Source: Marivita hallyeonensis (GTDB lineage Bacteria; Pseudomonadota; Alphaproteobacteria; Rhodobacterales; Rhodobacteraceae). Taken from it: 64,000 bases of DNA. Shown here piece after piece: positions 1 through 64,000 of the stretch (position 1 is the first letter of the stretch; every line of letters starts with the position of its first letter). The notes beneath the pieces were generated by a model that searched no databases, was not told the origin of the DNA, and saw only the letters and a program-made list of their open reading frames with translations. The position numbers and the translations under genes are program-made. The stretch covers positions 434,001 through 498,000 of the forward strand of contig NZ_FQXC01000001.1 of the NCBI RefSeq assembly GCF_900129875.1, given 5' to 3'.

Positions 1-1294
1 GCAACTGTTGCGCTGTGGACTCGTGAGCGATGAGCCGCGCCGCATATGGATCCTCGCCATCAAGCATCCGGTCCACCACCTGTCGCAGCAATTGCGCGCG
101 CCCTTTTGCGGAATAGAACCCGCCGGGAAGCTGGCTCGTCTCCAGCAGAAACTGCCGGTAGATTTCATAAGCTTCCGGATCAGGCGGCGTGGGGTTTGCA
201 AAAAACGCGGCAAGCGGTTGATGCGACACCAATTCGGGTTTGTCGTAGACGCAGGTGCCAAAACACCTGACCGGCAAACCGCGCCAGAGCGCCTGATGCG
301 CCGATGTCGAGTTCACGGTCACAGCCGACCGGGCAGTCTTCAGCAGATGCGCAAGCTTGCCGCCGCGCACATAGACCACTCGGTTCGCGACGCCGTGCAT
401 CTCGGCGCTTGCCCGGATTGCCTCAGCCACAGGCGCGCGACCGTCTTCCAGCGGATGCGCCTTAAAGACGAGACGATGGTGCGAAGGTGCACCCTTCGCG
501 AATTCCGCAATAACCATGTCCACGAATGTGGTTTGGGACGCGAAGTTCGAAAACGCCCGGAAGCTGGCATCATGCTCGAGCTGGAGAAGCACGACATGAT
601 ACGGCCATCCTCCTTTTTGAACGGCGCGGGTCTTGATCCAGCGTTCGACCATATGCCGTGGACGTCTCAGGAGGCGGAGGAGCTGCAGAGCGAATTCCTG
701 CCCGACAGTCTGTTCTCGGTGCGAGGTATAGTTCGGAAAGGCGCGGTTTCGAAACAGGACATGCCAATGGTACAGCGCGCCGTAGACCATATGGTGGCGC
801 AAATCCCCCCAGCGGTCCGGCGGCAAGGCCGGTTGTTCGGCTGTTCGTGTCAGCGCATCGGCCATATCCGACACTGCGATGCGCATCAGCCGGGAGTTGC
901 CGTTCGATCCGTCGCGTTCGTAGGTCGCCCAGTACGGGCGCAGATATCCTTCCTCGAAGATATGGACGGTCACCCCGGCTTCTTTGGCGATCTGTACCGC
1001 GTCGGAGTGATGCCAGCGTGTGTCACCGTAGAGAACGAGATCGGTGGCTTTCGTCTGCGCCAGCCACGTTTGGAACTGACCGCTCCAAGCGTCCTGACTG
1101 TCGGTGAAGCGTAGTAGCGTGCCCGGATCAGGCCACCAGAACGCGTCCCCCGAATTGAAGGCGACACGCCAGCACTGCGCCCCGGTTTCCGTGAGCCTGG
1201 CGGACAATTTCGCGTAGAACGGACCGTGGGGGCCTTGCAGAAAGAGGAAAACCCGTCCTGTTCCAGATGCCTGCTTGCCCGTTGCGTTCGTCAT
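1..1294 (-). CDS. KpsS-like capsular polysaccharide synthesis/export protein, C-terminus cut by window edge
   Basis: The frame is open from an ATG at 1294 down to base 1, giving 431 codons with no stop, so the 3' end lies outside the window. The N-terminus reads VFLFLQGPHGPFYAKL (about residues 14-29), typical of the KpsS/LipB branch of the Capsule_synth family (PF05159), which adds Kdo linker sugars to the lipid anchor of group 2 capsules. Later family-like blocks are FKAHPLED (near 273) and TVNSTSAHQAL (near 325). No signal peptide is seen, fitting a cytoplasmic or membrane-associated enzyme. A long open frame on the opposite strand is its shadow. Family assignment is fairly secure; the precise sugar and polymer are not known. 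Confidence 0.85.
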   Translation of the reverse strand, partial: MTNATGKQASGTGRVFLFLQGPHGPFYAKLSARLTETGAQCWRVAFNSGDAFWWPDPGTLLRFTDSQDAWSGQFQTWLAQTKATDLVLYGDTRWHHSDAVQIAKEAGVTVHIFEEGYLRPYWATYERDGSNGNSRLMRIAVSDMADALTRTAEQPALPPDRWGDLRHHMVYGALYHWHVLFRNRAFPNYTSHREQTVGQEFALQLLRLLRRPRHMVERWIKTRAVQKGGWPYHVVLLQLEHDASFRAFSNFASQTTFVDMVIAEFAKGAPSHHRLVFKAHPLEDGRAPVAEAIRASAEMHGVANRVVYVRGGKLAHLLKTARSAVTVNSTSAHQALWRGLPVRCFGTCVYDKPELVSHQPLAAFFANPTPPDPEAYEIYRQFLLETSQLPGGFYSAKGRAQLLRQVVDRMLDGEDPYAARLIAHESTAQQL

Positions 1295-1400
1295 GGTGGC
1301 AAAGTATCCGTGAGTTTCCGGAACGCTACCACAACAGCGTGATCATGTGGAGAGCGTTGTCACAACATATGGCGGCACTGGCGCGCGAGGTATCAAGATC

Positions 1401-1997
1401 ATGTTCACTGGGATTGTGACCGACATCGGAGAAGTCCGAGAGCTGGAACGGCGCGGCGATCTGCGCGCGCGGATCGGGACAGGATATGACACCGACACAA
1501 TCGACATTGGCGCGTCTATCGCGTGTAGCGGTGTCTGTCTGACTGTGATTGAGATTGGCGACGATTGGTTCGATGTTGAGATCAGCGCAGAAACGCTTGA
1601 CAAGACCACGATCGGCGGATGGTCCATGGGCACGCGCATCAATCTGGAGCGCGCGTTGAAAGTCGGCGACGAATTGGGGGGGCATATCGTGTCCGGTCAC
1701 GTCGATGGTCTTGCGAAGATCGTCGAGATGCGGCCCGAGGGAGACAGCATTCGCTATACCTTCGAAGCGCCGAAATCCTTGGCCCGTTTCATCGCACCCA
1801 AGGGATCGATCGCGTTGGATGGAACGTCTTTGACGGTGAACGAGGTTGACGGGACGTTGTTTGGCTTGAACCTCATCCCGCACACCCAAGAGGTCACCAC
1901 CTGGGGTGCGGCGAAAGTCGGCGACAGTGTGAACCTCGAAATCGATACGCTGGCCCGCTACGTTGCCCGACTTGCCGAAATGCAGGAACAAGCCTGA
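1401..1997 (+). CDS. ribE: Riboflavin synthase alpha chain
   Basis: 198 residues. Riboflavin synthase converts two molecules of 6,7-dimethyl-8-ribityllumazine to riboflavin plus the pyrimidinedione precursor, in the cytoplasm. The start at 1401 gives the canonical N-terminus MFTGIVTDIGEV; an upstream in-frame ATG at 1347 would add 18 non-conserved residues. Two lumazine-binding domains are visible: residues 1 to about 92 (with the ACSGVCLTV block), and the second from HIVSGHVDG (near 94) through GTSLTVNEVDG to the C-terminus. A GCGAGGT stretch about 8 bases upstream can serve as ribosome-binding site. The gene is divergent from the capsule gene and convergent with the MFS gene, not in an obvious rib operon here. 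Confidence 0.95.
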   Translation: MFTGIVTDIGEVRELERRGDLRARIGTGYDTDTIDIGASIACSGVCLTVIEIGDDWFDVEISAETLDKTTIGGWSMGTRINLERALKVGDELGGHIVSGHVDGLAKIVEMRPEGDSIRYTFEAPKSLARFIAPKGSIALDGTSLTVNEVDGTLFGLNLIPHTQEVTTWGAAKVGDSVNLEIDTLARYVARLAEMQEQA

Positions 1998-2021
1998 GCC
2001 ACGGCTTCGTATTTCCCATCC

Positions 2022-3179
2022 TTAGCGAAGCCGCGCTTCGGCGCGTTTCCCAAGAACCCGTACAAGTATCAAACCGCCGCCATAGGCCGTCAGCAAGAGC
2101 AAGACGGGCCCCAAGAGTGGCGCCCCTTGATACAGTGCGAGGAGGAGCGGCGTGCCACTTAGATTGCCGAGGTTTCCCATTTGCGCCAGTGCGCCATTGG
2201 CCAGGGCGCGGCTGTCCGAGTCCGGGTTCAACTGTGGGACAACGGCAAATCCGGCCCCCTGAATAAAGGCCATGGCTGCGAAAAGCAGCAAAACCGTGAC
2301 CGCCGAAAACCCAAAGCCCGCAATCAGGAGGACAGCACCACAGCAGGCGGCGAAACCTGCGGTGATGACGGGCAGGGCGCGCACCCGTGACAGGATCGCG
2401 ATGCCAAGGCTCAATGCAACGGCAATGGACACAAGCGGGGCCAGCGGAGCCAGCCATGCAGGTTCCTCGCCCTCGATCAGAAGCGGCAACGCCGTGAGCA
2501 CGGAAACAAAGGTGAGCGTGTAGCACAGCCAGGCCAATGCCGGCGTGGCGATGCCAGGCGTTGCGAATGCGCGAATGTGCCGTTCTACAAGGGTTCCGAG
2601 TTTAAGTGGCTCTGTCACGGGGGCCTTGGTGCCGTGAAGAAGGACAAAGCACAGGACCGCCGCCACAGCCATCCAGACGCCGTGTGACAGGATCAAAAGC
2701 GGCAAACCCCCTTGGGCGAGGACAAATGGCGCTATCGTGGCTGTCGCCGCAAACGCAACGCCGAAAAAAGTGCTCCATAGGGTCAGCGCGGCGGGCCGCA
2801 GACGATCCGGTGTGGTCTCGGCGATCAGCGTCGGTGCCGCGACCACGATCAAAAGATGTGACGCGCCCTCGATGATGCGGCTGAGCATCAGGATCGGCAA
2901 AGACGGAAGACTGGCCTGCCAAAGCGACACGGCGGCACCCAGGATCAGCGCACTGACCAAAGCACGCTTAGTGCCGATCCGGTTGACCACCATACCGGCG
3001 ATCAAGCCGAGCACGACGCCGACCAGACTGATCAGGGACACCGCCAGACCAAGAACCGCGTCCTGCCCACCGTACTCTTGGCTGAGGGCGACGAAGCTGA
3101 CCGCGAATTTCGAAAACTGGCCAGCCGCGCCCAATCCGGCAACGTAGATCACGACTGTGATGAGAAGCGGGTAGCGCAT
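2022..3179 (-). CDS. MFS transporter
   Basis: 385 residues, about 12 hydrophobic segments. It fits the major facilitator superfamily: the loop GMVVNRIGTKRAL (about residues 63-75) is the MFS motif A position between TM2 and TM3, and SRIIEGASH (near 101-109) resembles motif B in TM4. A basic/polar central loop (KAPVTEPLKLGTLVERHIRA) separates the two six-helix halves. It is an inner-membrane secondary transporter; substrate and direction cannot be read from the sequence. It is convergent with ribE, with 24 bases between the stops, and divergent from the helicase gene at 3279. Confidence 0.85.
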   Translation of the reverse strand: MRYPLLITVVIYVAGLGAAGQFSKFAVSFVALSQEYGGQDAVLGLAVSLISLVGVVLGLIAGMVVNRIGTKRALVSALILGAAVSLWQASLPSLPILMLSRIIEGASHLLIVVAAPTLIAETTPDRLRPAALTLWSTFFGVAFAATATIAPFVLAQGGLPLLILSHGVWMAVAAVLCFVLLHGTKAPVTEPLKLGTLVERHIRAFATPGIATPALAWLCYTLTFVSVLTALPLLIEGEEPAWLAPLAPLVSIAVALSLGIAILSRVRALPVITAGFAACCGAVLLIAGFGFSAVTVLLLFAAMAFIQGAGFAVVPQLNPDSDSRALANGALAQMGNLGNLSGTPLLLALYQGAPLLGPVLLLLTAYGGGLILVRVLGKRAEARLR

Positions 3180-3278
3180 CGTGATCCCTTCTTGTCAGCG
3201 AGAGCTTTGACCGAAGCCGACTGGGGTCGCAAGCCTTGGGGATTTTTCTTCGCGGTGAGCTGCCTTATCTAGCAACTT

Positions 3279-5726
3279 ATGAATGCCTTGCCTGCATCCC
3301 TTCAAAGCTGGTTCAAGACGCGTGGGTGGTCAATCCATCCGCACCAGCAAGACATGCTGGATCGCGCTCAGGATCCGTGTCTGCTTTTGATTGCGCCCAC
3401 CGGTGGTGGCAAAACGCTGGCCGGGTTTCTGCCGACGCTCATGGAACTGGCAGACGACCCACGTGGCGGTCTGCATACGCTCTACGTCAGCCCGTTGAAG
3501 GCGTTGGCTGCGGATATCAAGCGCAACCTGCGCACGCCGATCGACGAAGCGGGCCTGCCGATCCGGGTCGAGGACCGCACAGGCGATACCTCGGCGCATG
3601 TGAAGAAACGTCAGCGCGCGGACCCACCGCATATCCTGCTAACGACGCCCGAGTCTCTCGCCCTTCTGACCAGCTATGAGGACGCGCCGCGTATGTTTGC
3701 CGGTGTGCAGCGGGTTGTTGTGGACGAGATCCACGCGCTTGCCGAAAGCAAACGCGGCGACCAGCTGATGCTTGCCTTGGCGCGTTTGCAAACGATGAAC
3801 CCCGGGCTGCGTCGTGTCGGGTTGTCGGCGACGGTGGAAGACCCCGGTGCCATTGCGCGATTTTTGGCAAAGCATCCGGACCCGTGTGAGATCGTCATCG
3901 CCGACCCGGGACCGGAACCAGACATCTCGATGCTTGTCACCGAAGAGGCCCCGCCATGGTCCGGGGGTGGTGCGAAATACGCGATTCCTGCGGTTCTGGA
4001 CGAGGTGAAACGACACAAGACCACGCTCATCTTCCACAACACCCGTGCGCAGGCGGAAATTTTTTTCCACAACCTTTGGCTTGCCAATGAAGAAGGTTTG
4101 CCGATCGGCATTCATCACGGGTCACTAGACCGGGGCCAACGCGAAAAGGTCGAGGCCGCTATGGTGCGTGGCGATCTCAGGGCAATCGTGTGTACCGGAA
4201 GCCTCGATCTGGGCATTGACTGGGGTGATGTGGACCTTGTCATCCAGATTGGCGCGCCGAAGAACGTGAAACGGCTCGTGCAGCGGATTGGGCGCGCCAA
4301 TCACCGCTACAACGCACCGTCGAAGGCGCTACTCGTGCCCGCCAATCGGTTTGAGGTGGTGGAATGCGTCGCAGCGCTGGAGGCCGTGAAGGCGCATGAG
4401 CTGGACGGTGGGTGGCGCGGTCGGGGACCGCGAGATGTGTTATGCCAGCACATCCTGATCGCCGCCTGTTCTGGACCATTCGAGGCCGACGCGCTTTATG
4501 CGGAAATGAGCACGGCGGGCGCGTATGCAGACCTCACCCGCTCCGAGTTTGACGATTGTTTGGAATTTTGTGCGACCGGCGGGTACGCCCTGCGGGCCTA
4601 TGATCAATGGCAGCGGTTGAAACAGTTGCCAGACGGAAGATGGCAGCTGAGAGACCCCCGGTCTGCGGCGCGCATCCGTCAGAACATCGGCACCATTCAG
4701 GACACCGATACGCTCAAGGTGAAGTGGCGAGGGCGCGGAGGCGCGCCTTTGGGTGAAATCGAGGAAGGCTTCGCAGCGACGCTGACACGGGGCGATACAT
4801 TTCTCATCGGCGGGCAGATCGTACGATACGAGGGCCTGCGCGAACTGACGGTGGAAGTCACGCGGGACGCGGTCAAGAAACCAAAGATCGCCACTTTCAT
4901 GGGCACAAAATTCGCCACTTCGACGCAGTTGTCGAACCGTATCGTACGCATGTTCCAGCAGGACGATTGGCCCGACCTGCCGCATCACACCCGCGACTGG
5001 CTGCGCATGCAGCGCGAGGTGAGCCGCTTGCCGGAGCCGGGACGCCTGTTGATCGAAAGCTTTCCGCATGACGGTCGCGAACAGCTTGTGGCCTATGGGT
5101 TTGCAGGCCGCAACGCGATGCAGACGCTCGGGCTACTGTTGTCGAAACGGATGGAGGAAGAGGGCCTCGCCCCCATGGGCTTTGTCGCTACCGATTACGC
5201 CGTGCTGATCTGGGGTCTGGATGCGGTGATCGATCCCGCGCCGTTGTTCGACATCGCGGCGTTGGAGCGCGGTTTGGAGACTTGGCTCGCGGGCAATGCG
5301 GTGATGAAGCGGACCTTCCGCGCGTCGGCCACGATTGCAGGACTGATCGAGCGACAGGTGGGCGGCCAACGCAAGACCGGACGACAGGCAACGATGTCGT
5401 CGGATATTCTTTACGATACGCTGCTTAAGTATGACCCCGATCACCTGCTGATGCAGATCACACGAGAAGAGGCGATGCGCGGGTTGGTGGATTTCAGCCG
5501 TATCCGCGAAATGGCGGAGCGGGTCGAGGACAGGATCGACCTTGTCCGTCTCGACCGCGTGACTCCACTGGCCGCGCCGTTGTTTCTGGAACCGGGCCGT
5601 GTGCCGGTTCGGGGTCAGGCGGATGAACGTCTTCTGGAGGAAGAGATCACCCGGCTCATGGAGACGAGCGGGTTGGCACAGGTCGAGACGAAGCCGTCAA
5701 AGCCGGTCTGGCGGGTGCCGTATTAG
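3279..5726 (+). CDS. Lhr-like, ligase-associated DEXH-box helicase
   Basis: 815 residues. SF2 helicase with Walker A APTGGGKT (39-46), DEIHAL as DEXH box (near 149), SAT motif in GLSATV, and motif VI QRIGRANHR (near 335). Length, the N-terminus HPHQQDMLDRAQ and the C-terminal Lhr-type winged-helix/core region match the ligase-associated DNA damage response helicase family (TIGR04121-like), which is usually encoded with an ATP-dependent DNA ligase, a beta-CASP exonuclease and the phosphoesterase PdeM. None of these partners lies beside it here: an MFS gene is upstream and leuA is convergent downstream. It probably unwinds nucleic acid with 3'-5' polarity during repair. A hairpin at 5750-5769 follows. 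No good Shine-Dalgarno precedes ATG 3279. Confidence 0.88.
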   Translation: MNALPASLQSWFKTRGWSIHPHQQDMLDRAQDPCLLLIAPTGGGKTLAGFLPTLMELADDPRGGLHTLYVSPLKALAADIKRNLRTPIDEAGLPIRVEDRTGDTSAHVKKRQRADPPHILLTTPESLALLTSYEDAPRMFAGVQRVVVDEIHALAESKRGDQLMLALARLQTMNPGLRRVGLSATVEDPGAIARFLAKHPDPCEIVIADPGPEPDISMLVTEEAPPWSGGGAKYAIPAVLDEVKRHKTTLIFHNTRAQAEIFFHNLWLANEEGLPIGIHHGSLDRGQREKVEAAMVRGDLRAIVCTGSLDLGIDWGDVDLVIQIGAPKNVKRLVQRIGRANHRYNAPSKALLVPANRFEVVECVAALEAVKAHELDGGWRGRGPRDVLCQHILIAACSGPFEADALYAEMSTAGAYADLTRSEFDDCLEFCATGGYALRAYDQWQRLKQLPDGRWQLRDPRSAARIRQNIGTIQDTDTLKVKWRGRGGAPLGEIEEGFAATLTRGDTFLIGGQIVRYEGLRELTVEVTRDAVKKPKIATFMGTKFATSTQLSNRIVRMFQQDDWPDLPHHTRDWLRMQREVSRLPEPGRLLIESFPHDGREQLVAYGFAGRNAMQTLGLLLSKRMEEEGLAPMGFVATDYAVLIWGLDAVIDPAPLFDIAALERGLETWLAGNAVMKRTFRASATIAGLIERQVGGQRKTGRQATMSSDILYDTLLKYDPDHLLMQITREEAMRGLVDFSRIREMAERVEDRIDLVRLDRVTPLAAPLFLEPGRVPVRGQADERLLEEEITRLMETSGLAQVETKPSKPVWRVPY

Positions 5727-5749
5727 GGGAGTGTCAGGTTGGAATCCCA

Positions 5750-5769
5750 CCCCACGACCGTGCGTGGGG
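5750..5769. terminator. Hairpin between convergent helicase and leuA genes
   Basis: Perfect 7-bp inverted repeat CCCCACG/CGTGGGG with a 6-base loop, between the helicase stop (5726) and the leuA stop (5792). No T-run follows on either strand, so it is at best a weak or Rho-assisted terminator. Confidence 0.4.
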
Positions 5770-5791
5770 CAGGTCTCTGAGCCACCGGCCG

Positions 5792-7351
5792 TTACGCCAG
5801 ATCCCGGTAGGAGATCTCTTTCACGTCCTTGCCGGTCTTGCCGCGCCTTACGATCAGGCGGTTGAGCGCATTGATGTACGCCTTGGCGGACGCGACCACC
5901 GTGTCTGTGTCGGCGGACTGGCCCGTCGCGATCATGCCGTCTTCTTCCAGCCGGACCGTGACGGTTGCCTGCGCATCGGTGCCCTCGGTGACGGCGTGAA
6001 CCTGGTACAGCTGCAACCGGGCCTTGTTCGGATGCAAGATCCGCACCGCCTTGAAGGTCGCATCAACTGGACCGTCGCCTTCGGACGTGGCGCTTTGCTC
6101 TTTTCCGTCGATTTCCATTTCCAGCGTGGCTTCTGCGGGGCCGGTGCCGCAGGTCACGTGCAGGTTGACGAGTTGCAAAACGTCGTCGCCTTCAGAGGAT
6201 GCCGATACCAAGGCGAGAATGTCGTCGTCGAACACCTCTTTCTTGCGGTCTGCCAGATCCTTGAAACGGACGAAAATGTCCTTGAGCTGGTTGTCGCCGA
6301 CATCGACGCCCAACTCCTTGAGCTTGGCGCGCAAGGCGGCCCGGCCCGAGTGTTTGCCCAAGGGCAGGGAGGTGCCCGCGATGCCAACGTCCTCGGGGCG
6401 CATGATCTCGAACGTCTCGGCGTTCTTCAGCATCCCGTCCTGGTGAATGCCGCTCTCATGGGCAAAGGCGTTTTTGCCGACGATGGCCTTGTTGAACTGC
6501 ACCGGGAAGCCCGACACGGTGCTGACCCGGCGCGAAATGTGCATGATCTTCGTTGTGTCGATGCCGGTGTGAAAGGGCATGATGTCGTTGCGCACCTTGA
6601 GCGCCATCACCACCTCTTCCAGTGCCGTGTTGCCCGCCCGTTCGCCGAGGCCGTTGATCGTGCATTCGATCTGCCGCGCCCCGCCTTCGACCGCGGCCAG
6701 CGCGTTCGCCGTCGCCATGCCGAGGTCGTTGTGGCAATGGGTGGCAAAGACCACGTCGTCCGCACCCGGCACAGTTTCGATCAGCCGCTTGATCAGGTCG
6801 GCACTTTCCCGCGGCGCAGTGTAGCCCACCGTGTCTGGAATGTTGATGGTGCTGGCACCCGCCTTGATCGCGATCTCGACGACGTGACAGAGGTAGTCCC
6901 ATTCGGTGCGGGTCGCGTCCATCGGCGACCACTGGACGTTGTCGCAGAGGTTGCGGGCGTGGCTCACGGTCTGTTCGATCCGCTCGGCCATCTCGTCCTG
7001 CGTCAGGTTGGGGATGGCCCGGTGCAGCGGAGAGGTTCCGATGAAGGTGTGGATGCGTGGGCTTTTGGCGTGTTTGACCGCCTCCCAGCAGCGGTCGATA
7101 TCCGGCAGTTGCGCTCGGGCGAGGCCGCAGATTACGGCGTCCTTGGCGCGCTCGGCGATCTCGCTCACCGCGCGGAAATCGCCTTCGGAAGCGATAGGAA
7201 ACCCGGCTTCGATGATGTCGACGCCCATGTCATCCAGAAGCTCTGCGATTTCGAGCTTTTCGTCATGGGTCATGGTGGCGCCCGGAGACTGTTCGCCGTC
7301 GCGCAATGTGGTGTCGAAGATCACCACTCGGTTTTTGTCTGAGTTCGTCAT
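5792..7351 (-). CDS. leuA: 2-isopropylmalate synthase
   Basis: 519 residues. Condenses acetyl-CoA with 2-oxoisovalerate, the first committed step of leucine synthesis. The catalytic TIM barrel opens with FDTTLRDGEQSPGATM (12-27), and the metal-binding ATHCHNDLG lies near 203-211, with NGLGERAGN following. The linker and LeuA allosteric domain (about 390-519), which senses leucine, is present: the protein is the usual bacterial length. The start at 7351 has only a weak purine stretch (GAAAGA) upstream. A Leu-rich leader ORF and a strong hairpin lie just upstream on the same strand (7400-7517), indicating translation-dependent attenuation. glyA is upstream on the same strand but separated by that leader region and a large hairpin. 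Confidence 0.97.
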   Translation of the reverse strand: MTNSDKNRVVIFDTTLRDGEQSPGATMTHDEKLEIAELLDDMGVDIIEAGFPIASEGDFRAVSEIAERAKDAVICGLARAQLPDIDRCWEAVKHAKSPRIHTFIGTSPLHRAIPNLTQDEMAERIEQTVSHARNLCDNVQWSPMDATRTEWDYLCHVVEIAIKAGASTINIPDTVGYTAPRESADLIKRLIETVPGADDVVFATHCHNDLGMATANALAAVEGGARQIECTINGLGERAGNTALEEVVMALKVRNDIMPFHTGIDTTKIMHISRRVSTVSGFPVQFNKAIVGKNAFAHESGIHQDGMLKNAETFEIMRPEDVGIAGTSLPLGKHSGRAALRAKLKELGVDVGDNQLKDIFVRFKDLADRKKEVFDDDILALVSASSEGDDVLQLVNLHVTCGTGPAEATLEMEIDGKEQSATSEGDGPVDATFKAVRILHPNKARLQLYQVHAVTEGTDAQATVTVRLEEDGMIATGQSADTDTVVASAKAYINALNRLIVRRGKTGKDVKEISYRDLA

Positions 7352-7399
7352 GTCAGAGGTCTTTCTGTCTTGTCCAAATCCGTCGGCGCGTCGCGGTCT

Positions 7400-7437
7400 C
7401 CTCTGAGCGGTCGCGCCGGAACGGCCGCGCTCAGAGG
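7400..7437 (-). promoter_or_regulatory. leuA leader hairpin (putative attenuator)
   Basis: On the minus strand CCTCTGAGCG (7437-7428) pairs perfectly with CGCTCAGAGG (7409-7400); the 18-base interior can extend the stem (CGCGGCCG against CGGCGCG with a bulge). The 5' arm overlaps the last Leu codon and stop codon of the leader peptide, so a ribosome held there would cover it. A third segment CCTCTGA (7359-7353), directly before the leuA ATG, can compete for the 3' arm. No T-run follows the hairpin, so whether it acts as a terminator, through Rho, or on translation is open. Confidence 0.65.
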
Positions 7438-7517
7438 CGGATTAGGAGAAGACGGCTGGCCAGCACAAGAGGCGCGCGGGAGCGCGTTTGAATTGCGATA
7501 TGGGCCATCGGTGTCAT
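7431..7517 (-). CDS. leuL: Leu-rich leader peptide of leuA, 28 aa
   Basis: Short frame read directly: ATG at 7517, TGA at 7433-7431. The peptide starts MTPMAHIAIQ and has leucines at LVL (17-19) and LLLIRL (23-28), that is 6 Leu among the last 12 residues plus Val and Ile; the Leu codons are CTT, CTG, CTT, CTC, CTA, CTC, including the rare CTA. Position and composition match amino-acid leader peptides that control leucine genes by ribosome stalling. No Shine-Dalgarno is possible if transcription starts as predicted: the hexamer TATAGT ends 7 bases before the ATG, so the mRNA would begin at or next to the start codon (leaderless), as described for the trpL leader of Sinorhizobium. Function is inferred. 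Confidence 0.72.
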   Translation of the reverse strand: MTPMAHIAIQTRSRAPLVLASRLLLIRL

Positions 7518-7524
7518 GCGCGCG

Positions 7525-7530
7525 ACTATA
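7525..7530 (-). promoter_or_regulatory. Candidate -10 box of the leuL-leuA transcript
   Basis: TATAGT on the minus strand, 7 bases before the leader ATG. A -35 element at 16-18 bases spacing is poor (CTTTTC/ACTTTT); TTGGTG lies too far at 24 bases. The assignment rests mainly on the -10 match and the position. Confidence 0.45.
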
Positions 7531-7611
7531 CGCGGCATTTTCCGAAAGAAAAGTCACCAATTGCGGAAATTTGGCCTGCGGCAGTACCGCGCCATTCAGT
7601 TTTTATCACAA

Positions 7612-7671
7612 AATTTACTGGGCGCGCCGCAGATTCTTCGTACGAAGAATCTGGCGGTGCCTCAGTAAATT
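7612..7671 (-). terminator. Large hairpin directly behind glyA
   Basis: A 60-base near-palindrome begins one base after the glyA stop codon. The centre is a perfect 22-base palindrome (7631-7652; half AGATTCTTCGT), flanked by GC-rich partly paired arms and closed by a perfect 9-bp outer stem AATTTACTG/CAGTAAATT. On the minus strand TTTTGTG follows, a weak U-tract. Probably the glyA terminator, isolating the leuA leader; it could also be a mobile palindromic element. Confidence 0.6.
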
Positions 7672-8967
7672 CTAGAGATCGGGATAGATCGGGAAACGCG
7701 CGCAGAGCTCGGCCACTTCGGCCCGCACCTTATCCTCGACCGCGCTGTTGCCCTCTTCGCCGTTGGCGGCCAGCCCGTCGACAACCTCGATGATCCAGTC
7801 GGCAATCTGACGGAATTCGGTCTCCATGAACCCGCGCGTCGTCCCCGCGGGCGTCCCAAGACGAATGCCCGAAGTCACCATCGGCTTTTCCGGATCGAAG
7901 GGCACGCCGTTCTTGTTGCAGGTGATATGCGCGCGACCCAGCGCTTTCTCGGTCGCGTTGCCTTTCACGCCTTTCGGACGCAGGTCGACCAGCAAAACAT
8001 GTGTGTCGGTGCCGTGCGTCACCGTATCAAGCCCACCCTTGATGAGCTGATCCGATAGCGCCTGAGCGTTGCGGATGACGTTCTGCTGGTAGGTTTTGAA
8101 CTCGGGGCGCAAGGCTTCACCAAACGCCACGGCTTTGGCCGCGATGACGTGCATCAGTGGGCCGCCCTGGATGCCCGGGAAGATGGCGGAATTGAACTTC
8201 TTCGCCAGTGCCTCATCATTCGTCAGTATCATCCCGCCGCGCGGACCGCGCAGCGTCTTGTGCGTCGTGGTCGTCGCAACATGCGCATGCGGGAACGGGG
8301 AGGGGTGCTCGCCCGCCGCGACGAGACCCGCAAAATGTGCCATGTCGACATGCAGATATGCGCCGACGCTGTCGGCGATTTCGCGCATGCGGGCAAAGTC
8401 GATCTGGCGCGGGATGGCAGATCCGCCCGCGATGATCAGCTTCGGCTGATGTTCGGTCGCAAGCGCCTGTACCTGATCGTAGTCCAGCAGATTGTCTTCC
8501 TTACGCACGCCGTACTGGATCGCGTTGAACCACTTGCCGGACTGGTTCGGCTTGGCGCCATGCGTCAGGTGACCGCCCGCATCAAGGCTCATGCCAAGGA
8601 TTGTGTCACCCGGTTGCAGAAGCGCGGTGAACACGCCCTGGTTGGCTTGCGAACCGGAATTCGGTTGTACGTTGGCAAAGCCGCAATCGAACAGCTTGCA
8701 GGCCCGTTCGATGGCAAGGTTTTCGGCCACGTCCACATACTGGCATCCGCCGTAATACCGACGCCCAGGATAACCCTCGGCATACTTGTTGGTCATCACA
8801 GACCCCTGCGCTTCCATCACGGCGCGGCTGACGATGTTCTCGGATGCGATCAGTTCGATCTCGTCGCGCTGGCGGCCCAGCTCGTCGGTGATCGACTTGA
8901 ACAGCTCGGGATCGCTGTCGGCGAGAGATTTTGTGAAGAATCCGGTTTCACGGTGCGGGGCATTCAT
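7672..8967 (-). CDS. glyA: Serine hydroxymethyltransferase
   Basis: 431 residues. PLP enzyme converting serine and tetrahydrofolate to glycine and 5,10-methylene-THF in the cytoplasm. Start chosen at 8967 ([11 protein letters not shown]) because AAGGAGG sits 8 bases upstream; the open frame runs 57 codons further upstream without conservation. Family blocks: [11 protein letters not shown] (near 37-47), [21 protein letters not shown], and the PLP-lysine motif [14 protein letters not shown] (near 235). Length is normal. It is divergent from nadK. With gcvTHP at 22-26 kb it would complete glycine/serine and C1 interconversion. Confidence 0.97.
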
Positions 8968-9138
8968 GGGCAGAGCCTCCTTGAAGCAGGTACAAAGCTG
9001 GCGATTACGTATAGGAGTCGTGCCAAAAGGCAAAGGCAGGAAAGCGACCAGACGCCAGAAAGCAGCGCCATGTCTGGTGCAATCGAAGCGTTTGTGATTG
9101 TTTCGGGACCGGACGACCCCGATAGGAACATTTTCCAC

Positions 9139-9900
9139 ATGTCATTGCGCATCGCTTTCGCCGCCAGCTCGGCCCCGCTTGCCCAGGCTGCGAAGGCGAG
9201 CCTGACGCGGCGCTACGGTGACCACACCGAAGCGGGCGCGGATGTGATCGTGGCATTGGGCGGTGACGGGTTCATGCTCACCACCCTGCACCGCACGCAG
9301 GACCTGCCCGCGCCGGTCTACGGGATGAACAGGGGCACGGTCGGGTTCCTGATGAATGAGTATTCCGAGCACGGCCTCGAAGAACGGCTGGCCGCTGCAG
9401 AGGAAGAGGTGATCAACCCGCTCTCGATGAAGGCCGAGACGAATGAGGGGCAAATCCATCATGCCTTGGCCATCAATGAGGTCTCTCTGCTGCGCGCCGG
9501 ACCGCAGGCCGCGCGACTGCAGATCAGTGTGGATGGCAAGGTGCGAATGTCCGAACTGGTTTGCGACGGTGCGCTGGTCGCCACGCCTGCCGGGTCGACG
9601 GCCTACAACTATTCGGCGCATGGCCCCATCCTGCCGATTGGATCGGACGTGCTGGCCCTTACCGCAATGGCTGCATTTCGTCCGCGGCGATGGCGTGGCG
9701 CGTTGTTGCCGAAGACGGCTCAGGTGACCTTTGATGTGCTGGATGCGGAGAAACGTCCGGTGATGGCCGAGGCCGACTCCCGCGCAGTACGGGATGTTGT
9801 CCGGGTCGATATCCGGTCGGAGCCGTCAATCGCCCATAAGGTTCTGTTCGACCCCGGTCATGGGCTGGAGGAAAGGCTAATCCGGGAACAGTTTGTCTGA
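9139..9900 (+). CDS. nadK: NAD kinase
   Basis: 253 residues. Phosphorylates NAD to NADP. Conserved motifs: ALGGDGF (39-45), NEVSLLRA (113-120) and TPAGSTAYN (about 149-157). The start at 9139 ([11 protein letters not shown]) gives the short N-terminus usual for alphaproteobacterial NadK and has AGGAA about 10 bases upstream; an ATG at 9070 would add 23 residues overlapping the glyA promoter region. Much longer upstream openness is shadow of glyA. Monocistronic, divergent from glyA. Confidence 0.93.
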
Positions 9901-10047
9901 TCAATGTGCGTCGTGTTGTGCATGGCGCGACACAGGTTTATCGCTACTCGCCTGAAAATGCACGCCTTTGACGTGATGCTGCCCATCTCTTGCCACGACT
10001 GACACCTATGCTTCGACAGATACATTTCTGTTTGAAAGCGATGGCAC

Positions 10048-10860
10048 ATGGCGATTTGGCGGTACATTCTTCTCGTGGCCTTGATCCTGCTTTCCAGCGC
10101 AGCCCTGACACAGGAGAGGGATCGCCTCGATGACCGTGGAGAGCTTCTGGGTTGGGAAGGCGTGGGGCGTCTTGATCTGGGCGTCGGCACCTGCACCGGC
10201 GCGCTCATTTCGCGCGATCTGGTGCTCACGGCGGCGCATTGCGTGGTGGACGACGCGACGCGCACCGTTTTGCCCATCGCAAATATGACATTTCACGCAG
10301 GCTACACCCACGGTCATGCCGCGGCGTCTCGGGGTATCGCCAAGGTGGTCGTGGCGGATGGCTACCTGAGCAAGTCGCCCAAATCCCTGACCGAGCAGGT
10401 GCAACATGACGTTGCCTTGCTGCGACTGGACAGCCCTGTATTCAGCACCGAGGCAGAGCCGTTCAAGATACAGGACGAGTATATTGAGGACACGCGGGTC
10501 ACGCTTGTCTCCTACGGCCGAGGCCGAAACACCTCTCTACAGCGCGAATCCGGATGCCGGATAAAACAGACCTATTACGGCGGGATTATCACCTTCGACT
10601 GCGACGTGACATTCGGGTCTTCCGGTGCCCCGGTGTTCGCGAATGTCGATGGTCGTCTGCGCATCGTGTCGGTCATCTCCATGATGTCTCAGGTTCCCGG
10701 CCAGGACAAAGAGGCCATCGGCATGACGCTGCCAACTGTCGTCAGCACCCTGATGCGCGAAATGCGCAACGACGCGTCCCGTGCCCCCGTATCTGCCGGA
10801 GCGAAGCGCGTCGGCGTCGGTCAGAGGTCCGGTGGCGCACGGTTCGTGACCGTGGATTGA
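10048..10860 (+). CDS. Exported trypsin-like serine protease (S1 family)
   Basis: 270 residues. A Sec signal peptide covers about residues 1-22 (ILLVALILLSSAALTQ), so the protein is periplasmic or secreted. The chymotrypsin-fold triad is visible: TAAHC (His64), HDVALLRL (Asp121) and GSSGAPV (Ser192). Cysteine pairs (TCTG, AAHC, SGCR, FDCD) suggest disulfides. The Gly-Asp-Ser-Gly motif is altered to Gly-Ser-Ser-Gly, as in V8/Glu-endopeptidase-like members. The C-terminal 35 residues are basic and low-complexity. Upstream (9901-10047) there is no recognisable gene; downstream an AAA ATPase follows after 28 bases, possibly co-transcribed. The substrate is unknown. Confidence 0.85.
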   Translation: MAIWRYILLVALILLSSAALTQERDRLDDRGELLGWEGVGRLDLGVGTCTGALISRDLVLTAAHCVVDDATRTVLPIANMTFHAGYTHGHAAASRGIAKVVVADGYLSKSPKSLTEQVQHDVALLRLDSPVFSTEAEPFKIQDEYIEDTRVTLVSYGRGRNTSLQRESGCRIKQTYYGGIITFDCDVTFGSSGAPVFANVDGRLRIVSVISMMSQVPGQDKEAIGMTLPTVVSTLMREMRNDASRAPVSAGAKRVGVGQRSGGARFVTVD

Positions 10861-10888
10861 GGACGGAACCGGTCGATGCAGGTGCAAT

Positions 10889-11656
10889 ATGGCGAGCCGT
10901 AAAAAAGGAACCAGTCTGCCGTCACCGTTTCTGCAGTGCATCTCGGTCATGGACGGCATGTTAGAGGAAAGGTCTGGCTATCCGTTTGACATGCCGTGGT
11001 TGCAAGCGCCCGATTTTGAACTCCGTTTCACAACGCCAGTGACCGTTGTTGTAGGCGAGAACGGCACTGGAAAATCCACTCTGATCGAAGCGATCGCCGC
11101 ACTCAGTGGTTATGATGAGGCGGGCGGTGGCAAAGGATATCGTACCGTCGATCATTCCAACGCAATTGATGTGAGCGGCGCCGGGCTAGCGGATGTGCTC
11201 CGCGCGGCGTGGCTGCCGAAGATTACAAGCGGCTGGTTCTTTAAGGCCGAGACGTTTTTTTCGGTCGCGCGATACCTCGATGAGGTGGAGAGTCCGATGG
11301 CGGACTATCTGTCGTGGAGCCATGGAGAAGGCTTCGTTCGCTTTTTTGAAGAACGGATGCGGCGTCAGGGAATCTATTTCATGGATGAACCAGAAAGCGC
11401 GCTGTCACCAAAACGCCAGCTTGAGTTGCTTCGCATCCTCGACCGCATTCAAAAGGCAGCGACCTCGCAAGTCATTATGGCGACCCATTCACCGATCCTC
11501 ATGGCTTTGCCCGGCGCACGTGTGCTTGAGACCACCCGGCAAGGGATCTTTGAGATAGATTATCGCGATACGGAACACTTTCGCTTGTACCAGTCCTTCA
11601 CTGTTGATCCTGAGGATTTCATTCTCGAAGCTCTTCGCACAGACGAGGGCTCGTGA
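10889..11656 (+). CDS. Small AAA/ABC-type ATPase (COG3910-like)
   Basis: 255 residues, cytoplasmic. ATP-binding motifs are complete: Walker A GENGTGKST (56-64), a signature-like SHGEGF, Walker B YFMDEPESALSP (near 163-174) and the H-loop MATHSPIL (197-204). The arrangement is that of single-domain predicted ATPases related to the SMC/ABC and OLD groups but without a coiled-coil insertion or nuclease domain. No transmembrane helices, so not an ordinary transporter subunit in itself. It lies 28 bases after the protease gene and 47 bases before an unknown 174-residue protein with which it may be co-transcribed. Biological role unknown. Confidence 0.8.
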   Translation: MASRKKGTSLPSPFLQCISVMDGMLEERSGYPFDMPWLQAPDFELRFTTPVTVVVGENGTGKSTLIEAIAALSGYDEAGGGKGYRTVDHSNAIDVSGAGLADVLRAAWLPKITSGWFFKAETFFSVARYLDEVESPMADYLSWSHGEGFVRFFEERMRRQGIYFMDEPESALSPKRQLELLRILDRIQKAATSQVIMATHSPILMALPGARVLETTRQGIFEIDYRDTEHFRLYQSFTVDPEDFILEALRTDEGS

Positions 11657-11703
11657 TCGTTGATGCCAAATCCGAAGTTCCGTGACGAAACACTCCCTGA
11701 GAA

Positions 11704-12228
11704 ATGCCTGAGTACACATCCTTGATCGCGCGCCATCGCGACGCTCTCAATTCGCTGCATGGCGATGTGCAGGTGACATTTCGCACGAAAACCCACTCAG
11801 CAAAGCATGAAAAAGACTGGAAAGACGCCTGTCGCGCTTTTCAAGAATTTGAGTCCGAAGTCGATCGCATTCTAAGGACTGTCAACGTTCAAACGATCTG
11901 CGCCAACGAAAAGATCAGAGAGTTTGTTTTCGATTTCCTTTCTGTAGACCCCATTTATTTCAGGTCTGGCTACGAGAAGGAACGCCTTCTTAGGCTGTTG
12001 AAACCTGTGAAACTAACCGAATTCGAGAAGCAAACACTTCGACAGATAATCCTGCGTCGGATCAGAACTGGGGCCTTGAGGGAGTTTCGAAAGTTTTGTC
12101 AGATGATCCCGCGCATTCAAACGGAAGACTTTTTGAATGACCTTCGCGACGCGGGTCATTCTGGTGACCAGCATGTAAAACGACGGGCGCGTTTCGCTTT
12201 GACTTACGCCAATGTGCGAGCGGACTAA
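11704..12228 (+). CDS. Hypothetical protein, 174 aa, next to AAA ATPase
   Basis: Not recognised. The protein is basic and predicted mostly alpha-helical, rich in Arg/Lys/Glu (for example RRIRTGALREFRKFC), with no signal peptide or membrane span. Base composition is visibly more AT-rich than its neighbours (codons such as TTT, AAA, ATA), which suggests horizontal acquisition. No strong Shine-Dalgarno precedes ATG 11704. It follows the ATPase gene on the same strand and is convergent with the MORN gene. An ATPase plus a small basic partner could be a functional pair, but nothing in the sequence proves it. Confidence 0.6.
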   Translation: MPEYTSLIARHRDALNSLHGDVQVTFRTKTHSAKHEKDWKDACRAFQEFESEVDRILRTVNVQTICANEKIREFVFDFLSVDPIYFRSGYEKERLLRLLKPVKLTEFEKQTLRQIILRRIRTGALREFRKFCQMIPRIQTEDFLNDLRDAGHSGDQHVKRRARFALTYANVRAD

Positions 12229-12248
12229 GTTGTCTGTTCAGATCACCA

Positions 12249-13646
12249 TCACCCATCCGTCAAAGCACCATTAACCCACTCGCCGGTGGCCTCTTCGCCT
12301 GAGGCGTAGCGCATGGTGCCGGTGCCTTGGCGTTTGCCGTCGAGGAACGTGCCTTCGTAGACGTCTCCGTTGGCGTAGGTCGCCGTACCCTGACCGCTGA
12401 TTTCGCCGTTTTCCCAGGCGCCGGTGTAGCTGAAGCCGTCGGCCATGGTGATGGTGCCCTGACCGTGGCGTTGGCCGTTTTCGAACTGGCCGATATAGAC
12501 TGTTCCGTCCGTGTAGGTCGCCGTGCCTTGGCCGTGGCGTTGGCCGTCGCGCCATTCACCTTCGTATTTGTACCCGTCCGGGTAGGTCATCATGCCCACG
12601 CCATGGTTGCGGGCGTTCTTGAAGTCGCCTTCGTAGACGAGCCCATTGGCATAGGTTGCCTTGCCCTTGCCGTCGATCACGCCATCAACCCAGGCACCCT
12701 CGTAGGTCGAGCCATCGGGATAGGTGATCTTGCCTTCACCATTGGCCAGATCGCCGCGGAACTGGCCTTCATAAACGGACCCGTCGGGATAGGTCACCTT
12801 GCCCTGGCCTTCGATCTGGCCCGCGACCCATTCGCCCTCATAGCGGTAACCGTCGGTGCCGATAAAGGTGCCGATGCCTTGCCTCAGATCGTTCTCGAAC
12901 TGGCCTTCGTAGATGTCGCCGCTGGCATAGGTGACCTTCCCCTGGCCTTCGCGGCGGCCTGCCACCAACTCGCCTTCGTAGATATCCCCGTTGGCTTGCG
13001 TCAGCGTACCGGTGCCGTCGATCTGGCCATCCTTCCACATGCCTTCGTAGATCAATCCGTCGGGCATCGTCAGCTTGCCTTGGCCGTCGCGGTCGCCCTC
13101 GGCCACACGGCCTTCGTAGACAGAGCCGTCGGGGTAAGAGATCGTGCCGTTGCCTTCCTTGACACCATTGACCCAGTCGCCTTCGTAGACATATCCCCCC
13201 GGACTTTGCATCGTGCCGCGACCGTGGTGCAATGCGTTGCGGAACGAGCCTTCGTACCGGACGCCATTGGCGTAAAGCGCGACGCCCTGTCCGGTAATCT
13301 TGCCATCAAGCCACGACCCCTCGTAGGTCGAGCCATCGGCGAAGACGATCTTGCCGATGCCTTCGGGCTTTCCCTTGGCGAACTGGCCTTCGTAGACGGA
13401 TCCGTTGGGGAAGCGCGCAACGCCATCGCCGCGAATCTCGCCCTCGACCCAGTCTCCGGTGTATTCATATCCGTTGGGCAACCGGTACGTGCCGGTGCCG
13501 TGTTGCAGGCCATTCTGGAAGGTGCCTTCGTAGACACCACCGTCATCGTATTGTTTCGTCTGCACCGCGTCGTCTTGGGCGAACGCGTGCCCGGCGACCA
13601 GAGTACCGAACGCCGCTCCGAGAAGTGCCTTGTGTGCCGAAGTCAT
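12249..13646 (-). CDS. Exported MORN-repeat protein
   Basis: 465 residues. A signal peptide (about 1-23, LLGAAFGTLVAGHAFA) is followed by a short linker and then 18 full 23-residue MORN units, each built on YEGxFxxGxxxGxGxxxYxDG, plus a partial nineteenth (TGEWVNGALTDG). There is no other domain; the whole mature protein should be one long twisted beta-hairpin ribbon. MORN repeats mediate protein or lipid contacts; with the export signal this one acts in the periplasm or outside. It is divergent from nadE. Repeat number could vary between strains because the DNA is a 69-bp tandem array. Confidence 0.9.
   Translation of the reverse strand: MTSAHKALLGAAFGTLVAGHAFAQDDAVQTKQYDDGGVYEGTFQNGLQHGTGTYRLPNGYEYTGDWVEGEIRGDGVARFPNGSVYEGQFAKGKPEGIGKIVFADGSTYEGSWLDGKITGQGVALYANGVRYEGSFRNALHHGRGTMQSPGGYVYEGDWVNGVKEGNGTISYPDGSVYEGRVAEGDRDGQGKLTMPDGLIYEGMWKDGQIDGTGTLTQANGDIYEGELVAGRREGQGKVTYASGDIYEGQFENDLRQGIGTFIGTDGYRYEGEWVAGQIEGQGKVTYPDGSVYEGQFRGDLANGEGKITYPDGSTYEGAWVDGVIDGKGKATYANGLVYEGDFKNARNHGVGMMTYPDGYKYEGEWRDGQRHGQGTATYTDGTVYIGQFENGQRHGQGTITMADGFSYTGAWENGEISGQGTATYANGDVYEGTFLDGKRQGTGTMRYASGEEATGEWVNGALTDG
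12291..13532 (-). repeat. 69-bp tandem coding repeat (18 units)
   Basis: The MORN units are encoded by 18 consecutive 69-bp imperfect repeats with GGC/GGY-rich cores (ACCTACGARGGC-like). Units differ at many third positions and in residues 7-12, so the array is old or under selection rather than a recent slippage product. Not a CRISPR: there are no spacers and the frame is open throughout. Confidence 0.85.
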
Positions 13647-13799
13647 CTGCCTGTTGTCCCTGTCATGCCTGTAGTCATGATCGTTAACGAAATCCTAAGC
13701 CTTTGAACCGGACCAGACAACGCCTTTCCCGACAAGATGCTTTCCCTCGCGCAGTGTTCTGCTATGTGACCGTCGATGTCGGGAAAGGGAGACGTCGGC

Positions 13800-15461
13800 A
13801 TGACGGATCGGTTTCGGATCACATTGGCACAGCTGAACCCAACCGTGGGTGACCTTGAAGGCAACGCCGCCAAGGCCCGTTCTGCGTGGGAAGAGGGCAA
13901 GGCCGCCGGGGCTGATCTCGTCGCGCTACCCGAGATGTTCATCACCGGGTATCAGGCGCAGGACCTGATCGTGAAGCCTGTTTTTGTCGAAGCCGCCGTC
14001 GCGATGATCGAAGCGTTGGCGCGGGACTGTGCCGATGGACCGGCGCTGTGCATTGGCGGGCCGTCGGTTGGCGAAGACCTGAAGCTGCACAACAGCTATT
14101 TCACGCTGCAGGGCGGCAAGATTGCCCAAGTGGTACACAAGTACTTTCTTCCGAATTTCAATGTTTTCGATGAGGTCCGCCTGTTCTCGCGCGACCGGAT
14201 GCAGGGGCCGGTTGCTGTCAATGGTGTGCGCATCGGGATGCCGATCTGCGAAGACGCATGGTATCCGGACGTGGTCGAAGCTCTCGAAGAAAGCGGGGCG
14301 GAGTTCCTGCTGGTGCCGAACGGATCGCCCTATTTCCGCAACAAGTTCGAGACGCGGCTCAATCACATGGTCGGACGTGTGGTCGAGTCCGGTTTGCCGC
14401 TGATCTATCTGAACATGGTTGGCGGGCAGGACGATCAGGTCTTCGATGGCGGGTCTTTTGTGCTCAATCGTGGCGGCACTCCGGCGGTGCAGTTGCCGAT
14501 CCTTGAAGAAGTCATAAGCCATGTCGATCTTGAGCGCACCACCGAGGGCTGGCACGCGCTTGATGGCGAGTTCACCCAGCACCCCGAAGAGATGGAGCAA
14601 GACTACCGCGTCATGGTCACCGCGCTGCGTGACTACATGGCGAAGACTGGTTTCAAGAAGGTGCTTCTGGGGTTGTCCGGCGGCATCGATTCCGCCATCG
14701 TTGCCACCATCGCGGTCGATGCGCTGGGCGCTGAGAACGTACGGTGCGTGATGCTGCCGTCGGAGTACACATCCGAGTCGTCCTTGGACGATGCCAAGGC
14801 GGTGGCCGAGAACCTCGGGTGCAGGTACGATTTTTTACCGATTGGTAAAACCCGCGATACCGTGACCGAGACCCTTGCGCCGCTCTTCGAAGGTACGGAA
14901 GTGGGGCTGACTGAAGAGAACATTCAGTCACGCATCCGCGGGCTGTTGCTCATGGCGCTGTCCAACAAGTTTGGAGAAATGCTGCTCACGACGGGCAACA
15001 AGTCCGAAGTGGCTGTGGGCTATGCCACGATCTATGGTGACATGGCGGGCGGGTACAATCCGATCAAGGACATGTACAAAACGCGCGTATTCGAGGCCTG
15101 CCGCTGGCGCAACGAGAACCACAGTGACTGGATGATGGGACCCGCGGGCACCGTCATTCCCGAGCGGATCATCACCAAGCCGCCCTCGGCCGAGCTTCGT
15201 GCGGATCAGAAGGATAGCGATTCACTGCCCGATTACCCGGTGCTGGACGGGATCCTGAACATCCTCGTCGACGAGGATGGGTCCATCGCGGATTGTGTGG
15301 CAGCGGGGTATGACCGTGCGGACGCAAAGAAGGTCGAGCATCTGCTCTACATCAGTGAATACAAGCGCTTCCAATCCGCTCCGGGTGCCCGCCTGTCAAA
15401 ACGGGCGTTCTGGCTGGACCGGCGTTATCCGATTGTGAACAGGTTCCGCGATCCGAGCTGA
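13800..15461 (+). CDS. nadE: Glutamine-dependent NAD+ synthetase
   Basis: 553 residues, two domains. The N-terminal nitrilase-like glutaminase (about 1-265) has LPEMFITGYQ (Glu), VVHKYFLPN (Lys) and PICEDAW (Cys150), the amidase triad. The C-terminal NAD synthetase domain has the PP-loop LSGGIDSA (292-299) and KSEVAVGYATIYGDMAGG. It amidates deamido-NAD using ammonia channelled from glutamine. Start at 13800 (MTDRFRITLAQLNP) is supported by AAGGGAGA about 9 bases upstream; an ATG at 13776 would add 8 residues. With nadK at 9.1 kb, two NAD(P) genes lie close but are not in one operon. Confidence 0.97.
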   Translation: MTDRFRITLAQLNPTVGDLEGNAAKARSAWEEGKAAGADLVALPEMFITGYQAQDLIVKPVFVEAAVAMIEALARDCADGPALCIGGPSVGEDLKLHNSYFTLQGGKIAQVVHKYFLPNFNVFDEVRLFSRDRMQGPVAVNGVRIGMPICEDAWYPDVVEALEESGAEFLLVPNGSPYFRNKFETRLNHMVGRVVESGLPLIYLNMVGGQDDQVFDGGSFVLNRGGTPAVQLPILEEVISHVDLERTTEGWHALDGEFTQHPEEMEQDYRVMVTALRDYMAKTGFKKVLLGLSGGIDSAIVATIAVDALGAENVRCVMLPSEYTSESSLDDAKAVAENLGCRYDFLPIGKTRDTVTETLAPLFEGTEVGLTEENIQSRIRGLLLMALSNKFGEMLLTTGNKSEVAVGYATIYGDMAGGYNPIKDMYKTRVFEACRWRNENHSDWMMGPAGTVIPERIITKPPSAELRADQKDSDSLPDYPVLDGILNILVDEDGSIADCVAAGYDRADAKKVEHLLYISEYKRFQSAPGARLSKRAFWLDRRYPIVNRFRDPS

Positions 15462-15464
15462 GGG

Positions 15465-15486
15465 GAAGCCCGTTCGAACGGGCTTC
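15465..15486 (+). terminator. Hairpin after nadE
   Basis: Perfect palindrome of 22 bases, half GAAGCCCGTTC, starting four bases after the nadE stop. GC-rich stem but only a weak downstream T content, so intrinsic termination is plausible rather than certain. Lies between convergent nadE and the zincin gene. Confidence 0.5.
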
Positions 15487-15514
15487 GGCGAGGCATGTCG
15501 AAATGCGTTCCGCT

Positions 15515-15907
15515 TTATTCCCACCAACGGTCGATCTCGGCAATCTCGTCATCGGTCCAGCCAAAGTGATGCGCGATTTCGTGGATGACGATGTGGTGCA
15601 CGAGCTCCTCAAGCGTGTTGTCATTGCGCTCGCGCCATTCGGCGAGGATCGGTTCGGAGAAGAGCCAGACAGTGTCGGGGAAAGGCGAGGGGTCCACCTG
15701 TGATTTCTGCGTCAAGGGCACCCCGTCGTATAAACCAGTAAGCTCAAGCGGATCTTCGATCTCTAGCTCAGCCAGCATGTCTTTGTCCGGCCAGTCGATT
15801 ACCTGCAAAAGAACGTCCTGACACAGGTCCCGAAATGGTTGAGGCAGCCCATTGAAGGCTGCCTCGGCGTAGCGTGTGATGTCGTCAATATCGGTGGTCA
15901 CGTCCAT
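15515..15907 (-). CDS. Small zincin-like metallopeptidase family protein
   Basis: 130 residues, acidic. The motif HEIAHHFGWTDDEI (from His109) has the HExxH zinc site and the downstream acidic residues of the MMP-like/zincin_1 family (PF06262). The N-terminal half carries the conserved ALxxLPxxFRDLxxDV-type segment (GLPQPFRDLCQDV). No export signal, so cytoplasmic. Protease activity of this family is predicted, not well established. Convergent with nadE and 42 bases downstream of the MBL-fold gene on the same strand, possibly one transcript. Confidence 0.85.
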   Translation of the reverse strand: MDVTTDIDDITRYAEAAFNGLPQPFRDLCQDVLLQVIDWPDKDMLAELEIEDPLELTGLYDGVPLTQKSQVDPSPFPDTVWLFSEPILAEWRERNDNTLEELVHHIVIHEIAHHFGWTDDEIAEIDRWWE

Positions 15908-15949
15908 GCGCGTATCAGCACCGCACGCGCCACATACGTCAAGTGTGGA

Positions 15950-16876
15950 TCACAGCAGAAGCTGGTAGCTGTGCGGTACGTAATGGAACCCGTCGCCGCG
16001 TGTGTCGACGTAACCCACACCCGGGAACGGCATGTGATAGCCGATGAACGGGACTTTGTCGGTTGCCAACATGCCCAGCACGCGGCGGCGCGTTGCGGCG
16101 GCGGCTTCCTTGTCCATGTCGAACCGCACTTCCCAATCGGGGTGAGCCAGCGACCAGACGTAGTGGTTGGCGAGATCGGCGAAGATCAGAAGCTGCTGGT
16201 CGCCGCTGTCGAGCATGTAGGTCATGTGACCGGGCGTGTGGCCGAACGCGGCCATCGCGGTGATGCCCGAGGTGACACTGTCGCCATCCCCAAGGAAACT
16301 CATCTTCTCGGCCAGCGGTGTGACGTTATTGGCAAAGCCCTCGTTGTCGGTGCCCGACCAGTGGTCGAATTCGGCCTGACCGGTGATGTAGGCGGCATTG
16401 GCGAAGGTCTCGGCGCCGTCGGTCATGAGACCACCGATATGGTCGCCGTGCATGTGCGTCAGCACGACATGGGTCACCGCGTCAGCCGAATGGCCCGCCA
16501 TCTCGACCGCTTGCGCTGTGGCGGCACCGTTGAGACCTGTATCGAACAGGATCAGTTCAGAGCCGGTGTTGACCAGCGTCGGAGTGAAGAAGAACTGCGC
16601 TTTGTCTGTCGGGATCAGCGCTTCGGCGGAAGCTGTGTTAAACGTTTCGGCATCAACATTCATGCCGAAGATGCCCTGCGGTTCCTCGACCGTGCGGGAG
16701 CCGACAAGAAGCGTCGTGACTTCGAAATCGCCGACGCCAAAGCGGCTGACGCGCGGAAGCTGCGGACCTTGTGCGTGGCCGCCTGCCTGCACTGCCGAAG
16801 CGCCAAGGCCAGCAACCAACGGAGCGGTTGCCGCACTGGCAAGAAGCGTGCGACGCGACATGGACGTGATGGACAT
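15950..16876 (-). CDS. Tat-exported MBL-fold metallo-hydrolase
   Basis: 308 residues. The N-terminus MSITSMSRRTLLASAATAPL carries a twin-arginine signal, so it is probably folded and metal-loaded before export to the periplasm. Metallo-beta-lactamase motifs: THMHGDHIGG (near 138-147), GHTPGHM (second His) and FADLANH (Asp), with a late His in GYHMPFPGVG. GGGGAG-type Shine-Dalgarno lies 9 bases before ATG 16876. The family includes lactonases, glyoxalase II-like enzymes and other hydrolases; the substrate cannot be told. Divergent from gltX. Confidence 0.87.
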   Translation of the reverse strand: MSITSMSRRTLLASAATAPLVAGLGASAVQAGGHAQGPQLPRVSRFGVGDFEVTTLLVGSRTVEEPQGIFGMNVDAETFNTASAEALIPTDKAQFFFTPTLVNTGSELILFDTGLNGAATAQAVEMAGHSADAVTHVVLTHMHGDHIGGLMTDGAETFANAAYITGQAEFDHWSGTDNEGFANNVTPLAEKMSFLGDGDSVTSGITAMAAFGHTPGHMTYMLDSGDQQLLIFADLANHYVWSLAHPDWEVRFDMDKEAAAATRRRVLGMLATDKVPFIGYHMPFPGVGYVDTRGDGFHYVPHSYQLLL

Positions 16877-17041
16877 TGTGGTGTCTCCCCTTTGTGATGT
16901 GTGGCTAAATAGCTGGGTCGTGCGCCGGGGCCTCTGCGTTCACGGGTTCGTGATTGTGCATGCATGCAGAGCAATGGTGCGGGGCTTTCTGGACAAACCG
17001 CCCTGCGTGTGGGAAAGCGCGCCCGACAGGAGACCCGTCCC

Positions 17042-18379
17042 ATGACAACGACTCGTTTCGCACCTTCGCCCACCGGTTACATCCACGTTGGCAACCTGCG
17101 CACTGCCTTGTTCAACTACCTGATCGCCCGGAAAGCGGGCGGCACGTTCATTTTGCGCATCGACGACACCGACCCCGAACGGTCAAAGGACGAATATGTC
17201 GACGCGATCAAGCAGGACCTGGAATGGCTCGGACTGACGTGGGACCGGGTGGAGCGGCAATCGGAACGGTTGGACCGTTATGCCGAAGCGGCGGACACGC
17301 TGCGCGAGATGGGGCGCTTTTACGAGGCGTTCGAGACGCCGACCGAACTGGATCTTAAGCGCAAGAAGCAGCTGAACATGGGCAAACCGCCGGTCTATGA
17401 CCGCGCCGCATTGGCGTTGTCTGCAGCCGAGAAAGACGCTCTGCGGGCCGAACGTGGCGACGGGGTCTGGCGGTTCAAGCTGGATCAGGAGCGCATCGAA
17501 TGGACCGACGGCATCCTTGGTGACATCTCGATCGACGCGGCAAGCGTCAGTGATCCCGTGCTGATCCGCGCAGATGGGCAGGTGCTCTACACCTTGGCCT
17601 CTGTGGTGGATGACACCGAGATGGGCGTGACACATGTCGTTCGTGGCTCCGACCACGTGACCAACACCGCGACGCAGATCCAGATGATCGAGGCGCTGGG
17701 CGGCACCGTGCCGACATTCGCGCACCACTCTCTCTTGACCGGCCCGCAGGGTGAATCCCTGTCCAAGCGCCTCGGCACTCTTGCGCTGCGTGACCTGCGG
17801 GAGCAGGGCGTTGAACCCGAAGCTTTGTTGAGCCTGATGGCGCGGCTTGGATCCTCACAGCCAGTTGAGCTGCGCATGTCACTGGAAGAGATCGCCGTGG
17901 GATTCGACCTGAGCCAATTCGGCTCGGCCCCTACCAAGTTCGACGTGCAGGACCTTTTCCCGCTCACCGCGCGCAAGCTGCACGCACTCGCATACACCGA
18001 GGTTGCAGACGACCTTGCCGCGCTGGGCGTTCCCGAAGACCAGGCGGAGGCGTTCTGGAACGTGGCGCGCGAAAACGTGACGACGCGAAGCGATATCGCC
18101 GTCTGGTGGAACCTGTGCAAGAACGGTGCAGACCCGCTTGTCGCGCCAGAGGATGCGGAATTCGTTTCCGAAGCGATGTCTTTGCTGCCCGAAGGTCCGC
18201 TCGATGCCGACACATGGTCGACCTGGACATCCGCCGTAAAAGACGCGACTGGCCGTAAGGGTAAGGGTCTGTTCATGCCGCTGCGCAAGGCGATCACCGG
18301 ACAGGAACGCGGTCCGGAGATGGCGGAACTGCTTCCGCTGCTGCAAACGATCCCGGCGCGGAAACTGGCACGGTCCTGA
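17042..18379 (+). CDS. gltX: Glutamyl-tRNA synthetase
   Basis: 445 residues. Class I aminoacyl-tRNA synthetase charging tRNA-Glu. The HIGH-type motif is FAPSPTGYIHVGN (6-18) and the KMSKS-type loop is SLSKRLG (about 239-245). Start at 17042 (MTTTRFAPSP) has GACAGGAGAC upstream; the open frame extends 26 codons further without conservation. The protein is slightly shorter than E. coli GltX. Many alphaproteobacteria have two gltX genes, one of which may also charge tRNA-Gln for later amidation by GatCAB; which one this is cannot be decided here. Divergent from the MBL-fold gene. Confidence 0.95.
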   Translation: MTTTRFAPSPTGYIHVGNLRTALFNYLIARKAGGTFILRIDDTDPERSKDEYVDAIKQDLEWLGLTWDRVERQSERLDRYAEAADTLREMGRFYEAFETPTELDLKRKKQLNMGKPPVYDRAALALSAAEKDALRAERGDGVWRFKLDQERIEWTDGILGDISIDAASVSDPVLIRADGQVLYTLASVVDDTEMGVTHVVRGSDHVTNTATQIQMIEALGGTVPTFAHHSLLTGPQGESLSKRLGTLALRDLREQGVEPEALLSLMARLGSSQPVELRMSLEEIAVGFDLSQFGSAPTKFDVQDLFPLTARKLHALAYTEVADDLAALGVPEDQAEAFWNVARENVTTRSDIAVWWNLCKNGADPLVAPEDAEFVSEAMSLLPEGPLDADTWSTWTSAVKDATGRKGKGLFMPLRKAITGQERGPEMAELLPLLQTIPARKLARS

Positions 18380-18473
18380 TCCGGGTTTCCCGGTCTTGGC
18401 TTTGATCTGCGATTGAATTCGGCGCCTGCGAGGCGCAAGCTCCCAACGACGTGACACAGTCGCCGGAGACCGC

Positions 18474-19427
18474 ATGAAAGCCGTGGTACAAGACAGGTAT
18501 GGCGGGCCGGAGCACCTGAAACTCGCCGATATCGCGGTTCCCGAACCCGATCCCTCGCAGATCAGGGTCAAGGTTCTGGCCTGCGCCGTGAACCTGTCGG
18601 ATTGGGAATACCTTGTGGGTTCGCCCTTCTATGCGCGGCTCATTGGGGGTGTGTTCCGCCCGAAACACGCGGTTCTCGGATCAGATATCGTCGGGGTGGT
18701 CGACAAGCTTGGCGCCAGCGTGAAGGGCTTCGAGCTGGGCCAACGCGTGATGGGGGATGTGGTTTCGGAGCGTCGTGGGTTTGCCGAATACGCCTGCGTT
18801 GCGGCAAACGACATGGTGGTCGTTCCAGACGAGTTGACCGATGAGGTGGCGGCCTGCCTTCCCCAGGCGGGGGGCATTGCCGTCGCCGGTACGGACGGCC
18901 TTCGATCCGGCGACAGGCTCTTGATCAATGGCGCGGGCGGCGGTTCGGGGACGATGGCTCTGCAACTGGCCAAGGCAGCAGGCGCCCATGTCACCTGCGT
19001 CGACAACGCCGGCAAGGTGGAATGGCTGCGGTCCCTCGGCGCTGACGATGTGATGGATTACCGAACGCAGGATTTCTCCGAGACCGGACAGCGTTGGGAC
19101 CGCATCCTCGATATGGTCGCGACACGCGGCCCGGCCCAGATCGCTCAGGCGTTGGTGCCCAAAGGCGTGTATCGGGCCGTCGGCGGTGGCGTCGATGTGC
19201 TCTTGTCATTGCTGATCGGAGGATTGCGATACCGCTTTCAAGGCAAGTCGATTGGCATACTGATGGTCCCGGCAGGTCGCGAACTGACCGCACGCGTTGC
19301 GCGGATGGTTGCGGACGGCACGCTGACACCGCATCTGGAGGCCGTATTGCCGCTCTCCTCCGTACCGGACGCCCTGCGGCGCACCGGGGAGGGAGAGGTA
19401 AGGGGAAAGCTCGTCATCAAACCCTGA
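18474..19427 (+). CDS. Medium-chain dehydrogenase/reductase, quinone oxidoreductase-like
   Basis: 317 residues. MDR fold: GroES-like N-terminal domain (MKAVVQDRYGGPEHLKLADI...) with GSDIVGVV near residue 65, then a Rossmann domain with INGAGGGSGTMALQLAKAAGAHVTCV (nucleotide loop near 147-155). The structural-zinc cysteine cluster and catalytic zinc ligands of true alcohol dehydrogenases are absent, so a zinc-free NADPH:quinone or enoyl reductase is likely. Cytoplasmic. It is convergent with the DUF2254 gene. Substrate unknown. Confidence 0.85.
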   Translation: MKAVVQDRYGGPEHLKLADIAVPEPDPSQIRVKVLACAVNLSDWEYLVGSPFYARLIGGVFRPKHAVLGSDIVGVVDKLGASVKGFELGQRVMGDVVSERRGFAEYACVAANDMVVVPDELTDEVAACLPQAGGIAVAGTDGLRSGDRLLINGAGGGSGTMALQLAKAAGAHVTCVDNAGKVEWLRSLGADDVMDYRTQDFSETGQRWDRILDMVATRGPAQIAQALVPKGVYRAVGGGVDVLLSLLIGGLRYRFQGKSIGILMVPAGRELTARVARMVADGTLTPHLEAVLPLSSVPDALRRTGEGEVRGKLVIKP

Positions 19428-19442
19428 TCTTGCGCAGCATAG

Positions 19443-20690
19443 TCAGGTTTGCTTTGCCTTCTGGCGCAGAGACTCCACTGCGTCCGGATCCTCGATGCGC
19501 CGGTCGATGATACCAAGCGCAGTGTCCCTGAGTTTTTCAGCGCCCTTCGCCATGTCCGACCATTCGCTTCTGCTCAGTCGGTTCGCGGCCTTGAGCATCT
19601 GTGCCATGACATCAAACCGATCCCCGCCATCCTGCATCAAGGCGGCAAATCCGTCCTGAAGCAAATCGTCGGCGGAGACCGTGCCGATGATAACGTTTTC
19701 GTATTTCGTTTCGATGTCGCGGTCGTTTGTCGCCATCTGCTGGCTGACTTCCCACAGAATGCGCTCCATTCTGTGGATGACGTCGATTGCTGTGCCGGGG
19801 TCGTTCACGCCGGGCGACAATGCGCGGGACGCAACTTCGGACAGTATAACCATGCCGAAGCGGGCGTCTTGTTCGACCGTCCGCTTGTCGCCAAGCGTGA
19901 AGTTTTCCAGAAGCGCATCCGGTTCTTCAAAGCCGGACACATAGCCAATCGCGGCCCCCTTGAGCACCCAGCTTCCGGGAGGTGCGGTGACCCATAAGGT
20001 CGCTTCTTCTTTACCGAGTTGGGTATTCAGTTCGGCAAGGCTGATGAACTGCACATAGCCGGACACCGGCGCGCAGAGCGTCGCTGCGTCGTCCGGAACG
20101 CGCGGGGCGTTGTTTGCATTTCGCGCACCCAAGTTTGGCGTTTTCGCCAATCGACGCAACGGTGGCGCAGCGGCGGCTTCGACCAAGGCCAGTGTATGGT
20201 CAAGGCTGCCAAGCTGGCTGAGATGCGCGATCCACCTCAGTATGGCGATGATGATGAGGAAGATGCAGACCAGCGTCATCGCGAACACGATGACGGCGGC
20301 GGAGTCGCCGTAGAACCCCGCGCGGAACATGACGATCGCACCCAGCGAAAACAGGAATGCACCGACAAAGACCGACATGACGTTCAGTGTCGTCATGTCC
20401 TGCATCAGAATACGGTACGCGCGCGGCGTGGCCTGTCCGGCGGCAGAGCGGAATGCCGACACCATGATGCCCAGTGAGAACGTCGTCACGGCAAGCATGG
20501 ACGACGCCAGAATATTCAGAATGGGCAACACGGCATCGCGGGAAAACCGGTCGCTCAGGCCTTCGGGTATGAAACGGTCGAGCAGTGGCGCGATCATGGC
20601 GATGATGAGTGCAGCCGCGCCAAAGGCAGAAATGCGAATGCCGGGGCGACGCCAGAGCCGCGACAGGATCAACCATATCCGCGCCCGCAT
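19443..20690 (-). CDS. DUF2254 family membrane protein
   Basis: 415 residues. Four hydrophobic segments in the first 170 residues (about 18-38, 57-80, 104-124, 132-155), then a large soluble domain with TLCAPVSGYVQFIS, RTVEQDARFGMVILSEVASRALSPGVNDPGTA, all typical of DUF2254, an inner-membrane family of unknown function. The start ATG at 20690 overlaps the stop of the upstream gene by one base (TGATG), so translation is probably coupled. Confidence 0.88.
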   Translation of the reverse strand: MRARIWLILSRLWRRPGIRISAFGAAALIIAMIAPLLDRFIPEGLSDRFSRDAVLPILNILASSMLAVTTFSLGIMVSAFRSAAGQATPRAYRILMQDMTTLNVMSVFVGAFLFSLGAIVMFRAGFYGDSAAVIVFAMTLVCIFLIIIAILRWIAHLSQLGSLDHTLALVEAAAAPPLRRLAKTPNLGARNANNAPRVPDDAATLCAPVSGYVQFISLAELNTQLGKEEATLWVTAPPGSWVLKGAAIGYVSGFEEPDALLENFTLGDKRTVEQDARFGMVILSEVASRALSPGVNDPGTAIDVIHRMERILWEVSQQMATNDRDIETKYENVIIGTVSADDLLQDGFAALMQDGGDRFDVMAQMLKAANRLSRSEWSDMAKGAEKLRDTALGIIDRRIEDPDAVESLRQKAKQT

Positions 20691-21265
20691 CAGGCCATGA
20701 CCCTGGCGCGGACGGTGACCAGCATGTCGTCGACGAAGGTCCGTTCTACCTGTGTCAGCCGTTGCGCGCGCGGATAGATCGGGGCTTCGCGATCGTCCTT
20801 AACCGGTGTCGACCACCCTTCGGTCGTGGTGATGAACCGCATCGCGCCGTCCTCGCCGAATTCTCTCAAATAGCCCTGCAAAACAGCATCGATATAGCTC
20901 AGCAGGATGGGATGCTCTTCATCTGGAGGGGCCGCGTTTGACGGCGGAATTGCGTAGATCGAGATGTCCCGCACAGCGGTTGCGGTGTGGGTCACGGCTT
21001 CGGTCACGGGGACACGGTCATAAGCGTATTCGCGTGCATCCAGCGCCTGCCAATCATCGTTCGGCACGGGCGCAATCACTCCGTCGATCTGCGCATCCGG
21101 GTCAGGGACAACAGACAGAAACGCGGCGGGTCGGATTGGTGCGCGGTGCCAGACCCGCCGCCAACCCGTAATGTGGCTCAGATGGATCGGGGTGAAGTCG
21201 TGTGTGTTGCGATTCACCAAGGAACCGTAACCAAAAAAGTGAGGATGTTGATCCAAGATAGGCAC
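20690..21265 (-). CDS. Gamma-glutamylcyclotransferase-like (GGCT/AIG2) protein
   Basis: 191 residues from GTG 21265. The motif FFGYGSLVN near the N-terminus and the GWRRVW strand fit the GGCT/AIG2 fold, whose enzymes act on gamma-glutamyl peptides; the acidic residue in DAREYAYDRV fits the general-acid position. The frame stays open to a TTG at 21289 but that codon lies inside an FNR-type box, so a GTG or TTG at 21265/21256 is preferred. The gene is translationally coupled to the DUF2254 gene and divergent from an Rrf2 regulator. Actual substrate unknown. Confidence 0.75.
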   Translation of the reverse strand: MPILDQHPHFFGYGSLVNRNTHDFTPIHLSHITGWRRVWHRAPIRPAAFLSVVPDPDAQIDGVIAPVPNDDWQALDAREYAYDRVPVTEAVTHTATAVRDISIYAIPPSNAAPPDEEHPILLSYIDAVLQGYLREFGEDGAMRFITTTEGWSTPVKDDREAPIYPRAQRLTQVERTFVDDMLVTVRARVMA

Positions 21266-21275
21266 TCGCGTCGGG

Positions 21276-21289
21276 TTGATGTATATCAA
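21276..21289. promoter_or_regulatory. FNR/FnrL-type binding site
   Basis: TTGATGTATATCAA is an exact match to the FNR/CRP-family anaerobic consensus TTGAT-N4-ATCAA. It lies in the divergent region between the GGCT-like gene (start 21265) and the Rrf2 gene (start 21346). Centre at 21282.5 would place an FNR-activated transcript start near 21324 for the Rrf2 gene, 22 bases before its start codon. Confidence 0.65.
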
Positions 21290-21345
21290 AGACAGCTTTG
21301 CACGAAGCGTTAGCCTTGGCTATCCGATCAGAGAGGGTATTCATC

Positions 21346-21819
21346 TTGCGAGTTACCAAACGGACCAATATCGCGATGCGTGTCCTGATGTTCTGCGGAG
21401 CGAATACCGGCAGACTGGTCACGAAGGCGGAAATCGCGGAGCGCTGCAATGCCTCCGAAAACCACTTGGCTCAGGTCATCAATCAACTCGCTCAGCTTGG
21501 GTTTCTGCACACGCAACGTGGCCGGAACGGTGGGCTGTCGCTTGGTCGGCCGGCCGAAGACATCAAGATCGGCGACGTGTTTCGTGTGCTTGAGGCACCC
21601 GTGCCGCTGGCCGAATGCTTCGCCGACGTGGACAACACGTGCCCGCTGACCGAAGCCTGTCGTCTGCGCACCGCTTTAACGGACGCAGTTGAGGCATTCT
21701 ACAGATCGCTCGATCCGATCACGCTGGACGCTCTGATCTGCAAGAATCACGACCTTCTCAAGATTCTCAATCCCGACGCCTGTGCGATCCGGGACGATGC
21801 GCTTGCTTTGGGCACTTGA
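21346..21819 (+). CDS. Rrf2-family transcriptional regulator, NsrR-like
   Basis: 157 residues from TTG 21346, preceded by GAGAGGG at 8-9 bases; the N-terminus MRVTKRTNIAMRVLMFC matches NsrR/Rrf2 proteins, and the frame further upstream is not conserved. Winged HTH in residues 1-80 (ASENHLAQVINQLAQLGFL recognition helix; GRNGGLSL wing). Three cysteines C91, C99 and C105 (CPLTEACRL) lie where NsrR binds its Fe-S cluster (C91/C96/C102 in E. coli), so it should sense NO or iron/redox state; the C91-C99 spacing is three residues longer than in E. coli. A consensus FNR box lies upstream. Located immediately before the gcv riboswitch, but there is no evidence that it controls gcv. Confidence 0.85.
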   Translation: MRVTKRTNIAMRVLMFCGANTGRLVTKAEIAERCNASENHLAQVINQLAQLGFLHTQRGRNGGLSLGRPAEDIKIGDVFRVLEAPVPLAECFADVDNTCPLTEACRLRTALTDAVEAFYRSLDPITLDALICKNHDLLKILNPDACAIRDDALALGT

Positions 21820-21844
21820 GCCGATTTCGAATTCAGTCTAACTC
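21816..21844 (+). promoter_or_regulatory. Candidate promoter of the gcvTHP operon
   Basis: TTGAGC, a 17-base spacer, then TAACTC (21839-21844). Predicted start near 21851 coincides with the first bases of the glycine riboswitch, which supports the call. The -35 overlaps the stop codon of the Rrf2 gene. Confidence 0.45.
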
Positions 21845-21854
21845 TTGACTCATC

Positions 21855-22010
21855 TGCGATGGGAGAACCGGTTCGACCGGTGCCGAAGGAGCAACCGCCC
21901 CCGGAAACTCTCAGGCCGAAGGACCGTCGTGGACATAAACTCTGGAGAGATTCCGGGCTTGCCCGGAGCGCCGAAGGGATAACGATCTCAGGCGAAAGGA
22001 CAGAGGGGGC
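21855..22010 (+). promoter_or_regulatory. Tandem glycine riboswitch
   Basis: Two glycine aptamers in series. The first (about 21856-21934) has GGGAGAACCGG, GCCGAAGGAGCAA and AACTCTCAGGCCGAAGGAC; the second (about 21938-22009) has TCTGGAGAGA, GCGCCGAAGGGATAACG and ATCTCAGGCGAAAGGACAGAGGGGG. These are the conserved gcvT-element cores; the short linker between them is the usual tandem arrangement. Binding of glycine normally turns on the downstream cleavage genes. It lies about 85 bases before the gcvT start. Confidence 0.97.
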
Positions 22011-22095
22011 ATAGGACGATCGCGCGCTTGCGTGGGTTGGAATATGCCGGATGGATGCCACAAACATGGTCCGGCCCGTTGAGAAGGGACTTCGC

Positions 22096-23220
22096 GTGAG
22101 CGATCTGAACCGGACGCCTTTGCACGACCTGCACCTGTCGCTAGGTGCCAAGATGGTGCCGTTCGCCGGGTACGAGATGCCGGTTCAATACAGCCTTGGC
22201 GTCATGAAAGAGCACCTGCATTGCCGTGCCGCTGCAGGGCTGTTCGATGTCAGCCACATGGGACAGGTGATCCTGCGTGCCTCTGATCCGGAGACCGCCC
22301 AACGAGCGCTCGAGCGGCTGATCCCGCAAGACGTGCTGGGGTTGGAGGAGGGACGTCAACGCTACGGCTTCTTCACCAATGACGCGGGCGGTATCGAAGA
22401 CGACCTCATGTTCGCCAACCGCGGAGACCACCTGTTTCTGGTCGTGAACGCCGCCTGCAAAGAGGCTGACGTCGCGCGCATGCGGGCGGCGCTGGAGCCG
22501 GATGTGACCGTCAAGCTTTTGGAAAACCGGGCGTTGCTGGCGTTGCAGGGGCCCAAGGCGGAGGCGGTCTTGGCGGAGCATCACCCTATGGTGGCAAAGA
22601 TGCGTTTCATGGACGTGGCAACCGTGCCGCTTGCGGGGACGGAATGCTGGGTGTCGCGCTCTGGTTACACGGGCGAAGACGGATATGAGATATCCGTCCC
22701 GGTGGCGGCCGCCACCGACCTGGCGCGGGCCCTTCTGTCACACGCGGATGTCGAACCCATCGGATTGGGCGCGCGCGATTCTCTTCGGCTCGAAGCGGGG
22801 CTTTGCCTTTACGGACACGATATCACGACCGAGACGTCTCCGGTCGAAGCCGGTTTGACCTGGGCCATCCAGAAAGCGCGCCGCACGGACGGAATGCGCT
22901 CAGGTGGGTTCCCCGGTGCCGACCGTGTTTTACGTGAGATGATCGACGGTACAGAGCAACGCCGGGTCGGATTACTGCCCGAGGGCCGCGCACCGATGCG
23001 CGAGGGCACGCAGATTTATGTCGATGAAACCGCGCCAGCGCCTGTCGGGACGGTGACCTCTGGCGGCTTTGGACCAAGTGTCAGTGCGCCGGTGGCCATG
23101 GGATATTTGCAAACAGAGTATTCCGCAGAAGGTACAACGCTTTATGGTGATGTACGTGGCAAGCGTTTGCCCGTTCGCGTGGCGAAGTTGCCCTTCGTCG
23201 CGCCCGGTTTCAAAAGATAG
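22096..23220 (+). CDS. gcvT: Glycine cleavage system T protein (aminomethyltransferase)
   Basis: 374 residues from GTG 22096, with GAGAAGGGAC 6-8 bases upstream; an ATG at 22066 in frame would add 10 residues. T protein transfers the methylene group from lipoyl-GcvH to tetrahydrofolate and releases ammonia. Blocks: FAGYEMPVQY, FDVSHMGQV (near 51-59), SGYTGEDGYEI and GARDSLRLEAGLCLYGHD. Slightly over-normal length for GcvT. First gene of a riboswitch-controlled operon gcvT-gcvH-gcvP. Confidence 0.95.
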   Translation: MSDLNRTPLHDLHLSLGAKMVPFAGYEMPVQYSLGVMKEHLHCRAAAGLFDVSHMGQVILRASDPETAQRALERLIPQDVLGLEEGRQRYGFFTNDAGGIEDDLMFANRGDHLFLVVNAACKEADVARMRAALEPDVTVKLLENRALLALQGPKAEAVLAEHHPMVAKMRFMDVATVPLAGTECWVSRSGYTGEDGYEISVPVAAATDLARALLSHADVEPIGLGARDSLRLEAGLCLYGHDITTETSPVEAGLTWAIQKARRTDGMRSGGFPGADRVLREMIDGTEQRRVGLLPEGRAPMREGTQIYVDETAPAPVGTVTSGGFGPSVSAPVAMGYLQTEYSAEGTTLYGDVRGKRLPVRVAKLPFVAPGFKR

Positions 23221-23238
23221 TCAGACCAAGAGGGATAT

Positions 23239-23598
23239 ATGAAATTCACCGAAGAACACGAGTGGTTGCGCGTTGAGGGCGATGAGGTCGTCGTGGGAAT
23301 CACCGCGCATGCGGCAGAGCAGCTGGGAGACGTGGTCTTTGTCGAACTGCCAGATGAGGGCGCGACCGTCAGCAAGGATGACGAGATCGTCGTGATCGAG
23401 TCGGTCAAGGCCGCGTCCGACATTCTCGCGCCGCTCGACGGTGAAATCACCGAAGTGAACGAGGCCATTGTCGAAGAACCGGGCAAGGTGAACGACGATC
23501 CGGAAGGCGAGGCGTGGTTCTTCAAAATGAAGATCGAGGACATGTCGGCGCTGGACGATCTGATGGACGAGGCGGCCTACAAGGCGTTCATCGGCTAG
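23239..23598 (+). CDS. gcvH: Glycine cleavage system H protein
   Basis: 119 residues, acidic. Carries the aminomethyl group between P, T and L proteins on lipoate attached to Lys57 in [12 protein letters not shown]-terminus [16 protein letters not shown] is typical. AGAGGGAT ribosome-binding site. 18 bases after gcvT, so same transcript. The dihydrolipoyl dehydrogenase (L protein) gene is not in the operon, as usual. Confidence 0.97.
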
Positions 23599-23712
23599 TT
23601 TTGCCGCCCAACGCACCACGGGCGGATCGAGTACGGTGAGCGGTGTGTCGGCATATTTGGAAAAAGAAGAAGCAGGGGACGGTGCGCCGTGCCCACAGTC
23701 TGGAGAGTTCTC

Positions 23713-26556
23713 ATGGGTTACGACGCCATCGACTATCTGCCTTACGACTTCGCCAACCGGCGCCACATTGGCCCGTCTCCGGCGGAAATGGCCGAGATGC
23801 TGGCGACGCTCGGCGTGTCGAAGCTGGACGACCTGATCGACGAGACGGTGCCGGAGGCAATTCGGCAAGCCGTGCCGCTCGATTTCGGCAAAGCCATGTC
23901 GGAACGTGAGTTGCTCTATCACATGCGGCAGGTGGCGTCGCAGAACACGGTTCTGACTTCGCTGATCGGCATGGGGTATCACGGCACGGTCACGCCGCCC
24001 GCGATCCAGCGCAACATCTTCGAGAACCCGGCCTGGTACACCGCCTACACGCCCTACCAGCCCGAGATCTCGCAGGGTCGCCTTGAAGCGCTTCTCAATT
24101 ACCAGACGATGATCAGCGATCTGACCGGACTTGAGATCGCCAACGCCTCTTTGCTGGACGAAGCGACCGCCTGTGCCGAGGCGATGACCATGGCGCAGCG
24201 GGTCGCGAAGTCGAAGGCGACGGCGTTCTTCGTCGATGAGAACTGCCATCCGCAGAACATCTCGGTCATGAAGACCCGTGCCGCGCCCCTGGGGATCGAG
24301 GTCATCGTGGGCGACGTGGATGACATGGACCCGGACGCGGTGTTTGGCGCGATCTTTCAGTACCCCGGCACCTACGGCCATTTGCGCGACTTTACCGATG
24401 ACATCGCGCGGCTGCATGCGGCCAAGGCGATTGCGATCATGTCCGCCGATCCGATGGCGTTGTGCCTGCTCAAGGAACCGGGTGCGATGGGCGCGGATAT
24501 CGCGGTTGGGTCGACTCAGCGGTTTGGCGTGCCATTGGGCTATGGTGGTCCGCATGCCGCGTATATGGCGACGAAGGACGACTATAAACGCGCCATGCCC
24601 GGGCGCATCGTCGGCATTTCCATCGACAGCCACGGCAACAAGGCCTACCGGTTGTCGCTTCAGACCCGCGAGCAACATATCCGGCGCGAAAAGGCGACGT
24701 CGAATGTCTGTACCGCGCAAGCGCTTCTGGCGGTGATGGCGGGGTTCTATGCAGTGTTTCACGGACCCAAGGGTCTGCGCGCGATTGCGCAGCGCATTCA
24801 TCGCAAGACCGTGCGATTGGCCAAGGGGTTGGAGGCGGCGGGCTTCAAGGTCGAGCCCGACGCGTATTTCGACACCATCACGGTGGATGTGGGTTTGTTG
24901 CAGCGGGGTGTGTTGCAGGCCGCCGTGCGCGAAGGGTTGAATCTGCGCCCTGTCGGCAGCACGAAGGTCGGGATCACGCTGGACGAGAAATCGCGCCCGG
25001 CCACGATCGAGGCGGTATGGCGCGCGTTTGGCCTGGTGAAACAGGATGACGATCTGACGCCGGAGTACCGGCTACCGGATGCGCTTGTGCGCAAGTCCGG
25101 CTATTTGCAGCACGACGTGTTCCACATGAACCGGGCCGAGACCGAGATGATGCGCTATATGCGCCGTCTTGCCGACCGCGATCTCGCGCTGGACCGCGCG
25201 ATGATCCCGCTCGGGTCGTGCACCATGAAGCTCAACTCTGCCGCTGAAATGATGCCGGTGAGTTGGCGTGAATTTGCGGATATCCATCCCTACGTGCCCG
25301 ACGATCAGGTGCGCGGCTATCACGATCTCATTGCGGATCTGAACGCGAAACTCTGCACCATCACCGGCTACGACGCGATCTCCATGCAGCCGAATTCCGG
25401 CGCTCAGGGTGAGTATGCGGGGCTTTTGTCTATCGCCGGATACCACCGGGCAAACGAGCAGGGGCATCGCAACATCTGCCTGATCCCGGTCAATGCACAT
25501 GGGACAAACCCGGCGTCGGCGCAGATGGTCGGGTGGAAAGTGGTTGCGGTGAAATGCGACACCAACGGCTCCATCGACCTCGACGATTTCCGCGCCAAGG
25601 CCGAGCAGCATTCAGAGAACCTTGCCGGGACGATGATCACCTATCCCTCGACCCACGGTGTGTTCGAAACCGAGGTGAAAGAGGTTTGCGCGATCACGCA
25701 CCAGCATGGCGGCCAGGTCTATATCGATGGTGCGAACATGAACGCGATGGTGGGCCTGTCCCGCCCCGGCGATTTGGGCGGTGATGTAAGCCACCTGAAC
25801 CTTCACAAGACGTTTTGCATTCCGCACGGCGGTGGCGGGCCGGGCATGGGGCCGATTGGCGTCAAGGCGCATCTTATCCCGCATCTGCCGGGTCACCCGC
25901 TGGACGGCGAAGGCGCGGTGAGCGCGGCACCCTTCGGGTCGCCGTCTTTGTTGCCGATCTCCTGGGCGTATTGTCTGATGATGGGCGGTGAAGGGCTGAC
26001 GCAGGCGACGCGTGTGGCCATTCTCAACGCGAACTACATCGCAACACGACTGACCGGGGCCTATGACGTGCTCTATCGCGGTCACAAGGGTCGCGTGGCG
26101 CACGAATGCATCCTCGACGTGCGCCCGTTTGAGAAATCGGCAGGTGTCACGGTGGAGGATATTGCCAAGCGCCTGATGGATGCGGGGTTCCACGCGCCAA
26201 CGATGAGTTGGCCGGTCGCGGGCACGCTGATGGTGGAACCCACCGAGTCCGAGACCAAGGCCGAACTTGATCGCTTCTGCGACGCGATGCTGGCGATCCG
26301 CGAAGAAATCCGGGCGATTGAGGCGGGCGACATGGATCGCGACGTCAATCCGCTCAAGCTCGCACCGCACACGATGGAAGACCTCGTGAAAGAATGGGAT
26401 CGTCCCTATAGCCGCGAGCAAGGCTGTTTCCCTCCGGGGGCTTTCCGCGTCGATAAATACTGGCCGCCGGTCAATCGGGTCGACAATGCCTATGGCGACC
26501 GTCACCTTGTTTGCACATGTCCGCCGATGGAAGATTATCAGGAAGCAGCGGAGTAG
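23713..26556 (+). CDS. gcvP: Glycine dehydrogenase (decarboxylating), P protein
   Basis: 947 residues, single-chain P protein. PLP-dependent decarboxylation of glycine with transfer of the aminomethyl group to GcvH. Two homologous halves; PLP lysine Lys699 in [23 protein letters not shown]-terminal block [20 protein letters not shown]. The start at 23713 (MGYDAIDYL) has GGAGAG 5 bases upstream; a GTG at 23689 would add eight residues. The 114-base gap after gcvH holds no gene. A hairpin at 26566-26594 follows the stop. Confidence 0.97.
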
Positions 26557-26565
26557 GACCTGAAC

Positions 26566-26594
26566 GGCGCACGCGCTTAAAAAGAACGTGCGCC
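26566..26594 (+). terminator. Hairpin after gcvP
   Basis: Inverted repeat GGCGCACG/CGTGCGCC with a 13-base loop containing TTAAAAAGAA, 10 bases after the gcvP stop. No T-run follows, so termination efficiency is uncertain. Confidence 0.4.
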
Positions 26595-26636
26595 AAAACC
26601 TGTGCAACCATTTTCGCGGCGCTACGTTGCCTCGGT

Positions 26637-26819
26637 ATGGAAAACATATTTCAATCACTCACAAAGCTGGTCACAGGATCGTCCTCGGACCCTGTCGCTC
26701 AAGAGCAGAACGTGCTGCCCATCAAGACGGTCACTGACTATCGCGGGAAGCTCGCTCTTAAACGTGATCGGTCTCAGCATCGTCGCTATACGGTGCATTA
26801 CGAGGACCTTCAGAATTGA
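26637..26819 (+). CDS. Small hypothetical protein, 60 aa
   Basis: Frame from ATG 26637 to TGA 26817-26819. Sequence starts MENIFQSLTKLVTG and ends RYTVHYEDLQN; hydrophilic, basic, no signal. Not recognised. Its stop overlaps a TTG start of the next gene (TTGA), which suggests translational coupling and supports that it is real. No strong ribosome-binding site is visible upstream. Confidence 0.45.
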   Translation: MENIFQSLTKLVTGSSSDPVAQEQNVLPIKTVTDYRGKLALKRDRSQHRRYTVHYEDLQN

Positions 26820-27457
26820 GCGACCCAATTCTGATTATGGGCGCGACGTCCGGCATCGGACGGTGCGCTGTAGACGAGGCCGTGATGCGCGGCCTCTCTG
26901 TGCGCGCCTTCTCGCGCAGTGCTGACGACCTGCAAGGCCTTGAAGGGGTGGAGCCAGTCCCGGGTGACGCGCGGAACGCCGACGATGTAGCAGCGGCCTT
27001 GAAGGGAGCGCGTGCGGTCGTCTACGCGCTTGGCATCAAGGAACGGGTGTCGATGCTGTGGGAGAAAGAAACGCTCTTCTCTGAATCGACGCGCGTCCTG
27101 CTTGATGAAATGGGTAAGAGCGACGTGCGGCGCCTCGTTGCCGTGACGGGGTTTGGCGCGGGTCGCAGCAAAAACGCCATGAGTTTCGTCGAACGAACCG
27201 GTCATCGCGCCATTCTGGGGAAGCCCTACGAAGACAAGGATCGGCAAGAAGCGCTCATTTTGGAGAGCAACATCGACTGGACGATCGTCCGACCAGTGAT
27301 CCTTACCAAAGGCGGCCGGTCCACCGATTATAAGATCCTTCGGGAACCCGATCAGTGGCGCAATGGTCTTATCTCTCGGAAAAGCGTCGCACATTACCTG
27401 ATCGACGCGGTCGAAAACGACCTTGACGTCAGAGCCGACGTGGTTCTGGCACGCTAA
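26816..27457 (+). CDS. NAD(P)-binding Rossmann protein (atypical SDR, NmrA/YwnB-like)
   Basis: 213 residues from TTG 26816, with GAGGA about 9 bases upstream. N-terminal nucleotide loop MGATSGIGRCAVDEAVMRG (GxxGxxG, 8-15), then VDxxEAxAF-type strand RAFSRS, GDARNADDVAAAL and VVYALG: the pattern of NAD(P)H-binding atypical SDRs (PF13460), often reductases or redox sensors. Catalytic YxxxK of classical SDRs is absent. Cytoplasmic. Convergent with the IMPase-like gene. Substrate unknown. Confidence 0.8.
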   Translation: MSDPILIMGATSGIGRCAVDEAVMRGLSVRAFSRSADDLQGLEGVEPVPGDARNADDVAAALKGARAVVYALGIKERVSMLWEKETLFSESTRVLLDEMGKSDVRRLVAVTGFGAGRSKNAMSFVERTGHRAILGKPYEDKDRQEALILESNIDWTIVRPVILTKGGRSTDYKILREPDQWRNGLISRKSVAHYLIDAVENDLDVRADVVLAR

Positions 27458-27479
27458 GCGCGCGCGCCCCGTCGCGCTG

Positions 27480-28343
27480 TTATTTGTCTTCCAGCAGGAA
27501 TGACATGGCATCCCGCACCCGGCCCCATGTTGCGGCGTCGGGTGCGCAGAGCAGGTAGCCGTCGCGACGATCCGCGCGGTACTCTGACCCGTCAAGGCAT
27601 GCCACGTGCCCGCCCGCCTGTTTGACGATCAATGCTCCAGCTGCGTGGTCCCAAGGACTCAGGCTCGAGCACAGCACGAAATCGGTGTGTCCTTGCGCCA
27701 CCATTCGAAATTCGTGCGCTGCGCAACGCAGCATGTAAAGGCGGGCGAACCGCGTCATCAGCGTCGCCATTTCGGGCCGCTTGTCCTCCCGCAGATTGTA
27801 GAACGAGACGTAGCCGGAAAGCTCTTCGACCGGACCGCCTTTCGAGACATGGATCGACCGGGCGGGGCGCCGGGGTGCTATGACCTGTGTCGGCGTGCTG
27901 TCGTCAGCGATCATGATCTCGTCCGTGATGGGATCGTAGATCAGGCCGAAGACCGGATTGCCGAACCGCGTCGTGGCCAGGATGACGCCGAAGGTCGAAA
28001 GCCCGTGCGCAAAGTTCCACGTGCCATCCACCGGATCAATCGCAAAACCCATCTCGGCTGTCGCCAGACCGGCGATCTTTTCCTCTGTCGCGGTTTCCTC
28101 GCCCACGATATGCGCGTTAGGGAACATCGACAAAAGACCCCGCGTGATCATCTTTTCAGACTCGCGGTCGGCGGCGGTCACCACGTCCATCGGGCCGGAT
28201 TTCTGGTCGATCTCGGCGTGGCTTAGCGTCCGGAACCGCGGCAGGATCTCGGCCTTCGCCGTGCGCCGCACGAGATTGATGATCTGGGTGCGTTGCGCCG
28301 GGGTCAGCGGCGCGGGAATGGGCATTGGAAGGCTTTCGGACAT
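27480..28343 (-). CDS. Inositol monophosphatase family phosphatase
   Basis: 287 residues. Mg-dependent phosphatase fold: GEETA (81-85, metal Glu), DPVDGTWNF (103-111) and SSLSPWDHAAGALI near 228-241. Members hydrolyse inositol phosphates, fructose 1,6-bisphosphate, histidinol phosphate or 3'-phosphoadenosine phosphates; the sequence does not separate these, though a histidinol-phosphatase or CysQ role cannot be excluded. An alternative start is ATG 28325. On the same strand as the ABC permease gene 109 bases upstream. Confidence 0.88.
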   Translation of the reverse strand: MSESLPMPIPAPLTPAQRTQIINLVRRTAKAEILPRFRTLSHAEIDQKSGPMDVVTAADRESEKMITRGLLSMFPNAHIVGEETATEEKIAGLATAEMGFAIDPVDGTWNFAHGLSTFGVILATTRFGNPVFGLIYDPITDEIMIADDSTPTQVIAPRRPARSIHVSKGGPVEELSGYVSFYNLREDKRPEMATLMTRFARLYMLRCAAHEFRMVAQGHTDFVLCSSLSPWDHAAGALIVKQAGGHVACLDGSEYRADRRDGYLLCAPDAATWGRVRDAMSFLLEDK

Positions 28344-28452
28344 CTGGACGACTCGGGCGATTGCTGCGGTTTAGGTCTGCCATGCCAAGGGAATGGCCCT
28401 GGGGCAAGGTGGTATTGTGCGCACAAAAGCGTGTGCCGCCCGGCAACCGCCC

Positions 28453-30981
28453 CTATTCGCGGGCGCGAAGAACCTGAGCGGGACGAGCCGCAAGGGGACG
28501 CCACGCAAAGATTAGACCGGCGATGAGTGTCGCGAGGACCCCGCCGACGACGATACCGAGCGCCGATGTCCAGACGACCTCAAAGCTGCTGTCCATGATG
28601 AATGTCATCACCGCCCAACTGCCCAGAATGCCGGCGATCAGCGCGACAAATCCCGCCGCCGCACCAAGCAAGGCGGACCGTAGTGCAAAGCTTTGCAGAA
28701 TCCGGCTGCGGCTCGCACCAAGCGTTTTGAGCACAGCGGCCTCATAGGTTCGCGCGCCTTCGCCAGCGGCTGCAGCGCCGATCAATACAAGGAAGCCGGT
28801 CAGCAACGTGGCGGCGGCACCCCATCGCACGGCGGCGCCAATGCCCTCTAGAAGCACGCTGACCCGGTCGATCGCATCGCGTACAGAAATCGCCGTGATG
28901 TTCGGAAACGCCGTCGCCAACTCGCGCAAAATGCGCGCTTCGTCTTCTTGCGGCGCGTAGACCGTCGAAATGAAGGTGTGCGGCGCGCCCTGAAGAGCGT
29001 TGGGGGTAAGCGTCATCACGAAACCCATTCCAGCGGTCGAGAAATCCACATCGCGGAAGCTGGTGATTGTCGCAGTGATATCGCGCCCAAGGATATTGAC
29101 CGTCAGAGTGTCACCCAGGCTGAGACCCATTTCTTCGGCCTCTTCTATAGCGAAACTGACCTCGGGCGGACCGTCATGATCCGCGTCCCACCACTCGCCC
29201 GCAACGACGCGCGTGTTCTCGTCGGGTTGGGCGGCATAGGTCAGACCACGATCCCCTGTCACGACCCAATGGTCCCCAGCGACGTCGCGCGCCGGACGGC
29301 CGTTGATTTCGCTAAGAACGCCGCGAAGCATCGGGGCGGTGTCGATCCGCGCCACCGCAGGATCGTTTTCCAACATCTCTGTGTATTGCGGCATCTGGTC
29401 TGGCTGGATGTCCACAAAGAAGTAAGCGGGCGCGACTTCCGGGAGATCCCGGTCAATAGCGCTGCGCAGATTTCCGTCGATCTGTCCAACGGCAGCGAGG
29501 ACCGAAAGGCCTAGACCCAAGGAAAGAACCACCGGCGCAGCCGCATCGCGTGGCCCGCCGATAGACGCCAAAGCCCACCGCCATGCAGGACGCCCCCGCA
29601 TTGACTTGCCAGAGCGCTTCGCGAGCCACCGGATCCCGATGGCGGCGAAGACGAGAACAATCAGCGCGCCGATCAGACCACCGGCGGTCCAGAGCGTCAG
29701 GAAAGGGCTGCCTGAGAAGAACGAGGCCACGGCGACTAGCAGGGCCAGCAAAACCAGCGTGGCAATCACATAGCGCCACGCGGGGAGGGCTTTCGCCCCA
29801 TCGAGCGCATCTCGGAACAACATTGCCGGGCGCACCTCTTCGGTGCGGGCCAGCGGCCAAAGCGTGAATACGAGCGCGGTCAGTAGTCCGTACAGTGCGG
29901 CCTCTGCCAAGGGCGCAGGGTGAATGGTAAAGATCGCGGGTACCGGCAGAGATGCACTGATTACCGGGCCAAACAGGATCGGCACCATCGCCCCAAGGAC
30001 AAGGCCAAGGGCAATGCCAAGAATGCTGAGTGCGCCGATCTGTAGGAAGTAGGTCTGGAAAATCGTTGCACGGGTGGCTCCGAGGGTGCGCAAGGTAGCA
30101 ATCACGGACGTCTTGCGCGCAAGATAGGCGCGCACTGCTGCCGACACACCGATGCCGCCCACTGCAAGGCCTGACAAGCCGACAAGGATCAGAAATGCAC
30201 CGAGGCGGTCGACGAATTCCGCCACCCCCGGCGCCCCGTTGCGGGCATCGCGCCAGCGTAGGCCGCTACTTGGAAAGGCGTCTTCGGTCGCGTTTTCCAA
30301 AGCGTCAAGATCGCTTCCCGGCGGAAGAAGCAGGCGATACTCGGTTTCGAACAACGTGCCCGGCTGAAGTAGGCTTGCTTCGCGCAAAGCTTCGGTGGTC
30401 ACAAGTGTGCGCGGACCGAGTGAAAAGCCGGAGGCCGAGCCGTCTGGTTCATTGATCAGAATTGCCGAAAGAACGAAGTCTTGCGTGCCAAGGCGGAAGC
30501 TGTCCCCGGGGCTGAGGCCGAGACGATCAGCCAGGAGCGGCGCCATGACCGCACCGGGCAACTTTTCTGTCCCTGCCAGCGCATCGGCCAAGGGCATGGA
30601 CGGTTCCAGGATGACGTCCCCGGTCAAAGGATAGGCTGCGTCAACCGATTTTACTTGCGTCAGCGCGCGCTCTGCCTCGCCATCCGGATCGCGAACGACC
30701 ATGGATCGAAAGTCCGTGATCTCGGAGATTTCGGTCGAGATGCTTTCGAGATAGGCGCGCTCATCCGGGTCGGCGAAGCGGTAGGTGAATTCGACAGAGG
30801 CATCCCCACCCAATAGGACAGAGCCTTGCGCCTCCAACCCCGATTGGATGGCGGATCGGACCGAGCCGACGCCTGCGATTGCGGCGACGCCCAGGGCCAA
30901 ACAGGCCAGAAAGATGCGGAATCCTTTCAATCCCCCGCGCAGTTCACGGCGGGCAAAGCGGGACGCTGTGGTGAGGCTCAT
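28453..30981 (-). CDS. FtsX-family ABC transporter permease (YbbP-like)
   Basis: 842 residues. Architecture of the YbbP-type macrolide-exporter-fold permeases: a first TM helix (about 22-45), periplasmic MacB-PCD-like domain, a bundle of TM helices with FtsX core (about 255-430), a second periplasmic domain and three C-terminal TM helices (about 725-835) with the EAAVLKTLGASRSRIL FtsX motif. Start chosen at 30981 so that its ATG overlaps the TGA of the ATPase gene (ATGA). With the neighbouring ATPase it should form a lipid- or lipoprotein-handling/mechanotransmitting exporter; the E. coli ybbAP locus is arranged the same way beside tesA. Confidence 0.92.
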   Translation of the reverse strand: MSLTTASRFARRELRGGLKGFRIFLACLALGVAAIAGVGSVRSAIQSGLEAQGSVLLGGDASVEFTYRFADPDERAYLESISTEISEITDFRSMVVRDPDGEAERALTQVKSVDAAYPLTGDVILEPSMPLADALAGTEKLPGAVMAPLLADRLGLSPGDSFRLGTQDFVLSAILINEPDGSASGFSLGPRTLVTTEALREASLLQPGTLFETEYRLLLPPGSDLDALENATEDAFPSSGLRWRDARNGAPGVAEFVDRLGAFLILVGLSGLAVGGIGVSAAVRAYLARKTSVIATLRTLGATRATIFQTYFLQIGALSILGIALGLVLGAMVPILFGPVISASLPVPAIFTIHPAPLAEAALYGLLTALVFTLWPLARTEEVRPAMLFRDALDGAKALPAWRYVIATLVLLALLVAVASFFSGSPFLTLWTAGGLIGALIVLVFAAIGIRWLAKRSGKSMRGRPAWRWALASIGGPRDAAAPVVLSLGLGLSVLAAVGQIDGNLRSAIDRDLPEVAPAYFFVDIQPDQMPQYTEMLENDPAVARIDTAPMLRGVLSEINGRPARDVAGDHWVVTGDRGLTYAAQPDENTRVVAGEWWDADHDGPPEVSFAIEEAEEMGLSLGDTLTVNILGRDITATITSFRDVDFSTAGMGFVMTLTPNALQGAPHTFISTVYAPQEDEARILRELATAFPNITAISVRDAIDRVSVLLEGIGAAVRWGAAATLLTGFLVLIGAAAAGEGARTYEAAVLKTLGASRSRILQSFALRSALLGAAAGFVALIAGILGSWAVMTFIMDSSFEVVWTSALGIVVGGVLATLIAGLIFAWRPLAARPAQVLRARE

Positions 30982-31670
30982 TCCGCGGCTTTCAGGGCTG
31001 TGTCTGCGATATGACCATCGGTCAGGCGTACCACGCGGTCGCATTTCGCCGCCAATTCGCGGCTGTGCGTGACCAGAACGAGCGTTGCGCCATGGCGGTC
31101 GCGCAGGCCGAACAGAAGATCAATGATCGCCTGACCATTGGCCCCGTCAAGGTTACCGGTTGGCTCGTCCGCCAAAAGAATTTCGGGCCGCGTAACCGAC
31201 GCGCGCGCCAGCGCCACACGTTGCTGTTCGCCGCCTGACATCTGTGCCGGATAGTGGTCTGCACGGTGCCCCAGCCCCACGGCTTCAAGCTCTGCCTCAG
31301 CGCGCTGATAGGCATTGTTTTCGCCAGCGAGCTCAAGCGGTGTCGCGACATTCTCAAGCGCGGTCATTGTCGGGATGAGATGGAAGGACTGGAAAACGAC
31401 ACCCATATGCGCGCGACGAAATCTCGCCATCGCGTCTTCATCCATCGCGGTCAGGTCCTGCCCCAAGGCCAGTACCGACCCCGATGTGGCGGTCTCGAGC
31501 CCGCCCATCACCATCAGAAGTGAGGACTTGCCAGACCCGGACGGTCCGATGAGGCCCAAGGTCTCGCCCTTGTGAACGCTCAGGTCGATCCCATGTAGGA
31601 TCTCGACCATTCCGGCATTGCCCTTGAGGCTGAGCGTGACATCTTTCAGGTCGAGAATGGGCTGTGTCAT
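30978..31670 (-). CDS. ABC transporter ATP-binding protein (YbbA/LolD-like)
   Basis: 230 residues from ATG 31670 ([11 protein letters not shown]). Walker [10 protein letters not shown] (42-50), Q-loop [17 protein letters not shown], signature [14 protein letters not shown], Walker [13 protein letters not shown] and H-loop VLVTHS, in the MacB/LolD subfamily. Cytoplasmic partner of the permease whose start codon overlaps its stop. Divergent from tesA with only 19 bases between the start codons, so promoters of both must lie within the opposite coding regions or be very compact. Confidence 0.94.
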
Positions 31671-31689
31671 AGGATTTGGGAGCTTTGTA

Positions 31690-32364
31690 ATGTTGCGTTG
31701 GTTCACATATGGGGCGGCAGCGGCCACCAGCAAGGTCCGCATGGCTGCTGTTTGCCTGTGCACAGTCACTGCGGCGCAGGCCGAAACTGTGGAAATCCTT
31801 GCTTTGGGCGACAGCCTGACCGCCGGATACGGGCTGATAGATCAGGACGGCTTCGTACCTCAGATGCGATCTTGGCTCGAAGAACAGGGGCTGGACGTGC
31901 GTTTGGTGAATGCGGGCGTCTCAGGTGACACCACGGCTGGCGGTCTGTCGCGTGTGGAGTGGTCGCTCAATCCGGGCACAGATGCTTTGATCGTGGCTCT
32001 GGGCGGCAATGACCTGTTGCGTGGGTTGGATCCGTCGGTGTCGCGCGGCAATCTGGAAGGCATTCTGCAGGTCGCCGAAGAGAATAACCTCGAAGTGCTT
32101 GTCGTCGGAATGGAAGCGCCGGGGAACTACGGGCCCGAATACAAGGCCGAATTCGACGCGATGTATCCCGAACTGGCCGAACGCTTCGGCGCGCTGTACT
32201 TCCCGCGCTTTTTCGAAGGCCTTTATACGGTTGGCGAGACACCGGCGGAGTTACGCGATGTGATGCAGCCCGACGGTATCCATCCGAACGAAACCGGGGT
32301 GGAACTGATCGTCGACGCAATGGGACCCGCCGTGGCTGAATTGGTTGCGCGCGCGGCCGAGTAA
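31690..32364 (+). CDS. tesA: GDSL-type esterase / lysophospholipase (TesA-like)
   Basis: 224 residues. The N-terminal 31 residues (hydrophobic, ending TAAQA) look like a signal peptide, so the enzyme is periplasmic like E. coli TesA. SGNH motifs: LGDSLTAGYG (Ser42), ALGGNDLLRG and DGIHPNETG (Asp-His). Hydrolyses thioesters, lysophospholipids or aryl esters. The start at 31690 is the first ATG after the divergent ABC gene. The stop TAA overlaps the ATG of the SRAP gene (TAATG). Confidence 0.92.
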   Translation: MLRWFTYGAAAATSKVRMAAVCLCTVTAAQAETVEILALGDSLTAGYGLIDQDGFVPQMRSWLEEQGLDVRLVNAGVSGDTTAGGLSRVEWSLNPGTDALIVALGGNDLLRGLDPSVSRGNLEGILQVAEENNLEVLVVGMEAPGNYGPEYKAEFDAMYPELAERFGALYFPRFFEGLYTVGETPAELRDVMQPDGIHPNETGVELIVDAMGPAVAELVARAAE

Positions 32365-32975
32365 TGCCCGGGCGGCTGTTCCTGACACGCGACGTGGCCG
32401 AATTGGCCGCCATCGCCGGTGTTGCCGCTCCAGAACCCGAAGAACCTCGACGGAATATCCAGCCGGGACAACAGGTTCTGACACTCACAACACACGGGTT
32501 CACCCGGATGCGTTGGGGCATGATCCCGACCGGGCGCACGAATGCGCGCGGTCGGCCGGTGATGGAGACAATTATCAACGCCCGCAGCGAGACGGTCTTC
32601 GACAAAACCGCGTACGAGAACATGCATCGGGCCGTGGTCCCGGCGGACGGTTGGTACGAATGGACCGGTGCTAAAGGACGGAAGACGGCGTGGGATATCC
32701 GATCCGATGACGGCGACGCGCTGTGGTTTGCTGCGATCTATGACATCTGGTCAGGGCCGGGCGGCATCAAGGTGCCACAAGTGGCCACCCTCACCTGCCA
32801 GCCCAGTGGCGATGTGCGCGACATTCACGACCGGATGGGGGTGTTGTTGTCACCGGCTGAGATACAGCTTTGGCTGACGGGCGACCAGGACGCCGCCCGT
32901 GGCTTGTTTCGGTCTTGGCCTGACGGACGACTGCGCGTCACCGCGGCCAAGGATGTGGATTGGTCAGGTCCCTGA
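32364..32975 (+). CDS. SRAP/YedK (HMCES-like) family protein lacking catalytic Cys2
   Basis: 203 residues. SRAP proteins crosslink to abasic sites in single-stranded DNA through Cys2, exposed after Met removal (canonical MCGR). Here the start is MPGRLFLT, with Pro in place of Cys2; the ATG is fixed by the TAATG overlap with tesA and no upstream alternative exists. The other active-site positions remain: Asn72 in NARSE, Glu99 in PADGWYEW and His155 in IHDRMGVLL. Thus the DNA-binding fold looks intact but the thiazolidine crosslink chemistry should be lost or altered. It may be a binding-only variant with a second canonical copy elsewhere in the genome. Confidence 0.9.
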   Translation: MPGRLFLTRDVAELAAIAGVAAPEPEEPRRNIQPGQQVLTLTTHGFTRMRWGMIPTGRTNARGRPVMETIINARSETVFDKTAYENMHRAVVPADGWYEWTGAKGRKTAWDIRSDDGDALWFAAIYDIWSGPGGIKVPQVATLTCQPSGDVRDIHDRMGVLLSPAEIQLWLTGDQDAARGLFRSWPDGRLRVTAAKDVDWSGP

Positions 32976-32981
32976 GCTGGC

Positions 32982-33188
32982 TCAGGCCAGCGAGATGTTC
33001 ACCGCAGCTTCGCGGCCATCGCGACCCGCTTCGAGGTCGAAGGTCACCTTTTGATTGTCAGCTAACCCGGTCAGGCCTGACCGTTCAACTGCGGAAATAT
33101 GTACGAAAACATCTTTGCCGCCGCCGTCGGGGGCAATAAAGCCGTAGCCTTTTGTTGTGTTGAACCACTTGACGGTGCCTGTGGCCAT
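32982..33188 (-). CDS. Cold-shock protein, CspA family (copy 1)
   Basis: 68 residues. Single CSD beta-barrel with RNP1 GYGFIAPD and RNP2 VFVHISAVE; binds single-stranded RNA/DNA as a chaperone. Nearly identical to the second copy at 35105-35311 (eight substitutions). Long upstream leader with an 8-bp inverted repeat (33242-33268) that could fold in the mRNA. Convergent with the SRAP gene. Confidence 0.95.
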
Positions 33189-33241
33189 CCGTTCGTCTCC
33201 TGTCTGTCTTTCAGTTCCGCCATGTGTAGCAATGACGGGCT

Positions 33242-33268
33242 CGGTCAGTCTTATCGCTTTACTGACCG
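33242..33268 (-). promoter_or_regulatory. Inverted repeat in the leader/promoter region of csp copy 1
   Basis: CGGTCAGT and ACTGACCG, perfect 8-bp arms with an 11-base AT-rich spacer, 54-80 bases upstream of the csp start. Either an operator or a 5'UTR stem-loop; the second csp gene has a different imperfect hairpin in its leader (35335-35356). Confidence 0.35.
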
Positions 33269-33432
33269 TGTCGGAGCAGTGGTCGATAATGTAACTTTGC
33301 AATACAACTTTCCGGCAAATGCGCATTTGGGGCAAGCGAAAACCCGGCGTCTTCGCTTTGATGTGAAATGGCCTTGCCTTCGATCTCAAGCGCCCCATGT
33401 CTATCTCGAATGTGACCCAAGGGAGAACACGG

Positions 33433-33696
33433 ATGTCGGGTGTTGAAGCGCGGAGCGCGGCCAAAGCCGAGCAGGATGAGTTTGAGGCACGCTACGTAAA
33501 AGCGCGCGCCGAGCTGGAGCGAAGCCGGATGATTGAGAACGGTCAGGCGGGCGCCCTCATGTTCGCGGCCATGGCGTATGGCGATGCGCTGGAAGAAAAC
33601 AAGCTGTTCAAATCCGCGTCGCATGCCGCGAAGCTCTTTTGTATCGCAGCGGCATTTATCATCCCGAACCTGCTAGTGATCCGCGTTCTTTTGTAA
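33433..33696 (+). CDS. Hypothetical protein with C-terminal membrane helix, 87 aa
   Basis: From ATG 33433 with GGGAGA 6-7 bases upstream; a second ATG at 33397 is possible. The first 60 residues are charged and helical ([24 protein letters not shown]), likely coiled coil; the last 22 ([20 protein letters not shown]) form one membrane span, giving a tail-anchored layout. Family not recognised. A clear terminator follows at 33721. Confidence 0.6.
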
Positions 33697-33720
33697 CGCA
33701 GAACTACCAGCCGAGGTCTC

Positions 33721-33752
33721 AAACCCGTGCCATGTCTGGCGCGGGTTTTTTT
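33721..33752 (+). terminator. Rho-independent terminator
   Basis: Stem AAACCCGTGCC/GGCGCGGGTTT with loop ATGTCT, followed by a run of seven T. Terminates the 87-aa gene; the reverse-strand small gene ends right beside it. Confidence 0.85.
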
Positions 33753-33753
33753 G

Positions 33754-33921
33754 TCAGCGATCCATTCTTAGCGTGGCCGCTGTGACAATAAATGTGGCAA
33801 AGGCCAGGCTGACAGCGATGTAGATCATTGCCGCTGCGACGCCTGTGGCGCCTGCAAACACCGCAACCGCAGCGGCGAGCCAACCGAAAATACTTCCAGA
33901 GATAAGAGATACTGCTGCCAT
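33754..33921 (-). CDS. Small membrane protein, 55 aa
   Basis: Read directly: ATG 33921, TGA 33756-33754. Starts MAAVSLISGSIFGWLAAAV and ends TLRMDR; two hydrophobic segments (about 5-25 and 29-48) rich in Ala, Val and Ile with a short turn, so a two-pass membrane peptide. AAAGGGG lies 8 bases before the start. Not recognised; too short for a secure call, but composition and ribosome-binding site support coding. Confidence 0.5.
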   Translation of the reverse strand: MAAVSLISGSIFGWLAAAVAVFAGATGVAAAMIYIAVSLAFATFIVTAATLRMDR

Positions 33922-34050
33922 CTTGAGGCCCCTTTGGATCAGGGTGCGCGAAATTCGTTAACGGCCCTTTAAGACCAGACGATTCCGCGATGTTTGTGGC
34001 AGCTTGCAGGAAACACCAAGGCCACGCAGAAATGGCCTTGGTGACAGCGA

Positions 34051-34611
34051 TTAAAGGACAGTGACCACAGTGCCGATCGGCACGCGGTTGTACAGGTCTG
34101 TGACGTGTTCGTTAAGCATACGGATGCATCCGTTCGACACCGACTGGCCGATTGAGCGCGGAGCTGTCGTTCCGTGGATTCGGAAGAACGTGTCGCGCCC
34201 GTTCTGGAACAGGTAAAGTGCCCGCGCCCCCAAAGGATTTCGGGGTCCGCCGGGTTCAACGTAATCGTTGTCGATAAATTTGGTGTATTTCTCCGGCTCG
34301 CGCTCGATCATCTCTTCCGTCGGCCGCCATGTGGGCCACTCTTTCTTGACGGCGATCTCGGCGGTGCCGGTGAATTCGAGACCGGCTTTGCCCACACCGA
34401 CCCCGTAGCGACGGGCGACACCCGGAGCGGTGACGTGATAGAGAAAATGCGCGCGCGGCATAATGAGGATCTGCCCGGGTTGCACATCACCTTTGACCCG
34501 CACGTCCTGCGGGCGGAAGATCGGGTCAATTCGAAAACTCTGTGCCGTCGCAATGCTGGGCGCAGCAAGGCCAGCAGCGGCAGCGCCTAAAAAATGTCGT
34601 CTTGAAATCAT
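34051..34611 (-). CDS. L,D-transpeptidase (YkuD family), Tat-exported
   Basis: 186 residues from ATG 34611. N-terminus MISRRHFLGAAAAGLAAPSIATA has a twin-arginine signal. The YkuD catalytic motif is complete: IHGTTAPRSIGQSVSNGCIRM with His146 and nucleophile Cys162. Such enzymes form 3-3 crosslinks in peptidoglycan or attach proteins to it, in the periplasm. The length is that of the minimal single-domain ErfK/YbiS/YcfS/YnhG group in Roseobacters. 3' side faces the small membrane protein gene 129 bases away. Confidence 0.93.
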   Translation of the reverse strand: MISRRHFLGAAAAGLAAPSIATAQSFRIDPIFRPQDVRVKGDVQPGQILIMPRAHFLYHVTAPGVARRYGVGVGKAGLEFTGTAEIAVKKEWPTWRPTEEMIEREPEKYTKFIDNDYVEPGGPRNPLGARALYLFQNGRDTFFRIHGTTAPRSIGQSVSNGCIRMLNEHVTDLYNRVPIGTVVTVL

Positions 34612-34847
34612 GGCAGCACTGATCCTTTCGTACCGGTAACGGACTCGCTCACCAGCGAGAATTTGCCACCGGTTACGCGAAAAACAAACCGAGCGGGATC
34701 CGGTTTGAGGTCGCAGAGCCTTGGTTTGCGGCACAAAGGACACGTTTTGAGATGGTTTTCGCGGTTTCGTGATTGCGGTCGCTTCCCGTTGGCAAACGAT
34801 GACGTGGTCGATACGCTCGACCGTGTTCGTAACCAGGGAGAAAAGTC

Positions 34848-35051
34848 ATGTCAGTGGCACGTGTCACCGAAATCATTTCATCATCGTCGAAAAGCTTTGA
34901 AGACGCCATCGAGAACGGCGTCGACCGAGCCTGCAAAACGCTCAAGAACGTGCAGGGGGCGTGGGTTCAGGATCAGAAAGTTGTCGTGGAAGACGGAAAG
35001 ATCACCGAATACCGCGCCGTTTTGAAGGTTACCTTTGTCCTTGAAGACTAG
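34848..35051 (+). CDS. Dodecin (flavin-binding)
   Basis: 67 residues. MSVARVTEIISSSSKSFEDAIENGVDRA... with the flavin-stacking Trp39 in VQGAWVQDQKV and the C-terminal strand EYRAVLKVTFVLED. Dodecins assemble as hollow dodecamers that bind riboflavin, FMN or FAD and buffer free flavin. GGGAG Shine-Dalgarno upstream. Monocistronic with its own terminator. The riboflavin synthase gene in the same window is far away (1.4 kb). Confidence 0.95.
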   Translation: MSVARVTEIISSSSKSFEDAIENGVDRACKTLKNVQGAWVQDQKVVVEDGKITEYRAVLKVTFVLED

Positions 35052-35057
35052 GCGCAC

Positions 35058-35087
35058 AAAAAAAGCGGGCCAAGCGGCCCGCTTTTT
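35058..35087. terminator. Bidirectional terminator
   Basis: AAAAAAAGCGGGCC-AAGC-GGCCCGCTTTTT: 8-bp GC stem with A-run before and T-run after, between convergent dodecin and csp copy 2 genes; works for both strands. Confidence 0.9.
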
Positions 35088-35104
35088 CCGAATTCTGTCG
35101 CGGC

Positions 35105-35311
35105 TTATGCCAGCGCGAGGTTGATCGCGCTTTCGCGGCCGTCACGGCCTGCTTCGATATCGAACGTGACTTTCTGATCGTCGCGCAAACCGGTCAGGCC
35201 GGACCGCTCAACAGCGGAAATATGGACGAAGACGTCCTTGGAGCCGCCATCGGGCGCGATGAAGCCGTAGCCTTTTGTGGTGTTGAACCATTTCACTGTG
35301 CCTGTGGCCAT
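35105..35311 (-). CDS. Cold-shock protein, CspA family (copy 2)
   Basis: 68 residues, 60 identical to copy 1; differences include Ser24 for Gly, Arg43/Asp44 for Ala/Asn and a slightly different C-terminus. RNP1 and RNP2 motifs intact. Both copies are on the minus strand about 2.1 kb apart and probably arose by duplication. About 240 gene-free bases upstream form its promoter/leader and contain an imperfect hairpin GTTGCCCGC...GCGGCAAC (35335-35356). Confidence 0.95.
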
Positions 35312-35549
35312 GTGAATATTCCTTCAAATTGTCCGTTGCCCGCAACATGCGGCAACCCGGCGAAGTCACGTCTGGATCGAAGACTGTGTGCCGAGGTCGG
35401 TCAACAGAAGGTCGAGTAGAAGATCGTTAGCAGCGCCCGTATGACAGGATGTCGCACTTCTGGCAAGCAAAACCCGTGCTTGCGTCTGTCTGCGCGGGAA
35501 CTTGCTGGCGGGTATCGCGCGTTGTCTGTGAAACGCACAGGAGCCGCCA

Positions 35550-35897
35550 ATGTCGTCGTCGAAATCGAAAGACCAGATCTGGGATGAGTGGAAAGACCTC
35601 GTCAACATGACAGCGAGCGAGCTGGAAGATTGGCTCGACACAGATGAATCGAAATCCGTCGGCGATAGTGACGAAGGCGAAAGCACCGGCCACAAATCAG
35701 GCCGCCGCATCGTGAAGATCAAGAACACCAACAAGGACGATCTGAGCGACGACCAGTGGGATCACATGGCCACCGTCGTTGGCTACATCAAACGCCATCT
35801 GTCCCAGGGCGGGCCGGATGACGACGTCGAAACCTCGGCGTGGCGCTATTCGCTGATGAACTGGGGCCACGATCCACTGAAGAAGGACGCATCATGA
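35550..35897 (+). CDS. DUF3140 domain protein
   Basis: 115 residues, acidic and polar. Matches DUF3140 in pattern: IWDEWKDLVNMTASELEDWLDTDES near the N-terminus and DQWDHMATVVGYIKRHL plus WRYSLMNWGHDPLK near the C-terminus. Function unknown; often annotated as DNA-binding in actinobacteria. AGGAG 7 bases before ATG. Its TGA overlaps the ATG of the next gene (ATGA). Confidence 0.88.
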   Translation: MSSSKSKDQIWDEWKDLVNMTASELEDWLDTDESKSVGDSDEGESTGHKSGRRIVKIKNTNKDDLSDDQWDHMATVVGYIKRHLSQGGPDDDVETSAWRYSLMNWGHDPLKKDAS

Positions 35898-36535
35898 GTT
35901 CCGCCAAGAAAACTGATCCCGAACTGTGGGAAAAGGTCAAAGACGAGTACATGGAATCCGACAAGGGCGGTGACCCGGGCCAGTGGTCTGCCCGCAAGGC
36001 GCAATTGGCCGTGCAAGAGTACAAAAAGCGCGGCGGCGGCTACGAAGAGGACGGTCCGGATCAGGAAGACACTGATCTACACGAATGGACGGAAGAGGAC
36101 TGGGGCACCAAATCGGGCGAGCAATCCGCCGACAGCGGAGAGCGCTATCTGCCCAAGAAGGTGCGCATGTTGTTGACCGAGGACGAATACGCCCGGTCTA
36201 CGCAGAAGAAGAAAGACGGCGATGAACAATTCGTCGATCAGCCGGACGATGTGAAAGAGAAGGTATCCTACATTAAGGAAAACGGCCCGACGAAGGACAT
36301 GCTGATGGAGAGGGCACAGGACCTCGACATCGAGGGGCGCTCGGACATGGATAAGGATGACCTGTTGCAAGCCATCGAAGACGCAACAGACGAAAACGGG
36401 CGCGGCAAAGGATCGGTTGCGGCGTTGGAGCAGAAGACCAAGGAAGAGCTTTACGACATGGCGCAAGACCGCGACATCGACGGACGGTCCGACATGTCCA
36501 AGGACGAATTGGTCGAAGCCTTGGCGCAAAGCTGA
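35894..36535 (+). CDS. DUF5872-like protein with two Rho_N/SAP-like repeats
   Basis: 213 residues, very acidic. N-terminal part (KKTDPELWEKVKDEYMESDKGGDPGQWSARKAQLAVQEYKKRGGGY) matches the DUF5872 type; the C-terminal part has two similar helical repeats, TKDMLMERAQDLDIEGRSDMDKDDLLQAIEDA (near 132-163) and TKEELYDMAQDRDIDGRSDMSKDELVEALAQ (near 181-211), resembling Rho_N/SAP nucleic-acid-binding helices. Start at 35894 overlaps the stop of the DUF3140 gene, so the two are co-translated and may act together, perhaps on DNA. No direct functional evidence. Confidence 0.8.
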   Translation: MSSAKKTDPELWEKVKDEYMESDKGGDPGQWSARKAQLAVQEYKKRGGGYEEDGPDQEDTDLHEWTEEDWGTKSGEQSADSGERYLPKKVRMLLTEDEYARSTQKKKDGDEQFVDQPDDVKEKVSYIKENGPTKDMLMERAQDLDIEGRSDMDKDDLLQAIEDATDENGRGKGSVAALEQKTKEELYDMAQDRDIDGRSDMSKDELVEALAQS

Positions 36536-36662
36536 CTTTTGCTCCGCACAGGTACATAATATCGTGCGTCGCGACCTGCGGCGCGCTTTTTCGTTTGCAC
36601 TCTTGCGGGGCGCTATACCGCTTATCATATATCGAAACAGGAATGTATCGACGGAGGCAGAT

Positions 36663-37085
36663 ATGACCGGCAAGAAACTCACCTGTCTCGACTGCGGTCA
36701 GACCAATCGTGTTCCGGAAGACCGCCTGAACGCCGGTCCGAAATGCGGAACCTGCGGAACCGCCTTGATGCCCGGCAAGGCCATCGAAGTCGACTGGACC
36801 ACATTGCAGAAGGCGGCCCGTACCGATGACGTTCCGCTAATCGTGGACTTCTGGGCGCCATGGTGCGGCCCGTGCCGGATGATGGGACCGGAGTTTTCAA
36901 AAGCTGCGGATACGCTGAAATCCCGCGCCCGGTTGGTCAAACTCAACACGCAGGACTTCCCGCAATCCGGGCAGACCTACGGTATCCGGGGCATCCCAAC
37001 GATGATCCGGTTCGAACAGGGTCGTGAGGATGCGCGCCAATCCGGGGCCATGAGGGCCGAACAGATCGTCAACTGGGTTGGATAA
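36663..37085 (+). CDS. trxC: Thioredoxin 2
   Basis: 140 residues. N-terminal zinc ribbon (Cys8, Cys11, Cys28, Cys31) distinguishes TrxC from TrxA; the thioredoxin domain has WAPWCGPC with active cysteines 68 and 71, and the cis-Pro in RGIPTM. Cytoplasmic disulfide reductase, reduced by thioredoxin reductase and usually part of oxidative-stress response. GGAGG upstream of the ATG. Convergent with the monooxygenase-like gene; a small hairpin CACCCG-ATTGC-CGGGTG lies between (37109-37125). Confidence 0.95.
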   Translation: MTGKKLTCLDCGQTNRVPEDRLNAGPKCGTCGTALMPGKAIEVDWTTLQKAARTDDVPLIVDFWAPWCGPCRMMGPEFSKAADTLKSRARLVKLNTQDFPQSGQTYGIRGIPTMIRFEQGREDARQSGAMRAEQIVNWVG

Positions 37086-37132
37086 ACCCTACGACGCGAA
37101 GGCGCGCACCCGATTGCCGGGTGACGCGGAAC

Positions 37133-37420
37133 TCAGTTCTTCCAGTTGGCCATCACGTCATAGCCATGTGGTTCAGGAGCCGCTTCGAGGTGGTCCGAGA
37201 ACGCCCCCCAAAGCTCGCGGACTTTGTCGGCATTGGCGTCCGACGTGTCCTTATTCTCGGTGACCGAGATCACGTAACCGCTGCCGTCTTCATTCATGAC
37301 ATTGATGAATTCGTGCAGCCCGTTCATTCCCATGATCTGCGGTTTGAGCTGCTCCATCAGCGCCACCGCGGCATCTCGTGAATCGGCTTTCATTTTGTAA
37401 TGTGTGACACGTGCAAACAT
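37133..37420 (-). CDS. Antibiotic-biosynthesis-monooxygenase-like (dimeric alpha-beta barrel) protein
   Basis: 95 residues. Starts MFARVTHYKMKADSRDAAVALMEQLKPQIMGM, a ferredoxin-like beta-alpha-beta pattern of the ABM superfamily (PF03992); these act as small monooxygenases, heme-degrading enzymes or unknown. GGAGGGA ribosome-binding site. No signal. Function not known. Confidence 0.65.
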   Translation of the reverse strand: MFARVTHYKMKADSRDAAVALMEQLKPQIMGMNGLHEFINVMNEDGSGYVISVTENKDTSDANADKVRELWGAFSDHLEAAPEPHGYDVMANWKN

Positions 37421-37584
37421 GCGTCAGTCCCTCCCCTCGTTTTGTTAGAGGTGCAGCGCGCTCGTCACGTCTTGGATGTGGCGCCCGTCGCACCTTACGT
37501 TGACGTTAACACAAAACGCGTCACAGCGGGGATTTGTTTGCCGTGGCACGGCGCGCCCGGTCGACGCGCCGTCCGATCGGGCGG

Positions 37585-37872
37585 TTATGAACCGCCATCC
37601 GCATCACTGGGCAGGGCGACCGCAAGACGCGTCATCGCGCTGAGCTTGGTCAGACCGTCTTCCCCTGCTGTGACATATTCAAAGAGCACCCGGTCGCCGG
37701 TTCCGAGGTCGGCCGGGATTGCCATGTCTGAGGGCAATTCCCAGACGGTTTTGTCGGTCAAGACGATGATGTGGGCGTGGCGGTCAAAGGCGAGGATGAG
37801 GCCTTCGGTTTCGTCGGCAAAAGCTGCGGTGGCCGCCAGACCAAGGGCCGCAGAAAGCAGGAATGCGCGCAT
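37585..37872 (-). CDS. Exported DUF1344-like small protein
   Basis: 95 residues from ATG 37872. Signal peptide about 1-19 (FLLSAALGLAATAAFA), then ETEGLILAFDRHAHIIVLTDKTVWELPSDM, which resembles DUF1344 periplasmic proteins with a small beta-barrel. The frame extends 61 codons further upstream but overlaps the opposing RAYT start and lacks a signal there. Role unknown. Confidence 0.7.
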   Translation of the reverse strand: MRAFLLSAALGLAATAAFADETEGLILAFDRHAHIIVLTDKTVWELPSDMAIPADLGTGDRVLFEYVTAGEDGLTKLSAMTRLAVALPSDADGGS

Positions 37873-38032
37873 GGGCGTCGATGTCCAGATGAGGATGGCG
37901 CTCTCGGTGCGACCCGCACCTGCAGCCGCCGGACGGAGCCTCACGCCCGGATTGCGTGGGATTAGGGCTTTGCGCTGAGTCGCGCAACAGAAATGTTCGC
38001 GCAGTTGGAGGTAACTTAACGCGGGCTTTACG

Positions 38033-38674
38033 ATGGTTGTGCGACGCCGAGGCATGTCGGCCTATCTGCGCCCACGCTGCCCCGGCGGGCGTATCTTTTT
38101 CACGGTCTGCCTCGCCCATCGCGGCAGCCGCCTGTTGCTTGACGAGATCGACATCCTTCGCGACGCCGTCCGCGTCACCCGCGCTCGCCGCCCATTCGAA
38201 ATCGACGCGTGGGTCGTCCTCCCCGATCACATGCACGCCGTCTGGAGCCTGCCGGACGGCGATACCAATTACTCTGACCGCTGGGGCGCGATCAAATCCC
38301 GGTTCTCCAAGTTCGTGCGGTTGAAGCATGGCGGCGACATGGTGGGTTACAAACCCACCCTACATCAAAACGCGGCCGCCGCACGTAGGGTGGGTTTCCA
38401 ACCCACCACAATCGCTCAAATGCGCGCCGCGAGAAGTCCCAGCCAAATCGCCAAAAAAGACGCCGGCATCTGGCAACGCCGCTTCTGGGAGCATCACATC
38501 CGCAACGAGGCCGACTACGCTGCACATGTCCGGTACTGCTGGATGAACCCTGTCAAACACGGGTTGGTCGCCGGGCCCGCCGATTGGCCGTATTCATCTA
38601 TCCATCGCGACATTCAGCGCGGCATGGTCGATCCTGAATTCACGGGCAAGACCGTTTGGGGCAAATGCAGCTAA
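38033..38674 (+). CDS. REP-associated tyrosine transposase (RAYT, Y1_Tnp) with in-frame REP insertion
   Basis: 213 residues. IS200-like HUH endonuclease fold: the HUH motif PDHMHAVWSLP (near 64-74) and the family C-terminus IWQRRFWEHHIRNEADYAAHVRYCWMNPVKHGLV. RAYTs process REP palindromes as single strands and are usually single-copy domesticated transposases. Residues about 103-125 (VGYKPTL...RRVGFQPT) are encoded by an inverted pair of REP sequences inside the gene; the frame stays open across it. A second inverted REP pair starts 5 bases after the stop. An upstream ATG at 38054 (MSAYLRPRCPGG) is a possible alternative start and better conserved. Confidence 0.88.
   Translation: MVVRRRGMSAYLRPRCPGGRIFFTVCLAHRGSRLLLDEIDILRDAVRVTRARRPFEIDAWVVLPDHMHAVWSLPDGDTNYSDRWGAIKSRFSKFVRLKHGGDMVGYKPTLHQNAAAARRVGFQPTTIAQMRAARSPSQIAKKDAGIWQRRFWEHHIRNEADYAAHVRYCWMNPVKHGLVAGPADWPYSSIHRDIQRGMVDPEFTGKTVWGKCS
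38341..38363 (-). repeat. REP element 1 (inside RAYT gene)
   Basis: On the minus strand: GTAG foot, then GGTGGGTT-TGT-AACCCACC hairpin. Pairs as inverted partner with REP 2, 21 bases away. Confidence 0.8.
38385..38407 (+). repeat. REP element 2 (inside RAYT gene)
   Basis: GTAG foot followed by GGTGGGTT-TCC-AACCCACC. The 8-bp stem is perfect. With REP 1 it forms a BIME-like inverted pair contained in the coding frame. Confidence 0.8.
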
Positions 38675-38679
38675 CCTGC

Positions 38680-38702
38680 GTAGGGTGGGTTTCTAACCCA
38701 CC
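38680..38702 (+). repeat. REP element 3 (downstream of RAYT)
   Basis: GTAG foot followed by GGTGGGTT-TCT-AACCCACC, starting 5 bases after the RAYT stop codon. Same consensus as REP 2. Confidence 0.85.
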
Positions 38703-38728
38703 AGTCATCCTCCATGAGAGTCGAATAA

Positions 38729-38751
38729 GGTGGATAACAAACCCACCCTAC
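38729..38751 (-). repeat. REP element 4 (between RAYT and ettA)
   Basis: Minus-strand GTAG foot with GGTGGGTT-TGTT-ATCCACC, one stem mismatch. Inverted partner of REP 3, 26 bases apart, ending 2 bases before the ettA stop; the pair may also act as terminator for the convergent genes. Confidence 0.8.
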
Positions 38752-38753
38752 AT

Positions 38754-40409
38754 TTACCGCACAAACTTCTTGAACTTCACGCGCTTCGGCTCCACCGCAT
38801 CCGGTCCCAGACGGCGCTTCTTGTCTTCCTCGTAGTCCTCGAAGTTTCCCTCGAACCACTCCACATGCGCGTCGCCCTCGAACGCCAGAATATGCGTGCA
38901 GAGACGGTCGAGGAAGAAGCGGTCGTGGCTGATGACCACGGCGCACCCGGCAAAGTTTTCGATCGCGTCTTCCAACGCGCGGAGGGTTTCGACGTCCAGA
39001 TCGTTGGTTGGTTCGTCCAACAGCAGTACGTTGCCGCCCTCTTTCAACAGGCGTGCCATGTGAACACGGTTGCGTTCACCACCCGACAGCAGACCCACCT
39101 TCTTCTGCTGGTCGCCGCCTTTGAAATTGAAGGCCGAGCAATAGGCGCGGGAATTCATCTGCGCGTCCCCAAGCTCGATGATCTCGGCACCGCCGGAAAT
39201 CGACTCCCAAACGGTGGCGTCTTTCTCAAGATCATCGCGCGACTGGTCGACATAGGCGAGCTGTACGGTGTCGCCGTACGAAACGTCCCCTTCGTCCGGT
39301 TGCTCCTGTCCTGTGAGCATCTTGAACAGCGTCGATTTACCGGCCCCGTTCGGGCCGATCACGCCGACAATGCCACCGGGCGGTAGGGAAAAAGACAGGT
39401 CCTCGATCAAGAGCTTGTCGCCCATCGCCTTCTTCAAGCCATTGACTTCAATAACTTTCGAGCCAAGCCGCGGGCCGTTGGGAATGATGATCTGCGCACG
39501 ACCGACCCGTTCGCGTTCCGACTGGTTCGCCATCTCGTTATAGGCCTGAATCCGCGCCTTCGACTTCGCCTGCCGCGCCTTCTGCCCCTGCCGCATCCAT
39601 TCCAGTTCGCGCTCAAGCGTTTTCTGCTTCGCCTTGTCCTCGCGCGCCTCCTGTTCGAGCCGCTTGGCCTTCTGTTCGAGCCAGCTGGAGTAGTTGCCCT
39701 CGTAAGGAATGCCGCGCCCACGGTCGAGTTCGAGGATCCAGCCGGTGATATCGTCGAGGAAATAGCGATCGTGCGTGACGATCAGGATTGTACCTTTGTA
39801 TTCAATAAGATGGTTCTGTAGCCACGCGATGGTCTCGGCATCCAGGTGGTTGGTCGGTTCGTCCAAAAGCAGCATGTCCGGCGCTTCAAGCAGCAGCTTG
39901 CAGAGCGCCACGCGACGCTTTTCACCGCCTGAGAGCGTGCTCACCGCCGCCTCGTCCGGTGGGCAGCGCAGTGCTTCCATTGCAACGTCGATCTGAGCGT
40001 CGAGATCCCACAAGTTGTTGGCGTCGATCTCATCCTGGAGCGCCGCCATCTCGTCAGCGGTCTCGTCAGAGTAGTTCATCGCCAACTCGTTGAAACGGTC
40101 GAGCTTGGCCTTCTTCTCGGCCACGCCCAGCATGACATTTTCGCGGACGTTCAGGCTATCGTCGAGCTGCGGCTCCTGCGGCAGATACCCGACCTTCGCA
40201 CCTTCGGCGGCCCAGGCTTCGCCGGTGAAGTCCTTGTCCAGCCCAGCCATGATCCGCATGAGTGTCGATTTACCCGCTCCGTTGATGCCAACGACACCGA
40301 TTTTCACGCCGGGAAGGAAGTTCAGGTGGATGTTTTCGAACGTCTTCTTGCCGCCGGGATAGGTCTTGGAGACCCCGCTCATGTGGTAAACGTACTGGTA
40401 GGAAGCCAT
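38754..40409 (-). CDS. ettA: Energy-dependent translational throttle protein EttA (ABC-F)
   Basis: 551 residues from ATG 40409 (MASYQYVYHMSGVSKTYPGG). Two ABC domains with Walker A GINGAGKST and GPNGAGKST, signatures LSGGEKRRVALCKLL and LSGGERNRVHMARLL, Walker B LLLDEPTNHLD and LLLDEPTNDLD, joined by the arginine/lysine-rich P-site tRNA-interaction linker (about 245-310). EttA binds the ribosomal E site and gates the first elongation cycle according to ATP/ADP ratio. No transmembrane part. Convergent with RAYT. Confidence 0.96.
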   Translation of the reverse strand: MASYQYVYHMSGVSKTYPGGKKTFENIHLNFLPGVKIGVVGINGAGKSTLMRIMAGLDKDFTGEAWAAEGAKVGYLPQEPQLDDSLNVRENVMLGVAEKKAKLDRFNELAMNYSDETADEMAALQDEIDANNLWDLDAQIDVAMEALRCPPDEAAVSTLSGGEKRRVALCKLLLEAPDMLLLDEPTNHLDAETIAWLQNHLIEYKGTILIVTHDRYFLDDITGWILELDRGRGIPYEGNYSSWLEQKAKRLEQEAREDKAKQKTLERELEWMRQGQKARQAKSKARIQAYNEMANQSERERVGRAQIIIPNGPRLGSKVIEVNGLKKAMGDKLLIEDLSFSLPPGGIVGVIGPNGAGKSTLFKMLTGQEQPDEGDVSYGDTVQLAYVDQSRDDLEKDATVWESISGGAEIIELGDAQMNSRAYCSAFNFKGGDQQKKVGLLSGGERNRVHMARLLKEGGNVLLLDEPTNDLDVETLRALEDAIENFAGCAVVISHDRFFLDRLCTHILAFEGDAHVEWFEGNFEDYEEDKKRRLGPDAVEPKRVKFKKFVR

Positions 40410-40485
40410 GGTCACGGTCCTTTGAAACTGGATTTGGCGGAGGGATACACGCGGTGGCGGGGCCGTGCAATCGGACTTGGCGTGC

Positions 40486-40854
40486 TCAGGTGGCGGGCGG
40501 GTCGTTGATGCCGTCGACCCAGACCATCGGTTCGTAGTCGGCGGGATTCACGCCGTCGATCGCCCCCAGGTTCAGACCGAATTCCCTGGGGTTCGACCGG
40601 CGCTTGTGGTGCGTGTAGATCCCGCATGTCTTGCAGAAGAAATGCTGCGCCGTATGCGTGCCGAAACTGTAGAGCGTCAGGTTTTCTTCACCTTTCACCA
40701 CATGCAGGTCTCCTTCGGCAATCGACACGTTCGGCGCTGCGCGGCGGCGACAGAAGGTGCAATCGCATCGACGCGCCGAGGCGAGGTCCTCGCGCAGAAT
40801 GGCCTCCAACTCGACCGCGCCGCAATGACAGGATGCCTTGATGCGCTGTGTCAT
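40486..40854 (-). CDS. GFA/CENP-V family zinc protein
   Basis: 122 residues. Cysteines SCHCGAVE (9-11), CDCTFCRR (about 30-35) and FFCKTCGIYTHHKRR (about 74-81) are the zinc-binding pattern of the Gfa-like fold (PF04828), which includes glutathione-dependent formaldehyde-activating and S-(hydroxymethyl)glutathione-related proteins. The enzymatic role of most members is unproven. ATG overlaps the TGA of the rhomboid gene (ATGA), so the pair is translationally coupled. Confidence 0.88.
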   Translation of the reverse strand: MTQRIKASCHCGAVELEAILREDLASARRCDCTFCRRRAAPNVSIAEGDLHVVKGEENLTLYSFGTHTAQHFFCKTCGIYTHHKRRSNPREFGLNLGAIDGVNPADYEPMVWVDGINDPPAT

Positions 40855-41621
40855 TTCCGGCGGACCTTCGGGATACGACTGCGCGGACCGCTGCGTGGGA
40901 TGCGGGATTGGACGGTTGGATAGGTTGCCTCGGGATGCGGCGGATGCCCTTCGGTGCTGGTCCAGTATTGCGGCCCTCCAAGGCGCAGCCAGAGCGGAAT
41001 AGTGAGCACCAACCCGATCACAAACCCGCCGACATGGGCCCAATAGGCCACGCCGCCTTCGTCAGAAGGGCTGCCGAACCCGCCAAAGACCTGCATCGCG
41101 AACCAGAGGCCCAGCATGATCCAGGCTGGGATGGGCAGGATTTTGAAGAACACGATGAAGAAGATGAAGATATCGACCCGCGCTTTGGGAAAGAGAAGGA
41201 GATAGCCTCCCATCACACCGGCGATGGCCCCGGACGCGCCGACGGTGGGCACCTGCGATCCGGGCGCGCTGATGTAATGAATGAACCCGGCCCCGAGGCC
41301 CGCCGCGAGATAGAACAGCGTGAAACCGACATGCCCCATCTCGTCTTCCATGTTGTCCCCGAAGATGAAGAGGAACAGCATGTTGCCCAACAGGTGCATG
41401 ATGCTGCCATGCAGGAACATCGAGGTGAAGAAGCCGCTGAAGCCAAGCCCTTCGTTTACCAGCGCAGGGATCAGGGCGTAGTCGAAATAAACCTGCATGA
41501 TCGCGCGCTCGTCCTGCATCAGCGGCCAATAGCTGAGGAAGATCAGGACATTCGCGGCGATCAAGATGTAGGTGACGAAAGGCGTACGGCCGGACGGGTT
41601 GTGATCTCGGATGGGAAACAT
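40851..41621 (-). CDS. Rhomboid intramembrane serine protease
   Basis: 256 residues from ATG 41621 (MFPIRDHNPSGRTPFVTY). About six TM segments. Catalytic dyad: GASGAIAG with Ser130, and AHVGGF with His196; HGSIMHLLGNMLFLFIFGDNMED is the oxyanion-side HxxxN motif. Cleaves membrane proteins near their TM segments. The C-terminal 40 residues are a polar Pro/Arg-rich tail. Shares an ATGA overlap with the GFA-family gene. Confidence 0.95.
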   Translation of the reverse strand: MFPIRDHNPSGRTPFVTYILIAANVLIFLSYWPLMQDERAIMQVYFDYALIPALVNEGLGFSGFFTSMFLHGSIMHLLGNMLFLFIFGDNMEDEMGHVGFTLFYLAAGLGAGFIHYISAPGSQVPTVGASGAIAGVMGGYLLLFPKARVDIFIFFIVFFKILPIPAWIMLGLWFAMQVFGGFGSPSDEGGVAYWAHVGGFVIGLVLTIPLWLRLGGPQYWTSTEGHPPHPEATYPTVQSRIPRSGPRSRIPKVRRK

Positions 41622-41652
41622 GATCCGACAGTTGGCCCAAAGGCGCGGCGCG

Positions 41653-44600
41653 TCAAGCCGCGCCGCCCAGTAGCTGTGCGTTTCCACCCGATGCGGTCGT
41701 GTCCACGCACACATGGCGTTCAGAACACGCATGTCCAACGTCCGGCATTCCCGTCACGAGTGGCAGGATTGGTCCATTACGCGCGGCGAGCGCTGTGCGC
41801 AAAGCACGCGCGTCTGTCGGGTCGCCCCACCAGATCACGCCGGACAGAGGCGCGAGGTCTTTGAGCCAGTGCGGATCGATCGCCCCATCGCTTGTCACCG
41901 CGATCCCTCCAAGGTCTGAAATGGCCTTGGACTGCACCGCCGCCGCGTCCGTCCCGGGGCCGAGGCAGAGTACCGGCCCGCGCGGGGACGTCGTGAGCAC
42001 ATTGGATTCACCCGTCGGTCCTGGCAGTGAGACACTGTGTTGAGCCACGCGCTTTCCGTCACCGCGAAGAGCCTTTTCCAACCGATCCTTGCTATCAACC
42101 ATTGTCCAGTCCACGTGCGACGCATCGACCGGATACGCCCTGAAGCGATCAAGGTAATGCGGACCTCCGGCCTTGGGTCCGGTGCCCGACAGGCCTTCGC
42201 CGCCAAAGGGTTGGCTGCCGACGATGGCGCCAATCTGATTGCGGTTGACGTAGATGTTTCCGGCCTCGACCCGCTCTGACAGATGCTGCACACGGTCGTC
42301 GATGCGGGTGTGCAGGCCGAAGGTAAGGCCATAACCCGTGGCGTTGATGGCGTCTGCCACTGCGTCGATGTCCTTCGCCTTAAAGGTTGCGACATGCAGG
42401 ACAGGGCCGAAAATCTCCCGTTCCATATCAGCGATGCTGTTCACGCGGATAAGGGTCGGGGGCACGAAATACCCGGTTTTGGGTGCTGACACTTGATGCA
42501 ACACCCGTCCATCGCGAGCGGCTGTTTCGATATACGTCTGGATATCCGCGCGCGCCTCTTCATCGATCACGGGGCCAACATCGGTCCCATAAACCCACGG
42601 ATCGCCAAGCATCAGCGCATCCATAGCGCCGGTCAACATTTCAAGGAAACTCTGCGCAATGTCGTCTTGGATATACAGGCAGCGCAGCGCTGAACAGCGC
42701 TGACCGGCGGATTGAAAGGCGGATTCGATGATGGCCTGCACGGCCTGTTCCGGAAGCGCTGTGCTGTCCACAATCATCGCATTGAGCCCGCCGGTTTCCG
42801 CGATGAACGGCGTGCCCGGGTCAAGATGGTCCGCAATACTTCGATGAATAACCTGCGCGGTTTCCGTTGAGCCGGTAAACGCGACACCGGTCACTTTTGG
42901 ATTGGATGTCAGCGCAGCACCAATGTCGCCCGCGCCGGGCAGAAGCTGCAGGGCGGTCCTTGGCACGCCCGCGTCGTGCATCAAGGCAACGGCGCGATCC
43001 GCGATCAACGGCGTCTGTTCCGCCGATTTGGCAAGCACCGCATTGCCAGCGGCAAGCGCCGCCGCAATCTGGCCGGTGAAAATGGCCAGAGGAAAATTCC
43101 AGGGGCTGATACACGCAAACACACCGACCGGCGGCGCACCATCGGATCGGGCCGCATAGTAGCGCAGGAAGTCCACGGCTTCGCGAAGCTCTGCCACTGC
43201 ATCCTGATGCGTTTTCCCCGCCTCGCGTGCGAGAAGGGCGAAAAGTTCACCAAAATGCGTTTCATAGAGGTCCGCCGCACGGTTTAGGACAGCGCTCCGC
43301 GTACTTGCGTCTACACTCCAGGCCTTCGCCGCGGAACAGGCAGCAGTGACCTGATCGACGGTGGCCCATTCAACTGTGCCGACGACATCGTCCGGTCGCG
43401 CAGGGTTCGTAATGGACTGCGTCTGGCCGGAACCGGATGCATCCGTGGACAGCCGAGGTGTCGCCGCCCACTGCGCCGTTGCAAAAGGTGCGCGTGCCAC
43501 TTCGATCTTCTGTCGGGTCGGACGATGCGTCAGGTCCCATCCTTCAGAATTCGGTCTCTCCGGGGCGAACAACTCTGGCCCGGTGGGCAGGTGGACAGTG
43601 GAGGTCTGGCTGAAAGGGTCAGCCGCCACCTCTTTTGCTGGAACATCGGTATCGACAATCTGATTGACGAAGGAACTGTTGGCCCCGTTTTCGAGCAAGC
43701 GGCGGACGAGGTAGGCCAGTAGATCGCGATGTGCGCCCACTGGGGCATAGATACGACAGCGCGTGCCTTCGCGGTCCTTGACGATATTGTGCAGGCTTTC
43801 GCCCATGCCGTGCAGGCGCTGGAATTCAAACGCGGTCTTGTCCTTGGCCATATGCAGAATGGCCGACACGGTATGGGCGTTGTGGGTCGCGAACTGCGGA
43901 TAAATGCGATCGGTCATCCCCAGAAGTCTGCGCGCATTGGCGATATAGCTGATGTCGGTGTGGTGCTTGGCGGTGAAGACAGGGAAACCGGGCAAACCGG
44001 CCACTTGGCCGCGCTTGATTTCGGTGTCCCAGTACGCCCCTTTGACGAGGCGCACCATAATCTTGCGGTCCAGCCGCTCGGCCAGATCGTGCAGCCAGTC
44101 GATGACATTCCCCGCGCGCTGCGCGTAGGCCTGCACGACGACGCCGAACCCGTTCCAGCCCTTCAAGGACGGCTCCGAGAGGACCTCTTCAATGACGTCG
44201 AGTGAAAGTGACAGACGGTCCGCCTCTTCCGCGTCCACGTTAAGACCAATACCAGCAGAGCGCGCAAGTTGTGCCAGTGTCCGCAGCCGGGGAACAACCT
44301 CCGCCAAGACCGTGTCGCGCTGCATCTCTTCGTATCTTGGATGCAGGGCGGAAAGCTTGACCGAGATGCCGGGATTGTCGCGGATGTCCTTCGAGGTGGC
44401 CGCCTCCGCAATTGCACTGATCGCGCGGGAATAGGACAGGTGATAGCGACGCGCGTCCGCTTCGGTGCGCGCGGCTTCGCCAAGCATGTCGTAGGAATAG
44501 GTGAACCCACGTGCCTCGGTTTTGGCGGCGCGGGACATGGCGGTCTGAATCGTTTCCCCCAGGACGAATTGTGCACCCATCTCTTTCATCGCGCGACCGA

Positions 44601-45081
44601 CTGCGGTGCGGATGACGGGCTCCCCCAGCCGCTTGATCGCGCCGCGAAGATGGCCAACGGGACCTGGTTCTTCGTCCTGAAGCACTTTACCGGTGAGCAT
44701 CAGTGCCCAGGTCGATGCATTGACGAGGGGCGATGTGCTGGCGCCAAGGTGGCTTGCCCAGTCGGATGGTGCGATCTTGTCTTCGATAAGCGCGTCGATT
44801 GTCGCGGCGTCCGGCACGCGGAGCAAAGCCTCTGCCAGGCACATGAGCGCGATACCTTCATCGGTCGACAGACCGTATTCGCTCAGAAAGACATCCATCA
44901 AGCCGGGATGCGCATCTTCCCGGATTGCAGTCACCAACCGCTCCGCCTCTGCGCTGATTTCGTCGCGATCGGCCGTGGTCAAAGCGGCGAAGTCCCGAAG
45001 CGAACTGAGCGTTTCATGCTCGTCCGCATAAGTGTTGGCATCAATTCTTGTGCGCAGATCAGGTGTCGCGTCGCGTGGCAT
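41653..45081 (-). CDS. putA: Bifunctional proline dehydrogenase / L-glutamate gamma-semialdehyde dehydrogenase
   Basis: 1142 residues. N-terminal alpha domain and FAD-binding PRODH barrel (about 1-480, with GVWLVKGAYWD-like MVRLVKGAYWDTEIKRGQ), then P5C dehydrogenase (about 515-1010) with ISPWNFPLAIFTGQIAAALAAGN, ETGGLNAMIVDS and the catalytic Cys in SAGQRCSALRCLY, and a C-terminal domain. Oxidises proline to glutamate. The N-terminal ribbon-helix-helix repressor domain of enterobacterial PutA is absent, so regulation must come from elsewhere, most likely the divergent Lrp-type gene. Peripheral at the inner membrane. Confidence 0.97.
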   Translation of the reverse strand: MPRDATPDLRTRIDANTYADEHETLSSLRDFAALTTADRDEISAEAERLVTAIREDAHPGLMDVFLSEYGLSTDEGIALMCLAEALLRVPDAATIDALIEDKIAPSDWASHLGASTSPLVNASTWALMLTGKVLQDEEPGPVGHLRGAIKRLGEPVIRTAVGRAMKEMGAQFVLGETIQTAMSRAAKTEARGFTYSYDMLGEAARTEADARRYHLSYSRAISAIAEAATSKDIRDNPGISVKLSALHPRYEEMQRDTVLAEVVPRLRTLAQLARSAGIGLNVDAEEADRLSLSLDVIEEVLSEPSLKGWNGFGVVVQAYAQRAGNVIDWLHDLAERLDRKIMVRLVKGAYWDTEIKRGQVAGLPGFPVFTAKHHTDISYIANARRLLGMTDRIYPQFATHNAHTVSAILHMAKDKTAFEFQRLHGMGESLHNIVKDREGTRCRIYAPVGAHRDLLAYLVRRLLENGANSSFVNQIVDTDVPAKEVAADPFSQTSTVHLPTGPELFAPERPNSEGWDLTHRPTRQKIEVARAPFATAQWAATPRLSTDASGSGQTQSITNPARPDDVVGTVEWATVDQVTAACSAAKAWSVDASTRSAVLNRAADLYETHFGELFALLAREAGKTHQDAVAELREAVDFLRYYAARSDGAPPVGVFACISPWNFPLAIFTGQIAAALAAGNAVLAKSAEQTPLIADRAVALMHDAGVPRTALQLLPGAGDIGAALTSNPKVTGVAFTGSTETAQVIHRSIADHLDPGTPFIAETGGLNAMIVDSTALPEQAVQAIIESAFQSAGQRCSALRCLYIQDDIAQSFLEMLTGAMDALMLGDPWVYGTDVGPVIDEEARADIQTYIETAARDGRVLHQVSAPKTGYFVPPTLIRVNSIADMEREIFGPVLHVATFKAKDIDAVADAINATGYGLTFGLHTRIDDRVQHLSERVEAGNIYVNRNQIGAIVGSQPFGGEGLSGTGPKAGGPHYLDRFRAYPVDASHVDWTMVDSKDRLEKALRGDGKRVAQHSVSLPGPTGESNVLTTSPRGPVLCLGPGTDAAAVQSKAISDLGGIAVTSDGAIDPHWLKDLAPLSGVIWWGDPTDARALRTALAARNGPILPLVTGMPDVGHACSERHVCVDTTASGGNAQLLGGAA

Positions 45082-45092
45082 GGCAATCTCCG

Positions 45093-45114
45093 GTGATATA
45101 CCCTAGAATATCAC
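45093..45114. promoter_or_regulatory. Inverted repeat, candidate PutR operator
   Basis: GTGATAT-N8-ATATCAC, perfect 7-bp arms (8 of 9 if extended), in the 99-base gap between divergent putA and putR. AT-rich dyads of this kind suit Lrp/AsnC-family dimers. It lies 12 bases from the putA start, so binding would sit over the putA promoter/RBS region. Confidence 0.55.
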
Positions 45115-45180
45115 TGAAAATGCGGGATGAACGCCGGTTCACTGCGGTTAAGGCGCGACTTTGTACTGAAATTAACGGGA

Positions 45181-45663
45181 ATGACGGGACAAGTGAACAC
45201 AATTGATTTGGACGGGTTTGACACGGCGATTCTGCAAGAGCTTGCCCGGGACGGCCGGATCTCGATCACAGAGCTCTCGCGACGGATCGGCTTGTCCAAA
45301 TCGCCGACACAAGCGCGTTTGCGAAGGCTTGAAGAAGCCGGGGCGATCCGCGGCTATCGTGCGCTGCTAGATCCCATTCGCTTGGGCCTCGACCACATCG
45401 CTTTTGTCGAGGTGAAGATGACCCACACACGCGAGGCTGCTTTGGCCGAGTTCAACGAGGCACTTGCCAAGATCCCCGAGATTGAACAGGCGCATCTGAT
45501 CGCGGGTAACTTCGATTATCTTCTGAAGGTTCGCACCGCGAACATGCGCAGTTATCGCAGAGTGCTGGCCGAGAAGATCTCGACACTTCCGCACGTCGCG
45601 TCCACCTCCACCTACGTGGCGATGCAGGCCGTCAAAGAGGATGGTTTCGGGAACGTGACTTGA
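45181..45663 (+). CDS. putR: Lrp/AsnC family regulator, probable proline-utilisation activator
   Basis: 160 residues from ATG 45181 (MTGQVNTIDLDGFDTAIL); the frame extends 18 codons upstream with a second ATG at 45127. Winged HTH (ISITELSRRIGLSKSPTQARLRRLEEAGAIRGYRALLDP) plus RAM ligand domain with AGNFDYLLKVRT. Divergent arrangement with putA is the standard layout of alphaproteobacterial PutR, which activates putA in response to proline. The 22-bp dyad in between is the likely binding site. Confidence 0.9.
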   Translation: MTGQVNTIDLDGFDTAILQELARDGRISITELSRRIGLSKSPTQARLRRLEEAGAIRGYRALLDPIRLGLDHIAFVEVKMTHTREAALAEFNEALAKIPEIEQAHLIAGNFDYLLKVRTANMRSYRRVLAEKISTLPHVASTSTYVAMQAVKEDGFGNVT

Positions 45664-45694
45664 CCGTCCCGGCGCGCCATGGCCCAATTGACGC

Positions 45695-46240
45695 ATGCGA
45701 TTTTTCCTGACCATCCCATTCCTCGTCTCCGCCCAACTTGCGGTGGCCGATGGCTGTCCCGTCGCCCCGGATCACGAAGCAACGCTCGATAGTCTCTATG
45801 CCGAGATCCAAACCGCGCCGAACCAGATGGTGGCGCGAGGCATCTCGAACCAGATGTGGGAACTGTGGCTGGAAGCGCCCGACGAGCCGTCGCAGATGAT
45901 GCTCGACGCGGGCCTACGCGCGTTGCGCGTCGGAGACTATCTGCGCGCGTTGGATCAGTTGAACAAGCTTGTGTCCTACTGTCCCTTTTACGCCGAAGGC
46001 TACAACCAGCGGGCCTTTGTCCGGTACCTTAGCGGTGATTTCGAGGCAGTGCTCCCCGACCTTGACCAAGCTCTTGACATCAACCCACGGCACACGGGTG
46101 CCCTGACCGGAAAAGCGCTGACCCTGATGGCGCTGGACCGGGGCGACGAAGCGCAAGCCGTTTTGCGCGATGCGGTTGCATTGAACCCATGGCTCAGCGA
46201 GCGGGCGCTGCTGATCGAGCCGGAAGGTGATCCGCTCTGA
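45695..46240 (+). CDS. Exported TPR-like protein
   Basis: 181 residues. Signal peptide about 1-19 (FFLTIPFLVSAQLAVADG). Two to three tetratricopeptide-like helix pairs: AGLRALRVGDYLRALDQLNKLVSYCPFYAEGYNQRAFVRYLSGDFEAVLPDLDQALDINPRHTGALTGKALTL. Periplasmic scaffold of unknown partner; common in Rhodobacteraceae. Its stop is 80 bases before the tRNA-Leu gene. Confidence 0.85.
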   Translation: MRFFLTIPFLVSAQLAVADGCPVAPDHEATLDSLYAEIQTAPNQMVARGISNQMWELWLEAPDEPSQMMLDAGLRALRVGDYLRALDQLNKLVSYCPFYAEGYNQRAFVRYLSGDFEAVLPDLDQALDINPRHTGALTGKALTLMALDRGDEAQAVLRDAVALNPWLSERALLIEPEGDPL

Positions 46241-46320
46241 TCTGCGGGACTGCGCTGCGCTGACCAACACCGTCCAAACGGATTGTTTTCATCCGCCCAC
46301 CTCGCTAGGGATATCGCAGT

Positions 46321-46406
46321 GCGGGCGTGATGGAATGGTAGACATATCGGACTTAAAATCCGAAGGCCTTAGCGCCGTGTGGGTTCGAGTCCCACCGCCC
46401 GCACCA
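46321..46406 (+). tRNA. tRNA-Leu (anticodon UAA)
   Basis: 86 bases with acceptor stem GCGGGCG/CGCCCGC and encoded CCA. Anticodon loop CTTAAAA gives anticodon TAA (46354-46356), stem TCGGA/TCCGA; long variable arm (GCCTTAGCGC) of a type II tRNA; T arm GTGGGTTCGAGTCCCAC. It is followed after 139 bases by a broken tyrosine integrase, so its 3' end is the likely attachment site of an old integrative element. Confidence 0.97.
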
Positions 46407-46545
46407 ATAAGTTGTTCGCCAACGTTGACCTGTGTCGCCCTTTCAGGCCAGATGCCCATGAGAAAAAGGGCATTGGTGTCCACAGGCGTTCACGCGCGTC
46501 CGTGGCCATCACCCTCCAAGACGGGGGGCTGGCTGGGGGGCTGGC

Positions 46546-47754
46546 ATGAAAAACACGCTGACCGCGATAGCGATCAAGAAGGCAGGCGACGGCAAACTCT
46601 TCGACGGTGGCGGACTGACGCTGGTGAAAAAGAATGGCTCTGGAAAATGGGTGTATCGCTACACACACCTTGGAAAGCGCCGGGAAATGGGGCTGGGCGC
46701 TTGGCCGACCGTCGGTCTGGCCGATGTGCGTACGGCGCGCGATGGATGGGCGCAAGTGCTTGCGTCGGGACGCGACCCGATCACAGTACGGTCAGATCAA
46801 GAGGCGGAAGCCATCGCCTAGCGCGACAGGAGCGATCCTACGTTTGCAGAGCTCGTGGACATCGTATTCGAGGCAAAGAGAGACGGTTTACGAGGGGGTG
46901 GGACGCGCGGACGCTGGCGCAGCCCGCTGGACCGATTCATGATCCCGAAGCTTGGAAATATGCATGGATCGGAAATCACGGCGCGGGATGTGTCCGACGC
47001 GCTCAAGCCAATCTGGCGCACAAAGCACCCCACTGCAGAGAAGGCGATTCAACGCACGCGCATTGTGCTTCGCTCTGCCAAGCGCATGGGGTTTCCGACC
47101 GATCCCGATGTGGTGGACAGCGCCCAAGAGATACTTGGGATCGTCAACCACGTGGTCGAGCACTCGGCGCATGTCCCGTGGCTGGACATACCCGATCTCT
47201 ATTCGAACCTTCCAAACACTGTTGCTGGAGCCTGCAATCGCTGGCTCATTTTGACCGGGACCCGCATGATGGCTGGTCGCGGCGCAAGGGTGCCGGAGGT
47301 TGCAGACGATGTGTGGACGGTTCCTGCGGATCGCATGAAGGGCAAGGAGGGGCTGGTCGCGGACTTCCGCGTTCCGTTGTCAGAACCAGCAATGGAGATC
47401 GTCGAGCGTGCGCGGGAGTTTGGGCAGGACCACATCTTTCCATCGTTGCGCGGTCATGGTCCGATCACGGACGCCGCGGTCGAGAAGTGCTTGCGTCAGA
47501 TGAAGGTGGGCGGCACGCCGCACGGGTTTCGGACCTCGTTTCGAACCTGGGCGCAGGACATGGGGGTGTCATTCGACGTGGCGGAGGCGGTGCTTTCGCA
47601 TACGGTAGGCAACAAAGTCACCCGCGCCTATGCGCGCTCCGACCTTCTGGATCAGCGTCGCATCGTCATGGACGCCTGGGCGCGGTTCGTGACGGGCCAA
47701 GAGACGGTGCAATTACAGCGGGACGGCAACGTCATTCCAATGCAGCCGCACTAG
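46546..47754 (+). pseudogene. P4-type tyrosine integrase interrupted by an in-frame amber codon
   Basis: One frame of about 402 codons split by a single TAG at 46819-46821. The first part (91 residues) is the DUF4102/Arm-DNA-binding N-terminus (MKNTLTAIAIKKAGDGKLFDGGGLTLVKK... GLGAWPTVGLADVRTAR). The second part holds the core-binding domain and catalytic domain with TGTR, a PHGFRTSFR box (His-x-x-Arg), AEAVLSH (His) and AYARSD (Tyr), so all catalytic residues persist. Alignment suggests the lost codon was CAG (TAG differs by one base), reading IA-Q-RDRSDPTFAEL. Either a recent inactivation or an amber suppressed at low level. It lies directly downstream of tRNA-Leu, the usual position for this integrase group. 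Confidence 0.88.
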
Positions 47755-48676
47755 CGCAGACGCCGACGGCGCAACGTGCCAATGGTTTTCCATCTTGAAC
47801 CTGTTATTCCGATGTGCCGCTGTTTGGACGATAACGATACCAAACCTGAGGCGATCCGGGCGGAAACCGGACTTTCGCTACGGTTGCAGCTAGCTCATCA
47901 CATCATCTCGAGAGCAGCCATTCATGTTTGGTCTTGATCTGTGCTCAAACGAGGTGAATATCTGGGCCCATGTAGTTAATTCAGAAAAACGATATATCAT
48001 TCCACTAGCCAGGGTTTCAAAAGCCACTTTAGCGTTTGTGAAGCAACTTGCTTAAGTTTAGTTCGAATATGATCTGTTTAAAACAGCATTGAAATTCTCT
48101 TACGGCTGCCGGACCATAGTGGCGAATTGCCGTGGAGAGACTTAATTTGGACGCCGCTAACCGGAATTCTGTTGCATGTTCAGGCGTCGACCGCAATCGA
48201 GGACGTTACGTGGTGAAACGGTGGGCCCAACCAAGCCACCACGCTTGCACGGAACGAGCCTGCCGCGCCAGAAGGGATGACTCTTTCGTCCCTTCCTTTC
48301 CGGCGTGCTCTATCCGAGCGGTTTCTCTGGTGGCGACGAAAACCTGGCGGGTATGTCCTCTGCGCAGCGCGTATCCCTGCGCGAAAGCGATTTCGAAACG
48401 GCTTCTGGCTCGTCAGTGACACCGGAAAGTCTGTCGACTTTTTATACCACGATCTGGGTGATGGTACAACGTTCGACTTGTACTGGGAGAGTGATGGCAA
48501 GCGCAGACGCCTGCACGATCTGGAAGGCGTCGGATTTTCACCCGACGGAAGGTTTCTTTTGACCCTGAGTGACGAAGGCAGGGACTCCAAGCTCGTCCAA
48601 AACGAAATCGGCTTGCGCAGTAGAACGCTCGGGAAAGCATCGGTCCCCGCGCGTTGGTGCTGCTTGAAGAGGGTCG
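47755..48676. other. Gene-poor stretch behind the integrase
   Basis: About 920 bases, more AT-rich than the rest around 47.9-48.1 kb, with no convincing gene or RNA. From about 48380 to 48620 the plus frame beginning at 48277 encodes FWLVSDTGKSVDFLYHDLGDGTTFDLYWESDG and GVGFSPDGRFLLTLSDEG, which looks like a beta-propeller or similar extracellular fragment, but there is no acceptable start or ribosome-binding site; it is probably a decayed gene remnant. Confidence 0.4.
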
Positions 48677-49030
48677 CTAGCGCCGGATCAGCTTGATGAT
48701 CAGAAGCAAAATAATTGCCCCCAACAGCGGTGAGAGGATTGCCGCGATAGTGTTCCCACCAAAGGTCAGACCAAGTGCCGGAAACACGAAGCTGGCCAGT
48801 ATCGATCCGCCGATGCCAATCAGAACATCTTTCAGCAGCCCCGATCCGGAGCCTTTCACGATCATGCTGGCCAACCAGCCGACGATCGCGCCAATGACGA
48901 TGGCAATGCCAAGCCCGATCACAAGCCCCATGCCTGCGCCGATGGCTTCAGCGGTTTGTTCCTGCGCGAAGCCGGGGGATGCCGTCAGAGCAGCAGTGAC
49001 GACATAAAGGCCTTTAAGATCACGTCTCAT
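48677..49030 (-). CDS. GlsB/YeaQ/YmgE family membrane protein
   Basis: 117 residues. A cleavable signal (ALTASPGFAQ, about 1-22) precedes the GlsB/transglycosylase-associated core: three TM segments with GAIVGWLASMIVKGSGSGLLKDVLIGIGGSILASFV and a Gly-rich pattern. Small stress-induced inner-membrane proteins of unknown mechanism. First of three minus-strand envelope genes on the left side of the accessory region. Confidence 0.85.
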   Translation of the reverse strand: MRRDLKGLYVVTAALTASPGFAQEQTAEAIGAGMGLVIGLGIAIVIGAIVGWLASMIVKGSGSGLLKDVLIGIGGSILASFVFPALGLTFGGNTIAAILSPLLGAIILLLIIKLIRR

Positions 49031-49045
49031 GTTTGGCTCCTTGTG

Positions 49046-49315
49046 TTATTTTACGGCTCGGTTGCCCAGAAAACGGCAGATTGCCGACAGCAGAACCAAA
49101 TTGATCAACGGCGCCAAAGCCGCCAGCCAAGGCCAACTGCCTTCGGGGGCCGCGTCGATCAATCGGTTCCATGGCAAGCCGAGTGGCATCAAAAAGATGC
49201 CGGACAAGGGATCACGTTCTTGTCCGAAAAGCCCAAACTGACCGATCAGCAGCACCACAATGGCAAAGACCCAAAGCGCTGCGAACAAGCCAACAACGAT
49301 TTTGCAGAGTTTCAT
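49046..49315 (-). CDS. Small hypothetical membrane protein, 89 aa
   Basis: Two TM segments (about 5-27 and 62-83) around a hydrophilic loop with GLPWNRLIDAAPEGSWP. ATG 49315. Not recognised. Same strand and 15 bases upstream of the GlsB-like gene, probably co-transcribed with it. Confidence 0.55.
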   Translation of the reverse strand: MKLCKIVVGLFAALWVFAIVVLLIGQFGLFGQERDPLSGIFLMPLGLPWNRLIDAAPEGSWPWLAALAPLINLVLLSAICRFLGNRAVK

Positions 49316-49340
49316 TGGATTGTCGCCTTCACCTCTGACG

Positions 49341-49640
49341 TCACAACGTGCCCTCGTTCGTCAAAGAGGTAATGTCGGCGGTTGTTCCGTCGCTATAGCC
49401 AATGCAGCTCCAGCGTGCGCGCTGTGGGCCGACGCCTACGATCACCGTGGTTCCTGCTTGCGAAAACTCGGACGACATCAAAACGACGTCTGGATTGTTG
49501 GTCGATCTTGTTACGTCACGAAGACAAGCTTGCTCTTCGACGGAAGGCATGGAGGACGACGCGCCTCCGGTGTCTTCTACACAGGCACCAAGGGCCAAAA
49601 GGGCACTCAGGCTTGCAAACAGCTTGTGAGATTGGGTCAT
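49341..49640 (-). CDS. Small lipoprotein with EFSxA...YSDG domain, copy A
   Basis: 99 residues. Lipoprotein signal with lipobox LGAC (Cys20). Mature part EEQACLRDVTRSTNNPDVVLMSSEFSQAGTTVIVG... RWSCIGYSDGTTADITS. It shares the pattern Cys-x-x-D/Q-V/L ... SSEFSxAxTxV ... W-x-C-x-x-YSDGTxA with the neighbouring 202-residue protein, so the two are paralogous domains, with a likely disulfide between the conserved cysteines. No known family recognised. Same strand as the GlsB-like gene. Confidence 0.65.
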   Translation of the reverse strand: MTQSHKLFASLSALLALGACVEDTGGASSSMPSVEEQACLRDVTRSTNNPDVVLMSSEFSQAGTTVIVGVGPQRARWSCIGYSDGTTADITSLTNEGTL

Positions 49641-49670
49641 TTTCGTCGCCCGGTACTGTTGAAGGGGGGG

Positions 49671-50279
49671 TCATTCAATCCCGATAATCAGATTGTAACT
49701 CTGTTCCGAACCGGTCCGGTTGATCACTTCGATAACGTGGTCGCCGGACTGCCAGAGCTGCCCACGATATTCGAGGTCACCGCCGGTGCGCTCCAAAAGG
49801 AACGATCCGTCCGGATTAAAGATTTGATAGTCGAGCGTTGGACCATCTGCGGCGACGCGCGCGTGTAGGTCTTGTTCCGCAGCAGCTCCGATTACGTATT
49901 GCCGCGATGCGCCCGGTGCCAAAGTGTCGCTCAACTCGGTGCCCGAGGTACCAGCGTCAAATCTGACCTGTACGCGATCAGACGACCCGGCCATCGCACC
50001 GCCACCATCGTCCATCGCGCTCTCAATGCTCAATTCCGCGACCGTTCCGTCGGAGTAGGCAAGGCACCGCCATGTCGTTCCGCCGAGATCGCGCAACATG
50101 ACCAGTGTCGCGGCCTCGGAAAACTCTGAACTCAGCACTTCACCTGACTGACCATCCGGACCACCGACGACCCTGAGCTGATCAATACAGCCGTCAATCG
50201 CTTCCTGCTCTGCAGCGAACATCGGGCTTGCGACAATCACCAAAGCGACCGCAGAAGCGGTAAGGCCATTGTATGCCAT
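49671..50279 (-). CDS. Exported protein: EFSxA...YSDG domain fused to PliG/PPC-like domain, copy B
   Basis: 202 residues from ATG 50279 (MAYNGLTASAVALV). Signal peptide to about 23, then DGCIDQLRVV ... LSSEFSEAATLVMLRDLGGTTWRCLAYSDGTVAEL (paralogue of the lipoprotein at 49341), a Gly/Asp linker, and a C-terminal domain VRFDAGTSGTELSDTLAPGASRQYVIGA ... GQLWQSGDHVIEVINRTGSEQSYNLIIGIE that resembles the beta-sandwich of PliG (g-type lysozyme inhibitor) or pre-peptidase C-terminal domains. Periplasmic. A lysozyme-inhibitor role is possible but not shown; the first domain is unassigned. Confidence 0.65.
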   Translation of the reverse strand: MAYNGLTASAVALVIVASPMFAAEQEAIDGCIDQLRVVGGPDGQSGEVLSSEFSEAATLVMLRDLGGTTWRCLAYSDGTVAELSIESAMDDGGGAMAGSSDRVQVRFDAGTSGTELSDTLAPGASRQYVIGAAAEQDLHARVAADGPTLDYQIFNPDGSFLLERTGGDLEYRGQLWQSGDHVIEVINRTGSEQSYNLIIGIE

Positions 50280-50407
50280 GTCTGAACTCCTTTGATTGGC
50301 TGTTTCAAAGCGTAGCGACGGATTCAAATTCCAGCAAGTGTACACTTCTGGGTTGAGGGGTCGTCAAACTTCGGTATCGTTGACCCTAGGGAAAAAGGAG
50401 TGCCCCT

Positions 50408-50701
50408 ATGAAACGAGCCACAAAAATATCTGTCGTAGCGATTGTTTCTTTAACTGCCTGTGTCGAGCAAAGCGTGCCCGTGGGCCAGCCAGCGGTCGGC
50501 AGCAGCAGCGACCTTTCCGCGTTTGAGGGTGCCCGCGCAGGTCAGGCCGAAATGGGTATTCAGAACCTTGGATACGAACTCATCCGGACCGAAGGTTTGA
50601 CGGTGTTCTGGTTCAACCGCAGCACGGGTGCCTGCGCACGCATAATGACCTCTGAAGGCCGCTATTCCGATGTGACCATGCTCCCATCGGGTGATTGTTG
50701 A
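50408..50701 (+). CDS. Small lipoprotein, 97 aa
   Basis: Lipobox LTAC (Cys18). Mature part ends GIQNLGYELIRTEGLTVFWFNRSTGACARIMTSEGRYSDVTMLPSGDC, a compact domain with two cysteines, recalling but not clearly homologous to the YSDG domains on the opposite strand. AAGGAG 9 bases before ATG. Divergent from the copy B gene. Not recognised beyond lipoprotein. Confidence 0.6.
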   Translation: MKRATKISVVAIVSLTACVEQSVPVGQPAVGSSSDLSAFEGARAGQAEMGIQNLGYELIRTEGLTVFWFNRSTGACARIMTSEGRYSDVTMLPSGDC

Positions 50702-50748
50702 TGTGTCCATACCAGTAAAGCCAGGTTCAAATAGCTAAAGGAAAACCA

Positions 50749-50913
50749 ATGAAAAATGTTCTTGCTGTCTCCGCGTTCCTCGCTCTCTTGGCAGGATGCG
50801 TCCAAGAGCAGCCCTTCACGACAGAGGCCGATATTTCGGAATCCAACCGCGCATCCGAATGTCCGGTGGACGTGACTGAAGCGGATCGGGAAAACTACCC
50901 CGCATGTAATTGA
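50749..50913 (+). CDS. Very small lipoprotein, 54 aa
   Basis: Read directly: ATG 50749, TGA 50911-50913. MKNVLAVSAFLALLAGC gives a clear lipoprotein signal with lipobox LAGC; the mature 38 residues are acidic with three Cys (CVQEQ, ECPVD, PACN). AAAGGAAAA ribosome-binding site. 47 bases after the 97-aa lipoprotein gene, likely the same transcript. Unknown role. Confidence 0.6.
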   Translation: MKNVLAVSAFLALLAGCVQEQPFTTEADISESNRASECPVDVTEADRENYPACN

Positions 50914-51250
50914 TCGGACTGCTGTTTCAGGCGGCACAGATACGCTAGCCGACAAGACCAGAAGCTGAATCTGCCATGGAAGTCTGTCAGCTTATCGCAG
51001 GAATCGTTGGGGCAGTTTACCTCGTTGTCCTGTCGCTACTCCTGACCGACTCTTTTTGGCTTTGGTCAGGAGTAAAAGCAATTAGGTCATCGTTGCCCAT
51101 GCATGATTGCGAATTGAGGCAGCTGCCGAGGTTAGGTTATGCGCTCCAGTCGGACGTTGGAATTGGCTGAATCCTACCTCTCCAAAGTCGAGTGAAATTG
51201 CTCTTCCAAAGGTTGAGGCACCGCCCGTTTGAAAGGTCGAGGAACACACC
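50914..51250. other. Gene-free stretch before the S41 protease gene
   Basis: 337 bases. A 64-codon plus frame (50976-51170) begins with a hydrophobic stretch but continues poorly and has no ribosome-binding site; I see no other gene, RNA or strong hairpin. Confidence 0.4.
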
Positions 51251-53587
51251 ATGCGACACAGGTTCATATTAGCCATTGGGGCAAGTCTCATTGCCAGCGC
51301 TTCAGTTGCGCAAAATGGGCCAAGCTCGGTTGAAGGAATCGTTTCTTCCGAAAGCTTTATCTTTCAGCCGCAATACTGGCCAAATCCGTCCGTGGGCCTT
51401 CTGGATGCCACAGGGTTTGTTGCCGGTGACTTTGACCGTTTCGTTCCAGCCAATGACCAAGTGCTTGGACGGTTCACCGACCCGCTTTTCACTGGGGAAG
51501 GGCGCTACCGGATCGACCTTCCCATCGTCCCGCCCGGGGGACGACTTGACCTGAACCGGGACGGCAGGCCCGCGTTGGGTATTTTTACGCTGATTTCCGC
51601 TCCAAACCTGTCCGCCGACAGCTATTTGGAACAGCTTGAACAATTTGGCGGTCTCTTCTCGATTCTGATCGACCAGCAAACCGGTGCCATAGAAACCGGT
51701 TCGCTGTTGCTGTTCTCGGAGGACGGCGCGGAGACCTTTCCGTCCGCATGGGGCGACGATGGCATATGGTTCTCGGACGACGACCCGCAACAGGTCGTGC
51801 CACAAGGTTGGTCGGTCGCGAGATTGGACGCTGAGGGGGGCGTCACGCTCGAGACTGATCCGCGTCCGGAGATCAACACGATCGAAGCGGCGGATGCGGC
51901 GTCTCCCGACTTCTCCAGTCTAGGCTACGTGGAGGCGTTCGATGCGCTGATCGACCATTTGCGGACGCACTACGCCTACACCGAATTTCGGGGTATCGAT
52001 TGGGATGCGGTCTCTGCTCGCTATCGTCCAGAAATGGAGGCTGCGGCGGATGCCGATGACGCAGGCGGCTTCTACCTCGCTTTGAACGCTATGGCCCTGT
52101 CTTTCGAGGACACACATACCGCAGTCAGTGCAGGTTTTCTGAACGAAGCGATCAATTCTGCCAAGCAGGAGGCCGAACTGTCTCAGTTTGGCGCGGGCGT
52201 CGGTGCCGAAGCTTTGGTCGTGTCTGACCCCGATGCGGGAATTCTGCCCGGCGACATGATCTTGGTCAGCAGGGTTGCTGAAGACTCTCCCGCTGAAGAG
52301 GCTGGTTGGACGGAAGGCACTGAAATCCTTGAGATCAACGGTATGCCCGCGCGCGAATACCTTGCGACATTGCCTTTGATCGAGGCGACGGGTGTCGCTG
52401 AATTGCAGCCCTATCTGAGAGCGCCGCGGTTGTTCAGCTTTCCTGACGGCGCAGAGGTTTCTTTCACTTTCCGCAATCCCGACGAACAGGATGCTCAGAC
52501 CGTTCAATTGACGGCGGGCGACTTCTTCTTGCCCTTCGAGATGTCGGAACCCGACACGTCCACAATGCCGATCGATTTCTCGTCTGTCGGTGGCGTGGCC
52601 ATTGTCTCTTGGCGGAACTTCTCGGATCACATGCTGTCAAAGATCGCCGTGCTGGAAGAGGCGCTTCAGATCGAATCCGAGACCGGCAGTACCGGCATGA
52701 TCCTTGACCTGCGCGGCAACGGGGGCGGATTGGTCGAACTTTACGAGGTCATGGCGTCCTACTTCTTTACCGAAGACAATCCCATGCCCGAACAGCCCTT
52801 CGATACATGGGGGTACGATGCAGAAGCGGGTGCATTCGTCAGACTTATGTCGACGGATCGCACGCTCTATTCACCGCGCGCGGATTTGGCGTTCACAGGC
52901 CCGTTGGTCATTCTGATCGACCAGGGCTGTGCCAGTTCCTGCGAATATTTTACCCAGCATCTTCAGCTTCTCGATCGCGCAACTGTTGTGGGCCAGCATG
53001 CCTCTCTTGGAGCGGGCGGGTTCATTGACCGGATTAATATGCCGGCGGAGATTTCGTTTCAGTACACGGCGATGCGCACAACCTTCCCCAACTCGGACGA
53101 GCCGAACCTTGAGGCTCGGGGCGTCATCCCCGATGTCCGTGTGCCAGTCACGCTTGAAACGCTTGCTGCCGTCCGCAATGGCGAGGACCCGGTGATGGAC
53201 GCGGCGTTTAACGTCATAGCCGCGCTGTCTGACCCCCGCCTTAAGCTGACGGCCACGCCGTGGGTTTGGACCATGTCCGCTACGGCAGATCTCGAAGAAG
53301 TCGAGATTGATGCGCCCGAGAAATACGAAGTCACATTCTCTGAAGATGGCAGCTACGCACTGCAGGCGGATTGTAACCGTGTCACTGGAAATTGGACGCT
53401 TGAGGATACAATGCTGACGATGACGCCGGGCCCGGCGACTCTCGCCCTCTGTCCAGAGCCATCGAAAGGCGAAGCGTTCGCGCGCATCATGGCGTCTTCG
53501 AACGCTGTCGATTTCAACGGGAACGATCTGTTCATCATCGTGGAGGGCGACGACTACCGAGTGTTGCAGTTGGAAGCTGTCGAGTAG
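51251..53587 (+). CDS. Exported S41-family peptidase fused to a META-like domain
   Basis: 778 residues. Signal peptide about 1-20. N-terminal domain of unknown type (about 21-220), then a tail-specific-protease region: helical TSP segment (YVEAFDALIDHLRTHYAYTEF), PDZ-like segment (GAGVGAEALVVSD ... ILEINGMPAREYL), and catalytic core with DLRGNGGG and DQGCASSCEYF (nucleophile Ser562 or Ser563) and ASLGAGGF. The last 95 residues, from YEVTFSEDGSYALQADCNRVTGNWT, match the META/HslJ pattern, a fusion I do not recall for S41 proteases. Acts in the periplasm. Plus-strand, convergent with FGE. Confidence 0.85.
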   Translation: MRHRFILAIGASLIASASVAQNGPSSVEGIVSSESFIFQPQYWPNPSVGLLDATGFVAGDFDRFVPANDQVLGRFTDPLFTGEGRYRIDLPIVPPGGRLDLNRDGRPALGIFTLISAPNLSADSYLEQLEQFGGLFSILIDQQTGAIETGSLLLFSEDGAETFPSAWGDDGIWFSDDDPQQVVPQGWSVARLDAEGGVTLETDPRPEINTIEAADAASPDFSSLGYVEAFDALIDHLRTHYAYTEFRGIDWDAVSARYRPEMEAAADADDAGGFYLALNAMALSFEDTHTAVSAGFLNEAINSAKQEAELSQFGAGVGAEALVVSDPDAGILPGDMILVSRVAEDSPAEEAGWTEGTEILEINGMPAREYLATLPLIEATGVAELQPYLRAPRLFSFPDGAEVSFTFRNPDEQDAQTVQLTAGDFFLPFEMSEPDTSTMPIDFSSVGGVAIVSWRNFSDHMLSKIAVLEEALQIESETGSTGMILDLRGNGGGLVELYEVMASYFFTEDNPMPEQPFDTWGYDAEAGAFVRLMSTDRTLYSPRADLAFTGPLVILIDQGCASSCEYFTQHLQLLDRATVVGQHASLGAGGFIDRINMPAEISFQYTAMRTTFPNSDEPNLEARGVIPDVRVPVTLETLAAVRNGEDPVMDAAFNVIAALSDPRLKLTATPWVWTMSATADLEEVEIDAPEKYEVTFSEDGSYALQADCNRVTGNWTLEDTMLTMTPGPATLALCPEPSKGEAFARIMASSNAVDFNGNDLFIIVEGDDYRVLQLEAVE

Positions 53588-53620
53588 AGACGCTGTTCCA
53601 CCGTCCGCGTGGGACGCGGC

Positions 53621-54556
53621 TTACGCAGATCGCGCGACCCGAAAGCCGATATTGCCCGCGCTGCTGTCGGGTGAATTGGCACTGCGCGCGGCAACCCGGT
53701 AGCGGTTGCAATAGCTGTCATGGCAGAGGTACGACCCACCCCGCATGACCCGGTTTTCTCCGGTGGAAGGACCTTGCGGGTTGAGCGGCGATGACAGGGC
53801 GTAGGCGTGTGGTGAAAACCAGTCGGCGCACCATTCCCATACATTGCCCGTCATTTCATACAACCCAAACCCATTTGGGGGAAAACTGCGCACAGGGCAG
53901 GGGCCGATCCATCCGTCATCTCCGGTGTTCTGTTCGGGAAACTGCCCCTGAAAGACGTTCATCATGTGCCGCCCTTCCGGTTCGCGGTCATCGCCCCAGG
54001 GATAGCGCGCCTGAGCGATTCCGCCTCGTGCGGCGCATTCCCATTCCGCCTCCGTCGGCAATCGGGTTCCGGACCATGCACAAAACGCAACTGCGTCTGT
54101 CCAGCTGACATGGACAACCGGATGGTCCGAACGGTCGTCTATGTCGCTTTCCGGTCCTTCCGGATGTCGCCAGCACGCGCCCTCGACCTCTCTCCACCAG
54201 GGGGCCGAGCGTACGGCGCGGGTCGGCGGGTGATCGTCTGCCAACAAACCCGCAAAGACGAACGAACTGCCCAAGGTCTCTGCCGTCGTCACGTGGTTGG
54301 TTGCGGCGACAAAGCGCGCGAACTCCGCATTCGTCACCGTGGTTGGCGCAATGTCATACGCGGGCAGTGCAACCAGATGCGGTGGGCCTTCGCCATCCTC
54401 TGGATAGCCCTCCGCATCATCCGTCCCCATAACGAATTCACCCGCCGGAATGCGGACCAACTCCGGCACATCACCTGTCGTGGACACCGTGGAAGAGGTC
54501 TGGTCCCTTGTGCCGCCCGCCGGTCGTGAAGGTGCACAACAGTGGCCGTCAGTCAC
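53621..54556 (-). CDS. Formylglycine-generating enzyme (FGE-sulfatase/SUMF1-like)
   Basis: 311 residues from GTG 54556, which overlaps the sulfatase stop (GTGACTGA); the N-terminus MTDGHCCAPSRPAG resembles other FGEs. FGE fold: IPAGEFVMGTDD, GTRLPTEAEWECAARGG, GNVWEWCADW and the copper-binding active-site pair in GGSYLCHDSYCNRYR (Cys278, Cys283). It oxidises the sulfatase cysteine to C-alpha-formylglycine, and its target is clearly the adjacent sulfatase with which it is translationally coupled. Cytoplasmic. A TTG at 54592 is an alternative start. Confidence 0.93.
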   Translation of the reverse strand: MTDGHCCAPSRPAGGTRDQTSSTVSTTGDVPELVRIPAGEFVMGTDDAEGYPEDGEGPPHLVALPAYDIAPTTVTNAEFARFVAATNHVTTAETLGSSFVFAGLLADDHPPTRAVRSAPWWREVEGACWRHPEGPESDIDDRSDHPVVHVSWTDAVAFCAWSGTRLPTEAEWECAARGGIAQARYPWGDDREPEGRHMMNVFQGQFPEQNTGDDGWIGPCPVRSFPPNGFGLYEMTGNVWEWCADWFSPHAYALSSPLNPQGPSTGENRVMRGGSYLCHDSYCNRYRVAARSANSPDSSAGNIGFRVARSA

Positions 54557-56870
54557 GGGCCAGAAGCGCGTGGAACTCGCGTTCAAGGTCAAGCTCGGGC
54601 TTGCCGCTCACATCCACGGCAACGAACCGAATGTCCCCACCGGTAAAGCGGTTGGGTGGCTGGTAATCGGGGCTCACCGGATCGGCGCTGTCCCATCCGA
54701 TACACAACCCATCGCCCGAGAGCGTGAACTTGCCCGGCTGTGTGCGCATCGTCCCCTCGGCGACGGTCTGCCCACCCACCCGAAGGCTCATCTTGCCGTT
54801 GGCCACGTATGTCGGCTCTTCATGGGTTTTCTCGAACACCATCCCAACGGCGACGTTTCCTTCAGGCAGCGGGTCTGGCGACACCAGTCTTTGTTCTTCG
54901 ATCCCGAGGAAATTGTAGACGTAGTGCAGATGCCCGTCCTTCACGTACAGCGAATGGCCGCCAAAGCGCGAGCCATGGGCAAAGATCACGCCAGACACAT
55001 CCTTGGTCAGGTTCTCAAGCTCGGCACCAATCGCAAAGGACCGCCCGCGGATATTAACGGCGACCGATTCCGGCACGGCCGAGGTGCCGGGCTTGTAGAC
55101 GTAGCGATCCCGCTCTTCAGGACCGGGACGCCACAAGGTGAGTTGCTCTCGGGCCGTGCGGTCATCAAGCGGCAGGACGTCATTGGCCTCGGCTTCGCGC
55201 ATCCAGACGTCCACCAGTTCCTTGACCTTTTCTGGGTTCTCGGCAGACACATCATGGCATTCGGTCCTGTCCGTTGCGATGTGGTAAAGCTCCCAGTCAT
55301 CCTTGTCGAAATGGCCGGCACCCGTCAGGGCCCCGTGTTTGGCCACGGCTTTCCAGCCTTCATGGTAGATCGCCCGCGTACCAAGCATCGCATAATACTG
55401 GGTCTTGCGCGCATCCTCTGCCTCGGCTGCTTCAATGGCAGAGAGCATGGATACCCCGTCCAGATGCGATTGCGGGACACCGCCGATCTTGTCAGGGTTG
55501 TTGATGCCGACCATGTCGAGGATCGTGGGCATCACATCGACCGCGTGAAAGTACTGGTGCCGGATTTGCCCGGCCACTGGTCCCATGGATTTGCCATGGG
55601 TCACGATGCACATGTCTGCGATCCCACCTTCGAGAGAGTAGCGTTTGAACATCTTGAACGGCGTGTTGAAGGCCCAGGCCCAGCCGGTGGGATAATGGTT
55701 ATACGTGTTCGGACCACCAAGCTCGTCCAGCTTGGACAGGTTTTCCTGCAGGTCGTCGGGCCAATTGTTGAAGAACTTGTTCTCGTTGACCGATCCATCG
55801 GGTGTGCCTTCTCCGCTGGCCCCGTTATCGGACACGGCAACAAAGATCGTGTTTTCCAACTGCCCGGTCTCTTCAAGATAGTCGAGCAGGCGTCCGATCT
55901 GATGATCTGTATAGCTCAGATAGCCTGCGTAGACCTCGGCCATACGGGCAAAGAGCTTTTTCTGGTCATCGTTCAGACTGTCCCAAGGATGCACCATATC
56001 AACCGCATTGATGGTGTCGGTGTCCCACGGGTTGATCTCGGACAATTCCGTGCCTTCGGGCAGGATGCCGATCTCCATCATCCGCTTCCACGCATCGACG
56101 CGGTACTGTTCGTAGCCGGCATCGAACTTGTCTTTGTATTTTTCGATCCATTCTTTGGGCGCATGGTGGGGGGCGTGGGTCGCACCCGGCGCGTAGAACA
56201 AAAAGAAGGGCCGATCAGGGTCGGCTTGTTTGGTGTCGGCGATAAAGCTGATCGCTTTGTCTGTCAGGTCTTTGGACAGGTGATAGCCGTCTTCCGGCAT
56301 GTAGGGCTGTTCAACATCGTGGTTGTCGTGGACAAGGTCGGGGTACCACTGATTCGATTCACCGCCAAGAAAGCCGTAATACCGATCAAATCCGCGGCTT
56401 GTCGGCCATGTCCGCTTGGATGCGGCTTGGTGAATTTCGGTGTCCGGCGACAAATGCCACTTTCCGATGGCATAGGTCGACCACCCCTCATCGCGCAGGA
56501 TTTCGGCCAATGTGCCGTTCTCCGGCGGGATCACGGCGCTCATGCCGGGAAAGCCATTTGCGCCTTCCACGATACAGGCCATGCCGTTGCGATGGCAGTT
56601 GCGCCCGGTCAGCAGCGAGGCGCGGGTCGGAGAACACAGAGCGGTGGTGTGCCACTGGCTGAACCGAACGCCCATATCGGCAAGCCGATCCATTGATGGC
56701 GTTTCGATGATGTGCGACCCAAAACAGCTGAACGCCGCGATGCCCACATCGTCCCACACGATGTAAATGACGTTTGGTGCGTTTTTGGCCGCTTTCGGTG
56801 GCAGGAAAGGATCCCAGTCCGGCTTTGAGTCACGAATGTCCAGACTGATTGTTCCTTTGAAATCGGCCAT
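54549..56870 (-). CDS. Arylsulfatase (formylglycine-dependent)
   Basis: 773 residues from ATG 56870 (MADFKGTISLDI). Type I sulfatase: metal site VWDDVGIAAFS, modification motif LCSPTRASLLTGR with Cys79 converted to formylglycine, GKWHL, and metal ligands in AVSDNGASGEG. No signal peptide, so cytoplasmic, in contrast to most secreted polysaccharide sulfatases; substrate should be imported aryl or alkyl sulfate. The C-terminal 250 residues form a beta-rich domain with TGGDIRFVAVDVSGKPEL. The downstream FGE is coupled by overlap. Confidence 0.93.
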   Translation of the reverse strand: MADFKGTISLDIRDSKPDWDPFLPPKAAKNAPNVIYIVWDDVGIAAFSCFGSHIIETPSMDRLADMGVRFSQWHTTALCSPTRASLLTGRNCHRNGMACIVEGANGFPGMSAVIPPENGTLAEILRDEGWSTYAIGKWHLSPDTEIHQAASKRTWPTSRGFDRYYGFLGGESNQWYPDLVHDNHDVEQPYMPEDGYHLSKDLTDKAISFIADTKQADPDRPFFLFYAPGATHAPHHAPKEWIEKYKDKFDAGYEQYRVDAWKRMMEIGILPEGTELSEINPWDTDTINAVDMVHPWDSLNDDQKKLFARMAEVYAGYLSYTDHQIGRLLDYLEETGQLENTIFVAVSDNGASGEGTPDGSVNENKFFNNWPDDLQENLSKLDELGGPNTYNHYPTGWAWAFNTPFKMFKRYSLEGGIADMCIVTHGKSMGPVAGQIRHQYFHAVDVMPTILDMVGINNPDKIGGVPQSHLDGVSMLSAIEAAEAEDARKTQYYAMLGTRAIYHEGWKAVAKHGALTGAGHFDKDDWELYHIATDRTECHDVSAENPEKVKELVDVWMREAEANDVLPLDDRTAREQLTLWRPGPEERDRYVYKPGTSAVPESVAVNIRGRSFAIGAELENLTKDVSGVIFAHGSRFGGHSLYVKDGHLHYVYNFLGIEEQRLVSPDPLPEGNVAVGMVFEKTHEEPTYVANGKMSLRVGGQTVAEGTMRTQPGKFTLSGDGLCIGWDSADPVSPDYQPPNRFTGGDIRFVAVDVSGKPELDLEREFHALLARD

Positions 56871-57030
56871 CGTCAAAAGTTCCTTTCGCTTTCGTAAAAC
56901 ACCAAGCCCTCGACCAAGTCATTTACGCAAGTTTTCGTTGCACATGACAAGCAGTTCTTGACTACTTGGGGTTGAATAGGCTGCTGTTTCAGCGATCATT
57001 GTCGTGCGAACGAATTCGAAGGGATATGCA

Positions 57031-57561
57031 ATGGCGCTTTGGTTTGGTTGGGCCTTGGGTGGGGTTTTAATGCTCATTGGCGGTATCTTCGCATTACTCA
57101 ATCCGTTTGGCGCATCGCTCGCAGCCGTCACCTTGGCGGGTTGGGCGTTCCTCCTTGGCGGCGGCCTACAACTTTTTGCGGTCTTCCAATCGCAAGGCTG
57201 GGGCTCGCGCCTTTGGGCGCTGGTGCTGGCGATTGCGTTGCTCTGGCTTGGACTATCGCTTCTCGTTCACCCCCTGGCGGGCATGATTACTTTGTCCTTC
57301 GTGGTTGCGATCAGCTTCATCGCCAGCGGAATTGGCAAAGCTATGATGGCCTTCTCGCTGGTCGATCGCCGCGCCTTCTGGACGTTTGTTCTGTCCGGGG
57401 CGATATCGGTCCTGTTCGGTATTTACATTTTGGCGACGTTCCAAACGTCTGCGGCAACGATTTTGGGCATCTTGCTCGGCGTTGATCTGATCTCGACCGG
57501 GATCACGTTTTGCATCTTTGCCTATTACCTACGGGACAATCCGGCACTCAAAGCGCAGTAA
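57031..57561 (+). CDS. HdeD family (DUF308) acid-resistance membrane protein
   Basis: 176 residues. Six TM segments in the characteristic HdeD repeat, GVLMLIGGIFALLNPFGASLAAVTLAGWAFLLGGGLQLF, then SLLVHPLAGMITLSFVVAISFIASGIGKA and FVLSGAISVLFGIYILATF. Inner membrane. AAGGGA 8 bases before ATG 57031. Divergent from the sulfatase. Function in acid or general stress is known only from E. coli. Confidence 0.9.
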   Translation: MALWFGWALGGVLMLIGGIFALLNPFGASLAAVTLAGWAFLLGGGLQLFAVFQSQGWGSRLWALVLAIALLWLGLSLLVHPLAGMITLSFVVAISFIASGIGKAMMAFSLVDRRAFWTFVLSGAISVLFGIYILATFQTSAATILGILLGVDLISTGITFCIFAYYLRDNPALKAQ

Positions 57562-57640
57562 TTGCGGATATCGGTGACCTACACGAGCATGGCGCAACCA
57601 TCGTCGAACCTGTGCCGTACACACTTGCGAGATTGCCCCT

Positions 57641-57853
57641 ATGTCAAAGATGAACATGTTCGCGGCTGGGCTGGCGGTGGTCGCTGCCTGCGTCGGCTTT
57701 TATTACTGCGCCTCGCCCGATGAAAACTGCCTGCGCGCCAAGGAGATCACATCCGCCGTGCGCGATGGCGGGTTCGATCTTGAGGCGCTCAAGGCAGAAT
57801 GCGCCAGCAGCACGCGATGGTCATCAGGGCGCAGCGATCTGGATTTGAAGTAA
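57641..57853 (+). CDS. Small hypothetical exported or anchored protein, 70 aa
   Basis: MSKMNMFAAGLAVVAACVGFYYCASPDENCLRAKEITSA...; one hydrophobic segment near 6-25, three Cys, no known family. Its 3' end overlaps the convergent DUF5665 gene by 30 bases. Possibly transcribed with HdeD. Confidence 0.5.
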   Translation: MSKMNMFAAGLAVVAACVGFYYCASPDENCLRAKEITSAVRDGGFDLEALKAECASSTRWSSGRSDLDLK

Positions 57854-58135
57854 AATTCGCGCGGCCAGATCGCCGATGATGGGGACAAACTCGATCTGCG
57901 CCAACAGCAGTACGAGGATCGAGACAAGGATCGTCGCCCCAAGAAACGACCCCAACCCAAAGGCCATCCCGCGAATGAACTGCGCCCAGAGCATCTGAAA
58001 TGTTGAATCCTCGCGCGCGATGAACTTGCGATTGGCCAATTGCTCGACCGCTAGTGCAACACGATCAAGTCTGTCTTGATCGCTTGCGGTCAACTGACCC
58101 GAAAGATCAGCCTGCCCATTATGTGCTGTCGTCAT
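57824..58135 (-). CDS. DUF5665 small membrane protein
   Basis: 103 residues from ATG 58135 (MTTAHNGQADLSG). The C-terminal half matches DUF5665: FQMLWAQFIRGMAFGLGSFLGATILVSILVLLLAQIEFVPIIGDLAARILLQ, with one long TM segment. Function unknown. Same strand as the phospholipase D gene 98 bases upstream. Confidence 0.8.
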   Translation of the reverse strand: MTTAHNGQADLSGQLTASDQDRLDRVALAVEQLANRKFIAREDSTFQMLWAQFIRGMAFGLGSFLGATILVSILVLLLAQIEFVPIIGDLAARILLQIQIAAP

Positions 58136-58233
58136 AAGCGTCCTCAAAACCGTTAACGTCGTATGTGCCCAACCATGTGCCACGCAGGCGAGGGCAGCGA
58201 GCGTGCAAAAGACAGCGCCCCTGGTCGCCCAGA

Positions 58234-59772
58234 TCAGAGCTGACCCTCGACAGGCAGCCAGCTTGTGATTTTTGCAACGATCCTGTCCAATAGCCGTGCA
58301 CCCGGTTCGGTCGAATAGGTTTCCGCTCCGGCAGTGCCTTCATAATACCAAGCCAGCTTTTCGTTGTCCGTCAAGCGGACCTGAAACGCATAGTCCGACG
58401 CAACGGCGTCGACCCGGGAACGGATGCCTTGCGCAAGGGATGTGCTATCACCGATCAAAGCGACTTCGGTGTTCAATTTGAATGAGCGCGGGTCCACATT
58501 TGTCGATCCTGCGAACACCGTTGTCCCGTCGATGACAGCCAGTTTGGTGTGCATTGTCAGCGGCGTGTCGAGGCCGTTCACCAACGCTGGGGCGTCCGCA
58601 CGCACCTCAAGCAATTCCACCCCCGCCGCCAGCAGCCGTTCACGGTAATTCGCGTAGCCGCCATGCACATATGCGTGGTTGTTCGAGGCGAGAGAGTTGG
58701 TCACAACCCTGACCCGCACGCCGTTTTGTGCTTGCGAGATGAGCAGGTCTGCGAGCGCGTCTTGTGGGACGAAATAGGGCGTCATGATCAGGATATCGTC
58801 GCGCGCCCGTTCCATCGTGTCATAGAACGCTTCGGCCACCGCAGACGGCCCACGCCCGGGCCGCAACCGCAATTTTTGGGGATGATCCACAATGATCCGA
58901 GCCGTTCCTTCGTTCAACGGCGTGGTGCCGTTCGCAACGGATGTCAGGAAATCCGACTCGATAGCCCCGGAATAGACCGAATACAGCTCTGACTGACTCC
59001 TCTCACGAAACTCTGCCACCACCTGCTGCAAGGGTGACGGGTCAGATGTCGCGATGTTTTCCAGAGGTACCGACCACTGATCATTCCAGTAGAGATCAAA
59101 GGCTTCAGACACCTCGTCGGTCACAGCACCAATCAGGAGAAGGTCAAAGTCGGCGAACTCGTGATCCGTCCCGATCTGATAATACTCGTCCGCGATGTTG
59201 CGACCACCGATAATGGCAAGCGACGCATCCGCTACCATGGCCTTGTTGTGCATCCGCCTGTTGACGCGGGCGAAGTCGAGGAGAAAATTCATCGCCGCAA
59301 CACTGTTGCGCGACAACGGATTAAAGACCCGGATCTCGACATTCGGATGCGCGTCAAGCGTTGCGATCTGATCATCGCGTGCGGTGGTGAATACGTCATC
59401 GAAAAGCAGCCGGACCCTGACCCCGCGCTCTGCCGCTTGATAAAGCTCAAGCCAGACCAGCGTGCCGGCCATATCCGGCTTAATCAGGAACGTCTGAAGA
59501 TCAATGGACTCCTGCGCGCCTTCGATCATCCGCAACCGCGCACCCAGCGCGTCATTCCCGCTTAGCAGGGGCACCAAAGCGGTGTAGTCTGCATCGCCAT
59601 TGCTGAGTTGAGCGGCCAAATTTGCGGCTTCTGTACCGTCGCCCGGCAAGGCCTGACTTGCGACGCGCTCTTCCTCGAACGGCACGTAGGTGCAACTGGA
59701 CAGCGACAGCAGAAAAAGCGCGGCCAACAGGAGCCCCGTCGCTGCTATGAGTCTCGAAATTCGTAGGAGCAT
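58234..59772 (-). CDS. Phospholipase D-family lipoprotein (cardiolipin synthase/YmdC-like)
   Basis: 512 residues. Lipoprotein signal (LLLAALFLLSLSSC, Cys27). Two HKD motifs: MHNKAMVADASLAIIGGRN (near 175) and MHTKLAVIDGTTVFAGSTN (near 397), as in PLD-superfamily phospholipases and cardiolipin synthases ClsC. The C-terminal part (TDNEKLAWYYEGTAGAETYSTEPGARLLDRIVAKITSWLPVEGQL) is the usual YmdC-like ending. Acts at the outer face of the cell envelope on phospholipids. ATG 59772. Confidence 0.88.
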   Translation of the reverse strand: MLLRISRLIAATGLLLAALFLLSLSSCTYVPFEEERVASQALPGDGTEAANLAAQLSNGDADYTALVPLLSGNDALGARLRMIEGAQESIDLQTFLIKPDMAGTLVWLELYQAAERGVRVRLLFDDVFTTARDDQIATLDAHPNVEIRVFNPLSRNSVAAMNFLLDFARVNRRMHNKAMVADASLAIIGGRNIADEYYQIGTDHEFADFDLLLIGAVTDEVSEAFDLYWNDQWSVPLENIATSDPSPLQQVVAEFRERSQSELYSVYSGAIESDFLTSVANGTTPLNEGTARIIVDHPQKLRLRPGRGPSAVAEAFYDTMERARDDILIMTPYFVPQDALADLLISQAQNGVRVRVVTNSLASNNHAYVHGGYANYRERLLAAGVELLEVRADAPALVNGLDTPLTMHTKLAVIDGTTVFAGSTNVDPRSFKLNTEVALIGDSTSLAQGIRSRVDAVASDYAFQVRLTDNEKLAWYYEGTAGAETYSTEPGARLLDRIVAKITSWLPVEGQL

Positions 59773-59847
59773 GACGCCCTTCTTACTTAAAGCGGAGGAA
59801 ACGGCATTTCACGGTTTACCGTATCACGCCGCTTCTCAGAGCGGCGG

Positions 59848-60024
59848 TCACGGCCAGACAAGGTTCAGAACAAAGATCACGACAAACACGGCTCCGAACA
59901 AGGGCCAACTCCACCGGGGCCCACCGTCCTTGTGCCGAACGTACCAACCGGCGCGCTCCATCCAGTGCACAACACCCAGGATTAGCAGACCGGCTACAAT
60001 GGCGTGGGCAAGGTCGAATTGCAT
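59848..60024 (-). CDS. Small membrane protein, 58 aa, coupled to SulP
   Basis: Read directly: ATG 60024, stop 59850-59848. MQFDLAHAIVAGLLILGVVHWMERAGWY and a second hydrophobic segment WPLFGAVFVVIFVLNLVWP, so two TM helices with a basic loop (RHKDGGPRW). Its ATG overlaps the SulP stop (TAATG), which supports translation and a link to the transporter. Unknown family. Confidence 0.6.
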   Translation of the reverse strand: MQFDLAHAIVAGLLILGVVHWMERAGWYVRHKDGGPRWSWPLFGAVFVVIFVLNLVWP

Positions 60025-61724
60025 TATGGCGTACTTTCGATATCTGTCTCGGTCGGCAACCCGGCATCGGTGACAAGTGCTTCGGAATAGGCTTTGGCGG
60101 TTGCGGCAAACCTGATGCTCTCTTCTGGGTATGCCATCAGGACATCTGGCAGTAACCCTTTCGACCTGAGCATTTCAAGCGTTTGCGGCCCAACCTCAGT
60201 CAGGATCAGGCGTCCACCGTTTTTCTTGATGGCTTGCGCATAGCTTTCAAGCCACTTCAGACCAGTCAGGCTTCCAAAGCTTCGATCGCGTACACGCAGA
60301 ATCACGGTCGCCCCGGCGGCGGATTCAGGGTCTGGCATCAACGTGTCGAAATCGTAGACGCTTGCGAAATAGATCGGACCATCAAGCTCAAACACACGCA
60401 CATCGCCCGTCTGTAAGGGGGTGGAATTCGTGATCTCTTCCCATTCACCGCCTGACGTTTGCGCCAGTTCGACAAGCCGCCCGTCTTGCGCCGCCTTGAC
60501 GGCAAAGAGCAGCAAGGACAGGAACACCCCGGCAAATATCGCGGCGGTCAGGTCTACGAAAACCCCAACAATGATCGTGACAAAAGCCATTGCTGTCGAA
60601 AGGCGCGATACCGACCATGCCTTGACCAGCGCGCGGCTCTCTTTCCACATGACCTCGACACCAATCACGATCAGAAGTGCGGCAAGCCCGGTGAGCGGGA
60701 TCAGGTTGGCCAGACTTCCTGCCACCACCAGAATGAGCGCAAGCATCACTCCCGCAGCAATGCCCGCGAACCGTGTTTCGGCCCCACCCGAGGCGTTAAT
60801 CCCGGTCCGCGACAGTGACCCGCCCGCTGGCATCGCCTGAAAGAACGAACCTGCCAGGTTGCCAAGTCCCTGACCAAGGAAATCGCGCGACATGTTCGTG
60901 CGCGATCCGTCCTTGTTCGGGTAAGCCGCGCCCACGCCAGAGCTTTCGGACAACCCGACAACCGTCGCCGCCAATGCGCCGCCCAAAAGCAACGGAACAA
61001 GCGTAAGGTCAGGCAAAACCGGTGTGGGCAGGGACGCCAATCCGCTGGGCACCGATGCTATATCGGCGGCGACTTCCACGGTTTCCATACCGACGACCCA
61101 GACCAGAACCGCCGCGAATGCGATCACAAGGAAATCGGCAAATCCGCGCACAGGCGTACGTTTGAGTGCAAGCAGCACGGCAATCGACATCAATCCAGTA
61201 AAGGCTGTGGGCCAATTCCATTCCGGAAAATGAAGGAAAATATCGAACGCCTTGACCAGCTTGTTGGTGTCCAGATCGGAACTGTATCCGACAAGATGGC
61301 GCAGCTGTCCAAGAACAACCAAGAGGGCTGTTACAAAGACAAATCCCGTCATCACCTCCTTGGACACAAACCGGATCACGCTGCCGAGTTTCAGCGCCCC
61401 CAGCGCTGTCATCATCACGCCCACCATGAAGGTCAGGGTGAAAAGGGCAGTCACAGGGTCTACATCGCCGGACAGGTCGGCAAGCGTGTCACCCGCAACC
61501 AGCGCTAGCGCATTGGTCAGGGTGACGATCAGCCGAGATGTGCTGCCGGTCGCGGAGGCAACAGTGGTTGTGACCATCCCTGTGTAGAGCCCGTAGATCG
61601 GGTTGACGCCTGCCACCAGCGCATAGGCCATTCCTTCAGGGATTGAGACGAGGGCGACTGTCAGCCCGGCCCGCATGTCCGGCACAAGTGTCGCCAAAGA
61701 TAGTGACCTTAGTGTCCTGCCCAT
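60024..61724 (-). CDS. SulP family inorganic anion transporter with STAS domain
   Basis: 566 residues. SLC26/SulP signature SIPEGMAYALVAGVNPIYGLYTG (near 27-49), then 12-14 TM segments with the AMPAGGSLSRTGIN conserved loop; a cytoplasmic C-terminal STAS domain (about 435-550). Members carry sulfate, bicarbonate or other anions. Next to a sulfatase/FGE pair 3 kb away a sulfate-related role is thinkable, but specificity cannot be read off. ATG 61724. A 58-aa membrane protein is coupled to its stop. Confidence 0.9.
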   Translation of the reverse strand: MGRTLRSLSLATLVPDMRAGLTVALVSIPEGMAYALVAGVNPIYGLYTGMVTTTVASATGSTSRLIVTLTNALALVAGDTLADLSGDVDPVTALFTLTFMVGVMMTALGALKLGSVIRFVSKEVMTGFVFVTALLVVLGQLRHLVGYSSDLDTNKLVKAFDIFLHFPEWNWPTAFTGLMSIAVLLALKRTPVRGFADFLVIAFAAVLVWVVGMETVEVAADIASVPSGLASLPTPVLPDLTLVPLLLGGALAATVVGLSESSGVGAAYPNKDGSRTNMSRDFLGQGLGNLAGSFFQAMPAGGSLSRTGINASGGAETRFAGIAAGVMLALILVVAGSLANLIPLTGLAALLIVIGVEVMWKESRALVKAWSVSRLSTAMAFVTIIVGVFVDLTAAIFAGVFLSLLLFAVKAAQDGRLVELAQTSGGEWEEITNSTPLQTGDVRVFELDGPIYFASVYDFDTLMPDPESAAGATVILRVRDRSFGSLTGLKWLESYAQAIKKNGGRLILTEVGPQTLEMLRSKGLLPDVLMAYPEESIRFAATAKAYSEALVTDAGLPTETDIESTP

Positions 61725-61754
61725 CCGCTAAGGCCCTAGTTGATTCGATCGGGT

Positions 61755-61940
61755 TCAGAGTGTGGGACAGAAAATCCGGGTCTTCAAATCTTTAACAGTC
61801 TCGTGCTTCCGCCACTTGGCGAAGGTCTTGACGTTAATTCCCAACTCACGGCTCAGCGCCGTGTTCACAGCTTGCGATCGCTGAATTGCTGCTCGTATGG
61901 CGTGCGTAGTCGTCGCGCACCAGTGACGAACTTGTCCCAT
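61755..61940 (-). pseudogene. IS481-type transposase N-terminal fragment
   Basis: 61 codons, MGQVRHWCATTTHAIRAAIQRSQAVNTALSRELGINVKTFAKWRKHETVKDLKT..., the HTH N-terminus of IS481-family transposases, followed by unrelated residues and a stop. The DDE catalytic domain is missing. An IS remnant next to the SulP gene. Confidence 0.75.
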
Positions 61941-62301
61941 AGCGCTTCTTTCTATTGCAGCGAATGGATCGCACCATCAAACCGTAGGATCAAATCTATA
62001 AACGTGCGAATTCTTCGAAGAACGTCAGGCCTGTCGAGAGTATCTGGCACGGGCCAAGGCGCGTCCAGCTTAAAAAAGGCATATGCCGAACTGATCGCGC
62101 ATTTTGAGGCGGCGGACAAATAGCGCGCCAAGCAGGTCTTGGCGTCTCGTGACCGACGTCACCTGCGTTTGTAGTGCTGAGACACTTGCGCATCCATACA
62201 TTTGCGATCGCGCGAATGGCCGCAATGCGGGCTGCAAGCGCAGCAATTGGGATATATGGCGAGTTACCGCTATGGGCCGTCCTCTCGAACGGCCCTTCAG
62301 T
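61941..62301. other. Gene-free stretch between IS remnant and recombinase
   Basis: About 360 bases. A plus frame ends in LKKAYAELIAHFEAADK (stop 62121-62123) and may be the 3' tail of a lost gene; no start or known domain. Near 62270-62300 there is a CGGCC-type inverted repeat (GGGCCGTCC/CGAACGGCCC), perhaps a terminator for the recombinase gene. Confidence 0.4.
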
Positions 62302-62934
62302 CTAGATTTCAATAGCTTCCGCAATCGCCAAGGCATCCTCAAGTTCGACGCCCAAGTACCGGACTGTGCTGTCCATCTTGGTGTGTCCAAGGAGAAGCTG
62401 AACGGCACGAAGATTGCCCGTCTTCTTGTAAATCTGCGTCACCTTCGTCCGCCTCATCGAATGCGTGCCATATGCGCTGGCTTCTAGGCCAATTGATGTG
62501 ACCCAGTCCCGGACAATGCGGGCATATTGGCGGGTGGAAATGTGAAGGCGTTCGTGAAACCGGCCTGGCCAAAGATACTCGGACCCGACCATGAGCTCGT
62601 CTTCCATCCACTTTTCGACCGAAGCGCGCGTACCTTCTGATATCTCAAATCGAACGGGCTTCTGTGTTTTGCTTTGAAGCACCGATGCCCGTTCTTTGAT
62701 CTGACCAGACGCCATGACATCGACAACTTTCATCCTCACTAGGTCACATCCACGCAGTTTGCTGTCGATCGCCATGTTGAACAACGCGAGGTCTCGATGG
62801 TTCTCCGCAAGTTCAAGTCTGACGCGGATCGCCCAGACGTGTTTTGGTTTCAGTGGTCGTTTCTGGCCAACGATACGTCCCTTGTTCCATGCGGGTCTTA
62901 GCGCGCGAATGGCTGGTAGGTTTGGTGTTTCCAT
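62302..62934 (-). CDS. Small tyrosine recombinase / integrase
   Basis: 210 residues from ATG 62934 (METPNLPAIRALRPAWNKGR). Catalytic set complete: Arg61 in SKLRGCDLVRMKV, Lys near 92, His158-x-x-Arg161 in THSMRRTKVTQIYKK, His184 in GHTKMD and Tyr193 in VRYLG. The protein lacks the N-terminal Arm and SAM-like core-binding domain of phage integrases, a minimal form found in proteobacterial chromosomes and plasmids. Not beside a tRNA. It may belong to the element that supplied the accessory genes, or be a later insertion. Confidence 0.88.
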   Translation of the reverse strand: METPNLPAIRALRPAWNKGRIVGQKRPLKPKHVWAIRVRLELAENHRDLALFNMAIDSKLRGCDLVRMKVVDVMASGQIKERASVLQSKTQKPVRFEISEGTRASVEKWMEDELMVGSEYLWPGRFHERLHISTRQYARIVRDWVTSIGLEASAYGTHSMRRTKVTQIYKKTGNLRAVQLLLGHTKMDSTVRYLGVELEDALAIAEAIEI

Positions 62935-63244
62935 GACTGATCCTCCGATCCGCCATGCCCTCCACAACGACAACCCGACGTTGACAAGACATCATATCAC
63001 AGGATTGCTGCGCTGCCTCTGAGGTCGGCTTCGAGCCCAAACCCGGTCATTGTGGTCTTATGCTGCGCGCGTGTGCAGCACAAAAAAACGCCGCATTTGC
63101 TCCGATGGTGGCGCTGCGTGGCGGCGAAGATACTGCCATTCGTTGGCAGTGCTGCGACTATTTTGAGGGGAACTCACAGGTCGCGGGACGAAGTGTGAAT
63201 TCGCTGCGAGTGCACCAATGTCGGCCTAAAGTCTTCTTCTAAGC
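62935..63244. other. Gene-free stretch after the recombinase
   Basis: 310 bases. I see no gene. A 6-bp hairpin CTGCCA/TGGCAG at 63133-63149 and Cys-rich shadow frames only. Confidence 0.4.
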
Positions 63245-63715
63245 TCAGGCCAGGGTGTACTTCTTACAGACCGCACCGGGTTTGCTTTGATAAGTATGAA
63301 AGCCAATCGCATCGTAGAAAGCGAGACCGGATTCATTGGCCGCTCCAATCGTGGCGTCTATTTCAGTCACGTTCGCTTCCCGCGCAGCATCCAGCGAAGA
63401 GGCAAATAATGCCTTGCCTACGCCACGACCTGCCGCTTTGGCGTTTACATAAGTTCCGATGATGCCCCATCCTTCAGGAAGACCATATGCGTTGACTTCT
63501 GTCGCCCGTTTCAATGACTGGAAACCGAGGATTTCACCATCGTCATCGACTGCAACTGAGCAACGCAAACGATCTGGGTGATTGACGTAATGTGTCGACA
63601 CGTGCGCAACGCTGCTGGGTCTCTCACTTTTCCAAACTGATAGAATGTCTCGCAAGATTTGGCTCATTGCAGCAGCGTCTTCTGCCAAAGCCTCTCTGAC
63701 CGTCACCTGCGTCAT
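63245..63715 (-). CDS. GNAT family N-acetyltransferase
   Basis: 156 residues from ATG 63715 (MTQVTVREALAEDAAAMSQIL). Acetyl-CoA loop NAKAAGRGVGKALF (RxxGxG/A) and the GLAFYDAIGFHTYQSKP strand of GNATs. Substrate unknown. The next gene upstream ends five bases before this start, so they are probably co-transcribed. Confidence 0.88.
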   Translation of the reverse strand: MTQVTVREALAEDAAAMSQILRDILSVWKSERPSSVAHVSTHYVNHPDRLRCSVAVDDDGEILGFQSLKRATEVNAYGLPEGWGIIGTYVNAKAAGRGVGKALFASSLDAAREANVTEIDATIGAANESGLAFYDAIGFHTYQSKPGAVCKKYTLA

Positions 63716-63720
63716 GCGGA

Positions 63721-64000
63721 TTATAAGCCGAAATTCAAGTAATCTGACACTTGGGCCAGACGGTTTTGCGACCGTCCGAGCATAGTTTCTGTCCATGCTG
63801 TGACCTCATCTCGAACGATATTCATTTCCCAGATGCAGCCCACAATCTCATCCACACCATCTTTGAAAACTGTGGGTTCGTCCCAATGCGCCTTTATCTG
63901 AAACGGCTGTGCTAACACGCTGCCCCACTGCCAATAGAAGACGGGGGAGACCACTGCGGTTTCGGCAAAGTGTATAATCTGAAATCCAATTCCATGGTTT
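63721..64000 (-). CDS. Hypothetical protein, N-terminus cut by window edge
   Basis: The minus frame is open to the window end and stops at 63721. Visible C-terminus: NHGIGFQIIHFAETAVVSPVF ... WDEPTVFKDGVDEIVGCIWEMNIVRDEVTAWTETMLG ... SDYLNFGL, a compact globular sequence without TM segments. Not recognised. It lies five bases upstream of the GNAT gene. Confidence 0.5.
   Translation of the reverse strand, partial: NHGIGFQIIHFAETAVVSPVFYWQWGSVLAQPFQIKAHWDEPTVFKDGVDEIVGCIWEMNIVRDEVTAWTETMLGRSQNRLAQVSDYLNFGL

Follow-up and report, generated by a model that had tools for sequence, protein, structure and literature searches.

Upstream of leuA in Marivita hallyeonensis, and in many other Alphaproteobacteria, lies a leader that, judged from comparison of genomes, is real, widespread and probably leucine-sensing, a variant of the LEU element of Actinobacteria. 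Its parts are a short Leu-rich reading frame, a hairpin (P2) that contains the stop codon of this frame, a helix (P1) that joins the Leu codons to a stretch before the next gene and a helix (P3) formed with the P2 loop. The window is the whole stretch of DNA that was analysed (64,000 nucleotides); coordinates are window positions and all of the features named lie on its minus strand.

Leader reading frame and conserved helices

The presumed regulated gene, leuA (5792-7351), encodes a 2-isopropylmalate synthase of 519 aa (NF002087, TIGR00973, HMGL-like and LeuA_dimer). The leader ORF, leuL-like and 28 codons in length (7517-7431, stop codon TGA at 7433-7431), encodes the peptide MTPMAHIAIQTRSRAPLVLASRLLLIRL and is Leu-rich in its 3' half, with six Leu in the final 12 codons, one of them CTA. 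The -10 hexamer of the putative leader promoter, TATAGT (7530-7525), ends 7 nt before the leader ATG. An in-frame ATG further upstream gives a 35-aa version in the ORF list; the 28-codon start was preferred because its -10 hexamer stands at the distance that is conserved in relatives. The initial annotation had described this ORF and hexamer, reading them as a probably leaderless Leu leader peptide of leuA; both are present in the sequence and conservation supports the reading well. No leader ORF is annotated ahead of leuA in five annotated records (gene table incomplete). Further upstream in the window, just after glyA, a nested inverted repeat (7671-7611) of the form AATTTACTG...CAGTAAATT, with an inner AGATTCTTCGTACGAAGAATCT palindrome at 7652-7631, is perhaps the glyA terminator.

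Conservation of the ORF is evident codon by codon. Among leaders with a clear start, Leu is found at codon -4 in all 54, at -5 in 49, at -6 in 51, at -7 in 40 and at -1 in 49. Across 65 leaders, codons -4 to -6 almost always begin with CT and are free at their third position; codon -7 follows this less strictly. The Leu codons at -4 to -7 are CTT (36.4%), CTC (23.3%), CTA (20.3%) and CTG (19.5%), compared with 55.7% CTG, 22.8% CTC, 8.2% CTT and 0.8% CTA within leuA itself at these loci. This excess of CTT and CTA has two possible causes, as pairing in P1 also explains CTT and CTA at codon -4. The peptides range in length from 13 to 38 and are poorly conserved in their middle part; many of those from Alphaproteobacteria terminate in LLLLSRL or LLLLSCP. 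Near the N-terminus, a His-Ile pair (7502-7497 in the window) is present in 34 of 54 leaders and is explained by neither pairing nor leucine sensing.

For the promoter, hexamers beginning with TA and matching TATAAT at no fewer than four of six positions were counted, with five displaced windows as the control. Such a hexamer stands 5-9 nt ahead of an in-frame ATG in 54 of the 65 leaders, at 7 or 8 nt in 50 of these 54, compared with 10, 3, 3, 2 and 3 of 65 in the displaced windows. An SD-like trimer precedes the leader ATG in only one of the 54 and is absent in the other 53. Given the spacing of 7-8 nt and the missing SD, leaderless initiation of the leader ORF is probably the simplest reading.

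In the window, P1 pairs 14 of 16 positions between its 5' strand (7453-7438), composed of the Leu codons CTT CTC CTA followed by ATC and part of CGC, and its 3' strand CGGATTTGGACAAGAC (7382-7367) upstream of the leuA start. P2 is a perfect 10 bp hairpin with the 5' arm CCTCTGAGCG (7437-7428), which spans the final Leu codon together with the stop, and the 3' arm CGCTCAGAGG (7409-7400). P3 pairs 7/7 positions between CGGCGCG inside the P2 loop (7418-7412) and CGCGCCG (7390-7384). A plain fold of the window leader includes P1 and P2, with a stability z of -2.66 relative to shuffles, of which 1/200 was as stable or more so. P2, whose 5' arm spans the stop codon, had been noted in the initial annotation and proves to be conserved and covarying; P1 and P3, two further conserved helices, were absent from it.

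An automatic best-hairpin search took other repeats in several of 31 loci, and a CCCCT pattern was used in its place. In 49 aligned sequences 96.7% of cells are paired and six of the ten pairs show double changes, values reached in 0/500 shuffles. The comparison upstream of leuA that the initial annotation had proposed returned both conserved Leu codons (-4 in every leader with a clear start) and compensatory changes in the stem. The stop codon varies between TGA, TAG and TAA and the opposite arm still matches; at three Caulobacter/Caulobacteraceae loci (L058, L070 and L071) the stop position reads TGG and the ORF continues. As whole-leader alignment by MAFFT misplaces the P1 3' strand, P1 and P3 were scored by a best-window search, with cross-species permutation as the control.

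P3 joins the P2 loop (GGCGC) to GCGCC 5-13 nt downstream of P2. Perfect six-mers occur in 60 of 65 loci, compared with about 62% when the partners are swapped between species, and the exchanges GGTGC:GCACC and GGGCGC:GCGCCC are seen. A duplex-energy test over 64 loci gave p values of 3e-8 for P1 and 1e-4 for P3. In a wider alphaproteobacterial set (63 loci) P3 scores 5.83 against 5.61 (sd 0.08, maximum of 500 permutations 5.88) and is not clearly supported. P2 and P3 can form an H-type pseudoknot, and the loop medians of 8, 3 and 9 nt make their joint formation geometrically plausible. The loop reads GG[CT]GC in 64 of 65 loci and GYY directly follows the P2 5' arm in 56 of 65; pairing of these two could be an alternative, and would exclude P3.

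For P1, the 9 bp score in 65 loci, mostly from Rhodobacterales, is 6.18 compared with 5.15 (sd 0.12, maximum 5.56) in 500 cross-species permutations, none of which reached the observed value. The exchanges include T-A/A-T, G-C/T-A/C-G and C-G/T-A/G-C/A-T. When mapped on a tree of the 65 LeuA proteins, P1 position 1 gave 11 independent pairs, with a mean of 9.2 concordant and 0 against (median p 0.004); the other two of the three positions were not significant (median p 0.125 and 0.5). The helix is weak in part, with a score of 5.0 or lower in 19 of 65 loci. In the Rhodobacterales set about 20 nt (median) separate the end of its 3' strand from the leuA start, so that the stem is usually upstream of a standard SD and not on it.

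Outside the family of the window (62 loci), pairing of the Leu run with the pre-start stretch has an energy of -15.76 kcal/mol compared with -13.85 kcal/mol expected (sd 0.37), beyond all 2000 permutations; no more than 37 of the 62 loci do better than expected with their native partners. The 9 nt block directly before P2 gave a weak result in the wider set (4.99 versus 4.68, sd 0.11, maximum of 500 also 4.99; 63 loci, one from the family of the window); a wider block revealed that the P1 register moves 5' in these leaders, often including a GAAGGA-like SD sequence.

Occurrence across genomes

The element, a hairpin with a Leu run, was found before 107 of the 109 leuA loci in which the leuA start is present, at least 17 of these 109 being from the genus of the window. 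A strict hairpin pattern (within 2 kb upstream) accounts for 78, a looser pattern for 23 (besides L063, which the strict pattern already covers) and the covariance model R1, built from 49 sequences and describing P2 only, for six (L029, L030, L033, L039, L041 and L109; E 0.004 or better). Of the remaining two, L049 has no element and L092 is cut by a contig end. By record title, the loci include many Rhodobacteraceae, as well as Bradyrhizobium, Afipia, Bosea, Microvirga, Rhizobium, Caulobacter and metagenome-assembled genomes labelled Sphingomonadales, Rhodospirillaceae and Kiloniellaceae. A 17.9 kb plasmid of Phaeobacter inhibens M650 also carries leuA together with the leader element (L115:2385-2444, R1 E 1.1e-11).

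R1 was then run on 387 alphaproteobacterial genomes and matched 96, once per genome (E 0.001 or better). All 89 matches for which a LeuA place was listed lie on the same strand as leuA and upstream of it, 37-420 nt away. Four of the other seven were read. Two (L197 and L199) precede a leuA cut by a contig end, and two from one genus (L198 and L200) precede a leuA of the PRK03739/leuA_yeast type (family tested for L200) that is 73% identical to that of Sphingomonas parapaucimobilis; this suggests replacement of the enzyme gene behind a retained leader. A cruder pattern check, now superseded, had placed a hairpin before leuA in 49 of 52 R1 loci, the hairpin in two of these 49 (L123 and L125) being at another site.

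In the same draw 193 genomes encode this LeuA at E 1e-120, and 92 of them have an R1 match. Of 16 LeuA genomes without a match that were read, ten have the element by eye and six lack it; R1 thus undercounts, and true absences exist. In a sample from the whole phylum R1 matched 58 of 299 genomes, all 58 in the class of the window. A search of Rfam 15 with window positions 7000-7800 (E up to 10) returned a single hit, to a miRNA family at E 7 and well under the gathering score of that family; 14 relatives searched at gathering scores gave three tRNAs and no leader family.

At seven loci (L007, L027, L028, L083, L089, L096 and L099), and also at L092, a small gene stands between the element and leuA. 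Pfam assigns its product in L083, the only locus checked, to Cupin_2, and a small cupin-like gene has apparently been inserted into an attenuated operon. At the seven loci the element directly precedes the small gene and the P1 3' strand, by eye, ends 4-8 nt before its start; P1 lies near the start of whichever gene stands first.

Predicted mechanism and alternatives

We favour, with moderate confidence, the view that the leader is a LEU element in alphaproteobacterial form, acting as a leucine-dependent translational attenuator of leuA. This view takes the ORF, its codon bias, the -10 position, the covarying helices and the position before leuA from the sequence, and from them predicts a transcript start, ribosome stalling, the sign and size of a response and a role for the pseudoknot. 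Transcription would start at the leader AUG or within one or two bases of it, and ribosomes would initiate leaderlessly. In the free RNA, P1 would close a domain holding the P2/P3 pseudoknot and make the leuA start hard to open. With leucine plentiful, the ribosome would pass the Leu run, terminate inside P2 and leave, after which the domain would close and leuA would be poorly translated. With leucine scarce, it would wait on the Leu codons, among which CTA and CTT are over-used, and cover the P1 5' strand, leaving the leuA start open. The pseudoknot may keep the P1 strands together and slow the translating ribosome at the final codon and the stop. The predicted sign, with leuA on in the absence of leucine, fits biosynthetic logic.

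Opening energies were calculated for the leuA region from -20 to +5, with a 30 nt ribosome block placed on the Leu run or, as the control, an equal block upstream; the pseudoknot was ignored. With the ribosome on the Leu run the mean cost is 4.53 kcal/mol compared with 6.34 kcal/mol for the control (59 loci, p 3e-6), and in the window it drops from 9.73 to 4.75 kcal/mol. By locus, opening is cheaper by more than 0.5 in 40 of 59 and dearer by more than 0.5, the opposite sign, in ten of 59. The leuA start opens as well when the ribosome stands on the stop codon (5.03), and the off state would therefore need release of the ribosome and closing of the domain, rather than arrival at the stop codon.

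The main printed evidence against a mechanism that senses the codons comes from Streptomyces coelicolor. In the available text of PMC1262725, mutations in the leuA leader peptide are given as having some effect, inconsistent with classical attenuation, and the conclusion is that regulation is unaffected when the Leu codons are mutated and is unlikely to be attenuation of the classical kind.

In the loci analysed here, a classical transcription attenuator was rejected on two grounds. The competing strand is not conserved, and no U-run intrinsic terminator was found: within 60 nt after P2 the longest T run in 65 loci is 4, and five or more T in 8 nt occur after P2 in one of the 65. The initial annotation had already remarked that the window hairpin has no T-run and that the attenuator might therefore differ from the classical type. 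Both remarks hold; the mechanism that it offered in place of the classical one fails, and a translational, LEU-element-like design probably takes its place.

Transcription could nevertheless be the controlled step in another way, with the closed domain and an untranslated leuA exposing the transcript to Rho or to an unusual hairpin terminator, and the ribosome on the leader setting read-through. We consider this unlikely. In its favour, attenuation by a leader peptide is the scheme that textbooks give, and operons with the cupin gene in first place hint that the transcript is controlled as a whole. Caulobacter ilvBN, described in the available part of PMC4117421 as using leader-peptide attenuation, lends it a precedent. 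The missing U-run weighs against it, as does the placement of P1 close to the start of whichever gene is first.

Binding of a protein or small molecule by the element, as has been proposed for the actinobacterial LEU element with an ML1624-type helicase as the candidate, with the ORF being only a timer or a by-product, is quite unlikely. A compact pseudoknot domain with conserved sequence would suit a ligand, and the Streptomyces leader mutations led the authors of PMC1262725, in the text available, to favour a protein. Homologues of ML1624 at the cut-off used there are, according to the same text, found only in Actinobacteria. The Leu codons in our set are conserved as codons and show a bias to rare ones, although P1 pairing explains part of this bias.

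A leader acting mainly in trans, as a small RNA or functional peptide like rnTrpL/peTrpL of Sinorhizobium, is improbable. Leaderless ORFs on structured leaders do have an alphaproteobacterial precedent (PMC10117765, available text), and the His-Ile pair has no role in the cis model; the variable length and poorly conserved middle of the peptide argue against a function in trans, and there is no U-run terminator that would release a small RNA.

The initial annotation had proposed that the segment CCTCTGA (7359-7353) competes for the 3' arm of the hairpin, so that a blocked leader would leave the leuA start hidden. This has next to no probability: the 7 nt complement does exist in the window, but among 58 leaders the window alone has one within 20 nt of the start, so that the segment is best taken as a chance match outside the element and the idea falls as a conserved mechanism. 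The conserved P1 gives the reverse sign, blocking of the Leu codons lowering the computed cost of opening the start on average.

Relation to known elements

The actinobacterial LEU element, according to the available text of Seliverstov et al. (2005; PMC1262725), consists of a Leu-run uORF, a pseudoknot, a base stem between the Leu run and the leuA SD and an alternative hairpin; its authors proposed a protein regulator, close homologues of which were found only in Actinobacteria. Judged by that description, the alphaproteobacterial leader is alike in having a Leu-run uORF before leuA, a potential pseudoknot and a base stem formed from the Leu run. It differs in its occurrence in Alphaproteobacteria, mostly before the other LeuA type (PRK00915/TIGR00973), and in that P1 of Rhodobacterales ends about 20 nt before the leuA start and not on the SD. 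The leader stop codon lies in the P2 5' arm in most alphaproteobacterial elements and, by eye, in the loop in Nonomuraea and Microbacterium.

R1 was applied to eight leuA records, the actinobacterial leuA genes being those present in a plasmid collection. The best six places all lie upstream of leuA, with E values, which are rough for this model, of 9e-5 in Microbacterium and 2.6e-4 in Nonomuraea (26 kb each) and 0.0027 in Sphingomonas, and weak matches in Nocardia (0.087), S. meliloti (0.32) and Shinella (0.42). In the whole 465 kb record the Microbacterium leuA leader is the best R1 match (E 0.0016); on whole records the Nocardia leuA site was not recovered and the Tsukamurella record gave nothing. 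The core CTTCTTAGCTGCC is common to Microbacterium, Nonomuraea and some alphaproteobacterial leaders, and is absent from Nocardia and Tsukamurella. With E values this rough, common descent of the alphaproteobacterial and actinobacterial elements is possible but unproved. R1 gave no match at the Tsukamurella and Cupriavidus leuA genes; by eye, Cupriavidus metallidurans (L224) has a Leu-rich ORF end, a hairpin and a complement between the Leu run and the SD before its betaproteobacterial leuA.

Enterobacteria have a Leu-rich leader peptide upstream of leuA in their leuL attenuator (Rfam Leu_leader), from which the present leader differs in having no Rfam match and no terminator that could be seen. 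Streptomyces lividans leuL1 is described, in the available text of PMC8079986, as a leaderless leader before leuA that encodes MRFGLLLLSCRGEGL and has no typical terminator. The endings LLLLSRL and LLLLSCP resemble its end, and the lack of a terminator and the leaderless reading are also shared; leuL1 encodes a shorter peptide and belongs to an actinobacterium. The trpL/rnTrpL leader of Sinorhizobium meliloti, a tryptophan attenuator and dual-function sRNA with a leaderless ORF (PMC10117765, available text), is likewise alphaproteobacterial, and the leuA leader differs from it in being without a U-run terminator. In the literature searched we recognised no description of a leuA leader of this kind from Alphaproteobacteria; one may be mentioned in Vitreschak 2004 or Lopatovskaya 2010.

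A wider view, which we hold tentatively and at slightly under even chances, is that one ancient leucine switch read by the ribosome, with a Leu-codon helix over the leuA start and a stop-codon pseudoknot, is common to Actinobacteria and Alphaproteobacteria, and perhaps Betaproteobacteria, and has outlasted its enzyme where the gene behind it is now a PRK03739-type leuA (two genomes of one genus). The LEU element has been known from Actinobacteria, with its mechanism left open in the available text of PMC1262725. A similarly built element in many Alphaproteobacteria would weaken the case for an actinobacterial protein regulator and would let the question be studied in tractable organisms, for example Cereibacter sphaeroides and Caulobacter, with well over a hundred natural variants in which the codons, the stop codon and the helix strands change together.
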